This document shows, piece by piece, positions 1-64,000 of a stretch of 64,000 nt of DNA; position 1 is the first letter of the stretch; every line of letters begins with the position of its first letter. Origin of the DNA: Acanthamoeba castellanii str. Neff. Its lineage: Eukaryota > Discosea > Longamoebia > Acanthamoebidae. The notes under the pieces were generated by a model. It worked only from the letters and a program-made list of their open reading frames with translations, ran no database searches and was not told the origin of the DNA. Made by a program: the position numbers and the translations under genes. The stretch is taken from positions 832,082 to 896,081 of the forward strand of contig NW_004457554.1 of NCBI RefSeq assembly GCF_000313135.1, written 5' to 3'.

Positions 1-782
1 AACCGGCCTCCACCTTAACGATGTGCTGATGCTCTGATTCGCGTGCGTGTCACTGTTAGTGAGGTGAGCGCGAGCAGCCTGCGTAGCAAGTGGCACCGGC
101 TTACCGAGCGAGCTCACGAATTCGGGCGATCGACACGCGTGCACGCTGTGATTCAAACCGAGCCGCCCCTGGGCGTTGGTCCCCATCCCGTAGACGCGGC
201 CCGAGCTGGTCAGGAACAGGCAATGACTGCCTCCAGCCGACGCAGAAACCACCTTGAATGAATTGATGAAGACGAAGGAGAAGAAGACCGGTCGGGTGTG
301 GCAACACGCGCTGTTGGTGAGCACCACTGCACCACGAGGCCGCCACTGGCGGAGGACAAGGCGCAGTACCCTCTCGCTGCGGAGTGTGGAGAGCCAGACG
401 AACTCTGGCCGGACGTCCTTTTCGATGGTGCCGACGCAAAGGGCTTGGCTCAGCCGGAAGGGAAAGAGCGGGTCTCGCGCCACGTCCCGCCACCGCCTGT
501 GGAGGCCACAGAGGCGTAAATAGAAATACAGTTATTTTTTCAATATATAAGATATATAATATTCAAGTCGTTAATTATTGCGCTAATGTGGTCTACCGGG
601 CTAATGAAGCAGAACACGCACCGACAGACCAAAGCAAAGCGGGAGAGGTCGGTGATGGACATGTCCGATAGACTAACAACCATACTCATGAGCTCCTTGC
701 TCTGGAAGACCTCCTCTTCCACTCCGCCCTCTGTGCCGGGTTCGACAGTGCTGATCACCGCTGAGGTCGCCGCATGCCCCAT
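1..782 (-). CDS. F-box and RCC1-repeat protein, 3' part outside window
   Basis: Three exons can be read on the minus strand: 782-622, 496-105 and 33-1, joined at GT-AG introns with matching phase. Exon 1 begins at the ATG at 782 and carries the start of an F-box-like helix pair ending LSRFALVCR. Exon 2 completes it with RRWRDVARDPLFPFR, the usual W of F-box proteins. After a spacer comes an RCC1 repeat (GGSHCLFLTSSGRVYGMG followed by NAQGRLGL), and exon 3 restarts the next repeat with HIVKVEAG. F-box proteins with RCC1 propellers usually act as substrate receptors of SCF ubiquitin ligases; that role is inferred here. The reading frame is open upstream of 782, so an earlier start cannot be excluded. 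The rest of the propeller lies to the left of the window. Confidence 0.75.
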
Positions 783-1122
783 GTACCGCGGGTTCTCCGT
801 TTTTGTGTTTCCACTCCTTGACGCCCAGAACCCGGGTATCGATGCACCGTCATTTCTCTTCTTTTTCCTTTTCTTCTTTGCCGTGTCTGTAATTTTGTAG
901 ACAACATAGCGTCGACAGTTGTGGCCCAAGGCGGGAAGTGGAGATACAGCGCAAGACGGGAGGAGTTGTCTTGTCGGTCGGCAGCCTGCGGTACGGTCTG
1001 CTTTTGTCCTCGCAGCATCGTCATTTCGTTTAGTGCCAACCATCTGACTCGAACCGTGGATCGATCCCACCTCTTGATTCGATCAACATCAGGAATCGAA
1101 TTGATCCGATTTAATCATAAAG
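783..1122. other. Divergent intergenic region
   Basis: This 340-base gap separates the divergent F-box/RCC1 and DnaJ genes and must hold both promoters. It has a pyrimidine-rich stretch near 855-885. I recognise no other element or gene. Confidence 0.5.
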
Positions 1123-2751
1123 ATGGAGGGAAAGGTTCTTGAGACAGAGTACTACGACCTGCTGGGTGTGAGCCCTACGGCCACCACGGCGCAGATCAAG
1201 AAGGGGTACTATCAGGCCGCGAAGGTTCATCATCCCGACAAGGGCGGCAGCGAAGATACGGTTCGAACACCATGGAGCCTGACGATTTATTTTCTGTAAA
1301 TCTTGCATGAATTAATCAATTAATCCCTCCAGTTTAAAGCGATTTCTGTCGCGTATGAGGTCCTGTCCGACCCCGAGAAGAGGGAACGGTACAATAAGTA
1401 CGGCAAGGTACGGCAACGTTGCGGGCGCATGCATGACTCTTTTTTTAAACACTTTTTCGATCTTCTGCAGGTGGTGTTTGAAAAGGGCGATGACATCTTC
1501 TCCGACCCGCGCGAGCTGTTCAAGGACATGTTTGGTGGTGAGAAGTTCAAGGAGTTCTTTGGTGAAGTCTCTTTCGGTACCGAACTCGCTCACGCAGTCA
1601 CTCCCCAAGCAAACTTCTGCCGAGGCACAGAACGCCGCACGCTGATTCCTTGTTACAGAGCACTTCTCGGCCACCTCGGACCCTGGTGAGCAGGAGGCGC
1701 ACCGAATCATCACTCTCCGAGCACAGCTTCTCTCGAAACTTGAGCTCTACCTGGAGGGCAGCGAAGAGGGTTTGTTTTTTTCTTCTTCTTCTTCTTCAAC
1801 TCTGCTCATTCATTTGTCAATGCTTTGTGCTCACCGTAACACTTTGCGTTTACGCCACAGAATTCAAGCAGTCGCTCACCAAACAAGCGGCAGAGCTGAA
1901 GGACGAGGATCGAGGCGCTGAGCTGCTCTACCATGTATATATGCCCACGCCTACCACTAGTGGTCCTCCTTTCTCATGTTCTGATGAGTTCATTACCCGC
2001 GTTTCTGCCTGGCAGGTCGGCTACGTGTATCGGTCAGAGGCCAAGCAGCACTTGGGTGGCATCGGTGGCACCTTTGCCGAATGGCGCGAGAAGGCGCACA
2101 TGATCAAGGAAACCTGGGGAGCACTCAAGTACGTCCCTTGCGCCAGTTGTGTGAGTCGCTGGCCGTCAACTCATCTCGAGCGTTTGCTGTGGTTGTGGTG
2201 GTTGCGCTTGCCAGGTCCGCCATTCGCCTGGAAGTGGCGCAGCAGGAACTTCAGGCTAAGCAGATGGAGGGCGAGCTGGGAACACAGACCGAAGAGCAGG
2301 CCGAGCTCGAGGCTGCCATCGAAAGCGAAGGCATGGGTGCCCTCTTCCGAATGGGCAAGCTCGAAACCGAGAACACTATGCGAAAGGTTCGTTTGCCACT
2401 TCATCTCTTTACCATCGCCGTGTGCTTCATCGCGGGCTGCAGACGCTTCTTTTTCTCACCTTGCGCGCTTAGGTATGCGAGTCGGTGTTGGGCGACCTGG
2501 ACATCTCCAAGGCCGAGCGGAGGAGACGCGCCAAGGGTCTGCGAATCATGGGCGAGATCTATGAGAAGGTGGGCGCCACCGAGTACAGGCGAAAGCTCAA
2601 GGAGGAGGAGAAGAAGAGGAAGGAGGAAGCCGATGCCGGCGGCCACAAGGGCAAGGAGAAGGCCGAGACCGAGTCATCCAAGGACGAAGCCGACGAAGCG
2701 CTTGCCGCCGAACCTCCCGTGCCCAGCAACAGCAACGAAGATATTGACTGA
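1123..2751 (+). CDS. DnaJ co-chaperone with DnaJ-X domain
   Basis: The first exon encodes a J domain starting TEYYDLLGVSPTATTAQIKK, with the Hsp70-stimulating HPD motif in HHPDKGG. The next exon completes it (AYEVLSDPEKRERYNKYG). Further exons give FKDMFGGEKFKEFFGE and then helical segments such as GGTFAEWREKAHMIKETWG and MGKLETENTMRK, and ISKAERRRRAKGLRIMGEIY. This layout matches the DnaJ-X family that includes yeast Caj1 and Djp1, class C J-proteins without Gly/Phe and zinc regions. The C-terminus is a Lys/Glu-rich tail. About eight exons with GT-AG borders are needed. The start is the ATG in AAAGATGGAG, immediately before the J domain. Cytosolic Hsp70 partnering is known for the family; a peroxisomal or organelle role would be a guess. 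Confidence 0.9.
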
Positions 2752-3086
2752 AGAGGAAGAAGATCTGGCAAGAGGTGGAAGAAGAAGACAATGACTGAAG
2801 CGGGGCGCGTGGAACAGGCTGCCTCTCTAGCTATTTATTTATTATTTGTTACTCCTGTGGCTCGCCTTCTGCCTTCTGTTTCGATGGAAGGGGACGCACA
2901 TAGGTGCACACAAATGCAAATAATATAAATAACATTTATTTATCTAACAACCGGTGTTGTGTGTGTGCGAGACCCAGGATTGAAAGAAGAAAAGGGGAGA
3001 GAAACAGATAACGAATCACCGCGACAAGGTGGCGGCACGAACGATAACCAGCCCTGAGGCAATCAAAAGCAGGCCCTCGGCGCGGG
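2752..3086. other. Intergenic region
   Basis: This is the 3' flank of the DnaJ gene and the promoter of the PH-domain gene. It has an AT-rich patch near 2910-2945 that includes AATATAAATAA and TTTATTTATC. No gene is visible. Confidence 0.4.
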
Positions 3087-6000
3087 ATGGAGGATGGCGA
3101 TGAGGAGAGGAGCCTCGCCAAGCCATTGGCCATCCTCGGCGCTGCAAAACGAACCATCTACCCATCGTTAGGCGCGGCGAGATTCCCGAAAGGAGAAAAT
3201 GAACAGAGTAGGGGCGATGTGGAGGGAGGTGCGAAGATTGGAGAGAAGGGGACACAGGAAGTTGTGTTCATGGGTGAAGATGGCATTATGGAAGTGAAGA
3301 CCACGGCCGGGCCATCATCGACGAAAGGGGCCGCCCCGAGGCTTCAGTACGCGTTCTATCGACCACCGACCAAGCGCCTCTACCGCAAGCTCGAGGGCTG
3401 GTTGTGGAAGAAGGGCGCCAACAGCGTCATCTCGGGATGGAAGCGGCGCTACTTCTACCTGAAGGACAATCGACTCTACTACAGCACCGATCCGCAAGCG
3501 GAGCCGATCAACTACATCCTCCTCACAGCAGCGGCTGCAATCGAAGCGCCGCTGCATCCCGATCCGCGATTCCCTCACTCCTTCCATCTTCGAACGACCT
3601 GCACCAAGCGCGTCTACGTGCTGGCGGTGGAGGACGCCGAGGACGTCGAGCGCTGGGTGGGCGGCGTGCGGGAGGTAATCAAACTGCTGGCCGACCGCTA
3701 CTCGCTGCACAAGGACTTCATCAAGCAGTACATCTTGCCTCCAGATGAACCGCAAGAGGCGTCGTCGACTGCTTCCTCCTCTGCCGCTCCATCTTTGGCC
3801 AAGAGCGAGCGAGGCCGACCCAAGAGCACGCCCGCTCCGCTGCTGGGTCCAAGCTCGGCGCGGCCCGTCGTCGACCTCCTCATCACCCACGCGCACCTCA
3901 ACACCAACCACAAGCTGGCCCACGCTGCCGGTCGCGCGGGCCTCTATCTGGAGCTGTCGCTGGGCAGGCAGAGCCTCCGCACGTGGTCCTACCATCACTC
4001 CAAAGCGGACGTCGGGCATGCGGAATCGTCGAGAGAGGTGCGAAGGACCGAGAACCACTACGACCGACACTCGCCCGCCACCTCGCCGCACATTCGCAAC
4101 CTGTCTTCCGCTCGCTCGAATACGTCGCCGCCCGCATCGCCGCCATCGTTGTCGTCGTTCATGCCCTCGCCGTTGCTGTCGTCATCTTCATCGGCGTCCT
4201 TCCCATGGGCCGGATTGGGCTGCACGTTCACGGAGGAGGGCTCGGGCGAGGATATCATGGAGGGGGCAGGCTGCGTGAAGGTGGCGCTCTGGCAGATTGG
4301 CGGATTGGGTTCGGCCGACACGCTGGTAGACGAGCAATGGATCGATCTGGCGACCATACCTATGGACAAGGCCGATGAGGTCACTCTGGCCTTCTCTTTT
4401 TCCTTTGCGGTCTCTCCGCGTACGTCTCTCTCTCTCTCTCTTGTGTGTGTGTGTGTGTCGTCGTCGTCGTGTGTCGTCATGTGTCGTGTGAACTCTTGCT
4501 CCTTTCACCACTGACCGTTGGCGTTCGGCGTGTAACTGCAGTGTCAGATCTCGGACCACGCTCGAACAAATCTCAGTCCAGCGGCAACCTGAGCCCGAGG
4601 AATCATCATCCATCCAAGTCTATGGTGAGTCACCCACACGCGTGCCATTGTTCCTTCCGTACTCTGTTGCAACTCACTCACTCACTCCACTTCACTCGGC
4701 TTTGTTCGCATTTGGGCTTAGATGAAGGTGAGCGCGCCACGCAAAGCGGAGCCCGCAAAGAAGCAGTCCGAGTGGACCAAAGCGCGCGTGTCACCTGCGT
4801 CACAAAACGGGTATCGTAGCCTCTCACCGGTACACGGCGCCGCAGAGGGGAACAACCCGCAGCCGAAACCCAATCCCCGTCCAGCCGTAGAGACGACGCT
4901 GGCCAACAACTGGAAGACCGAGGTGCTGGGCACGCTCGCTGTGGCGGATTTTGCGACGCGGGGTATAGAACAAGAGGAGAAGGAGCTGGAGGAAGATGAA
5001 CGAGAAGAGGAGCGAGAGCGTGAGACCATGTCATCGCCATCTCAACGCAACGGTCAACGATCCACCGAGGTACACTTGATCACCACCACCTCTTCAGCGG
5101 TTGTCCGCACGTGCGTGTGCCATTCAATTAATCACCCAATGTGTCGTGGCGTAGGACGCGCCATGTACAGTGACCATCAAGGTCCAAAAGAGTCCGCGGT
5201 CGTTCGACAAGTCAGCGCTGTTGCAAGACCGGGGCATCGCGTCCACGTCGATCCCCATGCGACTGGACACCGGCGACATCGTGCTCTTCGACAATTCGCA
5301 CATTTTGGCGTACGGAACAAAATTCTTCACCATGAGCCACGTACGCTCTCTCCGCCCACACTACTGCCCACCTCCGCCCTCCGCCCCTTCGCCTGCGACC
5401 GCGCGGCTGATAGAGCGTGTGTTCAACAGTGGGATCATGTGGCGATGGTGGTGCGCTGGTGGAACAACGAAATCAGACTTCTTGAAGGTGCGCACCGGTC
5501 CCTCCTCATCATTGCGTGAGCGACGATCTGACAATCGTTTTGCTCCTTGTCCCTGTCTACCAGCCACCCTGGAGGGTGGTGTGGAGATGTACAATTTTGA
5601 CGATAGAATCGAGTTACTGCGAACGGTATCGAAAGTCGCTATACGACAGCTCTCGGTGCAGAGGACGCCCGAGATGATGGACGCAATCTACCGGTAGATC
5701 ACCTCTACCGCCCATATCGTCTTTTCCCCGCCTTCTCATATCCTGTGTTGCTTACGTCACCGGTGGCCAACAGGTTCATTGATGAGGTGCAGGGGCGGCC
5801 ATTTCAAAAGAACCGACTTTCCATGGTCAAGGCCTGGAGCGGGCTCAACACGTACGCCACCGTCACCACCTCGCTCATACGCGATGCCTGCCGTAGCGCC
5901 GCCGCGAGACTCACCGGTGCCCGCCCACCGCTGCAGGGAGGAGGACTTCTCGTCGCTCTTCTGCTCGGAGCTGACGGCGGCGGCCTACAAGCGCATGGGC

Positions 6001-6141
6001 CTGGTGCGTGACTCGTCCAAGTCGAGCAACAACTACATGCCCTCGTGCTGGGCGGGCAAGGGCCGCACGGAGGACACCCGAATACCGCTCAAGCCCAGCG
6101 TGCGCCTCGAACGCAAGGTCGTGTTCCCCATCACCAAGTAG
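3087..6141 (+). CDS. PH domain fused to YiiX/C92-type papain-fold hydrolase
   Basis: Exon 1 (3087 to about 4419) holds a PH domain: KLEGWLWKKGANSVISGWKR opens it, then RYFYLKDNRLYYS, and it closes with EDVERWVGGVREVIKLLADR. A long Ser/Pro-rich linker follows. Downstream exons encode MRLDTGDIVLFDNSHIL, then after an intron WDHVAMVVRWWNNEI, and in the last exons EEDFSSLFCSELTAAAYKRM. These match the permuted NlpC/P60 superfamily (YiiX/YaeF-like, peptidase family C92), where the His in DHVAMVV and the Cys in FCSEL are the catalytic pair; both are present. PH domains usually bind phosphoinositides, so I infer a membrane-targeted cysteine hydrolase acting on an amide or ester, possibly a lipid. 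The substrate is unknown. Roughly 800 residues in about nine exons. Confidence 0.75.
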
Positions 6142-6415
6142 CGAGAATAATAGGCATGCGGGGTTACGTATGTAAATACAACAAATCAATTTTATTTGTT
6201 ATCAATCTCGAAGAAATGTACGCGGAATCTGATCAAAAACAGGTGAAGCCACCGATTTTTTGCCTCTTGTTCATTCATTTACTTCAACCACAAGCCAAGC
6301 ACCAGCCCGTACCGCTTTGTTGTAGGTACCACTCTTATTCAGCCCATTTTTATTTTCTTTACTCACCATCGTTTCTACTCGATTTCCGCTTCGTTCTTGG
6401 GGCGATTAGGGCGAG

Positions 6416-8406
6416 ATGGAGTTCAAGCTTTCGTGGGCACTGGTGGTAGTACTGGTGGGGGTGGGCTTGGGCTACTTCGGCCGCGGCATCATCGCCCACC
6501 TCAAGGCTCCGGGCGCTCAGCAACTCGCTGGTGCCGACTACAGCGCGCCCTCTTCGTGGGTCGGCTACCGCTTCGCGCAGTGGGCCGATCGAGGTACCCC
6601 ACACCCCACTTCAACACACACCGCACACACACCACACACACAGTAACGCGAACGCTAAGTCTGACGCTTGATGCAGTGCTGATGTATCTGCGGAGCAAAC
6701 TGGTGCCGCCTCCCTACATGGCGCTGCAGCTGGCCACTTCACACTTCACCTCTCAAGCGCTACATCTCGTGGCCAAGGTGCGCCGCTGTTGGTCTGAGCT
6801 CCGATTTTAGTCCCCGGTGAGGGCATGATGCGCTCATGCACACGCTTGCTCTCTCGTTTCGCCAGCTGGGGATAGCCGACCTGATCGGCGATGGCAGTAA
6901 GACCGCAGGCGAGCTGGCCAAAGCCAACGACGTCCTCGAAGAGAATCTCTATCGCATCCTCAGGTGCACCTACGCGCACACAGCCCACGCAGCCCACGCA
7001 CACGCACACGCACGAGGGTGAAGAGGCGTCTTACCTGACGGTTGGTTCTCAGGACTCTGGCCAGCGTCGGCTACTTTTATGAAGACAAGCCGCGCTCCTT
7101 TCGCAACACCGAGCTTTCGTCCGTGCTTCGGTAACTGGCGCCACCGACCCACTCGCCCATGCGTTCCTGTTCAGACTCTTCGGTTACTCGTTTACTTTCG
7201 TTCACAGCAAGGATCACCCTTCGACGGTGCGCAATCTAGTGATGGCCTATCACGACCACGTCCACTGGGGCGCATCCGACGGCATGCTCCTCACCCTGAC
7301 AGAAGGTGTTGTGGGGTGGAGAAAGGTACTACATCTGACCAAGGCCGCCACCTTGAAGCGACGCATCGGCTCGCTTGACTTGGTTCCAATTGTGTGCGGG
7401 CACATCAGTACCTGCCCGACGAAACGTTCTGGGATTACTACGAAGACAACCGAGTGCAGAACGAGGTGTTCAACCAGGCCATGGCCGGTACGTTGCACGC
7501 CACTTTGTTTCAAACGATCCGGGCCTCACATACCCTGCCACCTCCACATTCATTAGAAACCAACGCACTGCGTGGCGCTGCCGTCATTGAGGACTACGAC
7601 TTCCGCCAGTTTGAGGTGAGAATCGTGACTGCCTCATTGCACTCATTGAGATCTGTGATGATAGCTCAGCACCACCTTGCGTGTGTGGCGCACAGCATGT
7701 GGTGGACGTGGGCGGAGGTCGAGGCAAGTTTGTGAACATGCTGCTGCGGCGGTACGTGAACATGACCGCCACCATCTACGATCAGCAGCACGTCATCGAC
7801 GAGGCGATCATCGAGTGGCAGGAGCGGTACGGCAAGAATGTGATCAACTATCAGGGTATGACCACCATCATGGCTCATCGCACCATCCATCATCGTTGCA
7901 TCTCACGCGTTGCTTTGTGTGGCGCGTTAAAACGCGCACAGATCGTGTGTTTATGGAGGCCGGCGATTTCTTCGAGAGCGTGCCGTCGGGCGGTGACTGC
8001 TACGTGCTCAAGGGCGTCGTCAGCCAGCTGGACGATGCCAAGGCCCTCACTCTTCTCCAGAATGTGAGGCAGGCCATGCAGCAAAGTGCGTCAACCCTCC
8101 CACAATGCCAGCTCTCCTGTTACCTTGTCCGTTAACCAATTTGTGGTGGCTCACTACGCAATGGTTCACTCAGAGGGAAAGAAGCTGGTGCTGGTGGAGG
8201 CCGACTTTATCAAGCCCCACGACCAGCGGCAGATCAATCTGGCCCTGGACCTGGTGTCGATGACGGTCTACCAGGGCAAGGGCCGGACGCAGGAGGAATT
8301 CGCGCGGCTGCTGACCAGCGCCGGCTTCGACCTCAAGCGTGTGGTCGAGACGCGCAGTCCCTTCACCGTCATCGAAGCTGTCGCACAACTGCGCAATGTC
8401 GACTGA
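6416..8406 (+). CDS. Membrane-anchored SAM-dependent O-methyltransferase-like protein
   Basis: The N-terminus is a hydrophobic anchor (LSWALVVVLVGVGLGYF). A plant/ASMT-type dimerisation region follows (LGIADLIGDGSKTAGELA with the helix NDVLEENLYRILR). The SAM-binding motif I is HVVDVGGGRGKFVNMLLRR, and EFARLLTSAGFDLKRVV with SPFTVIEA forms the C-terminal end. This is the Methyltransf_2 fold, about ten exons. In the family a catalytic His lies in a motif like KWILHDW; here the matching segment reads KGVVSQLDD, so the His and the following Asp are absent. The protein may therefore be inactive or use other chemistry. The start is the ATG preceding the membrane anchor. Confidence 0.8.
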
Positions 8407-8471
8407 GGCAGGTGCAACAGGCGCCAAAACTGGCCGTTTGTCTCCACCACGGGGGCGTACAGAAAAGACTG

Positions 8472-8490
8472 AATAAAATAAAATAAATAT
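8472..8490 (+). terminator. Probable poly(A) signals of the methyltransferase gene
   Basis: Overlapping AATAAA hexamers lie about 65 bases after the stop codon, within a short AT-rich stretch. This is the standard eukaryotic cleavage signal. Confidence 0.5.
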
Positions 8491-8524
8491 AAATATAAAT
8501 TAATCTTCTTCGAGAAGCATCAAG

Positions 8525-9642
8525 ATGCACGCCTTCCTTGCTCGCAGACCTGTGACTCGCATAGTACGATCGTACCTTCCCCGTTGCTCCTCTGGCGGTC
8601 ATATGCGTATGCCATTGCACTTGTCTCCATTGATTTAAGATGCATGCACGCAGGAAAACGAAGAGGGCACTGCATTAGTGGTGGACGCGGGGGCAGCAGC
8701 GACGTGCATCACCAATTGCCGCGACTGCCGCATCACCCTCACCGGCCGCGCCACCAAGCTCGTCATTGGTTGGCCTGCGCACCTCACCCCAAGCTTTGCT
8801 ACTTGTTTCACTGATGACACCACCTTTGCCCCCAACCCGGCAGAGGGGTGCCGCGACTGTACCTTGACTCTGTCCAAACCAGTGACGACGGGCACCGCCG
8901 AGGTCATCAACTGCCAGTCGGTGACCGTGCACCTCAACCATCACATACCCACCATCCAGGTGCCAGATTCTCCCACCTTCTCTTTCTTCGCTTTTCCCCC
9001 TCCCTCGCTTCGCTTTCGCTTTCGCTCTTTGCCCAACCGCTGGCACCGGTGATCATAGGCGGACGGGTGCACGGGCTGTGAGCTGGTGCTGCGAGACAGG
9101 CGGGGCTTCCACGCGCTATACACCGCCAAGACGACGCAGATGGTGGTCACCCTGCCCAATGGCGAGGCCGACGGCCAGGTCCAGCGCTACGAGCTCGATT
9201 ATTCCGATGGAGAGTGCGTGGCTCCCGCCCTGGCTCTGTTCATCTTGCCGAGAGTCTCACGAGCTTGAATCTTTGCGCATGTGTGTGTGGTGGTGCGTGT
9301 CGTGTGTGCGGTGGTGCGTGTCGTGTGTGCGGTGGTTACTCAAAGGCTGGAGTTGGATCAGTTCATCACTCGCTTCGTGGAAGACAACGCGCCGCCGCTG
9401 ACCGAGAGGGTCATCAGAGAAGGCGCCGGCTACCCGACCACTGTTCGGGTACGTGCCATCAACAGCCCCCCCCCAAACTGGGTGGGCGATGGTCTACTCA
9501 GTCTTCCGAACTGACTCTGGCCGCCGCGCGCCTGCAGGAGAAAGAGATCAACGACGCTCGAGAGAGACAGCTCGAGGAGGCCCTCGTCAACTTCCTCGAC
9601 TCAGAGCTGTTCCCCAACCCCGCCCCCACCCCCAATCGCTGA
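8525..9642 (+). CDS. CAP C-terminal (CARP) beta-helix protein
   Basis: Exon 1 encodes a short Arg-rich leader (MHAFLARRPVTRIVRSYL) that resembles a mitochondrial presequence. Later exons give the repetitive beta-helix pattern of the C-CAP/CARP fold: TCITNCRDCRITLTGRATK, then GCRDCTLTLSK, INCQSVTVHLNHHIPTIQ and DGCTGCELVLRDRRGF. The same fold is used by the actin-monomer-binding C-terminus of cyclase-associated protein and by tubulin cofactor C and RP2. The tail is LQEKEINDARERQLEEALVN. There is no N-terminal helical-folded CAP domain. Binding of actin or tubulin is inferred from the fold only. The exon 1 to exon 2 join is the least certain, because the simplest CAG acceptor breaks the frame and an AAG acceptor at about 8639 keeps it. 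Confidence 0.7.
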
Positions 9643-9942
9643 GCGAGCGAGATCGAAGACCGGAGGAGGTGGGAGTGTACCCCGCCCCGCCCCGCCCCGC
9701 CCCACTGTACACAGCCTACTACTACTACTACTGCCGCCGGCCATGGTAGTACCAATGACCAACCACCACACCGCCCCCCTTGGGGTCTGCGGTTCTCCCC
9801 GGCCGCGGGCGCGAAACGTCGTTGGCTCGCTTCGTGGCATGACCAATGCGCGACACTCCGTTTGTTGGAGCTGCTCTTGCGCCTCAGCTCACGGCCGCAA
9901 AGTCGAAAAGAGAAAAAGAGAAGCAAGTGCGCAACACACGAG
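9643..9942. other. Intergenic region with CCCCG repeat
   Basis: This 300-base gap holds a GC-box-like tandem repeat of CCCCG units near 9680-9703 and a short TAC run after it. It probably carries the promoter of the next gene. Confidence 0.4.
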
Positions 9943-10990
9943 ATGGGGCTGGGGGTGAGTGTCGAGGTGCGGCGGTGCGCTTCGCTGTCGGAGGACGAGA
10001 TGCGGCAGCTCTACGGGTTCAGCAACGAACTGATGGCCGAGTCCGCCGACTCGTTCCTCAACCACATGGAGCAGTACGACCTCGCCTTCATCTTTCGCGA
10101 GAAGAGCAGCACCAGCGGTGCCAAGAAGGCATTGGGTCGTCTCGTCGGCCTGTCCGTGTGGCGGACCATGGACACCGACAACTCCTGGGTAAAGGTCATC
10201 GTTCAAGGTGCGAAGATCAAGCTTTATTAGCAATATGACTATATTCATTATTAAATTTGAAAAGGGCTTCAATTTGATTAATTTTTATTTTTAATTTGCT
10301 TCTTTTAGAATATATTTATTTATTTATTTATTTTGGATTTTTGCAGGCAAACTGCGGATCGTGCACGAGTACCGGCGACGGTCGTTGCACGTGGTGGCCT
10401 GTCTCTTGTACTACGCGTGGAAGCAGCTGCGCCACCCGCTCACCCGCTTCTTCTTCTTCTCGATCGCGAGCGTGTTTAACTACGTCTCCATGAAGCGGAG
10501 CGTGGGCCGCTACTACGTGCTCAACAACATCCACCCGCCCGAGGAGCGCGCCATCGTCGCGCCGCTCTACTCCATTCTCGACCGGTACCGCTCGCTCGCA
10601 CGCACGCGCTCCATCACCACCTTGACGAGTGCCAATCGTGTGCGTGTGCGGTCGCGTGTGTGCGGTTGTGTGCGGTGCAGGGCGGTGAAGGATGACAACT
10701 TCGAGGTGGAGGAGGGCACGGGAGCGATCAACGTGCACGTGGTGATCCAGCCGGAGACCTTCGCCGAGTACCCTGAGTCCTACTTCGACCTGCCCGAGGC
10801 CCGCGAGTACATCGCGCTCAACCCGCGGTACCGCGAGGGCTACGACCTCAGCTACGTGTTCCCCTTCTCCCTCGCCAACGTGGTCTCCATGGCCCGTCGC
10901 TGCTGGCAACAGAACCGGCAGCCGCCGCGCAGCGCACGCCACGACATCCAACCACTGACATGCCCTGCTCCCTCAACATCTTCTTCATGA
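9943..10990 (+). CDS. Hypothetical protein, three exons
   Basis: I do not recognise a family. Exon 1 reads MGLGVSVEVRRCASLSEDEM and continues to a VGLSVWRTMDTDNSW segment. Exon 2 has an Arg/aromatic-rich helix (RIVHEYRRRSLHVVACLLYY, then KQLRHPLTRFFFFSIASVF), and exon 3 has FEVEEGTGAINVHVVIQPE followed by FDLPEAREYIALNPRYREGY. The order of short strands and a long helix is faintly reminiscent of GNAT acyltransferases, but no acetyl-CoA motif is clear. The protein is about 290 residues. The exon frames agree and codon use is like the neighbours, so the gene itself is well supported. Confidence 0.6.
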
Positions 10991-11091
10991 TGATGATGAC
11001 GATGATGATGATGCGGCGTTATAAACAACTACAACTACAGAGTTGAGTGGTAGAAGGGGTGGTACAATAACAAAAAGGGAAGCAGAGCAGA

Positions 11092-11597
11092 CTAGACAAT
11101 GACGGCGGTGGCCTGTGGGCGGGTGTGCTTGTGGTACTGGTCGAGCGCTTGTGGCATCCAGCGCTTCAAGAGTACGATTCTGTCGGCGTTTGGTGGGTGC
11201 GTGGACAGGTACTTCAACACTACACGACGCCGCGCGCGCACAGCGAGGAAGACGATCAGCGCATCAGCGAGAGTGTCAACGAGAACGAGAGCGTAGCGGG
11301 GCTTACTTGAGGGCGAGGCTGCAGAGAATCGGATCCATAGATCGACGGCGTTCGTGGGGTCGTAGCCCGCTTCGGCCATCAGCATCAACCTGGTGTGGAG
11401 TGGTCCGACGACGTCGATCGAGCAAGTCGCACACGACCGACCGACGTGAGGAGGGCTGAAGCGGTGGAAGGTGGAACAAGTAGATTGTTTTTGAGGGGAG
11501 AGACTGTTGCGGTACCCGATGAAGTCGGCTTCGTGCTCGAACTTGCGAGAGAACGGGAGTGCAAGGAACAACGTCAAGAACTGGCGTAGCTGTGTGG

Positions 11598-11636
<39 letters not shown>

Positions 11637-13239
11637 GTGTTGTGGTGCGCGTTAGCAAAAAAAGGTCGCGCATGGGTTCGAACGTTTTGAGGCTCTAGGT
11701 ACGGACCTGGTTGATCAACCAGCCGGGCTCCTCCCGCGCGATCAAGATGGCGGTGAGCCAGCCCAGTGCTCGTTCCCAGCGCATCTTACTCCATTTCTCG
11801 GCGCCATGTCCTGGTTGCCGATCAGACACAGCGTGTGGTGTGTGCGTGGTGCGTGCGTGTGCGGTGGTGCACAAGGGAGCACGTACGGGCGACGACGTGC
11901 CCGACCTCGTGGCCAAGGACGGTGGCGAGGCCGTATTCGTCTTGCGTGACGCTCAGTATCCCTGTGAAAACGCACACCTTGCCGCCGGGCAGCACGAACG
12001 CGTTCATCTCGTCCGACTGAATGACCTGTGTGCGTGTGCGGTTGTGCGTGTGCGGTTGTGCTACCGTCAGAGAAAAAGAAGAAGAAGAAGAACGAGGGCT
12101 TACCAAGAACTCCCAGTGCAGGCCCTGGAGATCGGTTTGCTCTATGATCCTGCGTCCAATCCTCTTGACTGCGAGAACCAACTGCGTTGCGACAAGTCTT
12201 AGACCAACGCGATATCAACATTGTTCTTTCTTGGTCGTGCGTCTGCCGTGTGTCGTGTCGTGTCGTGTCGTGTCGTGTCGTGTCGTGTCGTGTCGTGTCG
12301 CGTCGCGTCGCGTCGCGTCGCGTACTTCGTGGTTCTCGGGGAGGATTTGGTCTTTGTACTGTTGTTTGAGGAGGTGGAATGAGGCGAGACCCATTCTTTG
12401 CTCCTCCTCCCGCGACACGTCCATCATTCGCCTACGACCTGCCAAGACACACACCCTGCATCAATTCCTGCGTCGCGTGCGGTGTGCGCGTCGCGTGTCG
12501 TGTCGTGTTGTTGTGTGGTGCGTGTCTTGTGTGCTCGATTGAAGCAGTACCGCTGTGGGGCACGATGTCCTGGTAGTACTGCCAGTACCCGTACCCGCCC
12601 AGCGGGATCGCCAGCAGGAGGCCCACGGCGAACGCCAGCCGCTTGGGTCGCTTCTTCACTTCCTTTTGCACCTGCGACCAAAACGTGCGCATCTTCACTG
12701 CACAAGGCCACGTTACATTATTATTTAAATTTACATTTATTATTTATATATTTATATTTATTGTCTTATGCACTATTATTAATTTAATGAATATGATCCA
12801 AAATAAAAATTAAAGGATTAATGGAATGCATGTAAGAATGGAGGTGGGACGAACGATGATGGAACTTGTGGAAGTAGCCGCTCTTGTGGCGTCGTTGGAT
12901 CAGTGCGCTGGGTAGCGTTCCATGCGAGCCCACAAACGTACAGTTCAAAATCGCTCCCCGATTCGCGATTTTGTGGTTGGCGGCTCGCAACCCGGGCAAT
13001 GCAGCAGTGGGGAGAGCTGGCAAGGTCCGCCGCGTGGTGGCGAGGATGAAGCGTTTGGTGATGCTTTGTTGAGACATCGTGGCAGTGGCCGGTGGTGGTG
13101 CATTTGAGGTAATGCAGCCACGTAGCAGGGAGGACACCAGAGGCCGCAAGGCCAGCGTTGCCGTGGAGGAAGAGTGGCGGTGACCCAGCCCCAGCGTGGG
13201 TCCCACAGCAGCCCTCTGGGCACCCTTCAAGCGGTGCAT
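11092..13239 (-). CDS. OMA1: OMA1-like mitochondrial zinc metallopeptidase (M48)
   Basis: Read on the minus strand, the mature part begins VKMRTFWSQVQKEVKKRPKR with a membrane segment (LAFAVGLLLAIPLGGYGYW). The zinc site is VLGHEVGHVVAR (HExxH), preceded by DEMNAFVLPGGKVCVFTGIL. The third ligand lies in KFEHEADFIG, after EKWSKMRWERALGWLTAIL. The end is KYLSTHPPNADRIVLLKRWM. This is the order in OMA1, which cleaves OPA1 and DELE1 in the inner mitochondrial membrane in animals. A 5' exon (13239-12850) encodes an Arg-rich leader; the internal ATG at 13077 (MSQQSITKRFILATTRR) is an alternative start and looks more like a presequence. Its introns carry long GT, CA and TGTCG repeats. Confidence 0.88.
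11599..11635. repeat. (TG)n microsatellite in OMA1 intron
   Basis: A nearly pure TG dinucleotide run lies in an intron of the OMA1 gene, so the sense strand reads CA. Confidence 0.9.
12249..12322. repeat. (TGTCG)n and (CGTCG)n pentamer array in OMA1 intron
   Basis: About ten TGTCG units are followed by about four CGTCG variants. The array sits in an intron and is long enough to vary in copy number. Confidence 0.9.
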
Positions 13240-13375
13240 GCTGGCCTCCCTCCGAAGATGAAGATGAGCTGCAAAGGCGCAGGAAACGAGAAAGTGAAAT
13301 GGAATATAAATTTTGGCTGCGGTGAAAAATTAGAAGAATAAATAGCAAGAGCACAGATCGTTCAGGGCGTGCAAG

Positions 13376-16300
13376 ATGAGGCGCGGCTCGGGCTCATCTT
13401 TGGCGCGCGCACAAAGCGGCATTCCCACGGGCTCCAGTGGCGACGTACGTACCTCTTCAACGGCAATCAATCCCCGTACGACACTTTTTTTTTTCTGATT
13501 TTGTTGGTTTGTTGGTGTAGGGCACGGCTACGTTAGGGGGCGGCGCTGGCAGCTTCAGCTTCAACCCGAGTGGTGCACCCTCGTCGGCCACGGCCACTGC
13601 CTTCCCCTCCTTCTCCTTCTCCAGCACGCCACCCTCTTCTTCTTCTTCTGCTCTCCCCGCCTTTTCCTTTGCCCCGTCAGCGTCAGCCTCGCAGGCTTCT
13701 CCTTCATCACCGGCGCCGCCGCCCGCGTCGTCGTTCACGTTCGTCGGTCACAACCCCCAGCCCCAGCCTCATGAGGCCCAGCCGCAGCAGCGAGCAGCGC
13801 AGATCGGGCCGCCTTCGCCCTACGCGCACGCGGCGCCTGGCGGCGGCGTCGGGCCATCATCGCCCGCAGCAGCGGCCGGCGCGGAGCAACCGTGGGAGCC
13901 CACCTTCAAGCGCGAGCACAAGGACGAGTCGCCCGTCGGCAACCTCCTCCGCAGCACCACCGCGTGCGCCCTCCCAATCACTCTTCTTCTACATCACCAT
14001 CAACTGACATTGATGATGGTGATGTTGGTGATGATGGTGATGATCATCAGGATTCTCAACAAGATCGGTCCGCGCAACTTTGACTCGATGGTGCGCGAGC
14101 TGGCCGAACATGTGACCGGGCGCTGCGTGCACGACGGCAGACAGGGCGTGTGCGGGAACGGCATCGCGGGCGTGCAGCAGCTGGAGATGTTCAGCCGCGT
14201 CATCTTCGAGAAGGCCCTCGAGGAGCCCAACTTCAGCGACGTCTACGCCCACGTCTGCCGCGCCATCTCGCCCCTCTGCCCACGCTTCGACGACGCCACC
14301 GTAACTGCCCTACTGCCTTGTTTTCTCATCATTACTGGCTGCTATCATCTGACGCACACGCACCACCGCACACGCACACGCACCACCGCACACGCACACG
14401 CACAGTTTGAGTTCTTTATGAGCTCCATGTGCGATGGTGAGGTGGTTGATTACCTGGAGTTTGAGGATGATGAGGAGGACACGGACGACGAAGGCGACGA
14501 CGGCGACGACGACGGCGAAGCGGCGGCCCAGCTCAAGCAGCATATCCTGGAGCGCAAGGCCGAGTTCCGGCGGCGGCTGCTGGGCAACCTAAAGTTCGCG
14601 TCGGAGCTGTACAACTGCGGCATGCTGTCGACCGGCGACCTGCTCGACATGGTCGACTACGTCGTCGACCACGCCGAGCTGTGCTGCTACTTCATGCGCC
14701 ACGCCGGCCGCATGCTCGACTTCCGCACCGACGACGCCGTCGAGCACGGCCGAGTCCAGCCGCCTTTCTACGCATCGCGCGAGGTACTCCGTGTCGCAGC
14801 CGCAAATCGATTGTGTCAACTACTGCAGTATTGACGTGTGTGTGTCGTGCGTGTCGTGTGTCGTGTGTCGTGTGTCGTGTGTGTGTGCGCTGTAGGAAGC
14901 GAATGATGCCAAGCCGTACATAGACAGTATCTACGCGCGGCTCGCAAAGAACCTGGAAGACCACAAGTTGCCCACTCGCATCAGTTTCATGATCCAGGAC
15001 CTGCTGGAGGAGCGCAACAACCACTGGGAGAAGGTGCCGCCCAGTGCGCCGCAGCCGGCCGCCGAAGACCCGCCCCGCAGGCCTCCCATCACCGTGCGCC
15101 GTTCCCTCGCCGGCAAGCCGCCAGGCCCCGGCGCCGCCACTTCTCCGCCCACATCGCGCGCTGCCCACGCCGCAGCCGCAGCCGCACCGGCCTCGCCAGC
15201 TCGCCCCGCCAACGTACCGACCCAGCCGCAGTCGCCGCAGTCTCCTGCGCAGGCGAGAGCGCCCGCTGCTGCGACTACGACGGCGACGATGGAGTCCAAG
15301 CGCGAGCAGGTGCGGCTCATCGCCGGCTCGATCGTGCGGTCCCTTAAGGAGGCGCTGCAGTGGGCCGACGACAACGAGCGGCGGATGGACGCGCAGCCGG
15401 GCATGCGCACCGTGGCGCGGGTGGAGGAGCTCAACCGCGCGTTCCTCATCCGGGTGAGCGAGGCCCTCGAGCGCATGCAGCGCCAGCACGGCGAGGTGCC
15501 CTTCCTGCAGAACCTGATCGCCGTCATCGCCGCCTACGCGCGGGACACGGCCAAGACCGGCGGCGAGCGCGGACCCTACCAGCCGGCCAACATCGCGCGG
15601 CTCAAGGGCACGCTGGCCGACCGGGTGGCCCAGGTCGAGCAGGTCATCAACCAGTCCTCGAGCGCCCAACCGGCGGGAGGTGCCACGTCAGCACCACGAC
15701 CCGCGGCGGCTGCTGCCCCGGCGGCGGCGGGAGCGACGATTGGTCATCAGCAGCCTCCGCCGCTGGCGGCGGCGAGTGCGCTCGCGCGGCCGCCGGGGCC
15801 GGCGACCGGTGCGATGGGCGCGGGACCGCCGCGGGAGGTGCAGCGAGCGCCTGCACACGCGCCAGCGCCGGCGCCCGCAGAGCTGCCGCCCGGCTGGGTC
15901 GACCCCGATCTGCACCAATTGACCGCAGGCCAGCCACTCGACAGGGTCTCTCTTGCCTCTCTCCGTGTTCCGTCGCGGTTGCACGCTGATCCGCGTCGTG
16001 CGTGTCGTGTCGTGTCGTGTGGCGCAGCTGCTCCGCCGATGGGAGGAGGAGCTGGTCGCCAAAGCTGCCGATCTCGATCGCCGCGCGAAGGCGGTGGCCT
16101 CCTTCGACAGGGTCTGCGTGGGGCTCGATCGCTCGGTACACGCACGCGCCGCTCTTTTCCATTTCGCGTTCTTTTGAAAGTGAGCCTCACCTCTCGCGCC
16201 GCCATACCTCTCCTCTTTCTCGTGGCGTGCGCGGCACACACCCCAGATGGCGGAACTGGTGACCAACATCGACCAAGTGACCATCGCCCAGACCGAGGTC

Positions 16301-16904
16301 GACCAGGGACTTGACCTCATCCTACGAGTACGCTCCCTCGCCACGACTGAATGCGGGACGTCGCACGCTAATCACGTTTCAATGTGCGTGTGCGTGGGCG
16401 CGTGCGGTGGTGCGTGTGCGTGTGCGGTGACGTGTGCCGTGTGCCGTGTGCAGCACCAAGAGAGCTTTTACGCGATCCTATGCGACCTGCAGGAGGAGGC
16501 GGAGGCCACGCTCACCGAGGGCGACGCCGACCGCCAGCGAGAGCGGAGCTACGACTCGGCGAAGGAGGTGGACAAGGGACTCCACGACGTGGAGCTCACA
16601 CTCAAGGGCCTGGTCGAGGACTTCAACAGCCAGCTCGTGCAACGACGGACCACCCAGGAGCAAAAGGTGACGCGTCGTCCCTGCTCACTCCAACCTCACC
16701 CAAGCCCCACCACCCATCTTAACGTGTGTGGTGTCGTTATGCGTGTGTCGTATGCGTGTGTGCGGTACACAGGTGGTGGAGTTGGAGGAGATCCTGAACA
16801 ACAGCCTGCACGCTCTGCAGTGGATGTCCGCCACCGGCAGTTGCCTGGAGCGAAAGCTGCGACGCCTCCAACGAGTCGAGACCGACCCAACCTACGCCGC
16901 GTAG
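13376..16904 (+). CDS. Nup62-like nucleoporin with embedded eIF4G-type MIF4G domain
   Basis: Nine exons join with perfect phase (13376-13444, 13521-13963, 14051-14300, 14406-14783, 14896-15945, 16028-16111, 16247-16327, 16454-16666, 16773-16904) into 899 residues. Residues 24-95 are a Ser/Ala/Pro-rich region with FSF/FTF motifs (GSFSFNPSG, FPSFSFSST, AFSFAPSA). Residues about 150-425 are a MIF4G HEAT domain: ILNKIGPRNFDSMVREL, then VIFEKALEEPNFSDVYAHVC, later RRLLGNLKFASELYNCGML, and LPTRISFMIQDLLEERNNHW. A Pro/Ala linker, a helical block from residue 512 and a second linker follow. Residues about 715-890 match the Nup62/Nsp1 C-terminal coiled coil: LLRRWEEELVAKAADLDRRA, VDQGLDLILRHQESF, LNNSLHALQWM. 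Nup62 forms the central channel of the nuclear pore; MIF4G in eIF4G binds eIF4A. I know of no family with both. The OMA1 gene is divergent 136 bases upstream. Confidence 0.85.
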
Positions 16905-16910
16905 GGGTGT

Positions 16911-16951
16911 GCAAATAAATAAATAAAAAATAGGGGTGTGCAAATAAATAA
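16911..16951 (+). terminator. Poly(A) signal cluster after the nucleoporin gene
   Basis: Three AATAAA-containing stretches lie within 50 bases of the stop codon, in two near-identical copies of a block reading AGGGGTGTGCAAATAAATAA. They lie between two convergent genes. Confidence 0.5.
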
Positions 16952-16971
16952 AAACAAACAAAAAAGCCCAT

Positions 16972-19415
16972 CTAGCTGGGGATTTCGCGTTCGAAGATGC
17001 CTACAATGGCGTCAACGTCCACGCGGACGTCGTTGCCGCCGGAGGCGGGGTAGGGGAGGAGGTGGTAGTTGTGGTCGAGCATCACGGCCTGCTGCCAGAT
17101 GATGAGGTTGGGCGTCGAGTACCGCTGGTAGGGCATGAACTCGATCGTCAGCGTGCGGCTCGGCGTGAACATCAGATTGTAAAACGACCCGCCGTGCGGG
17201 CCTAGTGCGACACAGCCATTACGTGAGTATGACCCACGCACCACACACGCACACGCACACACCCACACACACACACACCGCACACACCGCACAGGTACCG
17301 ATCAAAACTTTGGCGCGGTTGAAGAAGGCGATGGTGGCTTGGAGGGTGGGGTAGTTGGCGTGATTGAACACGACGAGCTCCAGCTTGGCCTGGCCAGCGG
17401 CCTCGCGCTCGCGGTTCCTCCGCGCGATGAAGGCCTCGAGCCCCTCGATCAGCTGGTCCTCGTTGAGCACCGACCGGCCGTGGTTGAAGGTCTGCCCACT
17501 CCGCTTGCCGCGGCCCAGGTAGACGATGACGTTGCGGTCGGCGAAGGGCAGCTCGCGGTAGCCGAAGCGCTCCCGCATCTTCTTCCACAGGTACGGGTGG
17601 AACGGCGGCGACTGGCACGACTGATACCAGAGCTTGCCCCTGTTCGTCAACGAATCAGACGTGTGTGTAGCGCGTGCGTGTGTGCGTGTGTGCGTGTGTT
17701 GTGTGTGTCGTGTGTGTGTTGAGGGGTGGGTACTGGAAGATGGTCTCGGGGTTGAACACGACGAGTCGGTCGGCGGGGAGGAGGTACTCCCAGATCTTCT
17801 GTACGACGGGGAACTTGGGCAGGTTGTAGTCCACGAGCACGGTGATGTTGGGATCGTCCTGCAGGCCCTCCCACGCCTGCATCAGCCGCGGCAGCACGCC
17901 GTCGATCAAGTGCTGGAAGCTCCAGCCCTATGCCCACATATCTTCGTGTCAGTCACACACGACACACGACGACACACATGACGGCACACACGGCACGACA
18001 CGAAGGCACACGACACAACACGGCACAGGATGATGGGCAACCTGGACGACGATCATGGGGGCCAGTTTGTCCCATTCGTGCGGAGTCTTGCCGAAGAATG
18101 CCGGATACTCTTTCAGGTAGGTGTCGTACTTTGTGCTCCACGAACAGCCGTGGTACTGCCCGAAGGACCCTTTGGCGCGAACCACATACACCACACACCA
18201 CACACCACACACCACACACCACACACGCACACCACACAACACACGCACACCACACACACCACACACACCACACACACACGCGACAGTGAAGACGAGTCGA
18301 AAACGCCGAGCGAGCGCGAACAGTCAAAGGCGTACCATTGGCCAACACGAGATTCCTGCCCGTCACGTACTTGTCGGTCCAGAACACGAGTACCTGCGTG
18401 TGCGTGTGTGCGTGTGCGGTTAGCGCGTGCGGTGTGATTGGGGGGGGGTGGCACTGTACGTCGTCCGAGGAGGTGTGCGAGTCGAGCAGTGGGCACAGCA
18501 CGCCGGGTGGCAGCGGTCGCTCGAAGCACCGGAGGGAGGCGTTGACGAACTCCTTGACCACGTCCAGCGACACGAACCACTCCCGATCCTGCGCCGCAGT
18601 CAGCACTACCGCACACGCACACGCACACGCACACGCACACGCACACGCACACGCACACGCACACGCAAGCAGACACACGAGAGCGAAGAAGAGCGGAGCA
18701 CGACGAAGAGCCGTTGCGGGGGAGGAGGAGGGGTTGACCTGGGGCGAGACGAAGTGGGGCATGGGGAGGACGAAGGGCGGGAAGCGGAGCTGCGTTTCCT
18801 CGAGCACGCGCTCGTCGGGAATGCAGTCCTGCGCCCACGGGCCTGCCGTCACAAACTTACCCTACACCGCCCAACACGCATAGCACACACGACACACACA
18901 CGACACACGACACACACGACACACACCGCACATCAGGGCCATGCGAGCGAGTGCCGCGCGCGTGTGGCGTGAGTGGAGAAAGGTACGTGTTGGCACTTGG
19001 CCGCGACGCGAGGTGCCCAGTCCAGGCTGGGCGGAGGCCGGTTGCCGTACGGGTGCGTTTGCACTGCGGGCGTGGCGGGCTCGGTGGGCGGTGGTGGCAA
19101 AGAAGAAGAAGAAGACGGGGGAGAGGAGGGCAAAGTAAAAGCGGCAGAGAGGGATGAGGGAGGTGGTGGGGCTGAAGATGCCGCGGCATCGGTCTGAGTC
19201 TGCTGTGATGAACGAGAAGAGTGGGAAGATGAAGATGAAGATGAAGACGGAGGGGCCGGCGAAAGATCGGAGGAGGCCGCGGGATGATCGGTGGCGCTGA
19301 AGGAGGAAAGCAGGAGCGAGTTGCCGAGCAAGAAGGTCGTGCATACCAGCACGAAGCTCACAACGGCGAGCAGCACCAGGTTGCGGGTCGTGGCGCGTCC
19401 TCGTACACGCCGCAT
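16972..19415 (-). CDS. GT61-family glycosyltransferase, type II membrane protein
   Basis: The N-terminus is cytosolic Arg-rich followed by a signal anchor (NLVLLAVVSFVLVCTTFLLG) and a long Ser/Pro stem, as in Golgi enzymes. The lumenal part includes VLVFWTDKYVTGRNLVLANG, IWEYLLPADRLVVFNPETIF and NVIVYLGRGKRSGQTFNHGR. The C-terminal catalytic motif is HANYPTLQATIAFFNRAKVL, then GPHGGSFYNLMFTPSRT and LTIEFMPYQRYS. This is the DUF563/GT61 signature shared by EGF O-GlcNAc transferase (EOGT) and plant xylosyltransferases, so transfer of a sugar in the ER or Golgi is inferred; the donor sugar is not readable. The introns are rich in CA and GTGTGCG repeats, and some exon limits between 17940 and 18700 are uncertain. 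Confidence 0.8.
18181..18284. repeat. (ACCACAC)n repeat in GT61 intron
   Basis: This is an imperfect CA-rich tandem repeat of about 100 bases within an intron of the minus-strand glycosyltransferase. Confidence 0.85.
18611..18667. repeat. (CACACG)n microsatellite in GT61 intron
   Basis: About nine near-perfect CACACG hexamers lie in another intron of the same gene. Confidence 0.9.
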
Positions 19416-19810
19416 CTTCCTCTGGCAGAGCTCTGCCGGCCTTGTGAATTGTTTTTGAGTTTTCTTTGTTTAGTTTTTCTATTTTGATTTTCACATTATT
19501 ATTAATTTAATTTATGCCATTTTCAATGTGACCGTAAATATTATTTATAAATTATAATGTTTTATGTGTTGTTTGTAAGAAGAATACAGTCAAGATAGAG
19601 CCTCACCGAAGTGCTACACTTCCTTTACAGCAGCCAAAGAGAGAGAGAGAGAGTCAAGTCACAAGATGTGAGAGAGCGAGAGAAGAGAGAAGGCACGCTC
19701 ACGGTGCAGGCGTGTCGGCTGTGAGCTCATGCGAGTAAGGCACACCCCACGGAGGAGGAGGCCACTCGCGTCGCGCCTTCGGTTTCGCTTTCGTTCTACC
19801 ATCATCTCGC
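19416..19810. other. Intergenic region, AT-rich core
   Basis: The promoter of the GT61 gene and the 3' flank of the His-rich gene lie here. A strongly AT-rich block at about 19490-19570 stands out from the GC-rich surroundings, and a GAGA run lies near 19640. No gene is visible. Confidence 0.4.
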
Positions 19811-20601
19811 TTAGTGGTGGTGACCGTGGTGGTGGCCATGACCATGTCCGTGGTGGTGGCCGTGGCCGTGGTGGTGACCATGTCCGTGGTGGTGGCCATG
19901 ACCATGACCGTGACCGTGGCTCTCAATCACAACCGTCGCCACACTGTCCATATAACGACAACACACACGGTCGACACACAACCAAAACAACATCATCAGC
20001 CATCAAGCCAAAGCGAAACCGGGTGTGCTGATGTGTGAGAGAGGAACGAAGACGTACGGCGGGGCGCCATAGGCGGGAGCAGGGGCACCATAGGCGGGCG
20101 CGCCAGGGTAGTGGGCGGGAGGAGCGCCATAGCCGGGCGCGCCACCGTAGTGCGGCGGAGCCATGCCAGGGTAGTGGGCCGGCGGCGCACCATAGGCAGG
20201 CGGCGGGTGGCTGTAACCTGTTAACACAGCGCGCGCACACGAACCGACGTCAGAGCTCAACACCAACAAAATAAAAAGCGTTGCGGGCGCTGTCGACAGA
20301 AAGCAATCTCAGCGCCTATTGGTCGGGCAATAAAAACACGGAGCCCCTGTTGGCTCTGTCGGCCGAAGACGGAAGAAGGGGGCGTACCGGGGGCGGGAGC
20401 GTGGTGGACGGGGGCGGGATGGTGAACAGGGGCGGTGTGGACAACGGTAACGTGCTCGTGGCCATGGCCATGGTGGCCGTGACCGTGGTGGCCGTGGCCG
20501 TGGCCGTGATGGTGGTCGTGTCCGTGTCCGTGGCCGTGATGGTGATGGCCGTGGTGACCATGGCCGTGGAGGAGATTGTGAAGAAGTCCGTGGTGGCCCA
20601 T
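19811..20601 (-). CDS. Histidine/glycine-rich protein with Pro/Tyr/Ala middle
   Basis: Three exons on the minus strand join in phase. Exon 1 (from the ATG at 20601) reads MGHHGLLHNLLHGHGHHGHH and continues with GH/HH repeats, ending in an HHPAPVHHAPAP segment. Exon 2 has GYSHPPPAYGAPPAHYPG with repeated YGAP and HYPG units. Exon 3 returns to His/Gly repeats after VATVVIESHG and ends HHHGHHH-stop. There is no signal peptide. Such repeats bind Zn, Cu or Ni in many proteins, so metal binding or a low-complexity scaffold role is inferred. The repeat codons alternate CAC/CAT with GGT/GGC/GGA, so the protein repeat is purer than the DNA repeat, which suggests selection on the protein. Confidence 0.75.
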
Positions 20602-21003
20602 TGTCTGCAGAGTTGTTGCCTTTAGTCCACGATCTTCTGACGATCTTACTCTCGATCTCTCAAAAAAAACAACAACAAATTCACGACCGTCCTCCACAAC
20701 TATAACTATGCGGCAATGAAGGCCAGGAGAGGCCGGAGCAAGAAGAAGAAGAACGACTTACCGTTGAGTTACTCGATGTGTCTCTTGCGGGGTGTGTTTG
20801 CGAAAACCGGCAAAACCGAGACCTGCTCTCAATTACGGGGCAGGAAACAGGAACGAAACCCGACGACTCCAATCTCCGTTATCGGGGTGTCATCTTTTTC
20901 CTTTTCTTTCTTCTTTTCTCTTTTGATCTTCTTCCTTTTCCTACAGCCCAGGCGTGGCGCTTCACGTAACAGGACTGGCAGAGACAGTCCGACCAAGACG
21001 ACG
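20602..21003. other. Divergent intergenic region with probable leader intron
   Basis: This region lies between the divergent His-rich and F-box genes. From 20895 to 20946 a long CT-rich tract ends in CCTACAG, an intron-acceptor pattern, so the F-box gene may have a spliced 5' leader. The frame of the F-box gene is open back to an ATG at 20716, but that segment looks intronic. Confidence 0.4.
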
Positions 21004-22503
21004 ATGCCAAGGAGGAGGAAGAGGCGAGGAGGGCTTGCTGGAGGCGGTGGTGCACCGGCGGCGTACCTGGGCCAGGAAGCGGCCTGTTCCTCCGCAGAGG
21101 GCCTTCCGCTGGAGCTGCTGGCCGAAATATTTGAATACCTCGACGCCGAGGTGCACCCCCCCACCACTCGCCCACAGCGTCCACCTCTCCAGCTGGAGAA
21201 TCTCAGCTATGATGCGTAATGTGGGCCTCTTGACGTGCACCAGGAACTGGGCAGGTCCCTCACAGTGTGCTACGGGTGGTACGTCATGGGCTCGGAGAAC
21301 CGACTGTGGGCGCCACTCAACCACAAGCGCTGCTGGGGATCGGGTAAGTGGGCGCCTGTCTAGACCCATGCATACCCTGTGTCCTCACATGCGCCGCGTT
21401 TCTTGTGATGCGCTCCCCACACGACACCAGCCGAAGATCCGGCCGTGGACCCGAGTGGCAACTCGGAGTACCGCCACTTTGTCGCCAACGCGAACATGCT
21501 CTGCTTGCCCAAGGTTCGCCCCCAAGCACAGGGCTCGGGGCCAGGAGGAGCAAACCGCCTGCACTCACCCGACTCTTGCGTTCTCTCCACACAGAACGCC
21601 AGCCCGCACGTGTTTGTTGTTCCGCACGTCTCCCGCCTTGCTCACCTTGTGCACAAGCGCTCAGGGCTGACTTTCTGTGTTCCTGACCCGCCAACAGGTC
21701 AGTTCCTAAGCAGCTGGGCCACCCCGTCATTTCTGAAGTCTTCCTTGCCTTTGAAGGTCCGTCGTCTGCACCCCGCTCCCTGGGTTCGTCTGTCCTTTGG
21801 GAGTTGCTTACAAGTGTTGGTCTCTGGTTGTGGTTTTGCACTTCTCAAGGAAACAAGCCCGGATCGCAGCTTGTGTTGTGGGGAAGCCGCTACTCGGCGG
21901 TTCTGGTCAAGTACTCCCTCAGGCTTGTGGATGTGTGTTGCAGTCCTTTTGAGGACACGGAGCCTCAGATCTTCCATGCGTACGTGACCACACGACCGCT
22001 TTGAATCCATTGACACTGACGTGCGTGCCCAGGGAGGAGTTGGACTTGCAGATCAGGGTCAATGGTACGCTCCCTCGGACCTTGCTTGCACGCATGGCTT
22101 ACGACCTCACACATTCCTCACACACGTGCAGAGCGTCTGGTCCACTTTACCGTCACATCCCAATACTCCCATTACCACACGCCTTCCTTGTCGCACTTTC
22201 GTGTTCCCCACGACAAGCTCCGGCGGGAATGGAATCGGTACGAGTGCCTCCTCGTCGGCGTGCCTTGTCAAACCTATCGCGCTCTGCCCACTAGGGAGAG
22301 CTATGATGCATTCGAGGAGGGCTTACACTCCTTTGTGGCTTGGTTGGGTGCGGCATCGCAGCATCAAGCGTGCAATTCAATGGCGCGTGTGCAGCAGGCA
22401 CATCGTTGCAGACTGCGTCGTGTGTGCTGTCTTCGCCGAACACCTCCCGCCCAGCCATGTGGACCCTCGCGTCAGGCTCACCTGGCGCCAGCCGAAAACG
22501 TAG
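21004..22503 (+). CDS. F-box protein
   Basis: Exon 1 encodes MPRRRKRRGGLAGGGG and then the F-box core EGLPLELLAEIFEYLDAE. The second exon finishes the F-box with ELGRSLTVCYGWYVMGSENR and LWAPLNHKRCWGS. Later exons read EDPAVDPSGNSEYRHFVANA, LGHPVISEVFLAFE, GSQLVLWGSRYSAVLVKYSL, EELDLQIRVN and ERLVHFTVTSQYSHYHTPS. The last exon ends VDPRVRLTWRQPKT before the stop. The downstream part is strand-rich and may be an F-box-associated beta domain, but I recognise no named family. A role as an SCF adaptor is inferred from the F-box only. The exon borders between 21590 and 21780 and near 22250 are uncertain. Confidence 0.65.
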
Positions 22504-22565
22504 CACGGTGGTTCGCGCCAAAAAACAAATTAAATCATCCAAGCTTTTGCCCATTTACGCATCAG

Positions 22566-23834
22566 ATGGAGGTAGAGGGCGAGGATGGAGGCGGCGAGCA
22601 CGAGATGACGGATGTCCACCGATTACTGCTACAGTATTTTATTGATGTTCATGTGGAAAAGGAGGCCATCGTGCGAAAGAAATTGGGCGACATCTGCGCG
22701 TATTTCGAAGGTGCTCCTCCCTCATCCTCCGCTTGCTCCCGCCATTCATCGCGATTTATTCACATCATTATACACAGTGACGCCAGCGGAACTGGAGATG
22801 GTGATTTCGACGATTAATCACAACATGCATTTCCTCTGGCTGGAAATACGGCGCGTGGTGGACGACCAGACGGGTGTGGGGTGGTATGGCATCGCCAACA
22901 CACGTGCCGACGACGTCGCCAAGTTGGCCACCTCCTACACAGAGCGAGAGGTCGAGTTCCTCAAGAAGCTGGTACGCACCGACCCCAGTGGCGCTGTGAG
23001 ACACTGCAAGCGCTGCGTGTCCTGAACGATTGCGCTGAAGTGACCTCTCCGCTTGTCTCTGGTGGCCGTCACAGATCGAAGCGATTGTAGACTATGGAGG
23101 CATGATCAGCGCCAGCCAGCTCTCCAACGCGATACCACCGGGAATGCCGAAGCATGAAGCCAAGGACACGGCCGCCGCCTTCATCGCTGACCATTGGCTT
23201 TGCGAACCTAGAAGGTGCCAGTCCTGTCTCTTCGGCGGCTCATCACCTCCCCACCTTCCCCTCGCCTTCATCTCACTCTCGTCTCCACCACCTCTACAAC
23301 GGGTGTGTCTGCAGCGGACACGTTTCCCTCGGTGTGCGTACCCTGCTGGAGCTGCACTCCTACATCACGGAGTCGTTCCCTGACCAGCTGCGCGAGTGCG
23401 TCTTTTGCCACGAGCTCGTCGTGCTGGTACGTACTTTCCTCGATCCGTGCCGTTGATGTCTTGCTGATGATGACGCCGATGCGAACTTGTCGTGGCCCAT
23501 CGTGTGTGGTGTGTGTGCGTCGCGTGATGTGTAGGGTGAGGGCTGCCCCAACCGCAAGTGCGACACGCAGGCGCACTTCCACTGCCTGCGACGGTGGTCG
23601 GTGGGCAAGGACAAGGGCAAGGGCAAAGGGAAAGGCCCGCTGAAGTGCCCCTCCTGTACGCTCGATTGGACGCCAGGGCAGGGGAGGAGCGGACCCGCGC
23701 AGCGCAGCAGCGCCGACACCAGCAGCAGTAGCTCGTCTTCCAAGAAGACGATCCCACGATCCGAAGACGAGGAGGAGGAGGAGGAAGAAGGAGAGGGAGA
23801 AGAGGAAATGGTCGAGGAGGCAGAGGATGACTAA
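22566..23834 (+). CDS. NSE1: NSE1, RING-like subunit of the SMC5/6 complex
   Basis: The N-terminus reads DVHRLLLQYFIDVHVEKEAI, the winged-helix start of NSE1/NSMCE1. It continues with VVDDQTGVGWYGIANTRADD, EREVEFLKKL and MISASQLSNAI. Next come [20 protein letters not shown] and the variant RING CVFCHELVVL-GEGCPNRKC, AHFHCLRRW and KCPSC, giving Cys4-His-Cys3 ligands. NSE1 binds NSE3 (a MAGE protein) and acts as a ubiquitin ligase in DNA repair; this follows from the family. The C-terminal tail is Lys/Gly-rich, then Ser-rich, and ends in a run of about 30 mostly acidic residues. There are five exons. The start is the ATG at 22566, directly before the conserved helix. Confidence 0.88.
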
Positions 23835-23927
23835 CGCGCAGTTGCACGAGAAGGCCACAAACAGCGGCGGTTATGTACATTATTGGAATGGACCCCAGGC
23901 GTACATAGGAGAAGACGAAGAATCGCA

Positions 23928-24270
23928 CTAGAGAATGCACTCCTTGTTTCGTATCAACTGCTGGCCCTTCTACTCCAAAGATGAAAGATGAGAGTGCGGA
24001 TTGGAATTTGTGAGATGCAAGGATTGGTGCAAAGAGAGAGGGAGATTGAGTGCTCGGCAGTTGGAAGATGGGTTGTGCACGTACCTCGAACCATTTGATG
24101 CGTTCGGCAGGCTCGCGATTGGTCTTGTAAAACTCCTGCCGAACCCGGGCGAGAAACCACTGCGGATCGCTGTGCTTGAAGCTGCGCGATGCCACCACCA
24201 TCTCCTTGTACAGGCCCAGCACCTGCCTCCTCGTCGGCGGTGCCACCAATCGCAATCCGCTGCTGCTCAT
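23928..24270 (-). CDS. LYR-motif mitochondrial protein
   Basis: Exon 1 on the minus strand reads MSSSGLRLVAPPTRRQVLGL followed by YKEMVVASRSFKHSD, with the LYK version of the LYR motif, then WFLARVRQEFYKTNREPAER and IKWFE. A short second exon after a TAG acceptor adds KGQQLIRNKECIL and the stop. The protein is about 75 residues, the usual size of a LYRM protein. LYRM proteins bind the acyl carrier protein in mitochondria and help assemble respiratory complexes or Fe-S clusters; which one this is cannot be told. The second exon was chosen because its frame and its content fit the family. Confidence 0.75.
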
Positions 24271-24370
24271 CTCGTTGGTGATCGTCTTGTTGCGTGGAAA
24301 AACAGTTTTCTCTTTCTTTTTTTTCTGGTCTTATTTATTTTTAATTTTACTATTTTATGGACACAAGGGC

Positions 24371-25348
24371 ATGGCCGCTGAAGCAGTGCTGCGGTCAGTC
24401 TGCGCGGCAGTGAAGCAGCTCGAAGCGCACTGGTGGCGCAAACGACTGGAAGGTGCGGCTCCTCCTTCTTGACCACTGGCAAGGAGTGGCTCATGTGCCC
24501 TACAAAAAATAATAGGCGAAGAGGGCCGGAGGTTGAGGGCGTCGCTGGCAGAGGCGGGCCTGGAGCCCAGCAGGATGGGGTTCCACGGCGAGGTCATGTT
24601 CCTCCTTCTCGGAGTTAAACCGGCAGTGCTGTGCACGTTTCCCGCTGCCGCCTGTGGCCCGGAGGCGCCCACCCCATCACAGCTCGCCGTGCACTACGCC
24701 ACGCAGGTGATGCTCCCGGCACTGCGATCAGGCGGAGGCAGTGCGAGCACCAACACATCGTCAGACGAGCGCACGACATGGGAGGTGAGTGTGGCGGGCA
24801 AACGACTGCTGGTGGGCGTGGTGGATGCCAACGCTAGCTCAGCGTATTGCGACGAAGTGGGAGGCTCTCTGATCGTGTACAGTCCCGACGACCAACGAGC
24901 TGCGTTAGCTTCCCGCCTGTTGTCTCCAACCGCGGTACTGGCAAGTGAGCAGGAGGTACATTCATTCCCATCTTCTGTTCGCAAGTGGTGTGATGGTTGA
25001 GTGTGTTCTTGTTCTGTCAGTTCGCAGTTTTGTTGGACTATCCAACGCATCTGAAGGAGGGCGAGGAGCTCGAAGATCAGCAAAGACGACAGCCTGTGAT
25101 TGTGGAGGTAGGCTACTGGGTCGTTACCAGCAGTGCGGAAGGTCCGCTCTCTGTAAGCCACTGCAACACGTGCCTGCAAGAGTATACTAAACGCTGTTGT
25201 GCATGAAGGCCCGGAGCTGCTTACATCGTATGGCGCCGAAGAAGCGGAAGTCCCCACCCATGTCGCTCCTCACTTCCGCCGCTATGCTGCTGCATGCGCA
25301 GAGGTCGGTGTCCAGCTCAAGCTCGGAATCACACGAGTTTCAGACTGA
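24371..25348 (+). CDS. Hypothetical protein, four exons
   Basis: I do not recognise the family. The exons join in phase: MAAEAVLRSVCAAVKQLEAH and HWWRKRLEG, then EEGRRLRASLAEAGLEPSRM with GFHGEVMFLLLGVKPAVLC and VVDANASSAYCDEVGGSLIV, then FAVLLDYPTHLKEGEELE with RQPVIVEVGYWVVTSSAE, and finally GPELLTSYGAEEAEVPTHVA to GVQLKLGITRVSD. The protein is about 300 residues of alternating strands and helices without a signal peptide. The LLDYP and VEVGYW motifs look conserved-like and could anchor a profile search. The start is the ATG in GGGCATGGCC, 100 bases from the divergent LYR gene. Confidence 0.65.
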
Positions 25349-25569
25349 GTGTTTCATCGTGCTTGATGACATGGACAATAATGATCGACCGCCCATCTTG
25401 ACCGAGACGATCAACCAGTAATGCATCTACCCACTTGCCCACTCCAAGCAAGCCATCAACGCGCCACCGCAATTTCTTTCCCTTTTCCTTTCTTTTGTTT
25501 CAAATACGCGAGATTTCGCGAGGCCAAAGACAAAGCTTGGCGCAAGGCGAAGGGAGGCCTGCCGCGCCG

Positions 25570-28500
25570 ATGGAGCAAGAGAATAAGGGAGGCCTGAAGA
25601 TTAAGCTTCGCCTTGGGGGCGAGCTCATCCCACGGGAGGAGCCGCAGCCGCTCCATGAAGAAAGCAAGGTTTTTATTCCTCTTGAGCCTTTGCAGGCGCA
25701 ATGCACTGCAATCGGCACCGCTGCTATACAGCATTTAATTGCTTTTCATCTGCCCCGGCATGTAGGCAGAAGCGGTGCCACCCAAGGTGACAATCAGGCT
25801 GAAGCGCCCCCTCGAGGAGGCGTCCACGCCAGCATCGAATCAGGATCTTCCATCAAGCTCCCCTGCCATCGACATCAAGCCGCCCAGAAAGCGCAGAAAG
25901 CCTCCAGCTAGCAAGCCCAGGGCGAAATCGAAGGTGAGAGTCAGCGATGATGGTGAGGATGACGATGGGGAGTATGTGGCCCAGGCCATCCATATGGAAG
26001 AAGAAGAGGCCACGGGGGAGGAGAAGAAAGGCGATGAAGGCGGTGAATCAGCGGGCAAGGTTCGCCGATCTTCGAGGAGGCGCACAACAACACAAAACAA
26101 GTACGTCATCTACGACAATCTCGACGATGACGACTACTTCCACAAGATCGAGAAGGAAGCCGAAGCGGGTCGGCTAGATTTCGTGGCCACCATCCTGGTA
26201 CGCTCTCCATTCGCCATCTCGTGCAGCCACGGAAAGAGTTGTGCTCTGCACAGTGGCGGCACTCCTAGTGTCGACATTAATTTGTGATCACCCACGCCCT
26301 GTTCGTAGGAGCACCACTTCGAAGACCCGGCTCCTATCATGGACGTGTACGCAACGGGCCAAGACATGCCCTACGGCACGCTGTTCAAACAGCAAGGCTT
26401 CAGACGGCCGATCTTGTTCAAGAACGTGAGCGGACTGCAAATGAAGCTTCCGTCGAAGAGCTCGTTTGACATTGATTCAGTGGCGGCGCTAGTCGGTAGG
26501 CCTTTCGCCTCCTAAGCACTCTGCCACTTCATCGTTGTGACTTGACGAAGCTGACTGGGTCTCACGTCAGGCAATCGCGAGCTTGATGTCATCGACGTCA
26601 TCGATCAGTCCGAGTTGAGACCATCGTGGAAAATGGAGGATTGGTGCAGGTACTTCAATCAGCCGCCCGAACAAAGAACACGCATCCTCAACGTCATCAG
26701 CCTGGAGTTCAGGTAAGGCCACACCGCACCCAGCCCCAACCCTCGCGTCTTCAAGAGTCCAGGCTCTGACACGTCTTCCTGCACACACACACACAGCGGC
26801 ACCAAGCTCGCACAAAAAGTTCAAGCGCCCAAGTTCGTTCGTAAGGCCGACTGGGTGGACAATGTGTGGCCCAAGGAGCTCAAAGAGCGCGCCCTCAATC
26901 CGCCCGAGTTGGCGAACCCCACCGGCAAGCAACAGCTCGCACCCGGTACCCTTCCACGCTTCAGAAATTCTGAAATCCACAATTAAATAGACTCTTCACA
27001 TTCTAACACGCACCACTCCAGCGGTCCATCCGATGGCATCGGCGGCACCGAGCACGACCGAGAGCGCCACCCAAGCCGACGTGGCCGAACCCAAGGAGAG
27101 TCCCGGCCAGGAGAAGAACACACTGGAGCTGGCGCTCGCCGGACTGGAGCAGCTGGGCAATGCCGCGGTGAAGCCCGAAACTATCCCCGCACCCGCACCC
27201 GCACCCGCACCCGCACCCGCACCCGCACCCGCACCCGCACCCGCACCCGCACCCGCACCCGCACCCGCACCCGCACCCGCCCCTGCGCCGGCTTCGACTC
27301 CGGCCGCGGACACGAGGGCATTCTACCCCAAGGTCCAGCACTATTGCCTCATGAGCGTCAAGGGCTCCTACACCGACTTCCACATCGACTTTGGCGGCTC
27401 GTCTGTGTGGTGCGTCAACCACCCCAATCTGCTTCTGGGCCTGTTGTTCGGGAGTTTGCTCAAGCTCTCTCTTTCGCTCTTTCCCCTCTCCTCCTGCTTC
27501 CCTGGAACAGGTATCACGTGCTTTGGGGCAAGAAGGTGTTCTTCATGATCGCACCCACCCCGGAGAACCTCAAGCGATACGAGAAGTGGGTGACTTCGCC
27601 GTCGCAGGGCACGGTTTTCCTGGCCAATAAGGTAAGACTCGCGGTTCAGCGATTGCTCTGCCCAGTCTCACTCTTGAGGGTACACACGCGAGCACCCTGT
27701 ACTCACTCCTGTGTTCATTGCATTCCCGCGTTCAGGTTGACCACTGCTACAAGATCGAGTTGAACCCAGGCAACACAATGCTGATTCCCACGGGATGGGT
27801 ACCGACACACCCCCACTCTTCAATCTTCAATCTTCATTCTCTGGTGAGCTCGAGCTGATGGTGAATGTTTGTTTGTCCCCCCCCCGGTCTAATAGATTCA
27901 CGCTGTATATACGCCCGAAGACTCGCTCGTGTTCGGCGGCAACTTCCTCCATGGGTTCAACATCCAGCTGCAGCTGCGGTGCTATGAGATCGAAGAACGG
28001 ACCCGAACGGAGGGCAAGTTCCGTTTCCCTCTCTTCGAGATGATGCAGTGGTTTGCAGCGCAGTACTACCTCAAGAAGCTACAAGGTGCCGTACACTCTC
28101 TCTTCTCTCACGTGGCTGCACATGTGCGATTGCGATTACTCAACAAACACATCAACCACCGACACAGATCCCAACAGGGCTCTAACAGAGTTCGAACGAA
28201 CTGGTCTCGTCACGCTGGTCGACAAGCTCGCCCTGTGGCTCGATCACCCGTACGACGCTGGTACGAATGGAGAGTCTTGGCCAAGTAGCGACCGCCATGT
28301 GACTAAACTAACACACACCGTGCGCGTATGCAGAGCGACTCAAGCACCGGGCACAGGTGCCACCGGAGGTTGAACACCCGGACAACTTGCTGAAGGAGCT
28401 CAGGGCCCAGCTTGAGGCCAGGAGGCCTCAATGCGAGAGGGAGGAGCACAGGCCCATCAAAATCGTCATCAAGAAGAGCGCACTCTCGCCCGACATCCTT

Positions 28501-29302
28501 TCCTCCACCTCCGCCGCGTCCACCTCTACCACAACGACAACCACCACCGCCGCCACCGCATCTCCACTCTCCTCCTCGCCGGCGGCCTCTGGCGACCAGG
28601 TCCCCTCCACCACCGCACTTCCTCCACCCCAGCCTCTGAAGATCAAAATCTCGCACGCGGCAGCGGTCGCCGCAGCGACGTCGCCACCGCTCTTCGACGC
28701 CTCACAGGAGCAGCAGTCGCTCCCACCAGAGAGCGGCGGCAACAACTACGACCACGACCACGACTATGACTACAAGCCATCACAGAACAAGAGAGCGAGG
28801 AGGGCCGCCGGCCTGTCCGACGACGATGAGCACTTTGAGGAGGACGACGACGACGACGAGGCGGGATCCGACGGCGACGGGTTGTTCTCCCTCACTGGTG
28901 GCACCAAGGCCGCCAAGCCGGCCAAGGTCGCCAAGCAGCCCAAGAAGACGAAAACGCCCAACAACAAAGCCACCAAGGCCAGCAAAGCGGCCACCGCCAA
29001 GGCTACCAAGCCCGCCAAGCCCAAGAAGGAGCCCAAGGGTACGGCGAAGCTTAGATCGAGAGTGCCCGTGTCATTGGGGGGGGGACGATGATTGGTTTCT
29101 CATTGGCGGTGATTCCCGTGTGTGTGGTGCAGCGGTGGCAGCTGCGGTGGCGGCTCCGGCTCCGGCCACGTCGGCCCAGGAGGCAGCGCGACGAGCGTCC
29201 TTGTCGCTGTCTGGCGTGACGGCGATCAAGAAGACCGCCGCGACGACTAACGTGCGCGCACGGCTCTCCAAGAAGCTGGCCCGCGGCGGCAAACGCAAGT
29301 AG
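25570..29302 (+). CDS. KDM2/7-like JmjC histone demethylase
   Basis: The JmjC core spans several exons: [71 protein letters not shown] and [18 protein letters not shown]. Iron ligands are the HID pair and the His in FLHGFN, and the Lys of GKKVFF suits 2-oxoglutarate. Wording and order match the KDM2/KDM7 (JHDM1, PHF8) group, which removes mono- and dimethyl marks from histone H3 lysines. N-terminal and C-terminal regions are Lys/Glu/Ser-rich and nuclear-like, ending AKSKLA-type basic tails ([10 protein letters not shown]). I see no PHD, CXXC or F-box domain. A loop between WPKEL and YPKVQ is expanded by about 90 residues including a Pro-Ala repeat. The start is the ATG at 25570; an upstream exon is possible. 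Confidence 0.87.
27186..27283 (+). repeat. (CCCGCA)n coding repeat, Pro-Ala tract
   Basis: About sixteen perfect hexamers encode an alternating Pro-Ala tract inside the JmjC gene, between conserved segments of the catalytic domain. Confidence 0.95.
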
Positions 29303-29816
29303 GCCCAGACAAAATACACATACACAGACACGTCACCAAGCCATCATCAATCACGTGGTTCTCCGTCACCTTCTTCCCCTTTGCCTGTACAAACGCCCAC
29401 AAAATACAAACTCATAAACATTTCTCCGTGTTTTCTTTCTTTCTGTTTACAGTTCCGGCCACCTCAGCCCTTTTTAGGGTCCTCCCACACACGTCCTTGG
29501 AATCCTTCGGCCAAAGTTGGGTGACTCGGCACACGGCAGGCATAGGCACCAGTTCCTGACCCAGCCCAGCGCCCCTTACACCCGTGGTCTCCACCAGGGG
29601 AAACTCGGCTCCCTTGATGCCTGCCCTCTATTTGTGCAATGGCCTGTATCCCCACCTCAGGACCTTTAGCGCGCTCAAGCAGCCGCGACGTGATTCGCCG
29701 GTGACGGCCACAAAAAGGCAAGGCTTGCTCCCTCCACAATCACTTCATCACCAACTGCCTTCGCCTCACAACCATCCAAACCAACCCTCCAGTTCAACCC
29801 TAGACCAGGAAGAACA
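29303..29816. other. Intergenic region
   Basis: This 514-base gap lies before the cyst-wall-type lectin gene and must contain its promoter. It is unremarkable in composition. I checked it for tRNA and gene signals and found none. Confidence 0.4.
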
Positions 29817-31144
29817 ATGACGATGTCACCTGCAAGCAAGCTGTTCTTCGTGGTGGCGCTGGGCCTCGCTCTCGCAGCCACGGCGGCCATCGCCGACGGC
29901 AAGATGAGGAACGACGGAGGACCGTGCAAGGGCGGCTACTGGCCCGACGGCAAGGGCTGCTGTCCTGAGCTCATCAATGGCAAGGCCTACTACCGCGACG
30001 GCAACAAGTGCTACCCCAAGGACGTCGGCTGCGGCGTCTACTACGCTGACGGCAACGGGTACCGCCTCACTGCACACACCACACATTCAGCACAGCATCC
30101 ACAACCTACCTTAGGGGCTGATTGTGACACCTGGTCAACACACCAAACAGGTTCTACCCGGACGAGAAGGGCAACTACCTGAAGGCCGGCGAGTCGTGCT
30201 CGTGGGAGCGCAAGTGCCACGAGCGCTGCATCCGCCCCGACGACCACAAGACCACCACGACCACGGAGGAGTGCCCCAAGGAGACCACCACGACCAAGAG
30301 GCACACCACCACGACCACGGAGGAGTGCCCCAAGGAGACCACCACCACCAAGAAGCGCACCACCACCACGACCGAGGATTGCCCCAAGGAGACCACCACG
30401 ACCGAGAGGCGCACCACCACCCCCAAGCGCACCACGACCACGACCGAGGATTGCCCCAAGCACACCACGACGACTGAGGAGTGCCCCCAGGAGACCACCA
30501 CCACCAAGAGGGAGACCACGACGACCGAGAGGCGCACCACCACCCCCAAGCACACTACCACGACTGAGGAGTGCCCCAAGGAGACCACCACCAAGAGGCA
30601 CACCACCACGGAGGAATGCCCCAAGGAGACTACCACGACCAAGAAGCACTACACCACGTCGACCACGGAGGAGTGCCCCAAGGAGACCACCACCACCAAG
30701 AAGCACACCACCACGACCGAGGATTGCCCCAAGCACACCACCACGACGACGGAGGAGTGCCCCAAGGAGACCACCACGACCAAGAAGCGCACCACGACGA
30801 CGACCGAGGAGTGCCCCAAGGAGACCACCACCTCCAAGAAGCACACCACCACCACGACGGAGGAGTGCCGCAAGACCACGACCGACAAGCCGTGCGAGGA
30901 CGACAAGAACAAGAAGTGCCCCGGCGGCCAGTGGAAGGACGGCCACGGGTGCTGCCCGCGCAAGGTCGGCCGCGAGTGGCACTTCCGCGACGCCCAGGGC
31001 TGCTACCCGATCGAGCTCGACTGCGGCGTGTTCTACGCCGACGCGCAGGGCTGTTATCCGGACGAGCACGGCAAGTACCTCAAGGCCGGCGAGTGCTGCC
31101 CCGACCACCGCAAGTGCTGTCCCGAGTGCGATGGCGCCTACTAG
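29817..31144 (+). CDS. Leo-type secreted Cys-rich lectin with Thr/Lys/His spacer
   Basis: A signal peptide (KLFFVVALGLALAATAAIADG) starts a secreted protein. The first 8-Cys domain has GPCKGGYWPDGKGCCPELIN, RDGNKCYPKDVGCGVYYADG, a short intron, then YPDEKGNYLKAGESCSWE and KCHERC. A spacer of about 220 residues (30231-30880) repeats TTTTEECPKE with TTTKKHTT-type units. A second domain follows: CPGGQWKDGHGCCPRKVG, DAQGCYPIELDCGVFYAD, then ECCPDHRKCCPEC. This is the published layout of Leo lectins of the Acanthamoeba cyst wall, which bind cellulose, in the subset with a Thr-, Lys- and His-rich spacer. Binding here is inferred. The second domain has about 11 Cys, so it is not a simple copy. Likely regulated during encystment. 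Confidence 0.82.
30231..30880 (+). repeat. Degenerate Thr-rich coding repeat
   Basis: About twelve units of T(3-5)E(E/D)CP(K/Q)(E/H) followed by TTTKK or similar are encoded. Codons ACC/ACG alternate, so the DNA repeat is GC-rich and its antisense strand is also open for long stretches. Confidence 0.85.
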
Positions 31145-31357
31145 TCGTCTGCTGGCGATGATCAGTACCACACCCCCCCACCTCACAGCGGACCCGGCGA
31201 CAAAGGGGCACATTGCCCCATTCCTCTCTCTATCACCTCTCTTTGTTGTTCTTTTTAGACCACTTCAACATACATCCAATGATCTACACTTCTCACAATG
31301 ATGATGCTAACGCGCTGCAACAGCTTTCGAAGAGTTGATAACGTAGTGGTATGCTTC

Positions 31358-33683
31358 TAGTGGAACATGTGCATCAGCGTGTTGGCTCCTGCGAGTGTGT
31401 GGGCCGGGTGTGGGTGAGTGTGGAAGAGTTCGCTGGCGCTTGACGCAGACGACCAGAGAGGAGAGTCTTCTAGCCGTACCGTATTCGGCGTAGGCTGCGG
31501 TGGAGACGGTCATGCTGGCGAAGTCGGGCATGGAGCCCAGAATCGACCCTCCGATCCAAGTGGCGTACTTGCGCTCGGGCGGCGCGATCACTCGTACCCC
31601 GGCATCTGATCGATCATGGACGAATACCACCACCACCCACCACCACCACCGTCAGTGTCAGGCCAGGCACGGATTACTGTCGGGTGGGCAGCATCGCACC
31701 AGCGGGGGCAAGATCGGTGAGCCGCTTTTGGAGTCGCGCAGCCATGCCGGGGAACAAGGTTGACCCACCGCTGAGCATCACATTGCCCCACATCAGCTTG
31801 CTGGTGGCCACGAAAAACTCGTCAAATCAGTGCTGTTTTGGCTCTCATCACAATAATGGGACCACGTGCGGCCGAGCGTACCGAAGTTCAGAGCTGCATC
31901 GATAGATGCTTGTGTACAGGTTGTCGGTCAGGTCAGTCGCCGAGAACCCTACGGCCAAGAAAGCAGGGAGAAACTCTGATTAGTGGGAGTTGGTGCCGCA
32001 CTGCGTACGGTTGGGCAATTGTCAGTATACCGATCATGCAGGGCGCGAACACAGGCTCCACGCAACGGAATCGCTCTGCGTCCAAGGTGATGACTTGGCC
32101 TGTATGGAGTGGTAGGAACAGTAGGTTGTTGACACAATCACCGCTACGGAGAGTCGGCAAGAGCTCTAGGTGCGTTAACGTACCATCGGGGAGGGTGTAG
32201 CAGCGAGTGTAGGTGTTCTGCATGACGACGTCGTTGATGCGGCAAAGCAGTTCATTGGGTAACCGTGCCAGCTGAGTGCCCTCCACCTTGTTGACATCAA
32301 TGACCCTGAGCAAAGCCACACCAGTTTGATGAGCGCTCAATCGATGGTCATGGGCCATGGTGATCACGCAGTGTACCCGCTTCCCAAAGTGGCACTTTGC
32401 TTCATGCAAGCCGTCCAACCAGCGTCGAAGTCCACCGAACAGAAGCCGAGTTTGCATTTGATTTCTGTAGAGAGAAAGAGGGAGAGAGAGAGAGGCAAGC
32501 GTTACGCGCAAACAGCGGTCAATCACAACGGCAACGCAGACAGGAGAGGGCGGACGGGTCGGACCATCGACCAGCATGCGCTCGGCTGTGGTGGTGAAAG
32601 AGTATCCGCGCTCATTGAGGATCTTCAACAAGTAGTCCGTTATGTCTCTTCCTGTTATCAGCGAATCTAGCACACCCGACCGTATCACGTGGCCTAATAG
32701 AAAATCTGGGCGGTCAGTTGTTGTTGCTGCATCCAGTGCGAGCGCGCGAGTGCACGTCTCTTTGGGGGTACGCACCCTCGTAGACAGGAGTGATCAGCGA
32801 GCCCGAGGCTCCGATGTCCACCACTACCCCAGTCGTTTTGCCCGCGCTGAAGAGGGCCAGCGTCGCCTTTCCAGAACAAACAAAGATGGCCGCCAACAGG
32901 TTATGCAAAAGCGGCAAAAAGAAGGCTGCAAGGGGAACACCACACACCTGATCGCCCAGGTGAACTGCGGGCACGTTGAAAGTCTCGAACATGATCTGCA
33001 GCATCTTCTCCTGGTTGCGCGGGGGAGAGTCCGCGGCGTAGGTGAGCAGCACCGGATGTTCCTCGGGCGCCACCTTCAGTTCCTGGTAAAACAAGTGGTG
33101 CCTGTGGCATATATAAATATAGAAGCGTGATGCAGGCCTAAGTATGAGCCAATGCTACAAATACATCAACGACAACGACCCATGGGTGCAGCACCAGATA
33201 TGCTCCATGTCTCCAAAATTGGTGATGATCTTGCGCTCCACCTGCGCGCAAATCGCTCAGAGAGCGCGCACGCACGGTCAGTCAAAGTGCACCCGTACAA
33301 CATGCAAGCAGGTGCCCAACCGGATATCGAATGCGGTGAGTCGCGCGGCGTTGAAGCGCCTCTGCTCCGAAGACAGCGTCGGGCAAGTGGGGCATTCCGG
33401 CCGAGTGCCGCCTGCCCATCAGCGTGCGCATCACCACCGAAGGAGCATCCTCACCAGCCACACCTACCACCATTTCGCGTTGTCGCAGTCACTCCCCCCC
33501 CCGGGGGGGGGTCCCTCTCCACCAGCATTACAGTCATCAACAAGGAGGAGGCATCAGTACCTGCTTTGATGGTGTCGCCCCCGTTGTCGACGACCAGCAC
33601 GTTACCTTTTGGGATAAAGGACTGTCAAAACAGGGCTGTTCGAGTCGCAAGTGGAGAGATTACCGCTGAGCGAGGCTGGACAT
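31358..33683 (-). CDS. Divergent actin-family protein
   Basis: On the minus strand the exons follow actin from end to end: [163 protein letters not shown] and [20 protein letters not shown]. The C-terminus is short ([10 protein letters not shown]). The first phosphate loop reads DNGGD rather than DNGSG, and the second reads DIGASG rather than DSGDG, so nucleotide handling is probably altered. It is either an orphan actin or an actin-related protein. The first exon is unclear: an ATG at 33683 with its GT donor gives the wrong phase for the next exon. Confidence 0.82.
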
Positions 33684-34127
33684 GGCGACAGCGCGCTTAG
33701 CTCGCCCCTCTTCTCTTCACTCATCGCTTGACTTGGGCAATAGTGGAGGCTGTGTCTGTGAATGAAAGTGGCGAAGAAATTACAAATTCCTGGCTTTTCT
33801 TTCGCAAGCGCCTGAGCACAGCCCAGTGCTGGTTGAGGTGCTACCCGGCGGTGACCCTCGCTTCGGTGGAACGGCCAGGGCCGAACAGCAAGAGAGAGGA
33901 TGGATGGATTTTTCATTTGAATTTGAATTGGCCAACCACACACCGCGCGTGGTATCGGAGATCAAACAACCGAAAGTGAGCGAAAACTGGGCCAGAAGAC
34001 AAACCAGTATTCATCGCCATCCACGACGTTGGTCACCCTGGCGGCATAAGTGTGAGCTCTGTCCACAACACATTCAAACATCCACACTCCTCAAGAAACA
34101 ACAAAAGAAGAAAGAAGAAGAAAGAAG
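33684..34127. other. Divergent intergenic region
   Basis: This 444-base gap contains the promoters of the actin-like gene (minus) and the oxidase-like gene (plus). A run of AAGAAGAA motifs lies directly before the plus-strand ATG. No gene is supported. Confidence 0.4.
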
Positions 34128-34846
34128 ATGGCCGGAAAGCTCAACGTGACGGAAGACCCCAAGGCTCACCTGGTGCGGCTGGTGAAGGACTTCGACAACG
34201 CCATGCTCATCACGAAGAACTCGAGCGACCAGCTGCGCGGCAGGCCCATGCGAATCGCCAAGGCCGACGTCGAGCAGAACCTGTGGTTCATCACCTCCAT
34301 GGACAGTGCCAAGATCGAGGAGCTCCTGCGGGACCCCCGGGCCTGCATCACCATGCAGAAGAGTGCGCCCCCCCCACCCAAACCCGTCCTTCTTGAATGC
34401 GAAGCTGACGAGACCTACTTGTAGATGGCGAGTACATTTCGCTGTCGGGCAACGTTCATGTCTCCAACGACAAGGGCGGCATTGAAGAGATCTGGAAGGG
34501 TTCGTCTGCCTCACCTAATGATCACGCACACGCACACACACGCGATACAACACACACACACACACGCACACACACACACACACAACGACATGACAAGAAG
34601 AAACGTGCTTACCGAATATGTCACACTGTAGAGGCGTATCGTCCGTGGTTCCCCGAGGGCAAGGACACGCCCGACCTGGTGCTGCTCAAGGTCGACACGA
34701 CGTGGGGCGAATACTGGGACTCGGTGTCGGGCGAGAAGACGACGATGGATTTCCTCAAGAAGATGGTCGGCGCCGAAGAGAAGAAGAGCACCACCATGCC
34801 CGAGGAGCACGCCAAGGTGACCCTGACCGCTCCCACGCAGATGTGA
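34128..34846 (+). CDS. Pyridoxamine-phosphate-oxidase-like stress protein
   Basis: Three exons encode MAGKLNVTEDPKAHLVRLV with FDNAMLITKNSSDQLRGRPM, RIAKADVEQNLWFITSMDSA and KIEELLRDPRACITMQK, then GEYISLSGNVHVSNDKGGIE, and finally YRPWFPEGKDTPDLVLLKVD with TTWGEYWD. This is the split-barrel flavin-binding fold of the general-stress-protein 26 group, related to pyridoxamine 5'-phosphate oxidase. Family members bind FMN, FAD or F420, and the true substrate is often unknown. The protein is about 160 residues, typical for the group. The second intron is almost all CA repeat (34519-34583). Confidence 0.82.
34523..34583. repeat. (CA)n microsatellite in intron
   Basis: A CA dinucleotide run with a few interruptions occupies the second intron of the oxidase-like gene. 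Confidence 0.85.
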
Positions 34847-35006
34847 AGGGAGCGCACGTGCAGGGCTAAACCAAGGAAAGGAAGGAATGAAGGAATAGAA
34901 TAGCATTGCATTCACCAGCACGCACTCGTTCACCCGCTTTGTTTACACACACCACCGCACACGCACACGCACTTTCCTTTTCGTTCTTGCTGTAGATGAC
35001 GGGGCT

Positions 35007-35684
35007 CTATTCTGTCCAGCTGTTGCCGCATCCGGGGCTGCAGCACACGAAGAATAGCGTGAACACCTGCTCACTGTTACCGCTGTTGGCCTGGAAGAAC
35101 ACGGCCTCCCTTCCGCCGCACTGCTCGCACAGAGCACTACATAAAGCACGAACGACGAGACAAGTTGTTAGCCGGCCACGAAGTAGTATCGCGCTGATGC
35201 CAGGCGGGGCGCAGCGTACCCCTTCGTGCGTGGCAGCGTTGGGTCCGTAATCACCTCGTGGAAGATCTGAGCACCGCCACTGCGTGGAGAAAGGAGTGCG
35301 AATGAGGGACGGCGGCAACGGCATACACACCACCCAACGGCACTGGCAAGATGGTGTACGTACGCAGGCTTTTGGGTGATCTCGTTTCGGTAGATTCGCC
35401 AGGCGGCACCGGTCTGGACCTCATAGCCGTCCTTATCTATCTGTTTGAGATCGGCCTGCTCGACATGTTCGCAGTTACGGCAGGCGTACAGGAGGACCTT
35501 GTTCTCTTTGTCCTCCTTCGGGTACAGCATGTTCGCACTGCCATCGGGGGGGGGGCAAATCTGAATTAGATTAAAATTGAGGATGCAAAATGTAAAATTC
35601 GTTGTAGGAAAGAAATAGGCTTCTCTTTTGCAAGGGCCAGTGGGAAAGAGCAACAACAAGGTACCATTCATTGCAAAAGTTCAT
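35007..35684 (-). CDS. RPB9: RNA polymerase II subunit RPB9
   Basis: The minus-strand exons encode MNFCNE, then [20 protein letters not shown] with [15 protein letters not shown], then the linker with [11 protein letters not shown], and finally [20 protein letters not shown] with [17 protein letters not shown]. The NMLYPKED motif, the DPTLPRT motif and the two zinc ribbons are diagnostic of RPB9, which sits in the jaw of RNA polymerase II and supports TFIIS-stimulated cleavage and fidelity. The N-terminal ribbon is interrupted by introns, and the exact join around the first zinc pair (near 35555) is uncertain. A divergent gene starts 172 bases upstream. Confidence 0.92.
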
Positions 35685-35856
35685 CTTGAGTGATGTGTGC
35701 GGGTCTGCCTACAAGAAAAAGAAAACAAAATTAAGCCGAGAAATGGAGAGAAATACGTAGCGCTTCTATTGCACTGAAAGCGAAGAGGAGCCAACAAGCT
35801 GCAAGCACCACACAACTGCACTTCATGGGTACCCCTTTGCCAAGAGCTTGACCTCC

Positions 35857-37168
35857 ATGCTGCACGCCTTAGTTGCTGCTCCAAAAACTTGTGCTGATAT
35901 TCCTCTTGTTTGGTTCCTTTTGAATCTAACTTTCATCCGTGCATCAACAACTTGGTGGCACACTGCCTGGTGGTGGGCTTGCGGCTGGAAACAACAGCGA
36001 CAAAGCGATTTCAGTCGGGCAAGTGGGATGGATCCTACGTGCACCAGGGCAAGCGCAACGAGCTGGTCCTCGAGCTCCAGTTCAGTCACGACGGCGCCGT
36101 CAACGGCACCGGCCAGGACAGCACCGGCTTCTTCAGCATCACTGGCGTTTACAAGTACATCCCCATCTCGTCCCTTGCATGTCAGGTGCTACGTTTCAGT
36201 GCATGGGGTCGTGCATGGGAATGTACATTCGTTGCTGATGTGGCATTTGTGCTTGGCGCGATGCAGACCCACACCTCCGTACGGAGCCACACTTACGCGA
36301 ACAGACATGCAGAGCGGCAACACAATGGAGATGTCTGGCTTCAGAGAGAGCGCCGTACGACACCTCCCCATTCATCCCCATTCAGCTTGCCCGGATTGTC
36401 TTGTCGCCAAGTGCCGACCTTGCTGTGTGTGGGCCACCTGACCAATGACGCAATCACACCACAGAGCGGAGGGATCTTCGGTACGTGGAACGGAACGTTG
36501 GGCTCTGGCGACTTCCGAATCAAGCCATCGGCCGACATTGCAGGTACAACGATCGTTCGCTCAGTGCTGGCCCTTAGGAGATGATCAATGACTGTGTGAG
36601 TGACCGACGTGGATTCCTTCATGTGTCGCACGTGGTCGCAAACGCAGCGATGGAGAAGAAACTGAAGGAGGAAGCCGAGAAGAAGAAGGTGGAGCAGCTC
36701 AAGGCCATGGGATTCCCCGAAGAGTGGGCCAAGGACGCTCTCAAGGAGACCAAGGTAGCGAATTGGGCCGATCCTGCACATGATTCTGCTCCGATACCCC
36801 ATTGGAGTCGCTCGTGTCGTGTCGTGCCGTGTCGTGGTGCGTGCCGTGCTCACACAGAAATGGCGCCTAGGGCGATCTTGACGCGGCGGTGGAGCACTTG
36901 ACACTACAGCTGTCGGCCGGCGACGACTTTGGGTCAACACCAACAGCCTCGGGCGGCGGCGGCGGCGGCGATGTGGCAGATGCGTCGCTGGTGAGCCAGC
37001 TCACGGACATGGGCTTCTCCGCCGACCAGGCCAAGATGGCCCTCCAAGCTTGCGTACGCCCGCCTCCCCGGTACTGTGCTTCATGCTCTCCCTTCTGTCC
37101 CTGATCAGGTTCCTCCAAAACAGGACAACGACGTGGGGCGAGCGGTCGAGTTCCTCTTCAATCAGTAG
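35857..37168 (+). CDS. Beta-sheet domain protein with two UBA domains
   Basis: Exon 1 starts at the ATG at 35857 and reads MLHALVAAPKTCADIPLVWF; it joins in phase to TKRFQSGKWDGSYVHQGKRN, then ELVLELQFSHDGAVNGTGQD and TGFFSITGVY. A later exon gives SGGIFGTWNGTLGSGDFRIK. This strand-turn pattern (SGKWDGSY, GxxNGTGxD, GxWNGTL) looks like a small beta-barrel, which I cannot name. Next come two ubiquitin-associated domains: KVEQLKAMGFPEEWAKDALK-ETK joined to GDLDAAVEHL, and VSQLTDMGFSADQAKMALQA joined to NDVGRAVEFLFNQ. Both UBA domains are split by introns at equivalent places. Ubiquitin binding is inferred. The exon between 36265 and 36355 is uncertain. Confidence 0.72.
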
Positions 37169-37520
37169 CCGTGAGGACCATCAAGCACCTGCCGCCTGAT
37201 GTATGATGCTTTTGGTGATGAAGATGTTGCAATTGGTGTTGTGGTTGATGTCGTACCTTGGCAACACCCAAAGTCCCATCCAATCGACAGCCTCGGGTGT
37301 TGTCCCACACTACGCTTGTTTTCTTTTAGACATGTCTTTCTTCTTGTGCTCCCCACCTCGTGCCTCTTGACCTCGCGCCGATCCCAACACTTGGCTTCTT
37401 CGAGAAGACCGCAGCACACAAGCCACAGGAGGAGCACCACATTGGGGCAAGGCACAACAACGACGGATCCTCGTTTGAATCTTATTATTATTTATTATAC
37501 CACTATTTATTTGAATTATC
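37169..37520. other. Intergenic region
   Basis: This 352-base stretch holds the promoter of the next gene and an AT-rich patch near 37480-37520. I see no gene in it. Confidence 0.4.
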
Positions 37521-40500
37521 ATGCACATGACCACCACGGGGCGATTCAACGTGCTTGCACACCTCACGGCAGCGCTGATTTGCTCAGGTACTCCTCCTTC
37601 CTCGTTCTGGTTTCTCGATTCCTGCTTGTACCGTCCGTACAGATTATTTTAATCGTAATAAATCATGCTAATTTCAAAATAAAAAACATGCAGTGGTGCT
37701 GGTCTCGGCGAGCCCAAGCCTGGTGCTCGACCAGGCCTACCTGCAGTCGACCGTCTCCACGGACTTTGTGGTGTCGTCGTCTTCGTCCGGCTCGTCGTGC
37801 TTCGTGCCGCGGTGCCTCACACCCGACGCGGCCAACCAACGACGGCTCCTGCGCTTCGGGCTGCGCGTGCAGAACCAGGGCGACGCCGAGGCCAGCCTCG
37901 CACTGGGGTCGGCCGCCGCGTCCACGGTCACGAACGACGCCTGCTCGGCCGCCACGAGCATCAACGACTTCGTGTCGCTCGCCGTTAAGGACTCCTCCAA
38001 TGCCGTGAAGGCCTCGGGCGTGCGTGGTACGCGCGCGCTCCTCAGCCGTGCGCGTGTGCGGTGTGTGCGTGTGCGATTGTGCGTGCGTGTGCGGTGGTGT
38101 CTCACTGCGCTCTGCTTGTCTCTGCACAGATCTGTGCCTTTTTGACCAGGAGACGGTCACGGGATACTCGGGCGGGGGCAGTGTGCCCTCGGCTCCCGTG
38201 TACTCGTCCTGCCGCACTTCCACCCCCTCCGGCCCCGTGCAGGTTCGGTCCACACACATGCACACACGCACACACGCACCGCACACACCGCACACACCGC
38301 ACACACCGCACCACCACTTCCCTCCTGATGGTTGTCGTACGCGCAGGGCCTTTCCGCCGGATGGCAGGTGACCTACACGAAGGACGTCACCTGCATGTAC
38401 CTGGACATCACCGGGCTCGTACGCTACCCACCCTCCTCCCACCCGCCCGCCCACCCATCGTGCTGGTGTTCCAACACAGCGCCTGCCTGCGTCCCTGCGT
38501 TGACGTTGTTAGTTTCCCTCCCTCCCCCCATTCATCACATAAGGCGGCCGGCAGCTACACTTTGGAGGCGACGCTCACGTCGGTTTTCAACGGCTCAGCC
38601 GAATCCACCACGTACGTTCCCCCCTCCGGTTTCACTTCGGTCTGTGTTTGCGGTTCTCACCTGGCCTGGTCGATTGTTCCTTTCGCGCAGGACGGCGCCG
38701 TTCACCATCGACAACTCCTGCCCGCCGGCCGCCAACTACGGCTCCCCTCAATACACCCCCAACACGGCGGCTGCGTGGTGCGTACTCACGAACTGTGCAC
38801 CGCGCCGGCAGCCCCTGCCGTACGACACCGACGATGTCCCCGCTCAACTGTGTGCATGTCGTTGTGTGCGCGTGAACAGGGTCGACCCTGTCGCAAACGG
38901 GCACACGAGCGTCGCACTCCCGAGCGCCGGGAGCTTCAGCGCTTCGGTCGGGTTGGGCTCGACTCCCTGGATCTTCGGCTGCACCAACTTCGAGTACGCG
39001 CTGCGTCGCACAGATCAGTGCACGCCACGTTCGCCCAGTACCCACCTGACTAACCCCTCGAACACCAACAGGTCGTTTGCGATGGACGTGGCCGGCAGGG
39101 TCTCGTTCGCTGCGCAGGGCTCCAGTGTGCCGACCGACACCAAGCTCGACTTCACCCTCGCGCCCTTCAATGCCCTCTTCCTAAGTACGCCTTTCTCCCA
39201 GCGTGCACAATCGCACATGACACGGCGGCACGACACGACACGACACACAAGAACAGTTGGCCAACTAACCTGGGTGGTCAGATGGTACGGGGTATTATCA
39301 ACTCACGGGGACTTCGCCCTCCCGCGTGCTTCTGGTCTCCTGGTACGTTCGGTTCCTTCTGGCCCTCTGGCGACCTCTGTCGCAGCGTTCATGCGAAATG
39401 CGAACTTTTTCCTTCAACGTTGTGCGCACACCTCGGGAGGTGGGTTTCGTAGCTGAACGCAATCGCCTGTGGCATAATGCAGGGTGGACATGAAGGCCAG
39501 CGACACCTACACCAACCTCGCCTGGCAGGCTGAGATCAACGAGGTTCGTTTTTTGTTCGTTTCTTCTGCCGTGCATCGTTTAGGCGCAGCGCGCTCACTT
39601 CTGGGCTGTGCCGTGTGGTGGCATTTTACCTGTCAGAGCGGAGACGTCGTTTTCCGATACCGGAACGTCACCTACCAACTGGATGGCGTGGACGCGGGCG
39701 AAGGCCGTCGGCAGAACATCTACGTCTGTGGCGGCGGTGACGGTGCGCCTTCTTTGCCCTTTCCGCAACGAACGACCACGACCACGACTGTGTTGTCTGA
39801 TCGCTCTCGATTCTTCGCGAGACAGACATGAACTGCGCCATCTTCACTGAGCAGGCGGTGACGAATGGCAGCGCGGTGGTGAGCGACAACTCGACCGTCC
39901 GCTTCCCCCGGCGACTACCCGGCGATGGCACCACACGGCCCACCGTGTCCATGGTACGCCCGCTGCTCAGCTTCGCGCTGCGCTCTCGCGCGGGAGCAGG
40001 AATGCTGAAGATGTGCGCGCGCCGACAGAGCAACTCGCCAAGCGGGAACTCGTTCGTGGAGGGGACGGTGGTGACCTTCACTGCCAGCACCAGCGCCCCG
40101 GCCACGCTGGGCTGGTCCTTCGGTGACCGCTTCTACCCGCAGGAGATCACCGAGACGGGCGTACACAACTTCACCACCCCAGGTAACTCCACACACCTCC
40201 CCCCCGCTTCTTGACGCTTTTCGCTTTCGTTCTCTTGGGCTCATCGCCCTACTCTCTTTTGTCTGCGCGCCCGCACAATGTAGGCACGTACAACGTCCGG
40301 CTGACGGCGTTCGACGGGACGTACTACGTGACCTCGAGCAAGACCATCATCATAGTCAGCTCGCACGGCGGCGGCGGTTGGGATTCGGAGGACACGCTGG
40401 CCTTGATGCTGGGGCTCTTCATCCCTCTCACGGTGATCGTGTGCGTGGTGGCGATCATCGTCGCCGCTGTCATCTTCTTCTTCGGCCGCGGCATTGTGCC

Positions 40501-40683
40501 CTCCGGCGGTGCCTGGTGGAACAAAGATCCCGGTAACCCCCCATCACCGCACACGCGCACGCACACGCACACGCACACACCATTCCCTTCCGTTCCACTC
40601 GGTTGTCTCCCTTACACGACCACCCAATTTCCACGTGCACAGAGTACGTCAACACGGAAGCGCCCATCGCTGCCGCACTCTAG
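37521..40683 (+). CDS. Membrane protein with degenerate lysyl-oxidase-like and PKD-like domains
   Basis: The start MHMTTTGRFNVLAHLTAALI with VVLVSAS is a likely signal peptide. The next region follows the lysyl oxidase fold: SSCFVPRCLTPDAANQRRLL, RFGLRVQNQGDAEASLALG, DLCLFD, LSAGWQVTYTKDVTCMYLDI and TGLAAGSYTLEATL. The copper-site segment, a C-x-x-H-x-H pattern in active enzymes, here reads DACSAATSINDF with no His, and the Lys before CL of the cofactor site is missing, so it should be catalytically dead. Exons after that include FTIDNSCPPAANYGS, DMKASDTYTNLAWQAEINE and FRYRNVTYQLDGVDAGEG. A PKD-like domain follows (GNSFVEGTVVTFTASTSAPA, then YNVRLTAFDGTYY). A membrane helix (LMLGLFIPLTVIVCVVAIIV) and a short tail (EYVNTEAPIAAAL) end it. 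About 14 exons. Confidence 0.7.
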
Positions 40684-41002
40684 CGAACAGCGGTTGTGTG
40701 CCAGAAGAGAAAAAGACCAAGAAGCACCAAGGTGCTCGCAAGAGGGTTTCCCAACACACAACAAGGTTCAAGAAAGGCGGAGAGTGCAATGCCGCAGTGC
40801 CAAACAAGATCTTGGGGTGAGACGCCCATCAGGATCATAAATACACCAAGTAATGTACACCAACTCATGATCTCCTTCTTCCTTCTCCTCTCGATCTCTG
40901 GTGGTTGCTGCTCTTGTGCAAGCGCTACTGAGGTTGGGGTGGGGCCTGATGGCGCGTGGCAGTGAAGGTCACGGTGTTCAACAACTCGCCCTTCACTTCA
41001 CT
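40684..41002. other. Convergent intergenic region
   Basis: The 3' ends of two convergent genes meet here. No gene or clear signal is visible. Confidence 0.4.
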
Positions 41003-42516
41003 TCACTTCTTCCTCTTGCCCTTGGCCGGTTCGGTTGTCTCGCCGCCGCCAGCGCCCCCGTGGTCGTTGCTGATGGTGCCCTCCTTCTCGTTGGCGACGC
41101 ACCGAAGCAAGCCCAAGTCACTCTGTGTGCGAACGGGTCAGCAGTGTGCAGCCCAGACCAAGCGTGGGTGGTGCGCACCTTGGCGATGATGAAATAGCTC
41201 TCCCCCGCGTCGCTCTCGGCTCCCTCCACGGCTTCGATGCGCACGGGCGCGCCCCCTTTCTGGTCCTTGAGTGTGACCACCAGGTATCCGGTCTTGGCGT
41301 ACGATGGTCCATAGTCCCTGGTCTGCTGTGGAATCAGAATGCATCCCAGATCCTGCACGGCCTTCTTGGGCAGCGAGCTACACACACACACACACGGTTG
41401 AAGGGACACGACACGAAAGAAGTGTGAGCGAGAGAGCGAGAGAGAGAAGACATCAACGACGACGACGAGTGATCGCACAGGCTCGCACCTGTCCTTGGCA
41501 CCAATTCCGATGGCGAGAGGAAGCTCGACCTTCTTCTGGGTCATCATGTCCGACAAGACGACAAAGGCTTGCGCAAAGCTGGGCGACGGTTTCTGCGCGT
41601 GAAAGAAACACCAAAGAGCCAATACAGATGAGCTCATCTTCCCGTACGACTGTGGTTGGCGAGAACGGGGTGCGCTGCGTACGGTGACCACGGCATTGTT
41701 CTTGACGAACACGCAGCCAAAGGACTGCTCCTCGAGCTGGGCCTGGGAACGCCGACCAAACCTGCACACACCACCGCCAACCCGATGAAGAGGATGATGG
41801 TGACGGTGTGAGTTCAACTGGGCCAGGCCGCAGTATTTGTTGTCGACAAGTGGTGTGAGACGAGCAACGCCCGAGGGGACGAGGTGGAGGGGAAGTAGTG
41901 GAAGGAGAGAGAGAGAGGGAACGCACGAGATGGTGGGCTTGCCGCCACCGGTGGTGGTGGTCTGCTTATCTCGTTCATCGAGCCACTTCTGCTTCTCGTC
42001 GTAGAACTGGCGCTTCTCGTCCTCGAAGGCGCGCCGCTCGTCGTTGAGCTGCTGGCGGTCGGTCGCCACCTTTCGTCGCTCCTCGGCGAGTGCGCGCCTC
42101 TCCTCCTCCACCACGTGCGAGTCGAGCTGCTGCTGCCATGCAGTCGCGGCCAGCAAAGATGGCGATGGCAGCGCCTGCGGATTCTCCACGCTGGCGCCGC
42201 CCAGAAGGGGATGCAGATGGAGGGAGGGGAAGGGGAGCTGCTCGCTTGTGGTCGAAGATGAAGCTGAAGATGCATCAACGTTGTTGTCGAAGCTCTGGCG
42301 CCTCTTCTTGTTGGGTGGCTGGCGATCGACGTCGATGACAACAGGGGGATTACTACTGGAGGAGGGGGAGCCCAAGTCAGGGAGGAACGGGCTGCCGTAG
42401 GAGGTGAAGTCCACCTCCTGCGCATCGGTCGAGGCGTCATCGTTGAGGAGGCTGCTAATCGTAGACCGTGAGTTGCCACTCCCATTCAACGCAGCACTGC
42501 TGTGGGGGTCCTCCAT
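41003..42516 (-). CDS. Coiled-coil protein with nuclear-type N-terminus, function unknown
   Basis: The first exon, from the ATG at 42516, reads MEDPHSSAALNGSGNSRSTI and includes a basic cluster (PPNKKRRQSF) and a coiled coil (EEERRALAEERRKVATDRQQ, then ERRAFEDEKRQFYDEKQKWL). Smaller exons encode QAQLEEQSFGCVFVKNNAVV, PSPSFAQAFVVLSDMMTQKK with VELPLAIGIGAKD, LPKKAVQDLGCILIPQQTRD with YGPSYAKTGYLVVTLKD, and a C-terminal NDHGGAGGGETTEPAKGKRKK. The C-terminal part looks like a small folded beta domain. I do not recognise the family. The basic cluster suggests the nucleus. The long antisense-free open frame upstream of 42516 has no ATG. Confidence 0.62.
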
Positions 42517-43238
42517 CCTTCCTTCCAGGCAGCAACAAGTTGTTGTGGAACGTAGAGAGTGACAGATCAATCGAGAGAGAGATTCTGGTCCCTCGCTGGT
42601 GTGAAAGAGCGCACGGGGCAGTGACAGCGAGGAGGAGACGGGACGTGGTGCTGCTCCTTGTCTCTTTGCAGTGGTGCCCCACCGTCGACAGTCTTCACCA
42701 AGAAAGCTGGCCACTTGGCCATCTACGGCTTCGAATCCCACCCGAGACAATGTCCCAACCACGGAGGCTTGTAACTGTGCCGGAAGGCCAAGGTCGGAGG
42801 AAGCCGACGGGGAAGAGACCATGCCCGTCTCGGCGCCTCCGGTACGTATGGCGCGCCAAGAGCGGCCCAACTCCACAGGGTCAATCACGAACGCAATGGC
42901 ACACCCGGATGCCAACCATTCCGCAGAGTTAGGCGCGTGCGGTCTGCTCTGAGGCACGGGTCGCTCGGTTCTCGAGCACTTATCTCTCGAGAACGCGTGC
43001 AAAGATGTCGTCCAACCTTCGGCTCACCTGCCCGTCGACTACGTCTCCCTCCACAACTACTACTGCCATGAGGTCGTGCCGTAGGGCCTTTGTACTCCAA
43101 GCGCAGCTGTCACCACTCACTGCCACAGTGCCCTATCCGATCTACAAAAGGCCACTGCCGGAGCATCTCATCTACATCGGACCGAACAACACGTCTTCTT
43201 CAACACACCAACAACCACCAGCTCGAAGCAACAACAAG
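42517..43238. other. Divergent intergenic region or 5' extension of P5CR
   Basis: The frame of the reductase gene stays open back to an in-frame ATG at 43005, which would add a 78-residue basic, Ser/Thr-rich leader. The remaining part is promoter sequence for both neighbours. Confidence 0.4.
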
Positions 43239-44063
43239 ATGTCGGAACCCAGGATCGCCTTTCTCGGTGCGGGCCAGATGGCCACTGCCCTCGCGCGCGG
43301 CTTCATCGATGCCAACGTGACGCGACCAGAGAACATCATCGCCAGCGATGCGTACGAGCCCCAGCTGCCTCGATTTCAGAAGGACACTGGCGGCAGCACG
43401 AAGACCACGAAATCCAATCTCGAGGCCGTTGAGAATTCGGATGTGGTGATCCTCTCGGTCAAGCCGCAGGTCATGTCCACCCTGCTCAAGGAGATCAAGG
43501 ACGCGGTGGCCTCCTCGCCCCATCTCATCATCTCGATCGCCGCCGGCATCACGATCGACACCATCACCAAGCAGCTGGGCAGCGACACCCGCGTGGTGCG
43601 CGTCATGCCCAACACGCCATGCCTCGTCGGCAAGACCGCGGCCGCCTTCTCGCTGGGCGGCAAGGCCACGCCGGAGGACGGCAAGCTGGTGGCGCACCTG
43701 CTCTCGTCGGTGGGCCTCGGGACCGAGGTGCCCGAGCGGCTGCTCGACGCCGTCACCGGCCTCAGCGGTAGCGGACCGGCCTACGTCTACCAGTTCATCG
43801 AGGCGCTCAGCGACGGCGGCGTTGCCGCTGGCCTGCCGCGCGACGTGGCCGCCAAGCTGGCGGCGCAGACGGTGCTGGGCGCTGCGCAGATGGTGGTGCA
43901 GACCGGCGAGCACCCGGGCGTGCTCAAGGACAAGGTGGCGAGCCCCGGCGGGACCACCATCGCCGGCATCCACGCCCTGGAGAACGGCAGACTGCGCGCG
44001 ACGGTGATGAACGCCGTGCTGGCCGCCACCGAACGATCCAAGGAGCTGGCCAAGTCTGAGTGA
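43239..44063 (+). CDS. P5CR: Pyrroline-5-carboxylate reductase
   Basis: This intronless gene encodes 274 residues from the ATG in AACAAGATGTCG. The Rossmann start is RIAFLGAGQMATALARGFID (GxGxxx). Further signatures are SDVVILSVKPQVMSTLLKEI, VVRVMPNTPCLVGKTAAAFS and the family motif TGLSGSGPAYVYQFIEALSD, with SPGGTTIAGIHALENGRLRA near the end. The enzyme makes proline from 1-pyrroline-5-carboxylate with NAD(P)H. Length fits the family. An in-frame upstream ATG at 43005 could add a leader (RSCRRAFVLQAQL) resembling a mitochondrial signal; alternative starts could give two locations. Lack of introns is unusual for this window. Confidence 0.95.
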   Translation: MSEPRIAFLGAGQMATALARGFIDANVTRPENIIASDAYEPQLPRFQKDTGGSTKTTKSNLEAVENSDVVILSVKPQVMSTLLKEIKDAVASSPHLIISIAAGITIDTITKQLGSDTRVVRVMPNTPCLVGKTAAAFSLGGKATPEDGKLVAHLLSSVGLGTEVPERLLDAVTGLSGSGPAYVYQFIEALSDGGVAAGLPRDVAAKLAAQTVLGAAQMVVQTGEHPGVLKDKVASPGGTTIAGIHALENGRLRATVMNAVLAATERSKELAKSE

Positions 44064-44103
44064 TTGCGCTCCTCTTCTTCTTCTTCTTCTTCTGTTGTTC
44101 ATA

Positions 44104-44109
44104 AATAAA
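44104..44109 (+). terminator. Poly(A) signal of P5CR
   Basis: An AATAAA hexamer lies 41 bases after the stop codon. Confidence 0.5.
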
Positions 44110-44298
44110 CACGCATCGCCAACATCTTCTCTCGACAGGGAGCAGCTGAGGGGGAGATGTCTATCTTGCTGATGTGGGCCGTAGATTTCGTGGGGGCATT
44201 GTGGCAATCCGGGTATTAACCGGGCACAAGGGGAGACGCGCGGACAATCGCTGGCGCGCAGGAGAGAGGGGGGAAAGACTTCGCGTGCGGGCCGGTGT

Positions 44299-46064
44299 AT
44301 GCTGGACTTGCTGGTCTACTGGGTGCTCCCCTTCGTGCTTACTCTCGGTGCTGCGCTGATCGCCAATTTCGCGGTTCAATTCGTACTACACGACACCGGA
44401 ACGAAGCACGGAGGGCTAACAACAGAGGAAGGAAAGAGACAACGAGAACAACAACAACGAGGGGGAGGAGAAAGGAAAGCGATCTACGAGATTAAGAAGG
44501 AGAAGAGCGACATGGATACACCATCATCACCTGAAGTGTCGACTACGACCCATCTGGAGAAGCACTATGCTCATGGATTCACCCTCGAGGTGGGCTCGTG
44601 CGCAATCCAAGGTCGGCGCCCCTACATGGAAGATAGAAGAACGATAATCGAGGACCTGCGGGACATGATGTCTCAAGCGGGCAAGGAACATAGCCCGAAC
44701 GGAGCGGGAGAGCGATGCTCCTTCTTCGCCGTCTTTGATGGCCACGGAGGCCAGCTGGCGTCCACCTTCGCCTCGGGCTACCTCCACAAGAACCTTGTAA
44801 AATCTGCCCATTTCCCCCACGATCCCATCCGGGCCCTCGAGGAGGCCTGTGAGATCACCGATCGCGAGTTTGCGGAGAAGTACCAAAGCGCGACCTCGCA
44901 AGATGGCACCACCGCGTGTATGGTCCTCATCATGGGCCAGCGCCTCTACGTCGCCAATGTGGGCGATTCGCGTGCGGTCCTCTGCCGAAAGGGTGCGTTT
45001 GTCCCCCCCCCACGCAATCAGATCTGCGGGCCTGCTAGCAGATTGGATCGATCCGCGCATCACCTCGCAGCTGCCCGCGCTCATCAATGAGGCTCATTTT
45101 CCCATATCGTGGCGTAATTTCAGGCAAGGCCGTGGCCCTCTCCGACGATCACAAACCCGACAAGCCAAGTGAGAAGAAGAGAATCGAGGATTCTGGCGGT
45201 GTAGTTAAAAAGGGCTCTTTTTTCAACATCCCCATGGGTCCATTCAGGCACGCTTTTCCACTCAATCTCCAACTCCTCTCGCTGCAGCAAATTGTCTCAT
45301 ACTCACGTACGATTTATGCAGAGTATACCAGGGCGATGGTATGCGGGGCGGCCTTGCCGTGTCGCGAGCGTTGGGAGACACCTTCTACAAAGACCCTAAG
45401 AGGCCAGGTGCACTTTTCTGCCACTGCAGCACTATTGTGCCGTGCTTTGCTCTGCATCATCTCCTTCCCTGCGCATGGTTAACACGGTTGATTCATCACA
45501 TGACAGCAATGGAGTGGTTGGTGAGCGCAATCCCAGAGATCAAGGAGGAATCTCTCCAACCTGGTGCGGACGAGTTCTTCATCGTGGCGAGCGACGGCTT
45601 CTGGGACGTCTTCTCCAACGAAAACGCGGTTTTGCTTACGCGCGAGCTGTTGCAAAAGAAGGAGCTCAGCCTCGCTGACGTCGCCCAAACGCTTACGGCC
45701 AAGGCCTTCTCAAGGTAACTTGCTGCTGCTCAACCTTCCATACAGTCCGCCGCCCCCTGTGCCAATCCTGACTTTGCCTCACCCCTCTTACAGAGAGTCT
45801 CTGGATAACATCACCGTCGTGATTGTCCGATTCATTTCGGACGGCACGATGGAGACCTCCAACGAAGGGGCGGAACGGGCAGACGACGAGGAGACGGACG
45901 AGATGACGGTGCTCGTAGACGAGGGAGGTGTGGTGCCGAAGGAGGACGACGAAGATCTGTCGCTGGACGTGGACAATGAGGTGATCATCCGAGAGGTGAG
46001 CCCCTCGCCCGAATCTAGCGCCGCCGCCGACTCAACAAGCACAGCGGCGGCTGAGGGATCGTAA
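44299..46064 (+). CDS. Membrane-anchored PP2C protein phosphatase
   Basis: The N-terminus is a membrane anchor (LLVYWVLPFVLTLGAALIAN) then a charged linker. The PP2C motifs follow in order: GRRPYMEDRRTIIE, CSFFAVFDGHGGQLASTFAS, SQDGTTACMVLIMGQRLYVA with NVGDSRAVLCR, then KAVALSDDHKPDKPSEKKRI, MRGGLAVSRALGD, FFIVASDGFWDVFSNENAVL and SLDNITVVIVRFI. The metal-binding Asp residues of DGHGG, SDGFWD and DNI are present, so it should be active on phospho-Ser/Thr. The C-terminal tail is highly acidic with Ser/Ala at the end. About five exons. Anchoring suggests an endomembrane or plasma membrane location; substrate unknown. Confidence 0.88.
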
Positions 46065-46601
46065 CGAGGAGGAAGGAGCTCGACCTTACGTTGATCAACT
46101 CTCGAGTCTGCACTCCACCGCCGAGACGCTAGGGAGCGAGCGGGCAAGCGAGCGGGAGGAGGATCGTGTGTGATAGGGCGACGAGGAAGAAGAGAGGCGT
46201 CACGAACTGTTATGAACAACAACCAGTCGAGGAGGAGACTGCGCGAGACCGACCACGTTCTGCGGAGGTTCGTGTGGCTTGCCAACCACAAAACAACCAA
46301 AAAAGTGATTTCCGTTTCTTTTCTCGGTTTACTTTTCGTACCTATTTTCTTTGCTTGCATTTTTCTTTTTCTTTCTTTTTCCAGAGCTGGCCGTTGTTGC
46401 CTTGCCACCCGGAGCACAAACGAGAGGAGTCGAGGGGACACCTTCGCCACGTACCATCGGCACCTGGTACCTCCATCTCCTTGAATGGGGTTAGTTCTTT
46501 AGTTGCCTGTGCACGAGCACTTTTTTAAGTTAATATTCTACATTATTATAACACGATTAAATGATTTTTACGCTTCGGCCCCGGCCTTCCCCCTAGTGGT
46601 G
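46065..46601. other. Intergenic region, possible 5' exons of the coiled-coil gene
   Basis: An ATG at 46211 starts a basic segment (MNNNQSRRRLRETDHVLRR) followed by CT-rich sequence ending in a CCAG acceptor at about 46384. These could be upstream exons of the next gene, but frame joins cannot be fixed by eye. Confidence 0.35.
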
Positions 46602-49600
46602 ATGGCGAGCGGCGTCGGGGAAAAAGCGCGGTCTGCCTTGCGCCAGAGTGTGCCTGTGGTGGAGGCCCAGCTGGAGCGGTACCTCGCGCGCACGTTCGGC
46701 ATCGACAGGCGCACGACCGACCTCTCGCAGGCCCACGTGCGACGGCTGGCGCGTCTTCTGCGCCACAGCGAGGAGGGTGGCGATCGCCAGCGGCCGCCGA
46801 GCGACGACGAGGACTTTGCGCTTCAGCAGTTCTGGCGACTCGAGTCGCAGCAGCTCCAGCAGCACAAGCGATCGACGACCACAACCAAGCGGCAGGCGCG
46901 TCTGCTCTGCTTCCTGGGCGACATCGTCCAGCGGCAGCGCAGTACCGACGACGACGATGGCGACGACGATGACGGCGTCCGCAGCCTGATCAGAGCCGTG
47001 ATCGGCGGTAGCCGCGCGTGGCAGTACCTCAAGGTGGCGGTGGCCTACGCGCTGGTGGCGGCGTGCGTGATGCGCGCGCTGACGCTGTGGGGCCGCGGCA
47101 AGATGGAGCTCTTCATGCACGACCTGCGCGTCTACTTCCTCGAGCGCCAGGTCCTGGACCTGCCCGGAGTCGGCGCGCGGGCCGTCGACGCGCTCCTCCT
47201 CCTGCTGGCGGCCATCTTCCTCATCCTGCTCCTCCTCGTCTGCTGCTACTTTGTTCGCACCGACAACGAAGATGACGATGACGATGACGACGATGTAGAG
47301 GAAGAGGAAGACGACAACGAGCTGGTTGGGCGTCACTCGATGATCGGAGCCGAGCAGCGGCGCGCATCAGCCACTACGAAGGCGGCGGCGGCGGCGGCGG
47401 TGGAAGAGGAGGACACGAAGCCGCTGGAGGAGCGGCTGATGGAGCGCATGGAGGACATGTTCGAGGCGGAGATGCGCAAGGTCGAGGAGAAGCTCCGGCG
47501 CAAGAAGGAGGCGGCGGCGGCGAAGAGAAAGAAGCGCGAGGAAGAGAAGCGGGAGCGGGAAAGGGAGAGGCAGCTCGCAGCGGAGCACGAGGCCAAGAAA
47601 ACGAAGAAGAAGGAGGAGGAAGACGAAGACGATGCGATGCGGGAGCGCGAGGAGTTGATGAAGAAGGAGGCGGAGGCGGAGGAGCAGGAGCGAGAGCGTA
47701 AGCGCGAAGCGGAGCAACAACGGAAAGGGAACAGGAGGAAATGAGGGAAAAGGAGGAGCAAGAACGAAAGCGACAGCTCGAGGAGGAACAGCGTCGCATC
47801 CAACAGGAGGAGGAAGAGGAAAAAGAGCGAAAGCGACGGATCAAAGCGCATCGTCGGGCAGAGGAAGCGGAGCGGCAGCGGCAGCTCGACGCACAGCTCC
47901 GAGCGGCGGAAGAGGCGGCGGCCGAAGAGGAAAGGAGACGTGCGGAGGAGGAAGAGCTCAGGGCCGCCGATGAAGCCGAGCGGCAGCGGCAGGAGGCGGA
48001 AGCGCGCCGAAAAGCCGAAGAAGAGGAGCGTCAGAGAAAAGAAGACGAGCAGCGAAAGAGAGAAGAAGAAGAGGAGGAGCGCCAGAGAAAAGAAGTCGAG
48101 CAGCGAAAGAGAGAAGAGGAGGAGGAGGAGGAAAAGCGACGGAGGAAGGCCGAGGAGGAAGCAGCAGAGCGAGAGCGACAGATCGTGACACAGCGCGAAG
48201 CGGAGGAGGAAGAGGAGAAGCGAAGGGCCAAGGCTGAGGCGGAGGCCCAGCAACGAGCCGACGAGGAGAAGAAGAAGAAAGAGGAGGAGGAGGAGGAGGA
48301 AAGAGGAGACGGGAAGAGGCGGAGAAGGCCGAGAAGGCCGAGAAGGAGGCGGAAGAGGAGCGGAAGCGGCAGATCGAGGCGATGCAGCGAAGAACCGACG
48401 AGGAAGCGCTAGCGGAAGCGGAGCGGAAGGCGAACGAAGACAGGGAGGCCGAAGAGCGGCGTCGGGCCGATGAGGAGAAGGAGCGGCAGCGGCTGATCGA
48501 AGTGGAGCGCCGGGCCGACGAAGAGGAAGAACGAAAGCGACGAGAGGAGGCGGAAAACAGAGCGCAGGCCGAGGAAGAGAGAGCGGCGGCGGAAGAGGAG
48601 GGGCGACGGCAAAGGGCAAAGGAAGAGGAGGAGCACAAACAGAGCGAAGAGGCGGCGAGACGGGCGGCCGAGGAGGCGGAGGAGCAACGAAGGCTCAAGG
48701 AGGCCGCCGAGCGCGCGACCGAGGAGGAGGAAGAGCGAATGCGAAGAGAAGACGAAGCGAAGCGGGCGGAAGAGGAGGCCGAACGGCAAAGGGCAGAGTC
48801 GGAAGAAGAAGAAGAAGAAGAACGGAGACGGGTTCAACGTGAAGAGGAAGAGAATGAAGAGCGGCTTCGAGCCGAAGAGCGAAGAAAGGCGGAAGAGGAG
48901 GAGCGACTGCGCGCAGAGGAAGAGCGAAGAGCGGAGGAAGAGCGAAGACGCGAGGAGCAGCGACAGGAGGAAGAGGAGCAGCAGCGAAGAGCCGAAGAGG
49001 AGGAAGCGCTCAAGCTCAAGCTGAAGGAGCAGGAGGAAGAGGAGGCCGAACGCGCGAGGGCCGCGGCAGATGAAGAGCGAAGGCGACGCGAGCGAGAGGA
49101 AAGTGAGAGACAGGCGGCGGAGGAAGAGGAGAGACGCAGAGCCGAGGAGGCGCGGCAACGAGCCGACGAGGAGCTGGCAAAGGCGGCGGAAGAGAAGCGG
49201 CTGGCGGCCGAGGAACAAGCACGACAAAGGGCTGAGGAGGAGGAGGAGAAGGAGGAGGAACAGCGGAGGCGAGCGGCCGAAGACGAAGAACGACGACAAC
49301 GCGAGGCCGAAGAGGCCGCAGAGCAGAGGAAAGCGGAAGAGCAGGAGCGCAGAGAGCGGGAGGAGAAAGAGGCGCAGGCGAGAGAAGAGGAAGAGCGACG
49401 ACTGGAGGAAGAGCGAAAGCGACAACAGCAGGACGACGACGACGAGGAGGACGAGATCGAACCGCAAAGCCTCTTCTCCGAAGAGAATGGCACGGAGGGC
49501 GAAGAAGAGGAAGAAGAGGGTGAAGAGGAGGAGGAGGAAGACGACGAAGAAGGCGAAGAGGAAGAGGAACAAAATAGCGAAGACGAAGCCGAAGCGGGAC

Positions 49601-50268
49601 CAAATAGCGAAGAGGGCGAGGAGGAGGAGGAGGAGTTGCTTGAGGTCGACGCGGATGAGTTCGAGGGCGTGCGCATCTACATGGAAGAGGAGATCCAGCA
49701 GATGAGCCCCGAAGACCTCTCCTTCGCCGACATGGAGGAGAACGAAGCCGACAACGACCGCGAGCTCAGCATCGACGGGAGCGAATACGACAGCGACTTC
49801 GACAGCAGCCGGGGCTCGAGCCGCGCGCAGAGCGACGAGGAGGATGACGCGCTCGACTGGGGCGACGCGGACGACGCCGGTCGGGCTGCGCGCGATTGGA
49901 GCGCCCCGCTGTCGGCCTACGGCCTGCCCCGCAGCGGGCTTCGCATGTCGCAGGGTCCCACGATCCTCATCAGCGGCCGTAGCCTCGAAGAAAGCGAAAA
50001 TGTCGACAAAGGCGGCGAACCGGCCTTGAAGGAAAAGAGCGAAGAGGACGAGGAGAAGGAGAGGAGGCGGCAGGAGCGGAGGAGGGCGCGGCGGAAGGCG
50101 AGGGAGAAGGAGAAGCGGCGCCTGGAGCGCTTGAAGAAGGCCGGCCTGCTCTCGCCCCAGTCCTCGAACCGCCTGTCGCGACGTTCTCGCTCCACGTCAA
50201 CACCGCCCCCGCTGGCCACCGCGACACGACGCAGATCGCGATCGTCTTCCTGCAACCAGCCGGTGTGA
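46602..50268 (+). CDS. Giant Glu/Arg/Lys coiled-coil membrane protein, two apparent frameshifts
   Basis: From the ATG at 46602 (MASGVGEKARSALRQSVP) the protein has two membrane segments (LKVAVAYALVAACVMRALTL and LLLLLAAIFLILLLLVCCYF), an acidic run, then a very long coiled coil of E-E-R/K-R-A units. The first frame stops at about 47744, the coil continues one frame back from about 47730 to 48310, and again one frame back to the stop at 50268. Each junction behaves as if one base is missing. Joined, it is about 1,220 residues. The C-terminus has an acidic stretch, EFEGVRIYMEEEIQQMSPED, SYDSDFDSS-type Ser/Asp repeats and a basic tail. No slippery site or intron fits, so assembly error or gene decay are the likely reasons. 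A structural, possibly endomembrane tether role is a guess. Confidence 0.65.
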
Positions 50269-50353
50269 CCTCTCCCCTCCTCCACTTGGTTCGTTTCATA
50301 CGATCGTGCGCTCATCGCCTCATCACTTCACTTCACAAAACCACTACGAGCAG

Positions 50354-51069
50354 ATGGAGCCGCCGCCGACGGTGGAGGCCTTGCTGAACAAGCTCATGGT
50401 GGAGCAAGACGTGGAAATCCCCGTCGAGCGCGTCAAGAACAGGGAAAGTGTCTACAAGATCTGCAATAGGGTACCTCGGCTTCTGCCTCTTTCTTTCTGT
50501 TCTTCTTTCGCGATCTAGGCCTTACCGCCGCGGTGTACACACGCGCTACGCAACCGATATAGGTCATGACCATGAGTGTGGTCAACGGCTTCGTGGTGAT
50601 CCGGGTCGGCGGAGGCTACATGAAGTTCGATGAGTGGTACTTCTACTGATGACTCTACGCCTGGCCCAATTCCTCCTCTCTCTTCTCCTGACTTTGATGA
50701 TGGTGGCGCGTAGGTACGGCATCTACGGCAAGAAGGACAGGCTGAAGGTCAATACAGACGTAATAGGTGCGTACAGTGACGTCCTCTAGCTATTGATGAA
50801 AAAATCAATCCTTACATGTGCAACGCCACCGCCACACGCACACGCCAAACACAGAGCAAAGAGCGACGCACGTTCGAAAATCACGACACGTAAGCCTGGT
50901 CGGCAAGGACAGCCAGATCGTGACCCTGCCGGCGCGGAAGGAGAGGACCAAATCACGCTCGAAGACGAAGACGAAGACGACAAAGAAGGAGACGACAACG
51001 ACCAAGAAGAAGACCAGGCGGAGGAAGAAGCCAACAGCCACTGAAGACGTTGGGCCGAAGCCAGAGTGA
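50354..51069 (+). CDS. Small GAR (GAS2-related) domain protein
   Basis: Four exons join in phase. The GAR domain reads EIPVERVKNRESVYKICNR, then VMTMSVVNGFVVIRVGGGYM and KFDEWYGIYGKKDRLKV; RVGGGYM is the hallmark. GAR domains bind and stabilise microtubules in GAS2, MACF and dystonin. The C-terminal exon reads EQRATHVRKSRHVSLVGKDS followed by a Lys/Thr-rich tail (KTKTKTTKKETTTTKKKTRR), which should add affinity for microtubules. The protein is only about 150 residues and lacks the calponin-homology domain of GAS2. A microtubule-associated role is inferred from the domain. Confidence 0.78.
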
Positions 51070-51088
51070 GTGGGCGCCAAAATGAATT

Positions 51089-51115
51089 AATAAAAATAAA
51101 AATAAAAATAAAATA
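51089..51115 (+). terminator. Poly(A) signals of the GAR gene
   Basis: Five overlapping AATAAA-type motifs lie 20 to 46 bases after the stop codon. Confidence 0.5.
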
Positions 51116-51188
51116 GAAAAGGTGTTGGAGATTGGACAGGAAGAGATTTTACTCAAATCAAAAGGAAGTGATTGAACGGACAGGAGAG

Positions 51189-52328
51189 ATGAGCTCAGAG
51201 ACCACAACGACGGCGCCATCGGATCAGCTGCGATTCGTGGTTACGCCGCGCATCCGCAAGGCCCTGGCACTGGCGACAGCCCAGATGGATAAAAAGGCCG
51301 TTTTATCCGCAACGAAGGAGACAAGGGAGGCCCTACACAAGCTGCACAAGGACAAAAGTGCTAACGAGGTGCCTCTCGGGCTCTTGCGCCAGCTCTCCCG
51401 GGTGCTCCTCCAAATCAAGGCGAGCAGTAATGACGGGTCCGATCAGAAATCGAGGGCTGCCGTGGTCGAGTATGCGCATCTTCACGAACTGCTGCAGGGC
51501 AGCCAACCAGTCGTGGCTCGCCCTCCACCGCCACCCAAGAAGGTGCCACACCGACCATCCTTTCTTCCTTTATTTATTTTATTTATTTTTATTTATTTGT
51601 GCCTGTTGGTGTGCAGACGCCAGAGCAGGAGGCGCTGTTCAACAGATTGCAGATTGAGCTCGACAACAAACGATATGCCAAGCACGTCTTCCTCCTCTTC
51701 ATTTACTTGTCTTCTTGCATCCGCCCCACTGCGTGGTTGTACAGTCTCGTTCTCTTTCGCTCCTGAGCTCATGGGTTTCTCTTACAGCATGGTGAAGAAT
51801 GTTGTGGCGACGAAGGACATGACGCAGGGCAAGCGAAAGAACGAGTTCCGTGAAGCCATGCATCAGGTGAGGCCCTCTCTCGCCTCTCATCTTCACGTGT
51901 TGCTGACCCAAGGGCTGACCTGTAACGTCAATGGCACTCTCGTCCAACTCCACTGCAGGCATCGCTCGGCATTGACATGATTGTGATGATCGTTGTGGGC
52001 TTCATTGCGGGCTACTTCGTCTTCAGCCGCTGGGGCACCGTATGCACTGCTCTTTAGCCAGAGAAGCCCGTGCTCCCCTTAATCAAGCTGACGCTTGTGA
52101 GCGTGTATGCGTGTGATGCAGGTGCCGGGCGTGATCGGAGGAACGTTGCTGGGAGTTGCGATCATGCTGGTGGAGATGGTGTTGATCGTCATCCGAGGCT
52201 CGCGCATCGAAGAACAAGAGGCCGAGAAGGAGAAGACCAAGTTCAAGCCCAAGTCCAAGAAGAAGGCCAAGCTGTCGTCGGCCATCTCCGTCGAGACCAT
52301 CACCGACGACGCCAAGAAGCGAAAATAG
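51189..52328 (+). CDS. VMA12: V-ATPase assembly factor, VMA12/TMEM199 family
   Basis: The N-terminal half is cytosolic and helical (RIRKALALATAQMDKKAVLS, then LHELLQGSQPVVARPPPPPK). The next exons read TPEQEALFNRLQIELDNKRY and MVKNVVATKDM, the conserved region of TMEM199. Two membrane helices follow (GIDMIVMIVVGFIAGYFVFS and GGTLLGVAIMLVEMVLIVIR) and the tail is Lys-rich (KFKPKSKKKAKLS), suitable for ER retrieval. Family members assemble the V0 sector in the ER. The best join after NKRYA uses a GC-AG intron (51682-51787), which restores the frame (NKRYAN-MVKNV). The ATG at 51189 gives the expected length of about 215 residues. Confidence 0.8.
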
Positions 52329-52689
52329 CGAGCTTGGGCTCAACGTGCGGAGTGTGCTGTACAGCCACCTTAAGCGATCGTTTCTTTTTCTAATTCTTGA
52401 TCGTTTCTGATCAGCTTGCACTGCAACCTCCCTCCCCACACGAAAAACGAAGTGAAGAAGGAAGGACCCTGGGCTGATCATCATCATGCACCGCCCGCGC
52501 GTCACCTGCCACTCATGGCGAAGCACTGGAGAATAAGGAGAGAAGAGGCGGAAAATGGCCTTCAGCTGATGGCAGGCGACAGTCCTCTCAGTCTTTACAA
52601 CCGACGGCTGGCCCGGGTCGGTGAGCAACACCCTCTTTCATCAACAACTGCAAGTTTCACATCCACAGCTGGCCAACACTCTTCACACA
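52329..52689. other. Intergenic region
   Basis: Promoter and leader of the following small gene. A stretch reading TGATCATCATCATGCA lies near 52477. No gene is supported. Confidence 0.35.
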
Positions 52690-53059
52690 ATGAGCACTGA
52701 ACTCCGCACCAAGCAGCCCAAGAACATCATCGGCCACGACAACAGCTCAGTGGTCAACTGGATCCACGTGGCCATCATCGCGCCCGGCCTGGTACGCTTC
52801 TGCATCCTCTTATGCGTCTGGTGTTGGGCTTTCGGGACTGACGGCACGACCGGCAGGCGGCACTGGCCTACCGGCCTCAGTACGTCAAGTACATGCCATG
52901 GGTGGGCGGGGCAGTTGCTGTCATACACGGTACGCCTCCTCCCCAGAACTTCTGCGAGGTGAGGCCACACATTCCTCCATCTCATGCTGACGTCGTTGTT
53001 GCGCAGGCTACCTCGCCATGGTCAAGGGCAAGCCGGAGAAGATGAAGAACATCCCCTAA
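52690..53059 (+). CDS. Small two-helix membrane protein, function unknown
   Basis: Three exons join in phase to give 75 residues: MSTELRTKQPKNIIGHDNSS, VVNWIHVAIIAPGL, AALAYRPQYVKYMPWVGGAV and AVIHGYLAMVKGKPEKMKNI-P. Two hydrophobic stretches are separated by the basic loop YRPQYVKY. I do not recognise the family. Size and charge pattern resemble small subunits of ER or mitochondrial membrane complexes, but this is only a likeness. Confidence 0.65.
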
Positions 53060-53097
53060 CTCACCACCAACCCTGCCACACTCGCCTTCAAGACCTT

Positions 53098-53103
53098 AAT
53101 AAA
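53098..53103 (+). terminator. Poly(A) signal of the small membrane gene
   Basis: An AATAAA lies 39 bases after the stop codon. Confidence 0.5.
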
Positions 53104-53222
53104 CCACAACCCGCACAACACTTGCACTCCCTGCACCTGGAACCCTGGGGTGATTGGTTTTGTTTTGGCTGTTCGAGACCGGGCCAACAAAAACAACCTT
53201 CATTTTGTTCGTCGCTCCCCGC

Positions 53223-55640
53223 ATGTCGCATCAGCTCGTTGTTGTCCTTGTATGGGCTGCCGCGCTGGTGCTGTTGAGCACCAACTCGGTCACTGCAGTG
53301 GCCCACACGTACTCGGCTCTGCCCTCTGACTTCCTCGTCACCCACCTGCCCGGCTTGGTTACCCCCCCCCGTCGCTCTTCGCTTTCGCTCTTTTCAAGTC
53401 CCCCCCGAAATGTGGCGCAGGCTCACTGTGGCGCGGCTGTGCAGGATGGGCAACTGCACTCGCGAAACTATGCAGGCTACATCACCGTAGACGAGGCTCG
53501 CGGGCGCAAGCTCTTCTTCTGGTTCTCCGAGAGCCGGAACAATCCGGCAGCCGACCCCGTACGATTCCCGGGACTCGTCCTCCCCGAACCGCGAGCCCTG
53601 CCTCACTCTCTCACTCGTTCATTTTTGCCCACTCTGGCTGGCTGCCGTAGTTGGTGGTGTGGTTCAATGGCGGCCCGGGCTGTTCATCGCTCACCGGCGT
53701 TACGAGGGAGCACGGACCGCTGCATCCCAACGGCAACCCCGAGGGCGGCATGGAGGAGAACGGGTGGAGTCTTAACAGGTCAGACAACACACGTGCACTG
53801 CCATTCACCACTTGTAAGCAACAACCACTGCCTTCTCACCTGACAACTACTGCGTTGGGTGTTGGGTGTTCCGTCTGGCCTCGCGTGTGCAGGGTGGCGA
53901 ACATGCTGTTCATCGAGGCCCCTGCCGGCGTGGGCTTTTCGTACTCGGACACGCCCAGCGACTACAACACCAACGACACCAAGACAGGTTCGTGACAACC
54001 CGGTCCGTCGCTGCGAAAACACGAAATGAACACAACCAACTGGTGCTTTGTGGTTGTGGTGGGTGCTGCACAAAGCTGAGGACAACTACGCATTCCTGCG
54101 CAACTGGTTCAGCGTGTTCTCCCACTACCGCTCCCATGACCTGTGGATCAGTGGCGAGAGTTACGCAGGCGTCTACGTGCCCATGCTCACGCACCAGATT
54201 CTCAACGGGTGCCTCCATCCCCCCACCCTTACAGTTCTCTTGCCCAGGCATTATCCAGGCGCCTGACCACCTTGTTTGTTTAGCTCCGATGCGGTCATGC
54301 GGTCGCAGCTCAAGGGAATCATGCTGGGCAATCCGGTCATCGATTGCCCCGACTACGGCATCAACATCAATCGGCCTCCTCTCCTCGTCGAGCTCTTGTA
54401 CTACTTATCTTACGCCCTCCACTCTCTCCGCAGTGCAATTTGCTGACCAGTGGCTTTTTCTACGATAACTACAGCTACTGGCACGGCATGGTGAGCATCT
54501 CGGACTATCTGACGTGGCGCGCGTTGGAGTGCGACCAGCCCAAGGAGCCCTACCCCGAGAAGTGCGTCAACTTCTACCTGGAGATCAGGAAGGACACTGG
54601 CCACATCTACGGCGACGATCTCTACACCAACTTCTGCACCGGAAACAGGCACCCGATCCCGCACTCCCTCCATGCGTGCCGCTGGCACGTCACACTCACT
54701 CGCGTGTATGTTTGTGGACACACGCGACACACACGACATACACGGCACACGACACACACACACACAACGCGATTGATCAGCTCTCTTGATATCTTCGAAA
54801 CGACTCCTGATTGCCTCACCTTCTCCGATGTGGCAAGTCGCTGGCTCAACGTGCGGGCCTCCCACCCAACCTGTTCAGCCCAATCCTTCCCCAGTCAGCT
54901 GACTGACCACTCGCTGTCGCACTGTCCAGCGCGAAGACGTGCAGAAGGCGATCCACGCTCGCGTGGGCACCAAGTGGGAGAGCTGCACCGGCAAACTGAA
55001 CTACACCGAGCAGAACTTCAACATGCTCGACTATCTTGGCGAGATCTTCGAGAAGAAGCCGCAGCTCAAGATCCTGTACTTCACCGGCGGTACGATGTGT
55101 CGACTTAAATACACGTCGCTCCCCACCCAGTGGTCGCTCACCGACGCTTCTGCGGCGCAACAGACGTGGACATCGCCACGGTCCCGTTTGCGTACACCCA
55201 GTTTTGCCTCAACGCTCTCCACCGCCCCATCGTCAAGAAGTGGAAGTGCGTTTTGTGACCCGCCGGGCCGTCTACGCCGTCGCTTGGTGGCTCACTGACA
55301 TGCTCCTCTCGCTCTATGTCTGTCTGTCTGTGTCTCTCTCTCTCTCTGTTTTGTATGCGAAGGCCGTGGTACGTACCTGGCGTGCAAGCGGTGGCGGGTT
55401 ACTCGGAGGTGTTCGACACGTACACGTTCGTCACCATCAAGGGCGCCGGACATGAGGTACTGACTTCTTCTTCTGCACAACCCCTGTGTTGGTTAGTACT
55501 GAGCTGAGTGCAACCCCCAGGTGCCGATGTTCCAGCCGGCCTTGGCGTACCATGTGCTCTCCAACTTTCTCAAGTCCGGCGCGGTGCCCGACGTCCTGCC
55601 GCCGCGTCGACAGGCCATCAACAACAGGCGCCGCTGGTAA
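53223..55640 (+). CDS. Serine carboxypeptidase, family S10 (copy 1)
   Basis: A signal peptide (LVVVLVWAAALVLLSTNSV) begins the protein. S10 motifs follow: [60 protein letters not shown], then DLWISGESYAGVYVPMLTHQ with the catalytic Ser in GESYAG. Later come [70 protein letters not shown] with the catalytic Asp region and FVTIKGAGHE with the catalytic His. It removes C-terminal residues from peptides in the lysosome or after secretion. About 12 exons; the intron after VELL ends at TACAG before YWHGMV, matching the paralog at 60004. The start is the ATG at 53223. Confidence 0.92.
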
Positions 55641-56691
55641 CCGCAGGCGCCCTTGTTAGCTCAACTCAATTGCCTATGACACGCGGGCTTCTCTCTCGGT
55701 CTGCCACTCGAAAAGATGATGTGGCCATCATGAATTCTTGATAGTGCTGACACCCTCTCAATTCTCGCGCGTGGTCCAGAATGAGACGACGCAACTGGCG
55801 TGGTCGATGAGAGGCGCCGACACAATGAACGATTGACGGTGTGTTCGTGTCAACGTTCATGCACCTCACCTCTCAACTCATTGCACGCGCACGCGTTCTT
55901 GTCTCTTCCTACGCCCAAAGCCTCTAGGTTCAATCACATTGGTTACCAACTGGAGGAGTAACCTCACACTCGGCGAGAAGGGTCACTCACGCGCACCATC
56001 TATGCTAGTTTCGTGATCCTCCCCATGTACAACCTCCTCGCCAGCAGCCGATCGCGCTCATCCCAGCCGCACCCAGCGTTTGCAGTCATCGAAATTTCGA
56101 GATTTAAATTTGCTGGTTCGGCTTCGACCGGACTCGAAACAGGGTTTATGGCGAATCGGTAGAGAATCCGTAGAAATGGTGCCACGTTTCATGCCAATGA
56201 CTGACGCGGCTCATTAATTTGACAGTTGGCGGCGGACATGCGCTGCCAGTTGTCATTCTGCGCCATTTCGCCCCACCACCACACAACCGAACCGCAGGAC
56301 CGAGGTATCTGCAGTCTTCAGTCATTTCTCGACCTCAACGAGCGTAGAGAGCAGCCTTGCGTCGAGCACAGCTGCCAGCCCTTCCTCCTCATCATCCCAC
56401 CCCCCGACCCGCTCAGCGTCGTCTTTCATTTCAACTGTCAACCGCACGTCGTATGCGAGTGCGCTGTTGAAGTTACCACCCACCACCCTCGTTCCGAAGC
56501 ACAGCCCGTAACGCAACGCGGCGGCTCATAAGCTACCTCTCGACACCTCCCGTCAGTCAAAGATTAGTTCCTTCACGACTCCCGCCTACGCGGCCGAGGT
56601 GGGCCACCACCAGCACCACTACTACTCGCCTGCGCCTCCTCCTCTTCATCAACAGCAGGGTATCGGCATCTTGACCAACGCCTCCGACATC
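55641..56691. other. Intergenic region, possible upstream exon of the homeobox gene
   Basis: About one kilobase without a supported gene. From 56512 the frame of the homeobox gene is open without an ATG and includes HHQHHYYSPAPPP-like coding, so a spliced upstream exon is likely. A palindromic CGAAATTTCG lies at about 56089-56098. Confidence 0.4.
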
Positions 56692-58547
56692 ATGACCCTG
56701 CCCAACCGCTCGGGCTACGTCGTGGCCGGTGGTGGTCGGCCTCCTACTCAGCAACATCAACAGTCGGCGGCCGCCGTGCACCACCAGCAACAGCAACAGC
56801 TCTCGGCGGCGCATCAACAACAACTCCGACAGCAGCAACAGCAACACCACCAACAGATGATGATGCCCTCGCTTCCGCCGGTGGGGGCCTACACGGCCGG
56901 CCGCACATCGTCGGGCATCCTCGAGCATCCATCCTCCTCGCCTTCGTCGTCGCCGGCCTCCTTCCAGTTGCCCGGCGGCGGGATGCTTCCAGGTGGTCTG
57001 CCCCTCCATCTTCAGCAGCAGCAACATCAGATCCCGAGCCTTCACCATCTTCAACAGCAGCAGCCGCCCCATTTGATGTATCCGGACGACCTCCGCTACG
57101 GCCTCCATCCTTCGTCTGGCCTCCATCATCTTCCGTTCTCCGCGCCCCCTCTCTCCGCCTCTTCGATGCAGCAGCAACAGCAACCCTCTTCTTCCTCGAC
57201 TACCTCTTCATCTTCTGTCATGCCGCCGATGTCGGCCACCATCACAATCGCGCCTTCGCTCTCGCCCTCCGTCATCGACGCCTCGATCGAGCAGCTCTTC
57301 CCTCTGAGCGGCAAGGCCTCGACGTCGACCAAGGAGACCCACGGCTCCATCCTCGACACCGAGCTCGCCGGCATTATCAACAACGTCGAGATGATCGAAT
57401 CTTCGGGAGCCGGATCGAACATGGAGGAGACCAAGGTCAAGCTGGAGACCAACCCGCTCCACCCGATGATGCTCGTCGTAGCCGGTGCGGTGGGCGGTAA
57501 GAATCTCCCTCACGAGAGCGAATGGGCGGCGCGTCAACAGCAGTCCATCCTCCATCTCGCCTCCATCGTCGCCTCGCCCCCCTCCCCCGCCTCGCCATCC
57601 ACCTCGTCGCCTCTTGGCACCCCGCGGAGCAGCGGCACCGGCACCGGCCTGAGCGACTGGTCGCTCGACGGCTTCTGCAAATCGCAGGGCATCAATCTCA
57701 GCTCGACGCCCAAGACGAGCAAGGGCGAGGAGTTCATCCACAAGGTGAAGAAGCTCCAGGAGGCCTACGAGGTCGAGCTGGGCCAGCTCAACCTGGTGGC
57801 TGACCAGTACGCCTCGCACGTCATGTCCCTCCTCAAGGCCCAGGCCGCCACCCGTCCCATCACCGACAAGGAGCAGTCCATGAAGCTCGCCGTCCTCCAG
57901 GAGCGCTTCGACTACCTTCGCACTCAGCTCAGACAGGTGAGCCCTCTTTTCCTTCTGCCTCCTTCCTTCTTGGTCTTTCTTTGTAAGAAGGTTGAAACTG
58001 ACCCTTGTTGTCTCTCATTCTCATCAACGCAGAGCGTGTGCAATGCGATCGTTCTTCTCCAGAAGCACTACAACCAAGTGAAGAAGAAGAGGAGGAGCTT
58101 GAACAAGAAGGCCACCGAAGTGCTCAACACCTGGTTCTTCAACCACCGTACGCATCCCCTTCTCTTTGGTGTCGTTTGTTTAGTCTATCGAGACATTCGC
58201 TCATCGTCACCATCTCCTCCGCTTTCGCAGTGAACGACCCCTACCCGAGCGACGAAGAGAAGATGATGCTGGCCTCGCACTGCGGCCTCACGCTCAACCA
58301 GGTGAACAACTGGTTCGGCAACAAGCGCATCCGCTATAAGAGGAAGTGTCTCGAGGAGGAGGCCAAGCGTGGCAAGGCCATCCAGCAGCACATGGAAGAG
58401 CTGGGCCAGCCGCAGGAAGGCAGCGGCGGTGGCAGCGGCAGCGAAGGCGCCCTCCAGTCCTCTCAGCACTACGCGCAGTACGAGCCGATGGCCGCCGGAC
58501 CCGCCGGCGTCGAACTCGACTCAGGCACAACTCAGTACTACATCTAA
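56692..58547 (+). CDS. PBC-like TALE homeodomain transcription factor
   Basis: The N-terminal region is Gln/His/Pro/Ser-rich (e.g. [17 protein letters not shown]). A helical region follows: [39 protein letters not shown] and [20 protein letters not shown], placed like the PBC/MEIS-type domains upstream of TALE homeodomains. The homeodomain spans two introns: [20 protein letters not shown], then [20 protein letters not shown] and [18 protein letters not shown]. The extra three residues with PYPS in the loop and the [10 protein letters not shown] of helix 3 place it close to PBX/exd. It should bind DNA in the nucleus. The coordinate given is the first in-frame ATG; the open frame continues upstream, so the true start may be in an earlier exon. 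Confidence 0.85.
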
Positions 58548-59117
58548 GCCGCTGGGGCTATCCGCCACTTTCGTCGTCTCTTCGTCGTCGTCGCGATATC
58601 CAGCCGCGGCATCGTCATCCATCCGCCTCCTCACTCTCTCCACCCCGCGACCGCCCTCGCCGCCGCTCGTCTCCTCACCGACCACGCTTAGCGCGGAAGA
58701 TTCTGCACGTTTGCCCACTCGAGGAGCGATCAGGCGCCGGCGCGAGCGAAAGGGATGGCGATGACCCAAGCTTCGCCATGACCAAGACTTCCTCTCCCGA
58801 TCAACGGAAACGAAGCGGCGGATCGCACTCCCTTCGTCTTCCTCTCTGTAATTCTTATCATTTTGTCCTTCTCTCCTCTGTCCCGTTACGTGTATAGCTC
58901 CTCTCTCTCCCTCTCCCTCTCCCCCCCTCTCTCTTTGTCAAGCACTGTACATCCCAATCAACCATCAAACAAAGCAACACCCACCAGCCCCACGCACTTG
59001 TCCATTTTCCTTTTTCTTTTCAATCTTCTTTTGTTCGCGATTCCTCTTCCGCGAAAGACGCAATCAACAGCAGAAGGAGAAAAAGAACCGCCAGATGAAT
59101 CGATTAAACACAGCAAC
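58548..59117. other. Intergenic region, pyrimidine-rich
   Basis: The 3' flank of the homeobox gene and the leader of the DUF488 gene are rich in CT runs (for example 58902-58940). Its frame is open upstream of 59118, but content does not look coding. Confidence 0.35.
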
Positions 59118-59834
59118 ATGCAGAAAGGAAGTTGGGGAGGAGGTGGCACAGCGTCTGGAAGAGGGCGAGGAGGTGGAGGCAGGGGAGCAGGTCCACGCTA
59201 CACGCCGGCGGCAACCACCGGGACCATCGACCAATTCGTGACAACAAAATCCACGAATCGACCCCCGGCTCGAAGCCCCAGCAGACCAACCACCGCTGTT
59301 GCGAAAGCTTCTCCAGCTGAAGCAGAAGCCCAACCTGAACCAACAAAGGTGGAGGAGGACCTTTACAGTACTGACGAAGCCGCAACAGGGGAGGTCATCT
59401 ACACCGTCGGCTATGGAGGGCTCAAGAGCACGGATGCGTTCGTGGAGCGGCTGAAGGCCAACGGCATCACGCGGCTCTTGGACATCCGGATCAGCCCCCA
59501 CTGCGGCTTCAACAGGGACTTCACGGGCCGGGCCATGGGCGTGCTGCTGCGCAAGCAGGGCATCGCCTACGAGCACTTCATGGAGCTGGGCAACGTGTGG
59601 CGCAGCGAGGGCTCCGAGCCCGAGCTGGACGCGGCCATACGGCTGCGTCTCTACCGCGAGCTCATGACCACCGCCGGCGAGCTCCTCACCCGCCGACTGC
59701 GCCAGCGCGTACAGGCCGCCCCACACGAGCGAATCTGCATCCTCTGCGCCTGCGGCGACGTGCGCGAGTGCCACCGGAACATCGTCGCCACCTACCTTCA
59801 CGACACCCACCACTACACCATCCGACACATCTGA
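59118..59834 (+). CDS. DUF488-family protein
   Basis: This intronless gene encodes 238 residues. The N-terminal third is a Gly/Arg-rich (GRGRGGGGRGAGPR) and Pro/Ala/Thr linker. The DUF488 domain begins EVIYTVGYGGLKSTDAFVER, continues NGITRLLDIRISPHCGFNRD, YEHFMELGNVWRSEG and ends with ICILCACGDVRECHRNIVAT, including the CxCxDxxxCHR signature. Function of DUF488 proteins is not settled, though the CHR motif suggests metal or nucleic-acid-associated chemistry. The RGG-rich start hints at RNA or protein binding. The ATG at 59118 fits the A-rich context of other starts here. Confidence 0.85.
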   Translation: MQKGSWGGGGTASGRGRGGGGRGAGPRYTPAATTGTIDQFVTTKSTNRPPARSPSRPTTAVAKASPAEAEAQPEPTKVEEDLYSTDEAATGEVIYTVGYGGLKSTDAFVERLKANGITRLLDIRISPHCGFNRDFTGRAMGVLLRKQGIAYEHFMELGNVWRSEGSEPELDAAIRLRLYRELMTTAGELLTRRLRQRVQAAPHERICILCACGDVRECHRNIVATYLHDTHHYTIRHI

Positions 59835-60003
59835 ACAATCCCCCCCCCACCCTCCCACACCAACAACCCTCGTGTTGCGTGCCGTGCGGACGCGTGGCCG
59901 GATTGGCCTGCCGCGAAAGTGAGTTAACAATGTCATCATTCGTTGTTCCCGCAACTTGCGCTCGTGCTATCGGCGTGAGGAGTACCAACAGAGACATTAC
60001 AAG

Positions 60004-62288
60004 ATGGCTCGCTGCTCACTGCTGCTGGGCGTGGCTGCGCTACTGTGCGTTTTGTGTGCCGCCTCTGCGGCTTCCGGCTCCTCGCCGGCGGACTACCTCG
60101 TTACCTCCATCCCCGGCTATGTACTGCCATGTCCCAAATCTCGGGCTCTCATCATCTCGAGCTTGACGCATTGATTGCACAGTCTCCCTAATTTGCGAGA
60201 TTATTATTAGGAGGGGCGAGATCTTCCCTTCCGCAACTACGCTGGCTACATCACCGTAGATGAGGATCATGGACGCAAGCTCTTCTTCTGGTTTGCCGAG
60301 AGCCAGCGCAACCCCGCCTCCGACCCCGTACCCTCCCCCATTTCCCTTCGCTCTTTTGCCGCTTTCGCTTTCGTGCACAGGCCGGGGGGGAGGGCGGACG
60401 CGTTTTGGTGAGCGGACTCAAACCAAGACTCGCTCTCGGCTTTCTGGTTGTGGGTGGACAGTTGGTGGTGTGGCTGAACGGTGGTCCGGGCTGTTCGTCG
60501 CTCATCGGCGCGACCCAAGAGCACGGGCCGTTGCGTCCCAACGGCAACCCGCAGGGCGGCGTCGAGGAGAACAAGTGGAGCCTCAACCGAGTGGCGAACA
60601 TGCTGTTCATCGAGGCCCCTGCCGGCGTGGGCTTCTCCTATTCCGACACGCCCAGCGACTACATCACCAACGACAACAAGACCGGTTCGTGACAACCCCT
60701 CACTTTCGTCCGCATTGCACGTTGGTCTTCTTCTATGGCCATCAGCCTCACTTCGCAAGTGACAATGTGCGCGCACAGCGGTGGACAACTACGCGTTCCT
60801 GCGCAACTGGCTCAACGTGTTCCCCCACTACCGCTTCCACGACCTGTGGATCACCGGCGAGAGCTACGGCGGCGTCTACGTGCCCATGCTCGCGGACCAG
60901 GTCATCAACGGGTACCTGTCGCAGCTCCCGTAGTTGGTCGTCTCCAAACCGAGGTTTTAACTCCGATGGTGTGTTGCCCGTCTTGTGCAGGCCCGACGCG
61001 GGGCTCAAGGCGCAGCTGAAGGGCCTGATGCTGGGCAACCCGGTCATCGACTGCCCCAACTACGGCATCATCGTCAACAACCTCCCTCTGCAGGTCGAGC
61101 TCTAGTACGCACCCCAAGCCTCCTCCCTCCCTCGACCTCGACCGTTGCTCATTTCACTTCGGTCGAAATGGCCCGTAACTAGCTACTGGCACGGAACGGT
61201 GAGTATTTCGGACTACCTCACGTGGCACGCCACCGGCTGCGACGAGGTCAAGGAGGAGTACCCCGCCAAGTGCCACATGCTCTTCGCGCAGATCGTGCTG
61301 GCCACCGGCAACATCGACGGCGACGACCTCTACAGCAACTACTGCACTGGCAACAGGTACACCACACATGGGTAGTTAGTTAAGCTGTTCACTGAATTCC
61401 AGACTCACAAGCGTACATTTCCAGCTCGCTCGATATCTTTGAGCAGACCCCGAACTGCCTGCGCTTTGAGACGGTGGCGAACCGCTGGCTCAACGTATGT
61501 TGATCTGCTTGCTGCGCCCGCCTTCGGGAAGTCACGCTAATGTTCCCTCCCCCCTCTTTGGGCCACCAGCGCGCTGATGTTCAGCAGGCGATCCACGCCC
61601 GTGTGGGCACCAAGTGGACCGAGTGTAGCCGCGCGCTCAACTACACCATGCAGAAGCAGAACATGCTCGTCTACCTGCAGGAGTTCTTCGTGAAGAGGCC
61701 CGACCTCAAGATCCTCTACTACTCCGGAGGTATGCACCCTGACCCGCCTGGTCCCGTCAGCAGCGCACCACACCACCGCCCTATCTCACTCCCTCCCCCA
61801 ATCCCGACCTTCAGATGTCGACATTGCCACCGTGCCCTTCGCCTACACTCAGTACTGTCTCAATGGCCTGCACCGCCCCATCGTCAAGCGGTGGAAGTAC
61901 GTTGCCCCCTATCGGGCCTTCTCCTCGCAGCGTATGTTCACTACTGCACTTCAGTTGAGCTGATCGCCCCACCACCGCACCACTCCACACGGTTGAAAAG
62001 GCCGTGGTATGCTCCCGGCGTGCAGGCGGTGGCGGGCTACAGCGAGGTGTTCGACAGGTACACCTTCGTCACCATCAGGGGCGCCGGACACGAGGTACGT
62101 TGCCATGCAAGCCTAGGGGCTCCCCACGAGGGAGATCAATCGATTGATCGCTCGCTCAACCAACCACCTAGGCGCCGATGTACCAGCCTGCCCTGGCCTA
62201 CCACGTATTCTCCAACTTCCTCCAGTCGGGTGCCCTGCCCGAGGTAGCGCCTCAGCGCAGGCCCGCCATGGCCAGGCGCCAGTGGTGA
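60004..62288 (+). CDS. Serine carboxypeptidase, family S10 (copy 2)
   Basis: Signal peptide [20 protein letters not shown]. The motifs are [80 protein letters not shown] (catalytic Ser), [55 protein letters not shown] (Asp) and [10 protein letters not shown] (His). It is a close paralog of the gene at 53223 with most introns at the same places, but the intron after WSLNR in copy 1 is absent here. Active-site residues are intact. The start is the ATG in CAAGATGGCTCG. Confidence 0.92.
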
Positions 62289-63375
62289 TTAACTACCACG
62301 AATCGTCTCTCCCGGCCTCGGTTTGAGTGCAGGCCACGCCCATGTGCGCCTATCTCACCACCACCAAATGCACCTTCTTCCCACAACAACACACACACCA
62401 TGTGGAGTGACGGGGGGCAGCTCACCTCCGTCTGCAGAGCCCTATGGATGTGTCAGAGGCCACTCTCGAACCATCAGCACTTTCAGCACCCGTCGGTCCG
62501 TTCGCGAAGATTTCCTGCCAAGCTTGGTGGCTCACCCATCTTGGTGGGCTCGTCTCAATACCGCCGAGATCAGGGGCCACACCAATCATGATAGGCCTCA
62601 TTGGGGTAGGTCATCAGCGTGTAGAGTGCCACCAGATGGTTGGCTTTCATCTATCGACCTTGAAACAAGCGCAGAAATTCCCAGGTTGTGCTCAGTTCAT
62701 GGTCTACCACACACTCGAGATTCAAGCCGACGGGCCAACACCCAAACTATCTCTCGGCCCTTCAAATTCGACCAACCCCCGTGCTCTTCGCCAGCTTCGC
62801 CGCCTTCTCCACCTCTTCCACTACCAAACCCGGATTTTATCAGGAATTTTGGCGTGTCGACAGCCATCTCAGCGCGCATTGGATGCGATTTAACGGAAAT
62901 TTAATCGTGGCCTATCAGTGCGACCGGCGGCCGACTCAGCAACGGCTGGTTTCGGAAGAAAACACGGCAAGTAGCCGCTCAGACCAACCGCAAGCCGCAG
63001 GCGAAACGTTGCGGTCGCAGGGTCGGCTAAGCGGGCGAGACCAGCACGCCAGTCACTCCCCATCCCGCAGCCTAAGCGATCAGGTGGCCTCCCCTATTTA
63101 TTCCTTCTTGTCTTCCCAACATCCTCCTCCTCATCGCCCAGCGAAGAAGAACCAGAACACCACACCTCACCACCTTCAACCCCAGAAACACAACGAATCA
63201 AAAAAAAAAAAGAGAGTACGAGCTCCATCTTTTTTTCCACTTCTTCTTGCTTCTTCTTTGTCTTCTTCCAGTCCCTTACGGCGTTTTTCTACTTTCTTTC
63301 TTCCCTCCATAAGAAGAAGAAGCTTCCATCTCTCTTTCCACCCACTACGTTTTTCTTCAGATTACAAACCAACAA
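62289..63375. other. Intergenic region with likely promoter and leader
   Basis: About 1.1 kb without a supported gene. A TATA-like CTATTTATT lies at 63094-63102. A CT-rich tract then ends in TTCCAG at about 63271, suggesting a leader intron for the next gene. Open frames here have biased, non-coding-like composition. Confidence 0.4.
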
Positions 63376-64000
63376 GATGAGCCAAGTTCAAGTCGTGTCC
63401 AACACCCAGGCCTGGAACTCGTCGGCCCTCGGTTGCGGCCCTGTCGAGCCCGTGGTCAGCCGAGTCTCGTCTTCTTCATCTTCGACCGCCGGCGGCGTGA
63501 GCAAGCTGCGCCACCGATCGCGAGTGCAGGAGAACAACAACAGCAGCAGCAGCAACAAGGAGAAGGAGGTCCAGCCCACGACCGACGAGAGAGCCCTGCG
63601 CGACGAGAGCAAGGCGGCGCGCCGGCTGCTGCAGAAGAAGCAGGACGCGATCATGACCCTGGCGCAGGAGCGGTTCGGCAACGAGGCCCAGGCCAAGCAG
63701 GAGGTGCTCCACGCCTACGCCAAGCTGGCGGTCAAGTGGTTCCAGAAGACGACCGAGGGCCAGACCTTCGACGCCAAGAAGGTCGAGAAGCAGATCCAGC
63801 AGACGCTCGAGGTCTTCTCCAACTTCCTCAAGGAGTGGCGCATGGACTACCTGCTCCTTCCTGGTACGGCTCTCGCAAGCTCTTCGTTCTTCTTCGTTCT
63901 TCGTTCTTCTTCGTTCTTTGTCGCTTTCGTTCTTCTGCGCTTTCGCTCTTATAGAGTGTGTTTAGTGATCGGGATGAGGTTGCTAACGTGCTCTTCTCTT
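63376..64000 (+). CDS. Hypothetical protein, 5' part only
   Basis: From the ATG in AACAAGATGAGC the protein reads MSQVQVVSNTQAWNSSALGC, a Ser-rich and Asn-rich linker, then a helical region: ALRDESKAARRLLQKKQDAI, MTLAQERFGNEAQAKQEVLH, VKWFQKTTEGQTFDAKKVEK and FSNFLKEWRMDYLL. A GT donor follows LLLP at about 63864, and the next part of the window is CT-rich intron. I do not recognise the family. The rest lies outside the window. Confidence 0.55.

Follow-up and report, generated by a model that had tools for sequence, protein, structure and literature searches.

The locus carries a single gene that joins an eIF4G-type MIF4G domain to a Nup62/Nsp1-type coiled coil. The gene occupies positions 13376-16904 of the forward strand in the window, the 64,000-nucleotide stretch of Acanthamoeba castellanii str. 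Neff DNA analysed here. Nine exons join in matching phase, as the earlier note had proposed, and encode 907 residues with no stop in frame. The eight introns are 76-126 bases long, and all have GT donors and AG acceptors. Third codon positions have a GC content of 0.74-0.92 in every exon, against 0.41-0.65 GC in the introns. The high intron density accords with the 6.2 introns per gene given for Acanthamoeba in the accessible text of PMC4053784. The actophorin exon of the genome likewise fits this organism, with 84 of 84 residues identical to PDB 1ahq, the Acanthamoeba castellanii protein. From the N to the C terminus, the product comprises a region with FxF motifs, the MIF4G domain, a linker, a helical middle segment, a second linker, and the coil (Table 1). 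Exons 2 and 3 share one frame, which is open from 13521 to 14834 even when unspliced, and Pfam recognizes MIF4G in this stretch without splicing (E 1.9e-11).

Table 1. Exons, selected introns, and protein regions of the fusion gene (positions in the window)
Feature	Position	Strand	Basis and remarks
Exon 1	13376..13444	+	Gene model; contains the model's sole in-frame ATG before residue 184; outside P0001
Exon 2	13521..13963	+	N-terminus rich in FxF and seemingly disordered; start of MIF4G
Stretch with four FxF motifs	13551..13742	+	Motif scan; FSFN, FSFS, FSFA, FTFV at residues 35, 54, 71, 95
MIF4G domain, residues 169-423, exons 2-5	13956..15024	+	Pfam PF02854; eIF4G1 in PDB
Intron 2, phase 2, just before ILNK	13964..14050	+	Matches eIF4G-type genes on C79, C161, C189 in position and phase
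Exon 3	14051..14300	+	Gene model; in P0001 from residue 184 onward
Exon 4	14406..14783	+	Gene model and P0001; carries acidic insert of MIF4G
Exon 5	14896..15945	+	Gene model and P0001; 1,050 bases: MIF4G end, linker, helical middle segment, linker, coil start
Helical middle segment, residues 513-636	15292..15663	+	Helices only in low-confidence model
Nup62/Nsp1-type coil, residues 725-900, exons 5-9	15928..16880	+	Pfam PF05064; human Nup62 in PDB
Intron 5	15946..16027	+	82 bases
Exon 6	16028..16135	+	Gene model and P0001 junctions
Intron 6, phase 0	16136..16246	+	Aligned position and phase as in canonical Nup62 (column 59)
Exon 7	16247..16327	+	Gene model and P0001 junctions
Exon 8	16454..16666	+	Gene model and P0001 junctions
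Intron 8, phase 0	16667..16772	+	Aligned position and phase as in canonical Nup62 (column 164)
Exon 9 and stop codon	16773..16904	+	Gene model and P0001 junctions

The two domains are present in one transcript. A search of 5.8 billion proteins returned as its top match P0001, a public intron-free protein of 728 aa whose source label, 'lgn', presumably denotes assembled public sequencing runs. P0001 aligns with residues 184-907 of the fusion protein and is identical in 722 of 728 columns; the remaining columns hold two substitutions and an indel of a 4-residue repeat. At each of the six exon 3-9 junctions, the surrounding 20 residues are unchanged. Because its frame runs intron-free across these six junctions, P0001 goes back to spliced RNA, either directly or through a copy, and because it crosses all of them, both domains reside in one mRNA. 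The earlier note had argued that an uninterrupted long exon followed by a short intron left no room for two genes. The coordinates of this exon and of the intron were reproduced, and P0001 spans exons 3-9 as one protein with both domains. Two genes or a gene-model artefact are thereby ruled out for exons 3-9. Only one locus in the genome was found with a 604-base probe. P0001 begins at M184, and the exon 1-2 and exon 2-3 junctions lie outside it. Exon 1 and the start codon are taken from the gene model alone, and the exon 2-3 junction is supported independently of cDNA because its intron position is common to eIF4G-type genes. That one chimeric spliced protein joins the MIF4G domain and the Nup62-type coil is near certain.

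In the spliced product, Pfam finds at E ≤ 1 only two families, MIF4G and Nsp1_C, both above their curated cut-offs, which is the outcome expected from the earlier note. The match to MIF4G (PF02854) has an E value of 2.2e-16 and a score of 60.7 bits (cut-off 30.8). It covers positions 4-203 of the 203-position profile, nearly its whole length; the earlier note had called the domain complete. The PDB sequence search agrees with the proposed eIF4G type: six of the seven chains matched at E ≤ 1 are of this type, including eIF4G1, eIF4GII, eIF4G2/DAP5, and yeast eIF4G. The best match is eIF4G1 (8huj, 1.7e-19), and the seventh chain is Ams1 at 0.14. CBP80, UPF2, and CWC22 are not among the nearest PDB relatives at this threshold.

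The domain has diverged deeply. Its identity to human eIF4G1 and to two of the genome's own eIF4G-type genes is about 30-32%; among themselves, these three share 45-53%. A recent copy of the amoeba's own eIF4G is ruled out, as the best own matches outside the locus reach 50% over 34 residues and weaker. Three eIF4G sequences agree at 78 positions; the fusion keeps 40 of these and has changed at 38. ILNK(I), F, IFEKA, EPNFS, and RR.LGN..F..EL are retained, and the LLNRCQ stretch is lost. L729, L732, and F737, three positions needed for eIF4A binding in human eIF4G1, correspond to L, I, and F in the fusion protein. In a seven-sequence MIF4G tree, the fusion groups outside the eIF4G sequences (support 0.915) with a CWC22-like MIF4G and that of C207 (L035:2386-3438), another divergent eIF4G-type gene with a Pfam E value of 3.3e-14; all three are long branches, and the eIF4G-type assignment is not based on this small tree.

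The intron just before ILNK is common to the fusion and eIF4G-type genes (Table 1), as established by alignment for C79 and C161 and read from the sequence for C189. The chance of one such match with one gene is about 0.018. A second MIF4G intron lies one codon from that of C79, both in phase 0, and C207 may also possess the intron before ILNK. From the PDB matches and the shared intron, the eIF4G type is the best label for this domain. Unlike eIF4G, the fusion protein contains neither an MA3 nor a W2 domain (no Pfam match at E ≤ 1), domains that some members of the eIF4G family also lack. The eIF4E-binding motif YxxxxL-phi has no match in the protein.

The C-terminal region was likewise correctly assigned as a Nup62/Nsp1 coil. 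Pfam Nsp1_C (PF05064) matches residues 725-816 with an E value of 1.2e-9 (38.5 bits against a cut-off of 24.1; positions 15-106 of 114 in the profile). Nup62/Nsp1 or an unnamed nuclear pore protein accounts for 12 of the 13 PDB chains matched at E ≤ 1, and the thirteenth is a Rho kinase at a chance-level 0.63. The best match is human Nup62 (5ijn, 1.6e-12), with an alignment that extends beyond the Pfam domain to about residue 898. The coil keeps FDR, RERSY, and EILNNSLHALQWM, and this retention, together with matches restricted to Nup62/Nsp1 chains, suggests the same coil packing.

The protein contains no FG dipeptide, in its first 165 residues or elsewhere, and lacks the N-terminal FG-repeat domain typical of Nup62/Nsp1. 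The FG-type motifs of the earlier note therefore stand only as four FxF motifs, and the wording was generous. The contexts of these motifs resemble those in canonical Nup62. Shuffling of the 165 residues reached the FxF count in 26 of 20000 trials and the F[STN]F count in 0 of 20000, the motif having been picked post hoc. Two linkers rich in proline, alanine, and serine (76% PASGTQ) flank the middle segment, for which no relatives were found in Pfam (E ≤ 1) or the PDB (E ≤ 10), and only itself in its own genome. AlphaFold, given P0001 with three fish Nup62s, yielded a model of unusable quality (pLDDT 47.7, pTM 0.27).

The same genome contains a canonical Nup62. A genome-wide search for the Nsp1_C family identified a match at C90:191982-192323, on the same contig as the fusion gene and ~650 kb away, as well as one sub-threshold coiled coil on C214. 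The fusion gene's coil, divided among several exons, itself escaped this search, so further Nup62 paralogs are possible. The canonical protein has an FSFG-rich N-terminus with 9 FG and 11 FxF motifs in 361 residues (incomplete, its first exon not being placed), matches Nsp1_C at 1.6e-26, and shows no MIF4G in its frame. Its existence rules out the fusion as the genome's sole Nup62. The earlier description of one nucleoporin thus holds insofar as a single protein bears a Nup62-type coil, but this protein is not the ordinary Nup62 of the genome.

The coils of the two proteins share 25% identity. The canonical coil matches human Nup62 at 6.7e-35, far more strongly than the fusion coil does. The fusion coil keeps 31 of the 72 positions at which the canonical protein and three fish Nup62s all agree, against 17 of 120 other columns. 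Two of its introns coincide exactly in position and phase with introns of the canonical gene (Table 1); the chance of two or more such coincidences is about 4e-4. The coil therefore shares common descent with the Nup62 of the same genome. The introns shared with both parent families argue for an ancient fusion of an eIF4G-type piece with a Nup62-type one. Relative to the Nup62/Nsp1 family, it preserves the C-terminal coil, the N-terminal FxF motifs, and two intron positions, and it differs in the inserted MIF4G domain, the extra helical segment, and the missing FG dipeptides.

The distribution of the fusion was examined in the protein database. The whole-protein search, in which the 7993 candidates with the most shared words were scored, returned four proteins: P0001 plus three from fish in which Nsp1_C occurs alone. 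With the MIF4G part as query, P0001 was the sole return among 2779 candidates. The canonical Nup62 coil retrieved nothing among 942 candidates, although the whole-protein search had found fish Nup62s; the silence of the database thus says little on other amoebae. To our knowledge, no single protein joins an eIF4G MIF4G domain to a pore-anchoring coil. No paper naming both MIF4G and Nup62 was found in a literature search whose reach mostly excluded subscription papers. Among the papers examined that contain both 'MIF4G domain' and 'nucleoporin', the accessible text describes no such chimeric protein. An unremarked prediction of this domain pair may exist, for instance in public domain-architecture tables.

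Several known systems resemble parts of this arrangement. Gle1 resembles MIF4G, and in Gle1-Dbp5 a HEAT/MIF4G activator acts on the export helicase. Unlike Gle1, the fusion protein has no match to the GLE1 domain (PF07817) at E ≤ 1, and a separate Gle1 gene is present on contig C103. This gene, together with a Nup88-like match in the same genome, indicates that the ordinary cytoplasmic export platform is likely present, so a pore-anchored MIF4G would add to the usual system. Nup54 gave no match in an exon-by-exon genome search, a search whose silence proves little. According to the accessible text of the respective papers, MIF4G domains are a main class of helicase regulators, with eIF4G clamping eIF4A (PMC11498004), and Nup62/Nsp1 is part of the Nup88/Nup214 platform that recruits Dbp5/DDX19 with Gle1 (PMC11825100). 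The accessible text also describes the MIF4G domain of THOC2 as binding and stimulating UAP56 (PMC7744094), a case in which a MIF4G-type domain acts on a DEAD-box ATPase in mRNA export (PMC7744094, PMC12823420). In that of PMC8699206, CTIF, an eIF4G-like MIF4G scaffold, is tied to DDX19 near the nucleus. The fusion would similarly place such a scaffold near the pore exit, but the tether of CTIF is a protein contact with DDX19, whereas that of the fusion would be a covalent Nup62 coil.

These features suggest a reading in which the fusion is a diverged second Nup62 whose coil sits at the pore and whose MIF4G domain holds a DEAD-box ATPase for export or first translation. We assign this reading as a whole a probability of roughly 0.4. 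The protein would be a second Nup62 copy with hardly any FG character left and with a MIF4G domain between the FxF N-terminus and the coil. At the pore, the coil would assemble with partner coils, those of Nup54/Nup58 within the channel or those of Nup88/Nup214 on the cytoplasmic side. Flexible linkers would carry the MIF4G HEAT domain, which would hold and regulate a DEAD-box ATPase of the eIF4A type or Dbp5/DDX19. mRNPs leaving the pore would be remodelled or passed to the first round of translation. Remodelling or a pioneer round of translation would then begin on the pore itself, beside Gle1-Dbp5 rather than in its place. The parts of this reading differ in strength. Location at the pore is somewhat more probable than not, and binding of a DEAD-box ATPase by the MIF4G domain is slightly favoured; a role in mRNA export or first translation is proposed. 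The 40 of 78 retained positions and the missing LLNRCQ lean against easy helicase binding, and the absence of FG dipeptides, the diverged coil, the tree placement outside the eIF4G group, and the poor structure model count against the reading as a whole.

The best-placed alternative, which we regard as unlikely, is that the fusion acts off the pore as a cytosolic mRNP or translation factor, its Nup62-derived coil now used solely for trimerisation or for pairing with a second coil. The lack of FG dipeptides would fit such a protein, as would a coil with fewer than half of its 72 invariant positions kept, and the canonical Nup62 is available for the pore work. Yet the coil matches only Nup62/Nsp1-type chains, bar one chance-level match, and the kept FDR, RERSY, and EILNNSLHALQWM suggest the same packing. 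Somewhat less probable still, the protein may reside at the pore with a MIF4G domain that no longer binds a DEAD-box ATPase and instead forms a HEAT scaffold for RNA or another protein. The changes at eIF4G-invariant positions, including the loss of LLNRCQ, and the long branch of the domain in the tree are consistent with this possibility; the full-length match above the curated cut-off and the conserved first helix ILNKI..F and RR.LGN..F..EL argue against it. The gene is very unlikely to be a relic, expressed yet decaying without a maintained function: both halves are divergent and the genome holds a single copy, but all nine exons are open, their third-position GC stands well above the GC of the introns, P0001 differs by so few changes, and neither half contains a stop or frameshift. 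An artefact of two genes or of chimeric assembly can practically be dismissed; exons 1 and 2 are without transcript support, but P0001 carries both domains and runs across every coil junction and the final MIF4G junction, and the 1,050-base exon, found once in the assembly, spans the joint.

The cytoplasmic face of the pore is where the work of nucleoporins meets that of translation factors. Should the diverged second Nup62 reside at the pore, it would be a natural tether, and tagging this one gene would allow a test of whether export is coupled directly to helicase loading or to first translation. A Nup62 duplicate freed from its FG function and given a new domain would also offer a route by which pores come to differ between lineages. 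We only tentatively extend this to an amoeba lineage with an eIF4G-type helicase platform hard-wired into the nuclear pore, in which some pores, or one face of them, would be equipped with a Nup62 variant that supplies a DEAD-box cofactor of its own.

The surroundings of the gene contain several other features. Downstream, a convergent neighbour on the minus strand (17219-17881) has its 3' end near the fusion gene's stop codon and shows a weak match to Glycosyltransferase 61 (23.1 bits, below the cut-off of 27). Upstream, a minus-strand open frame at 12432-12743 has no Pfam match, and we take it to resemble the N-terminus of PEX3. A Thr-rich cluster of tandem repeats with periods of 54-141 bases lies at 30251-30874. 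The strand is strongly purine-rich at 48000-49600 (AT skew 0.77 and GC skew 0.37 over 48001-50000) and contains one 51-base tandem repeat at 48017-48130. In translation, this segment resembles an extended coiled coil, or else a charged single alpha helix, rich in Glu, Arg, and Ala, with an acidic tail behind it.
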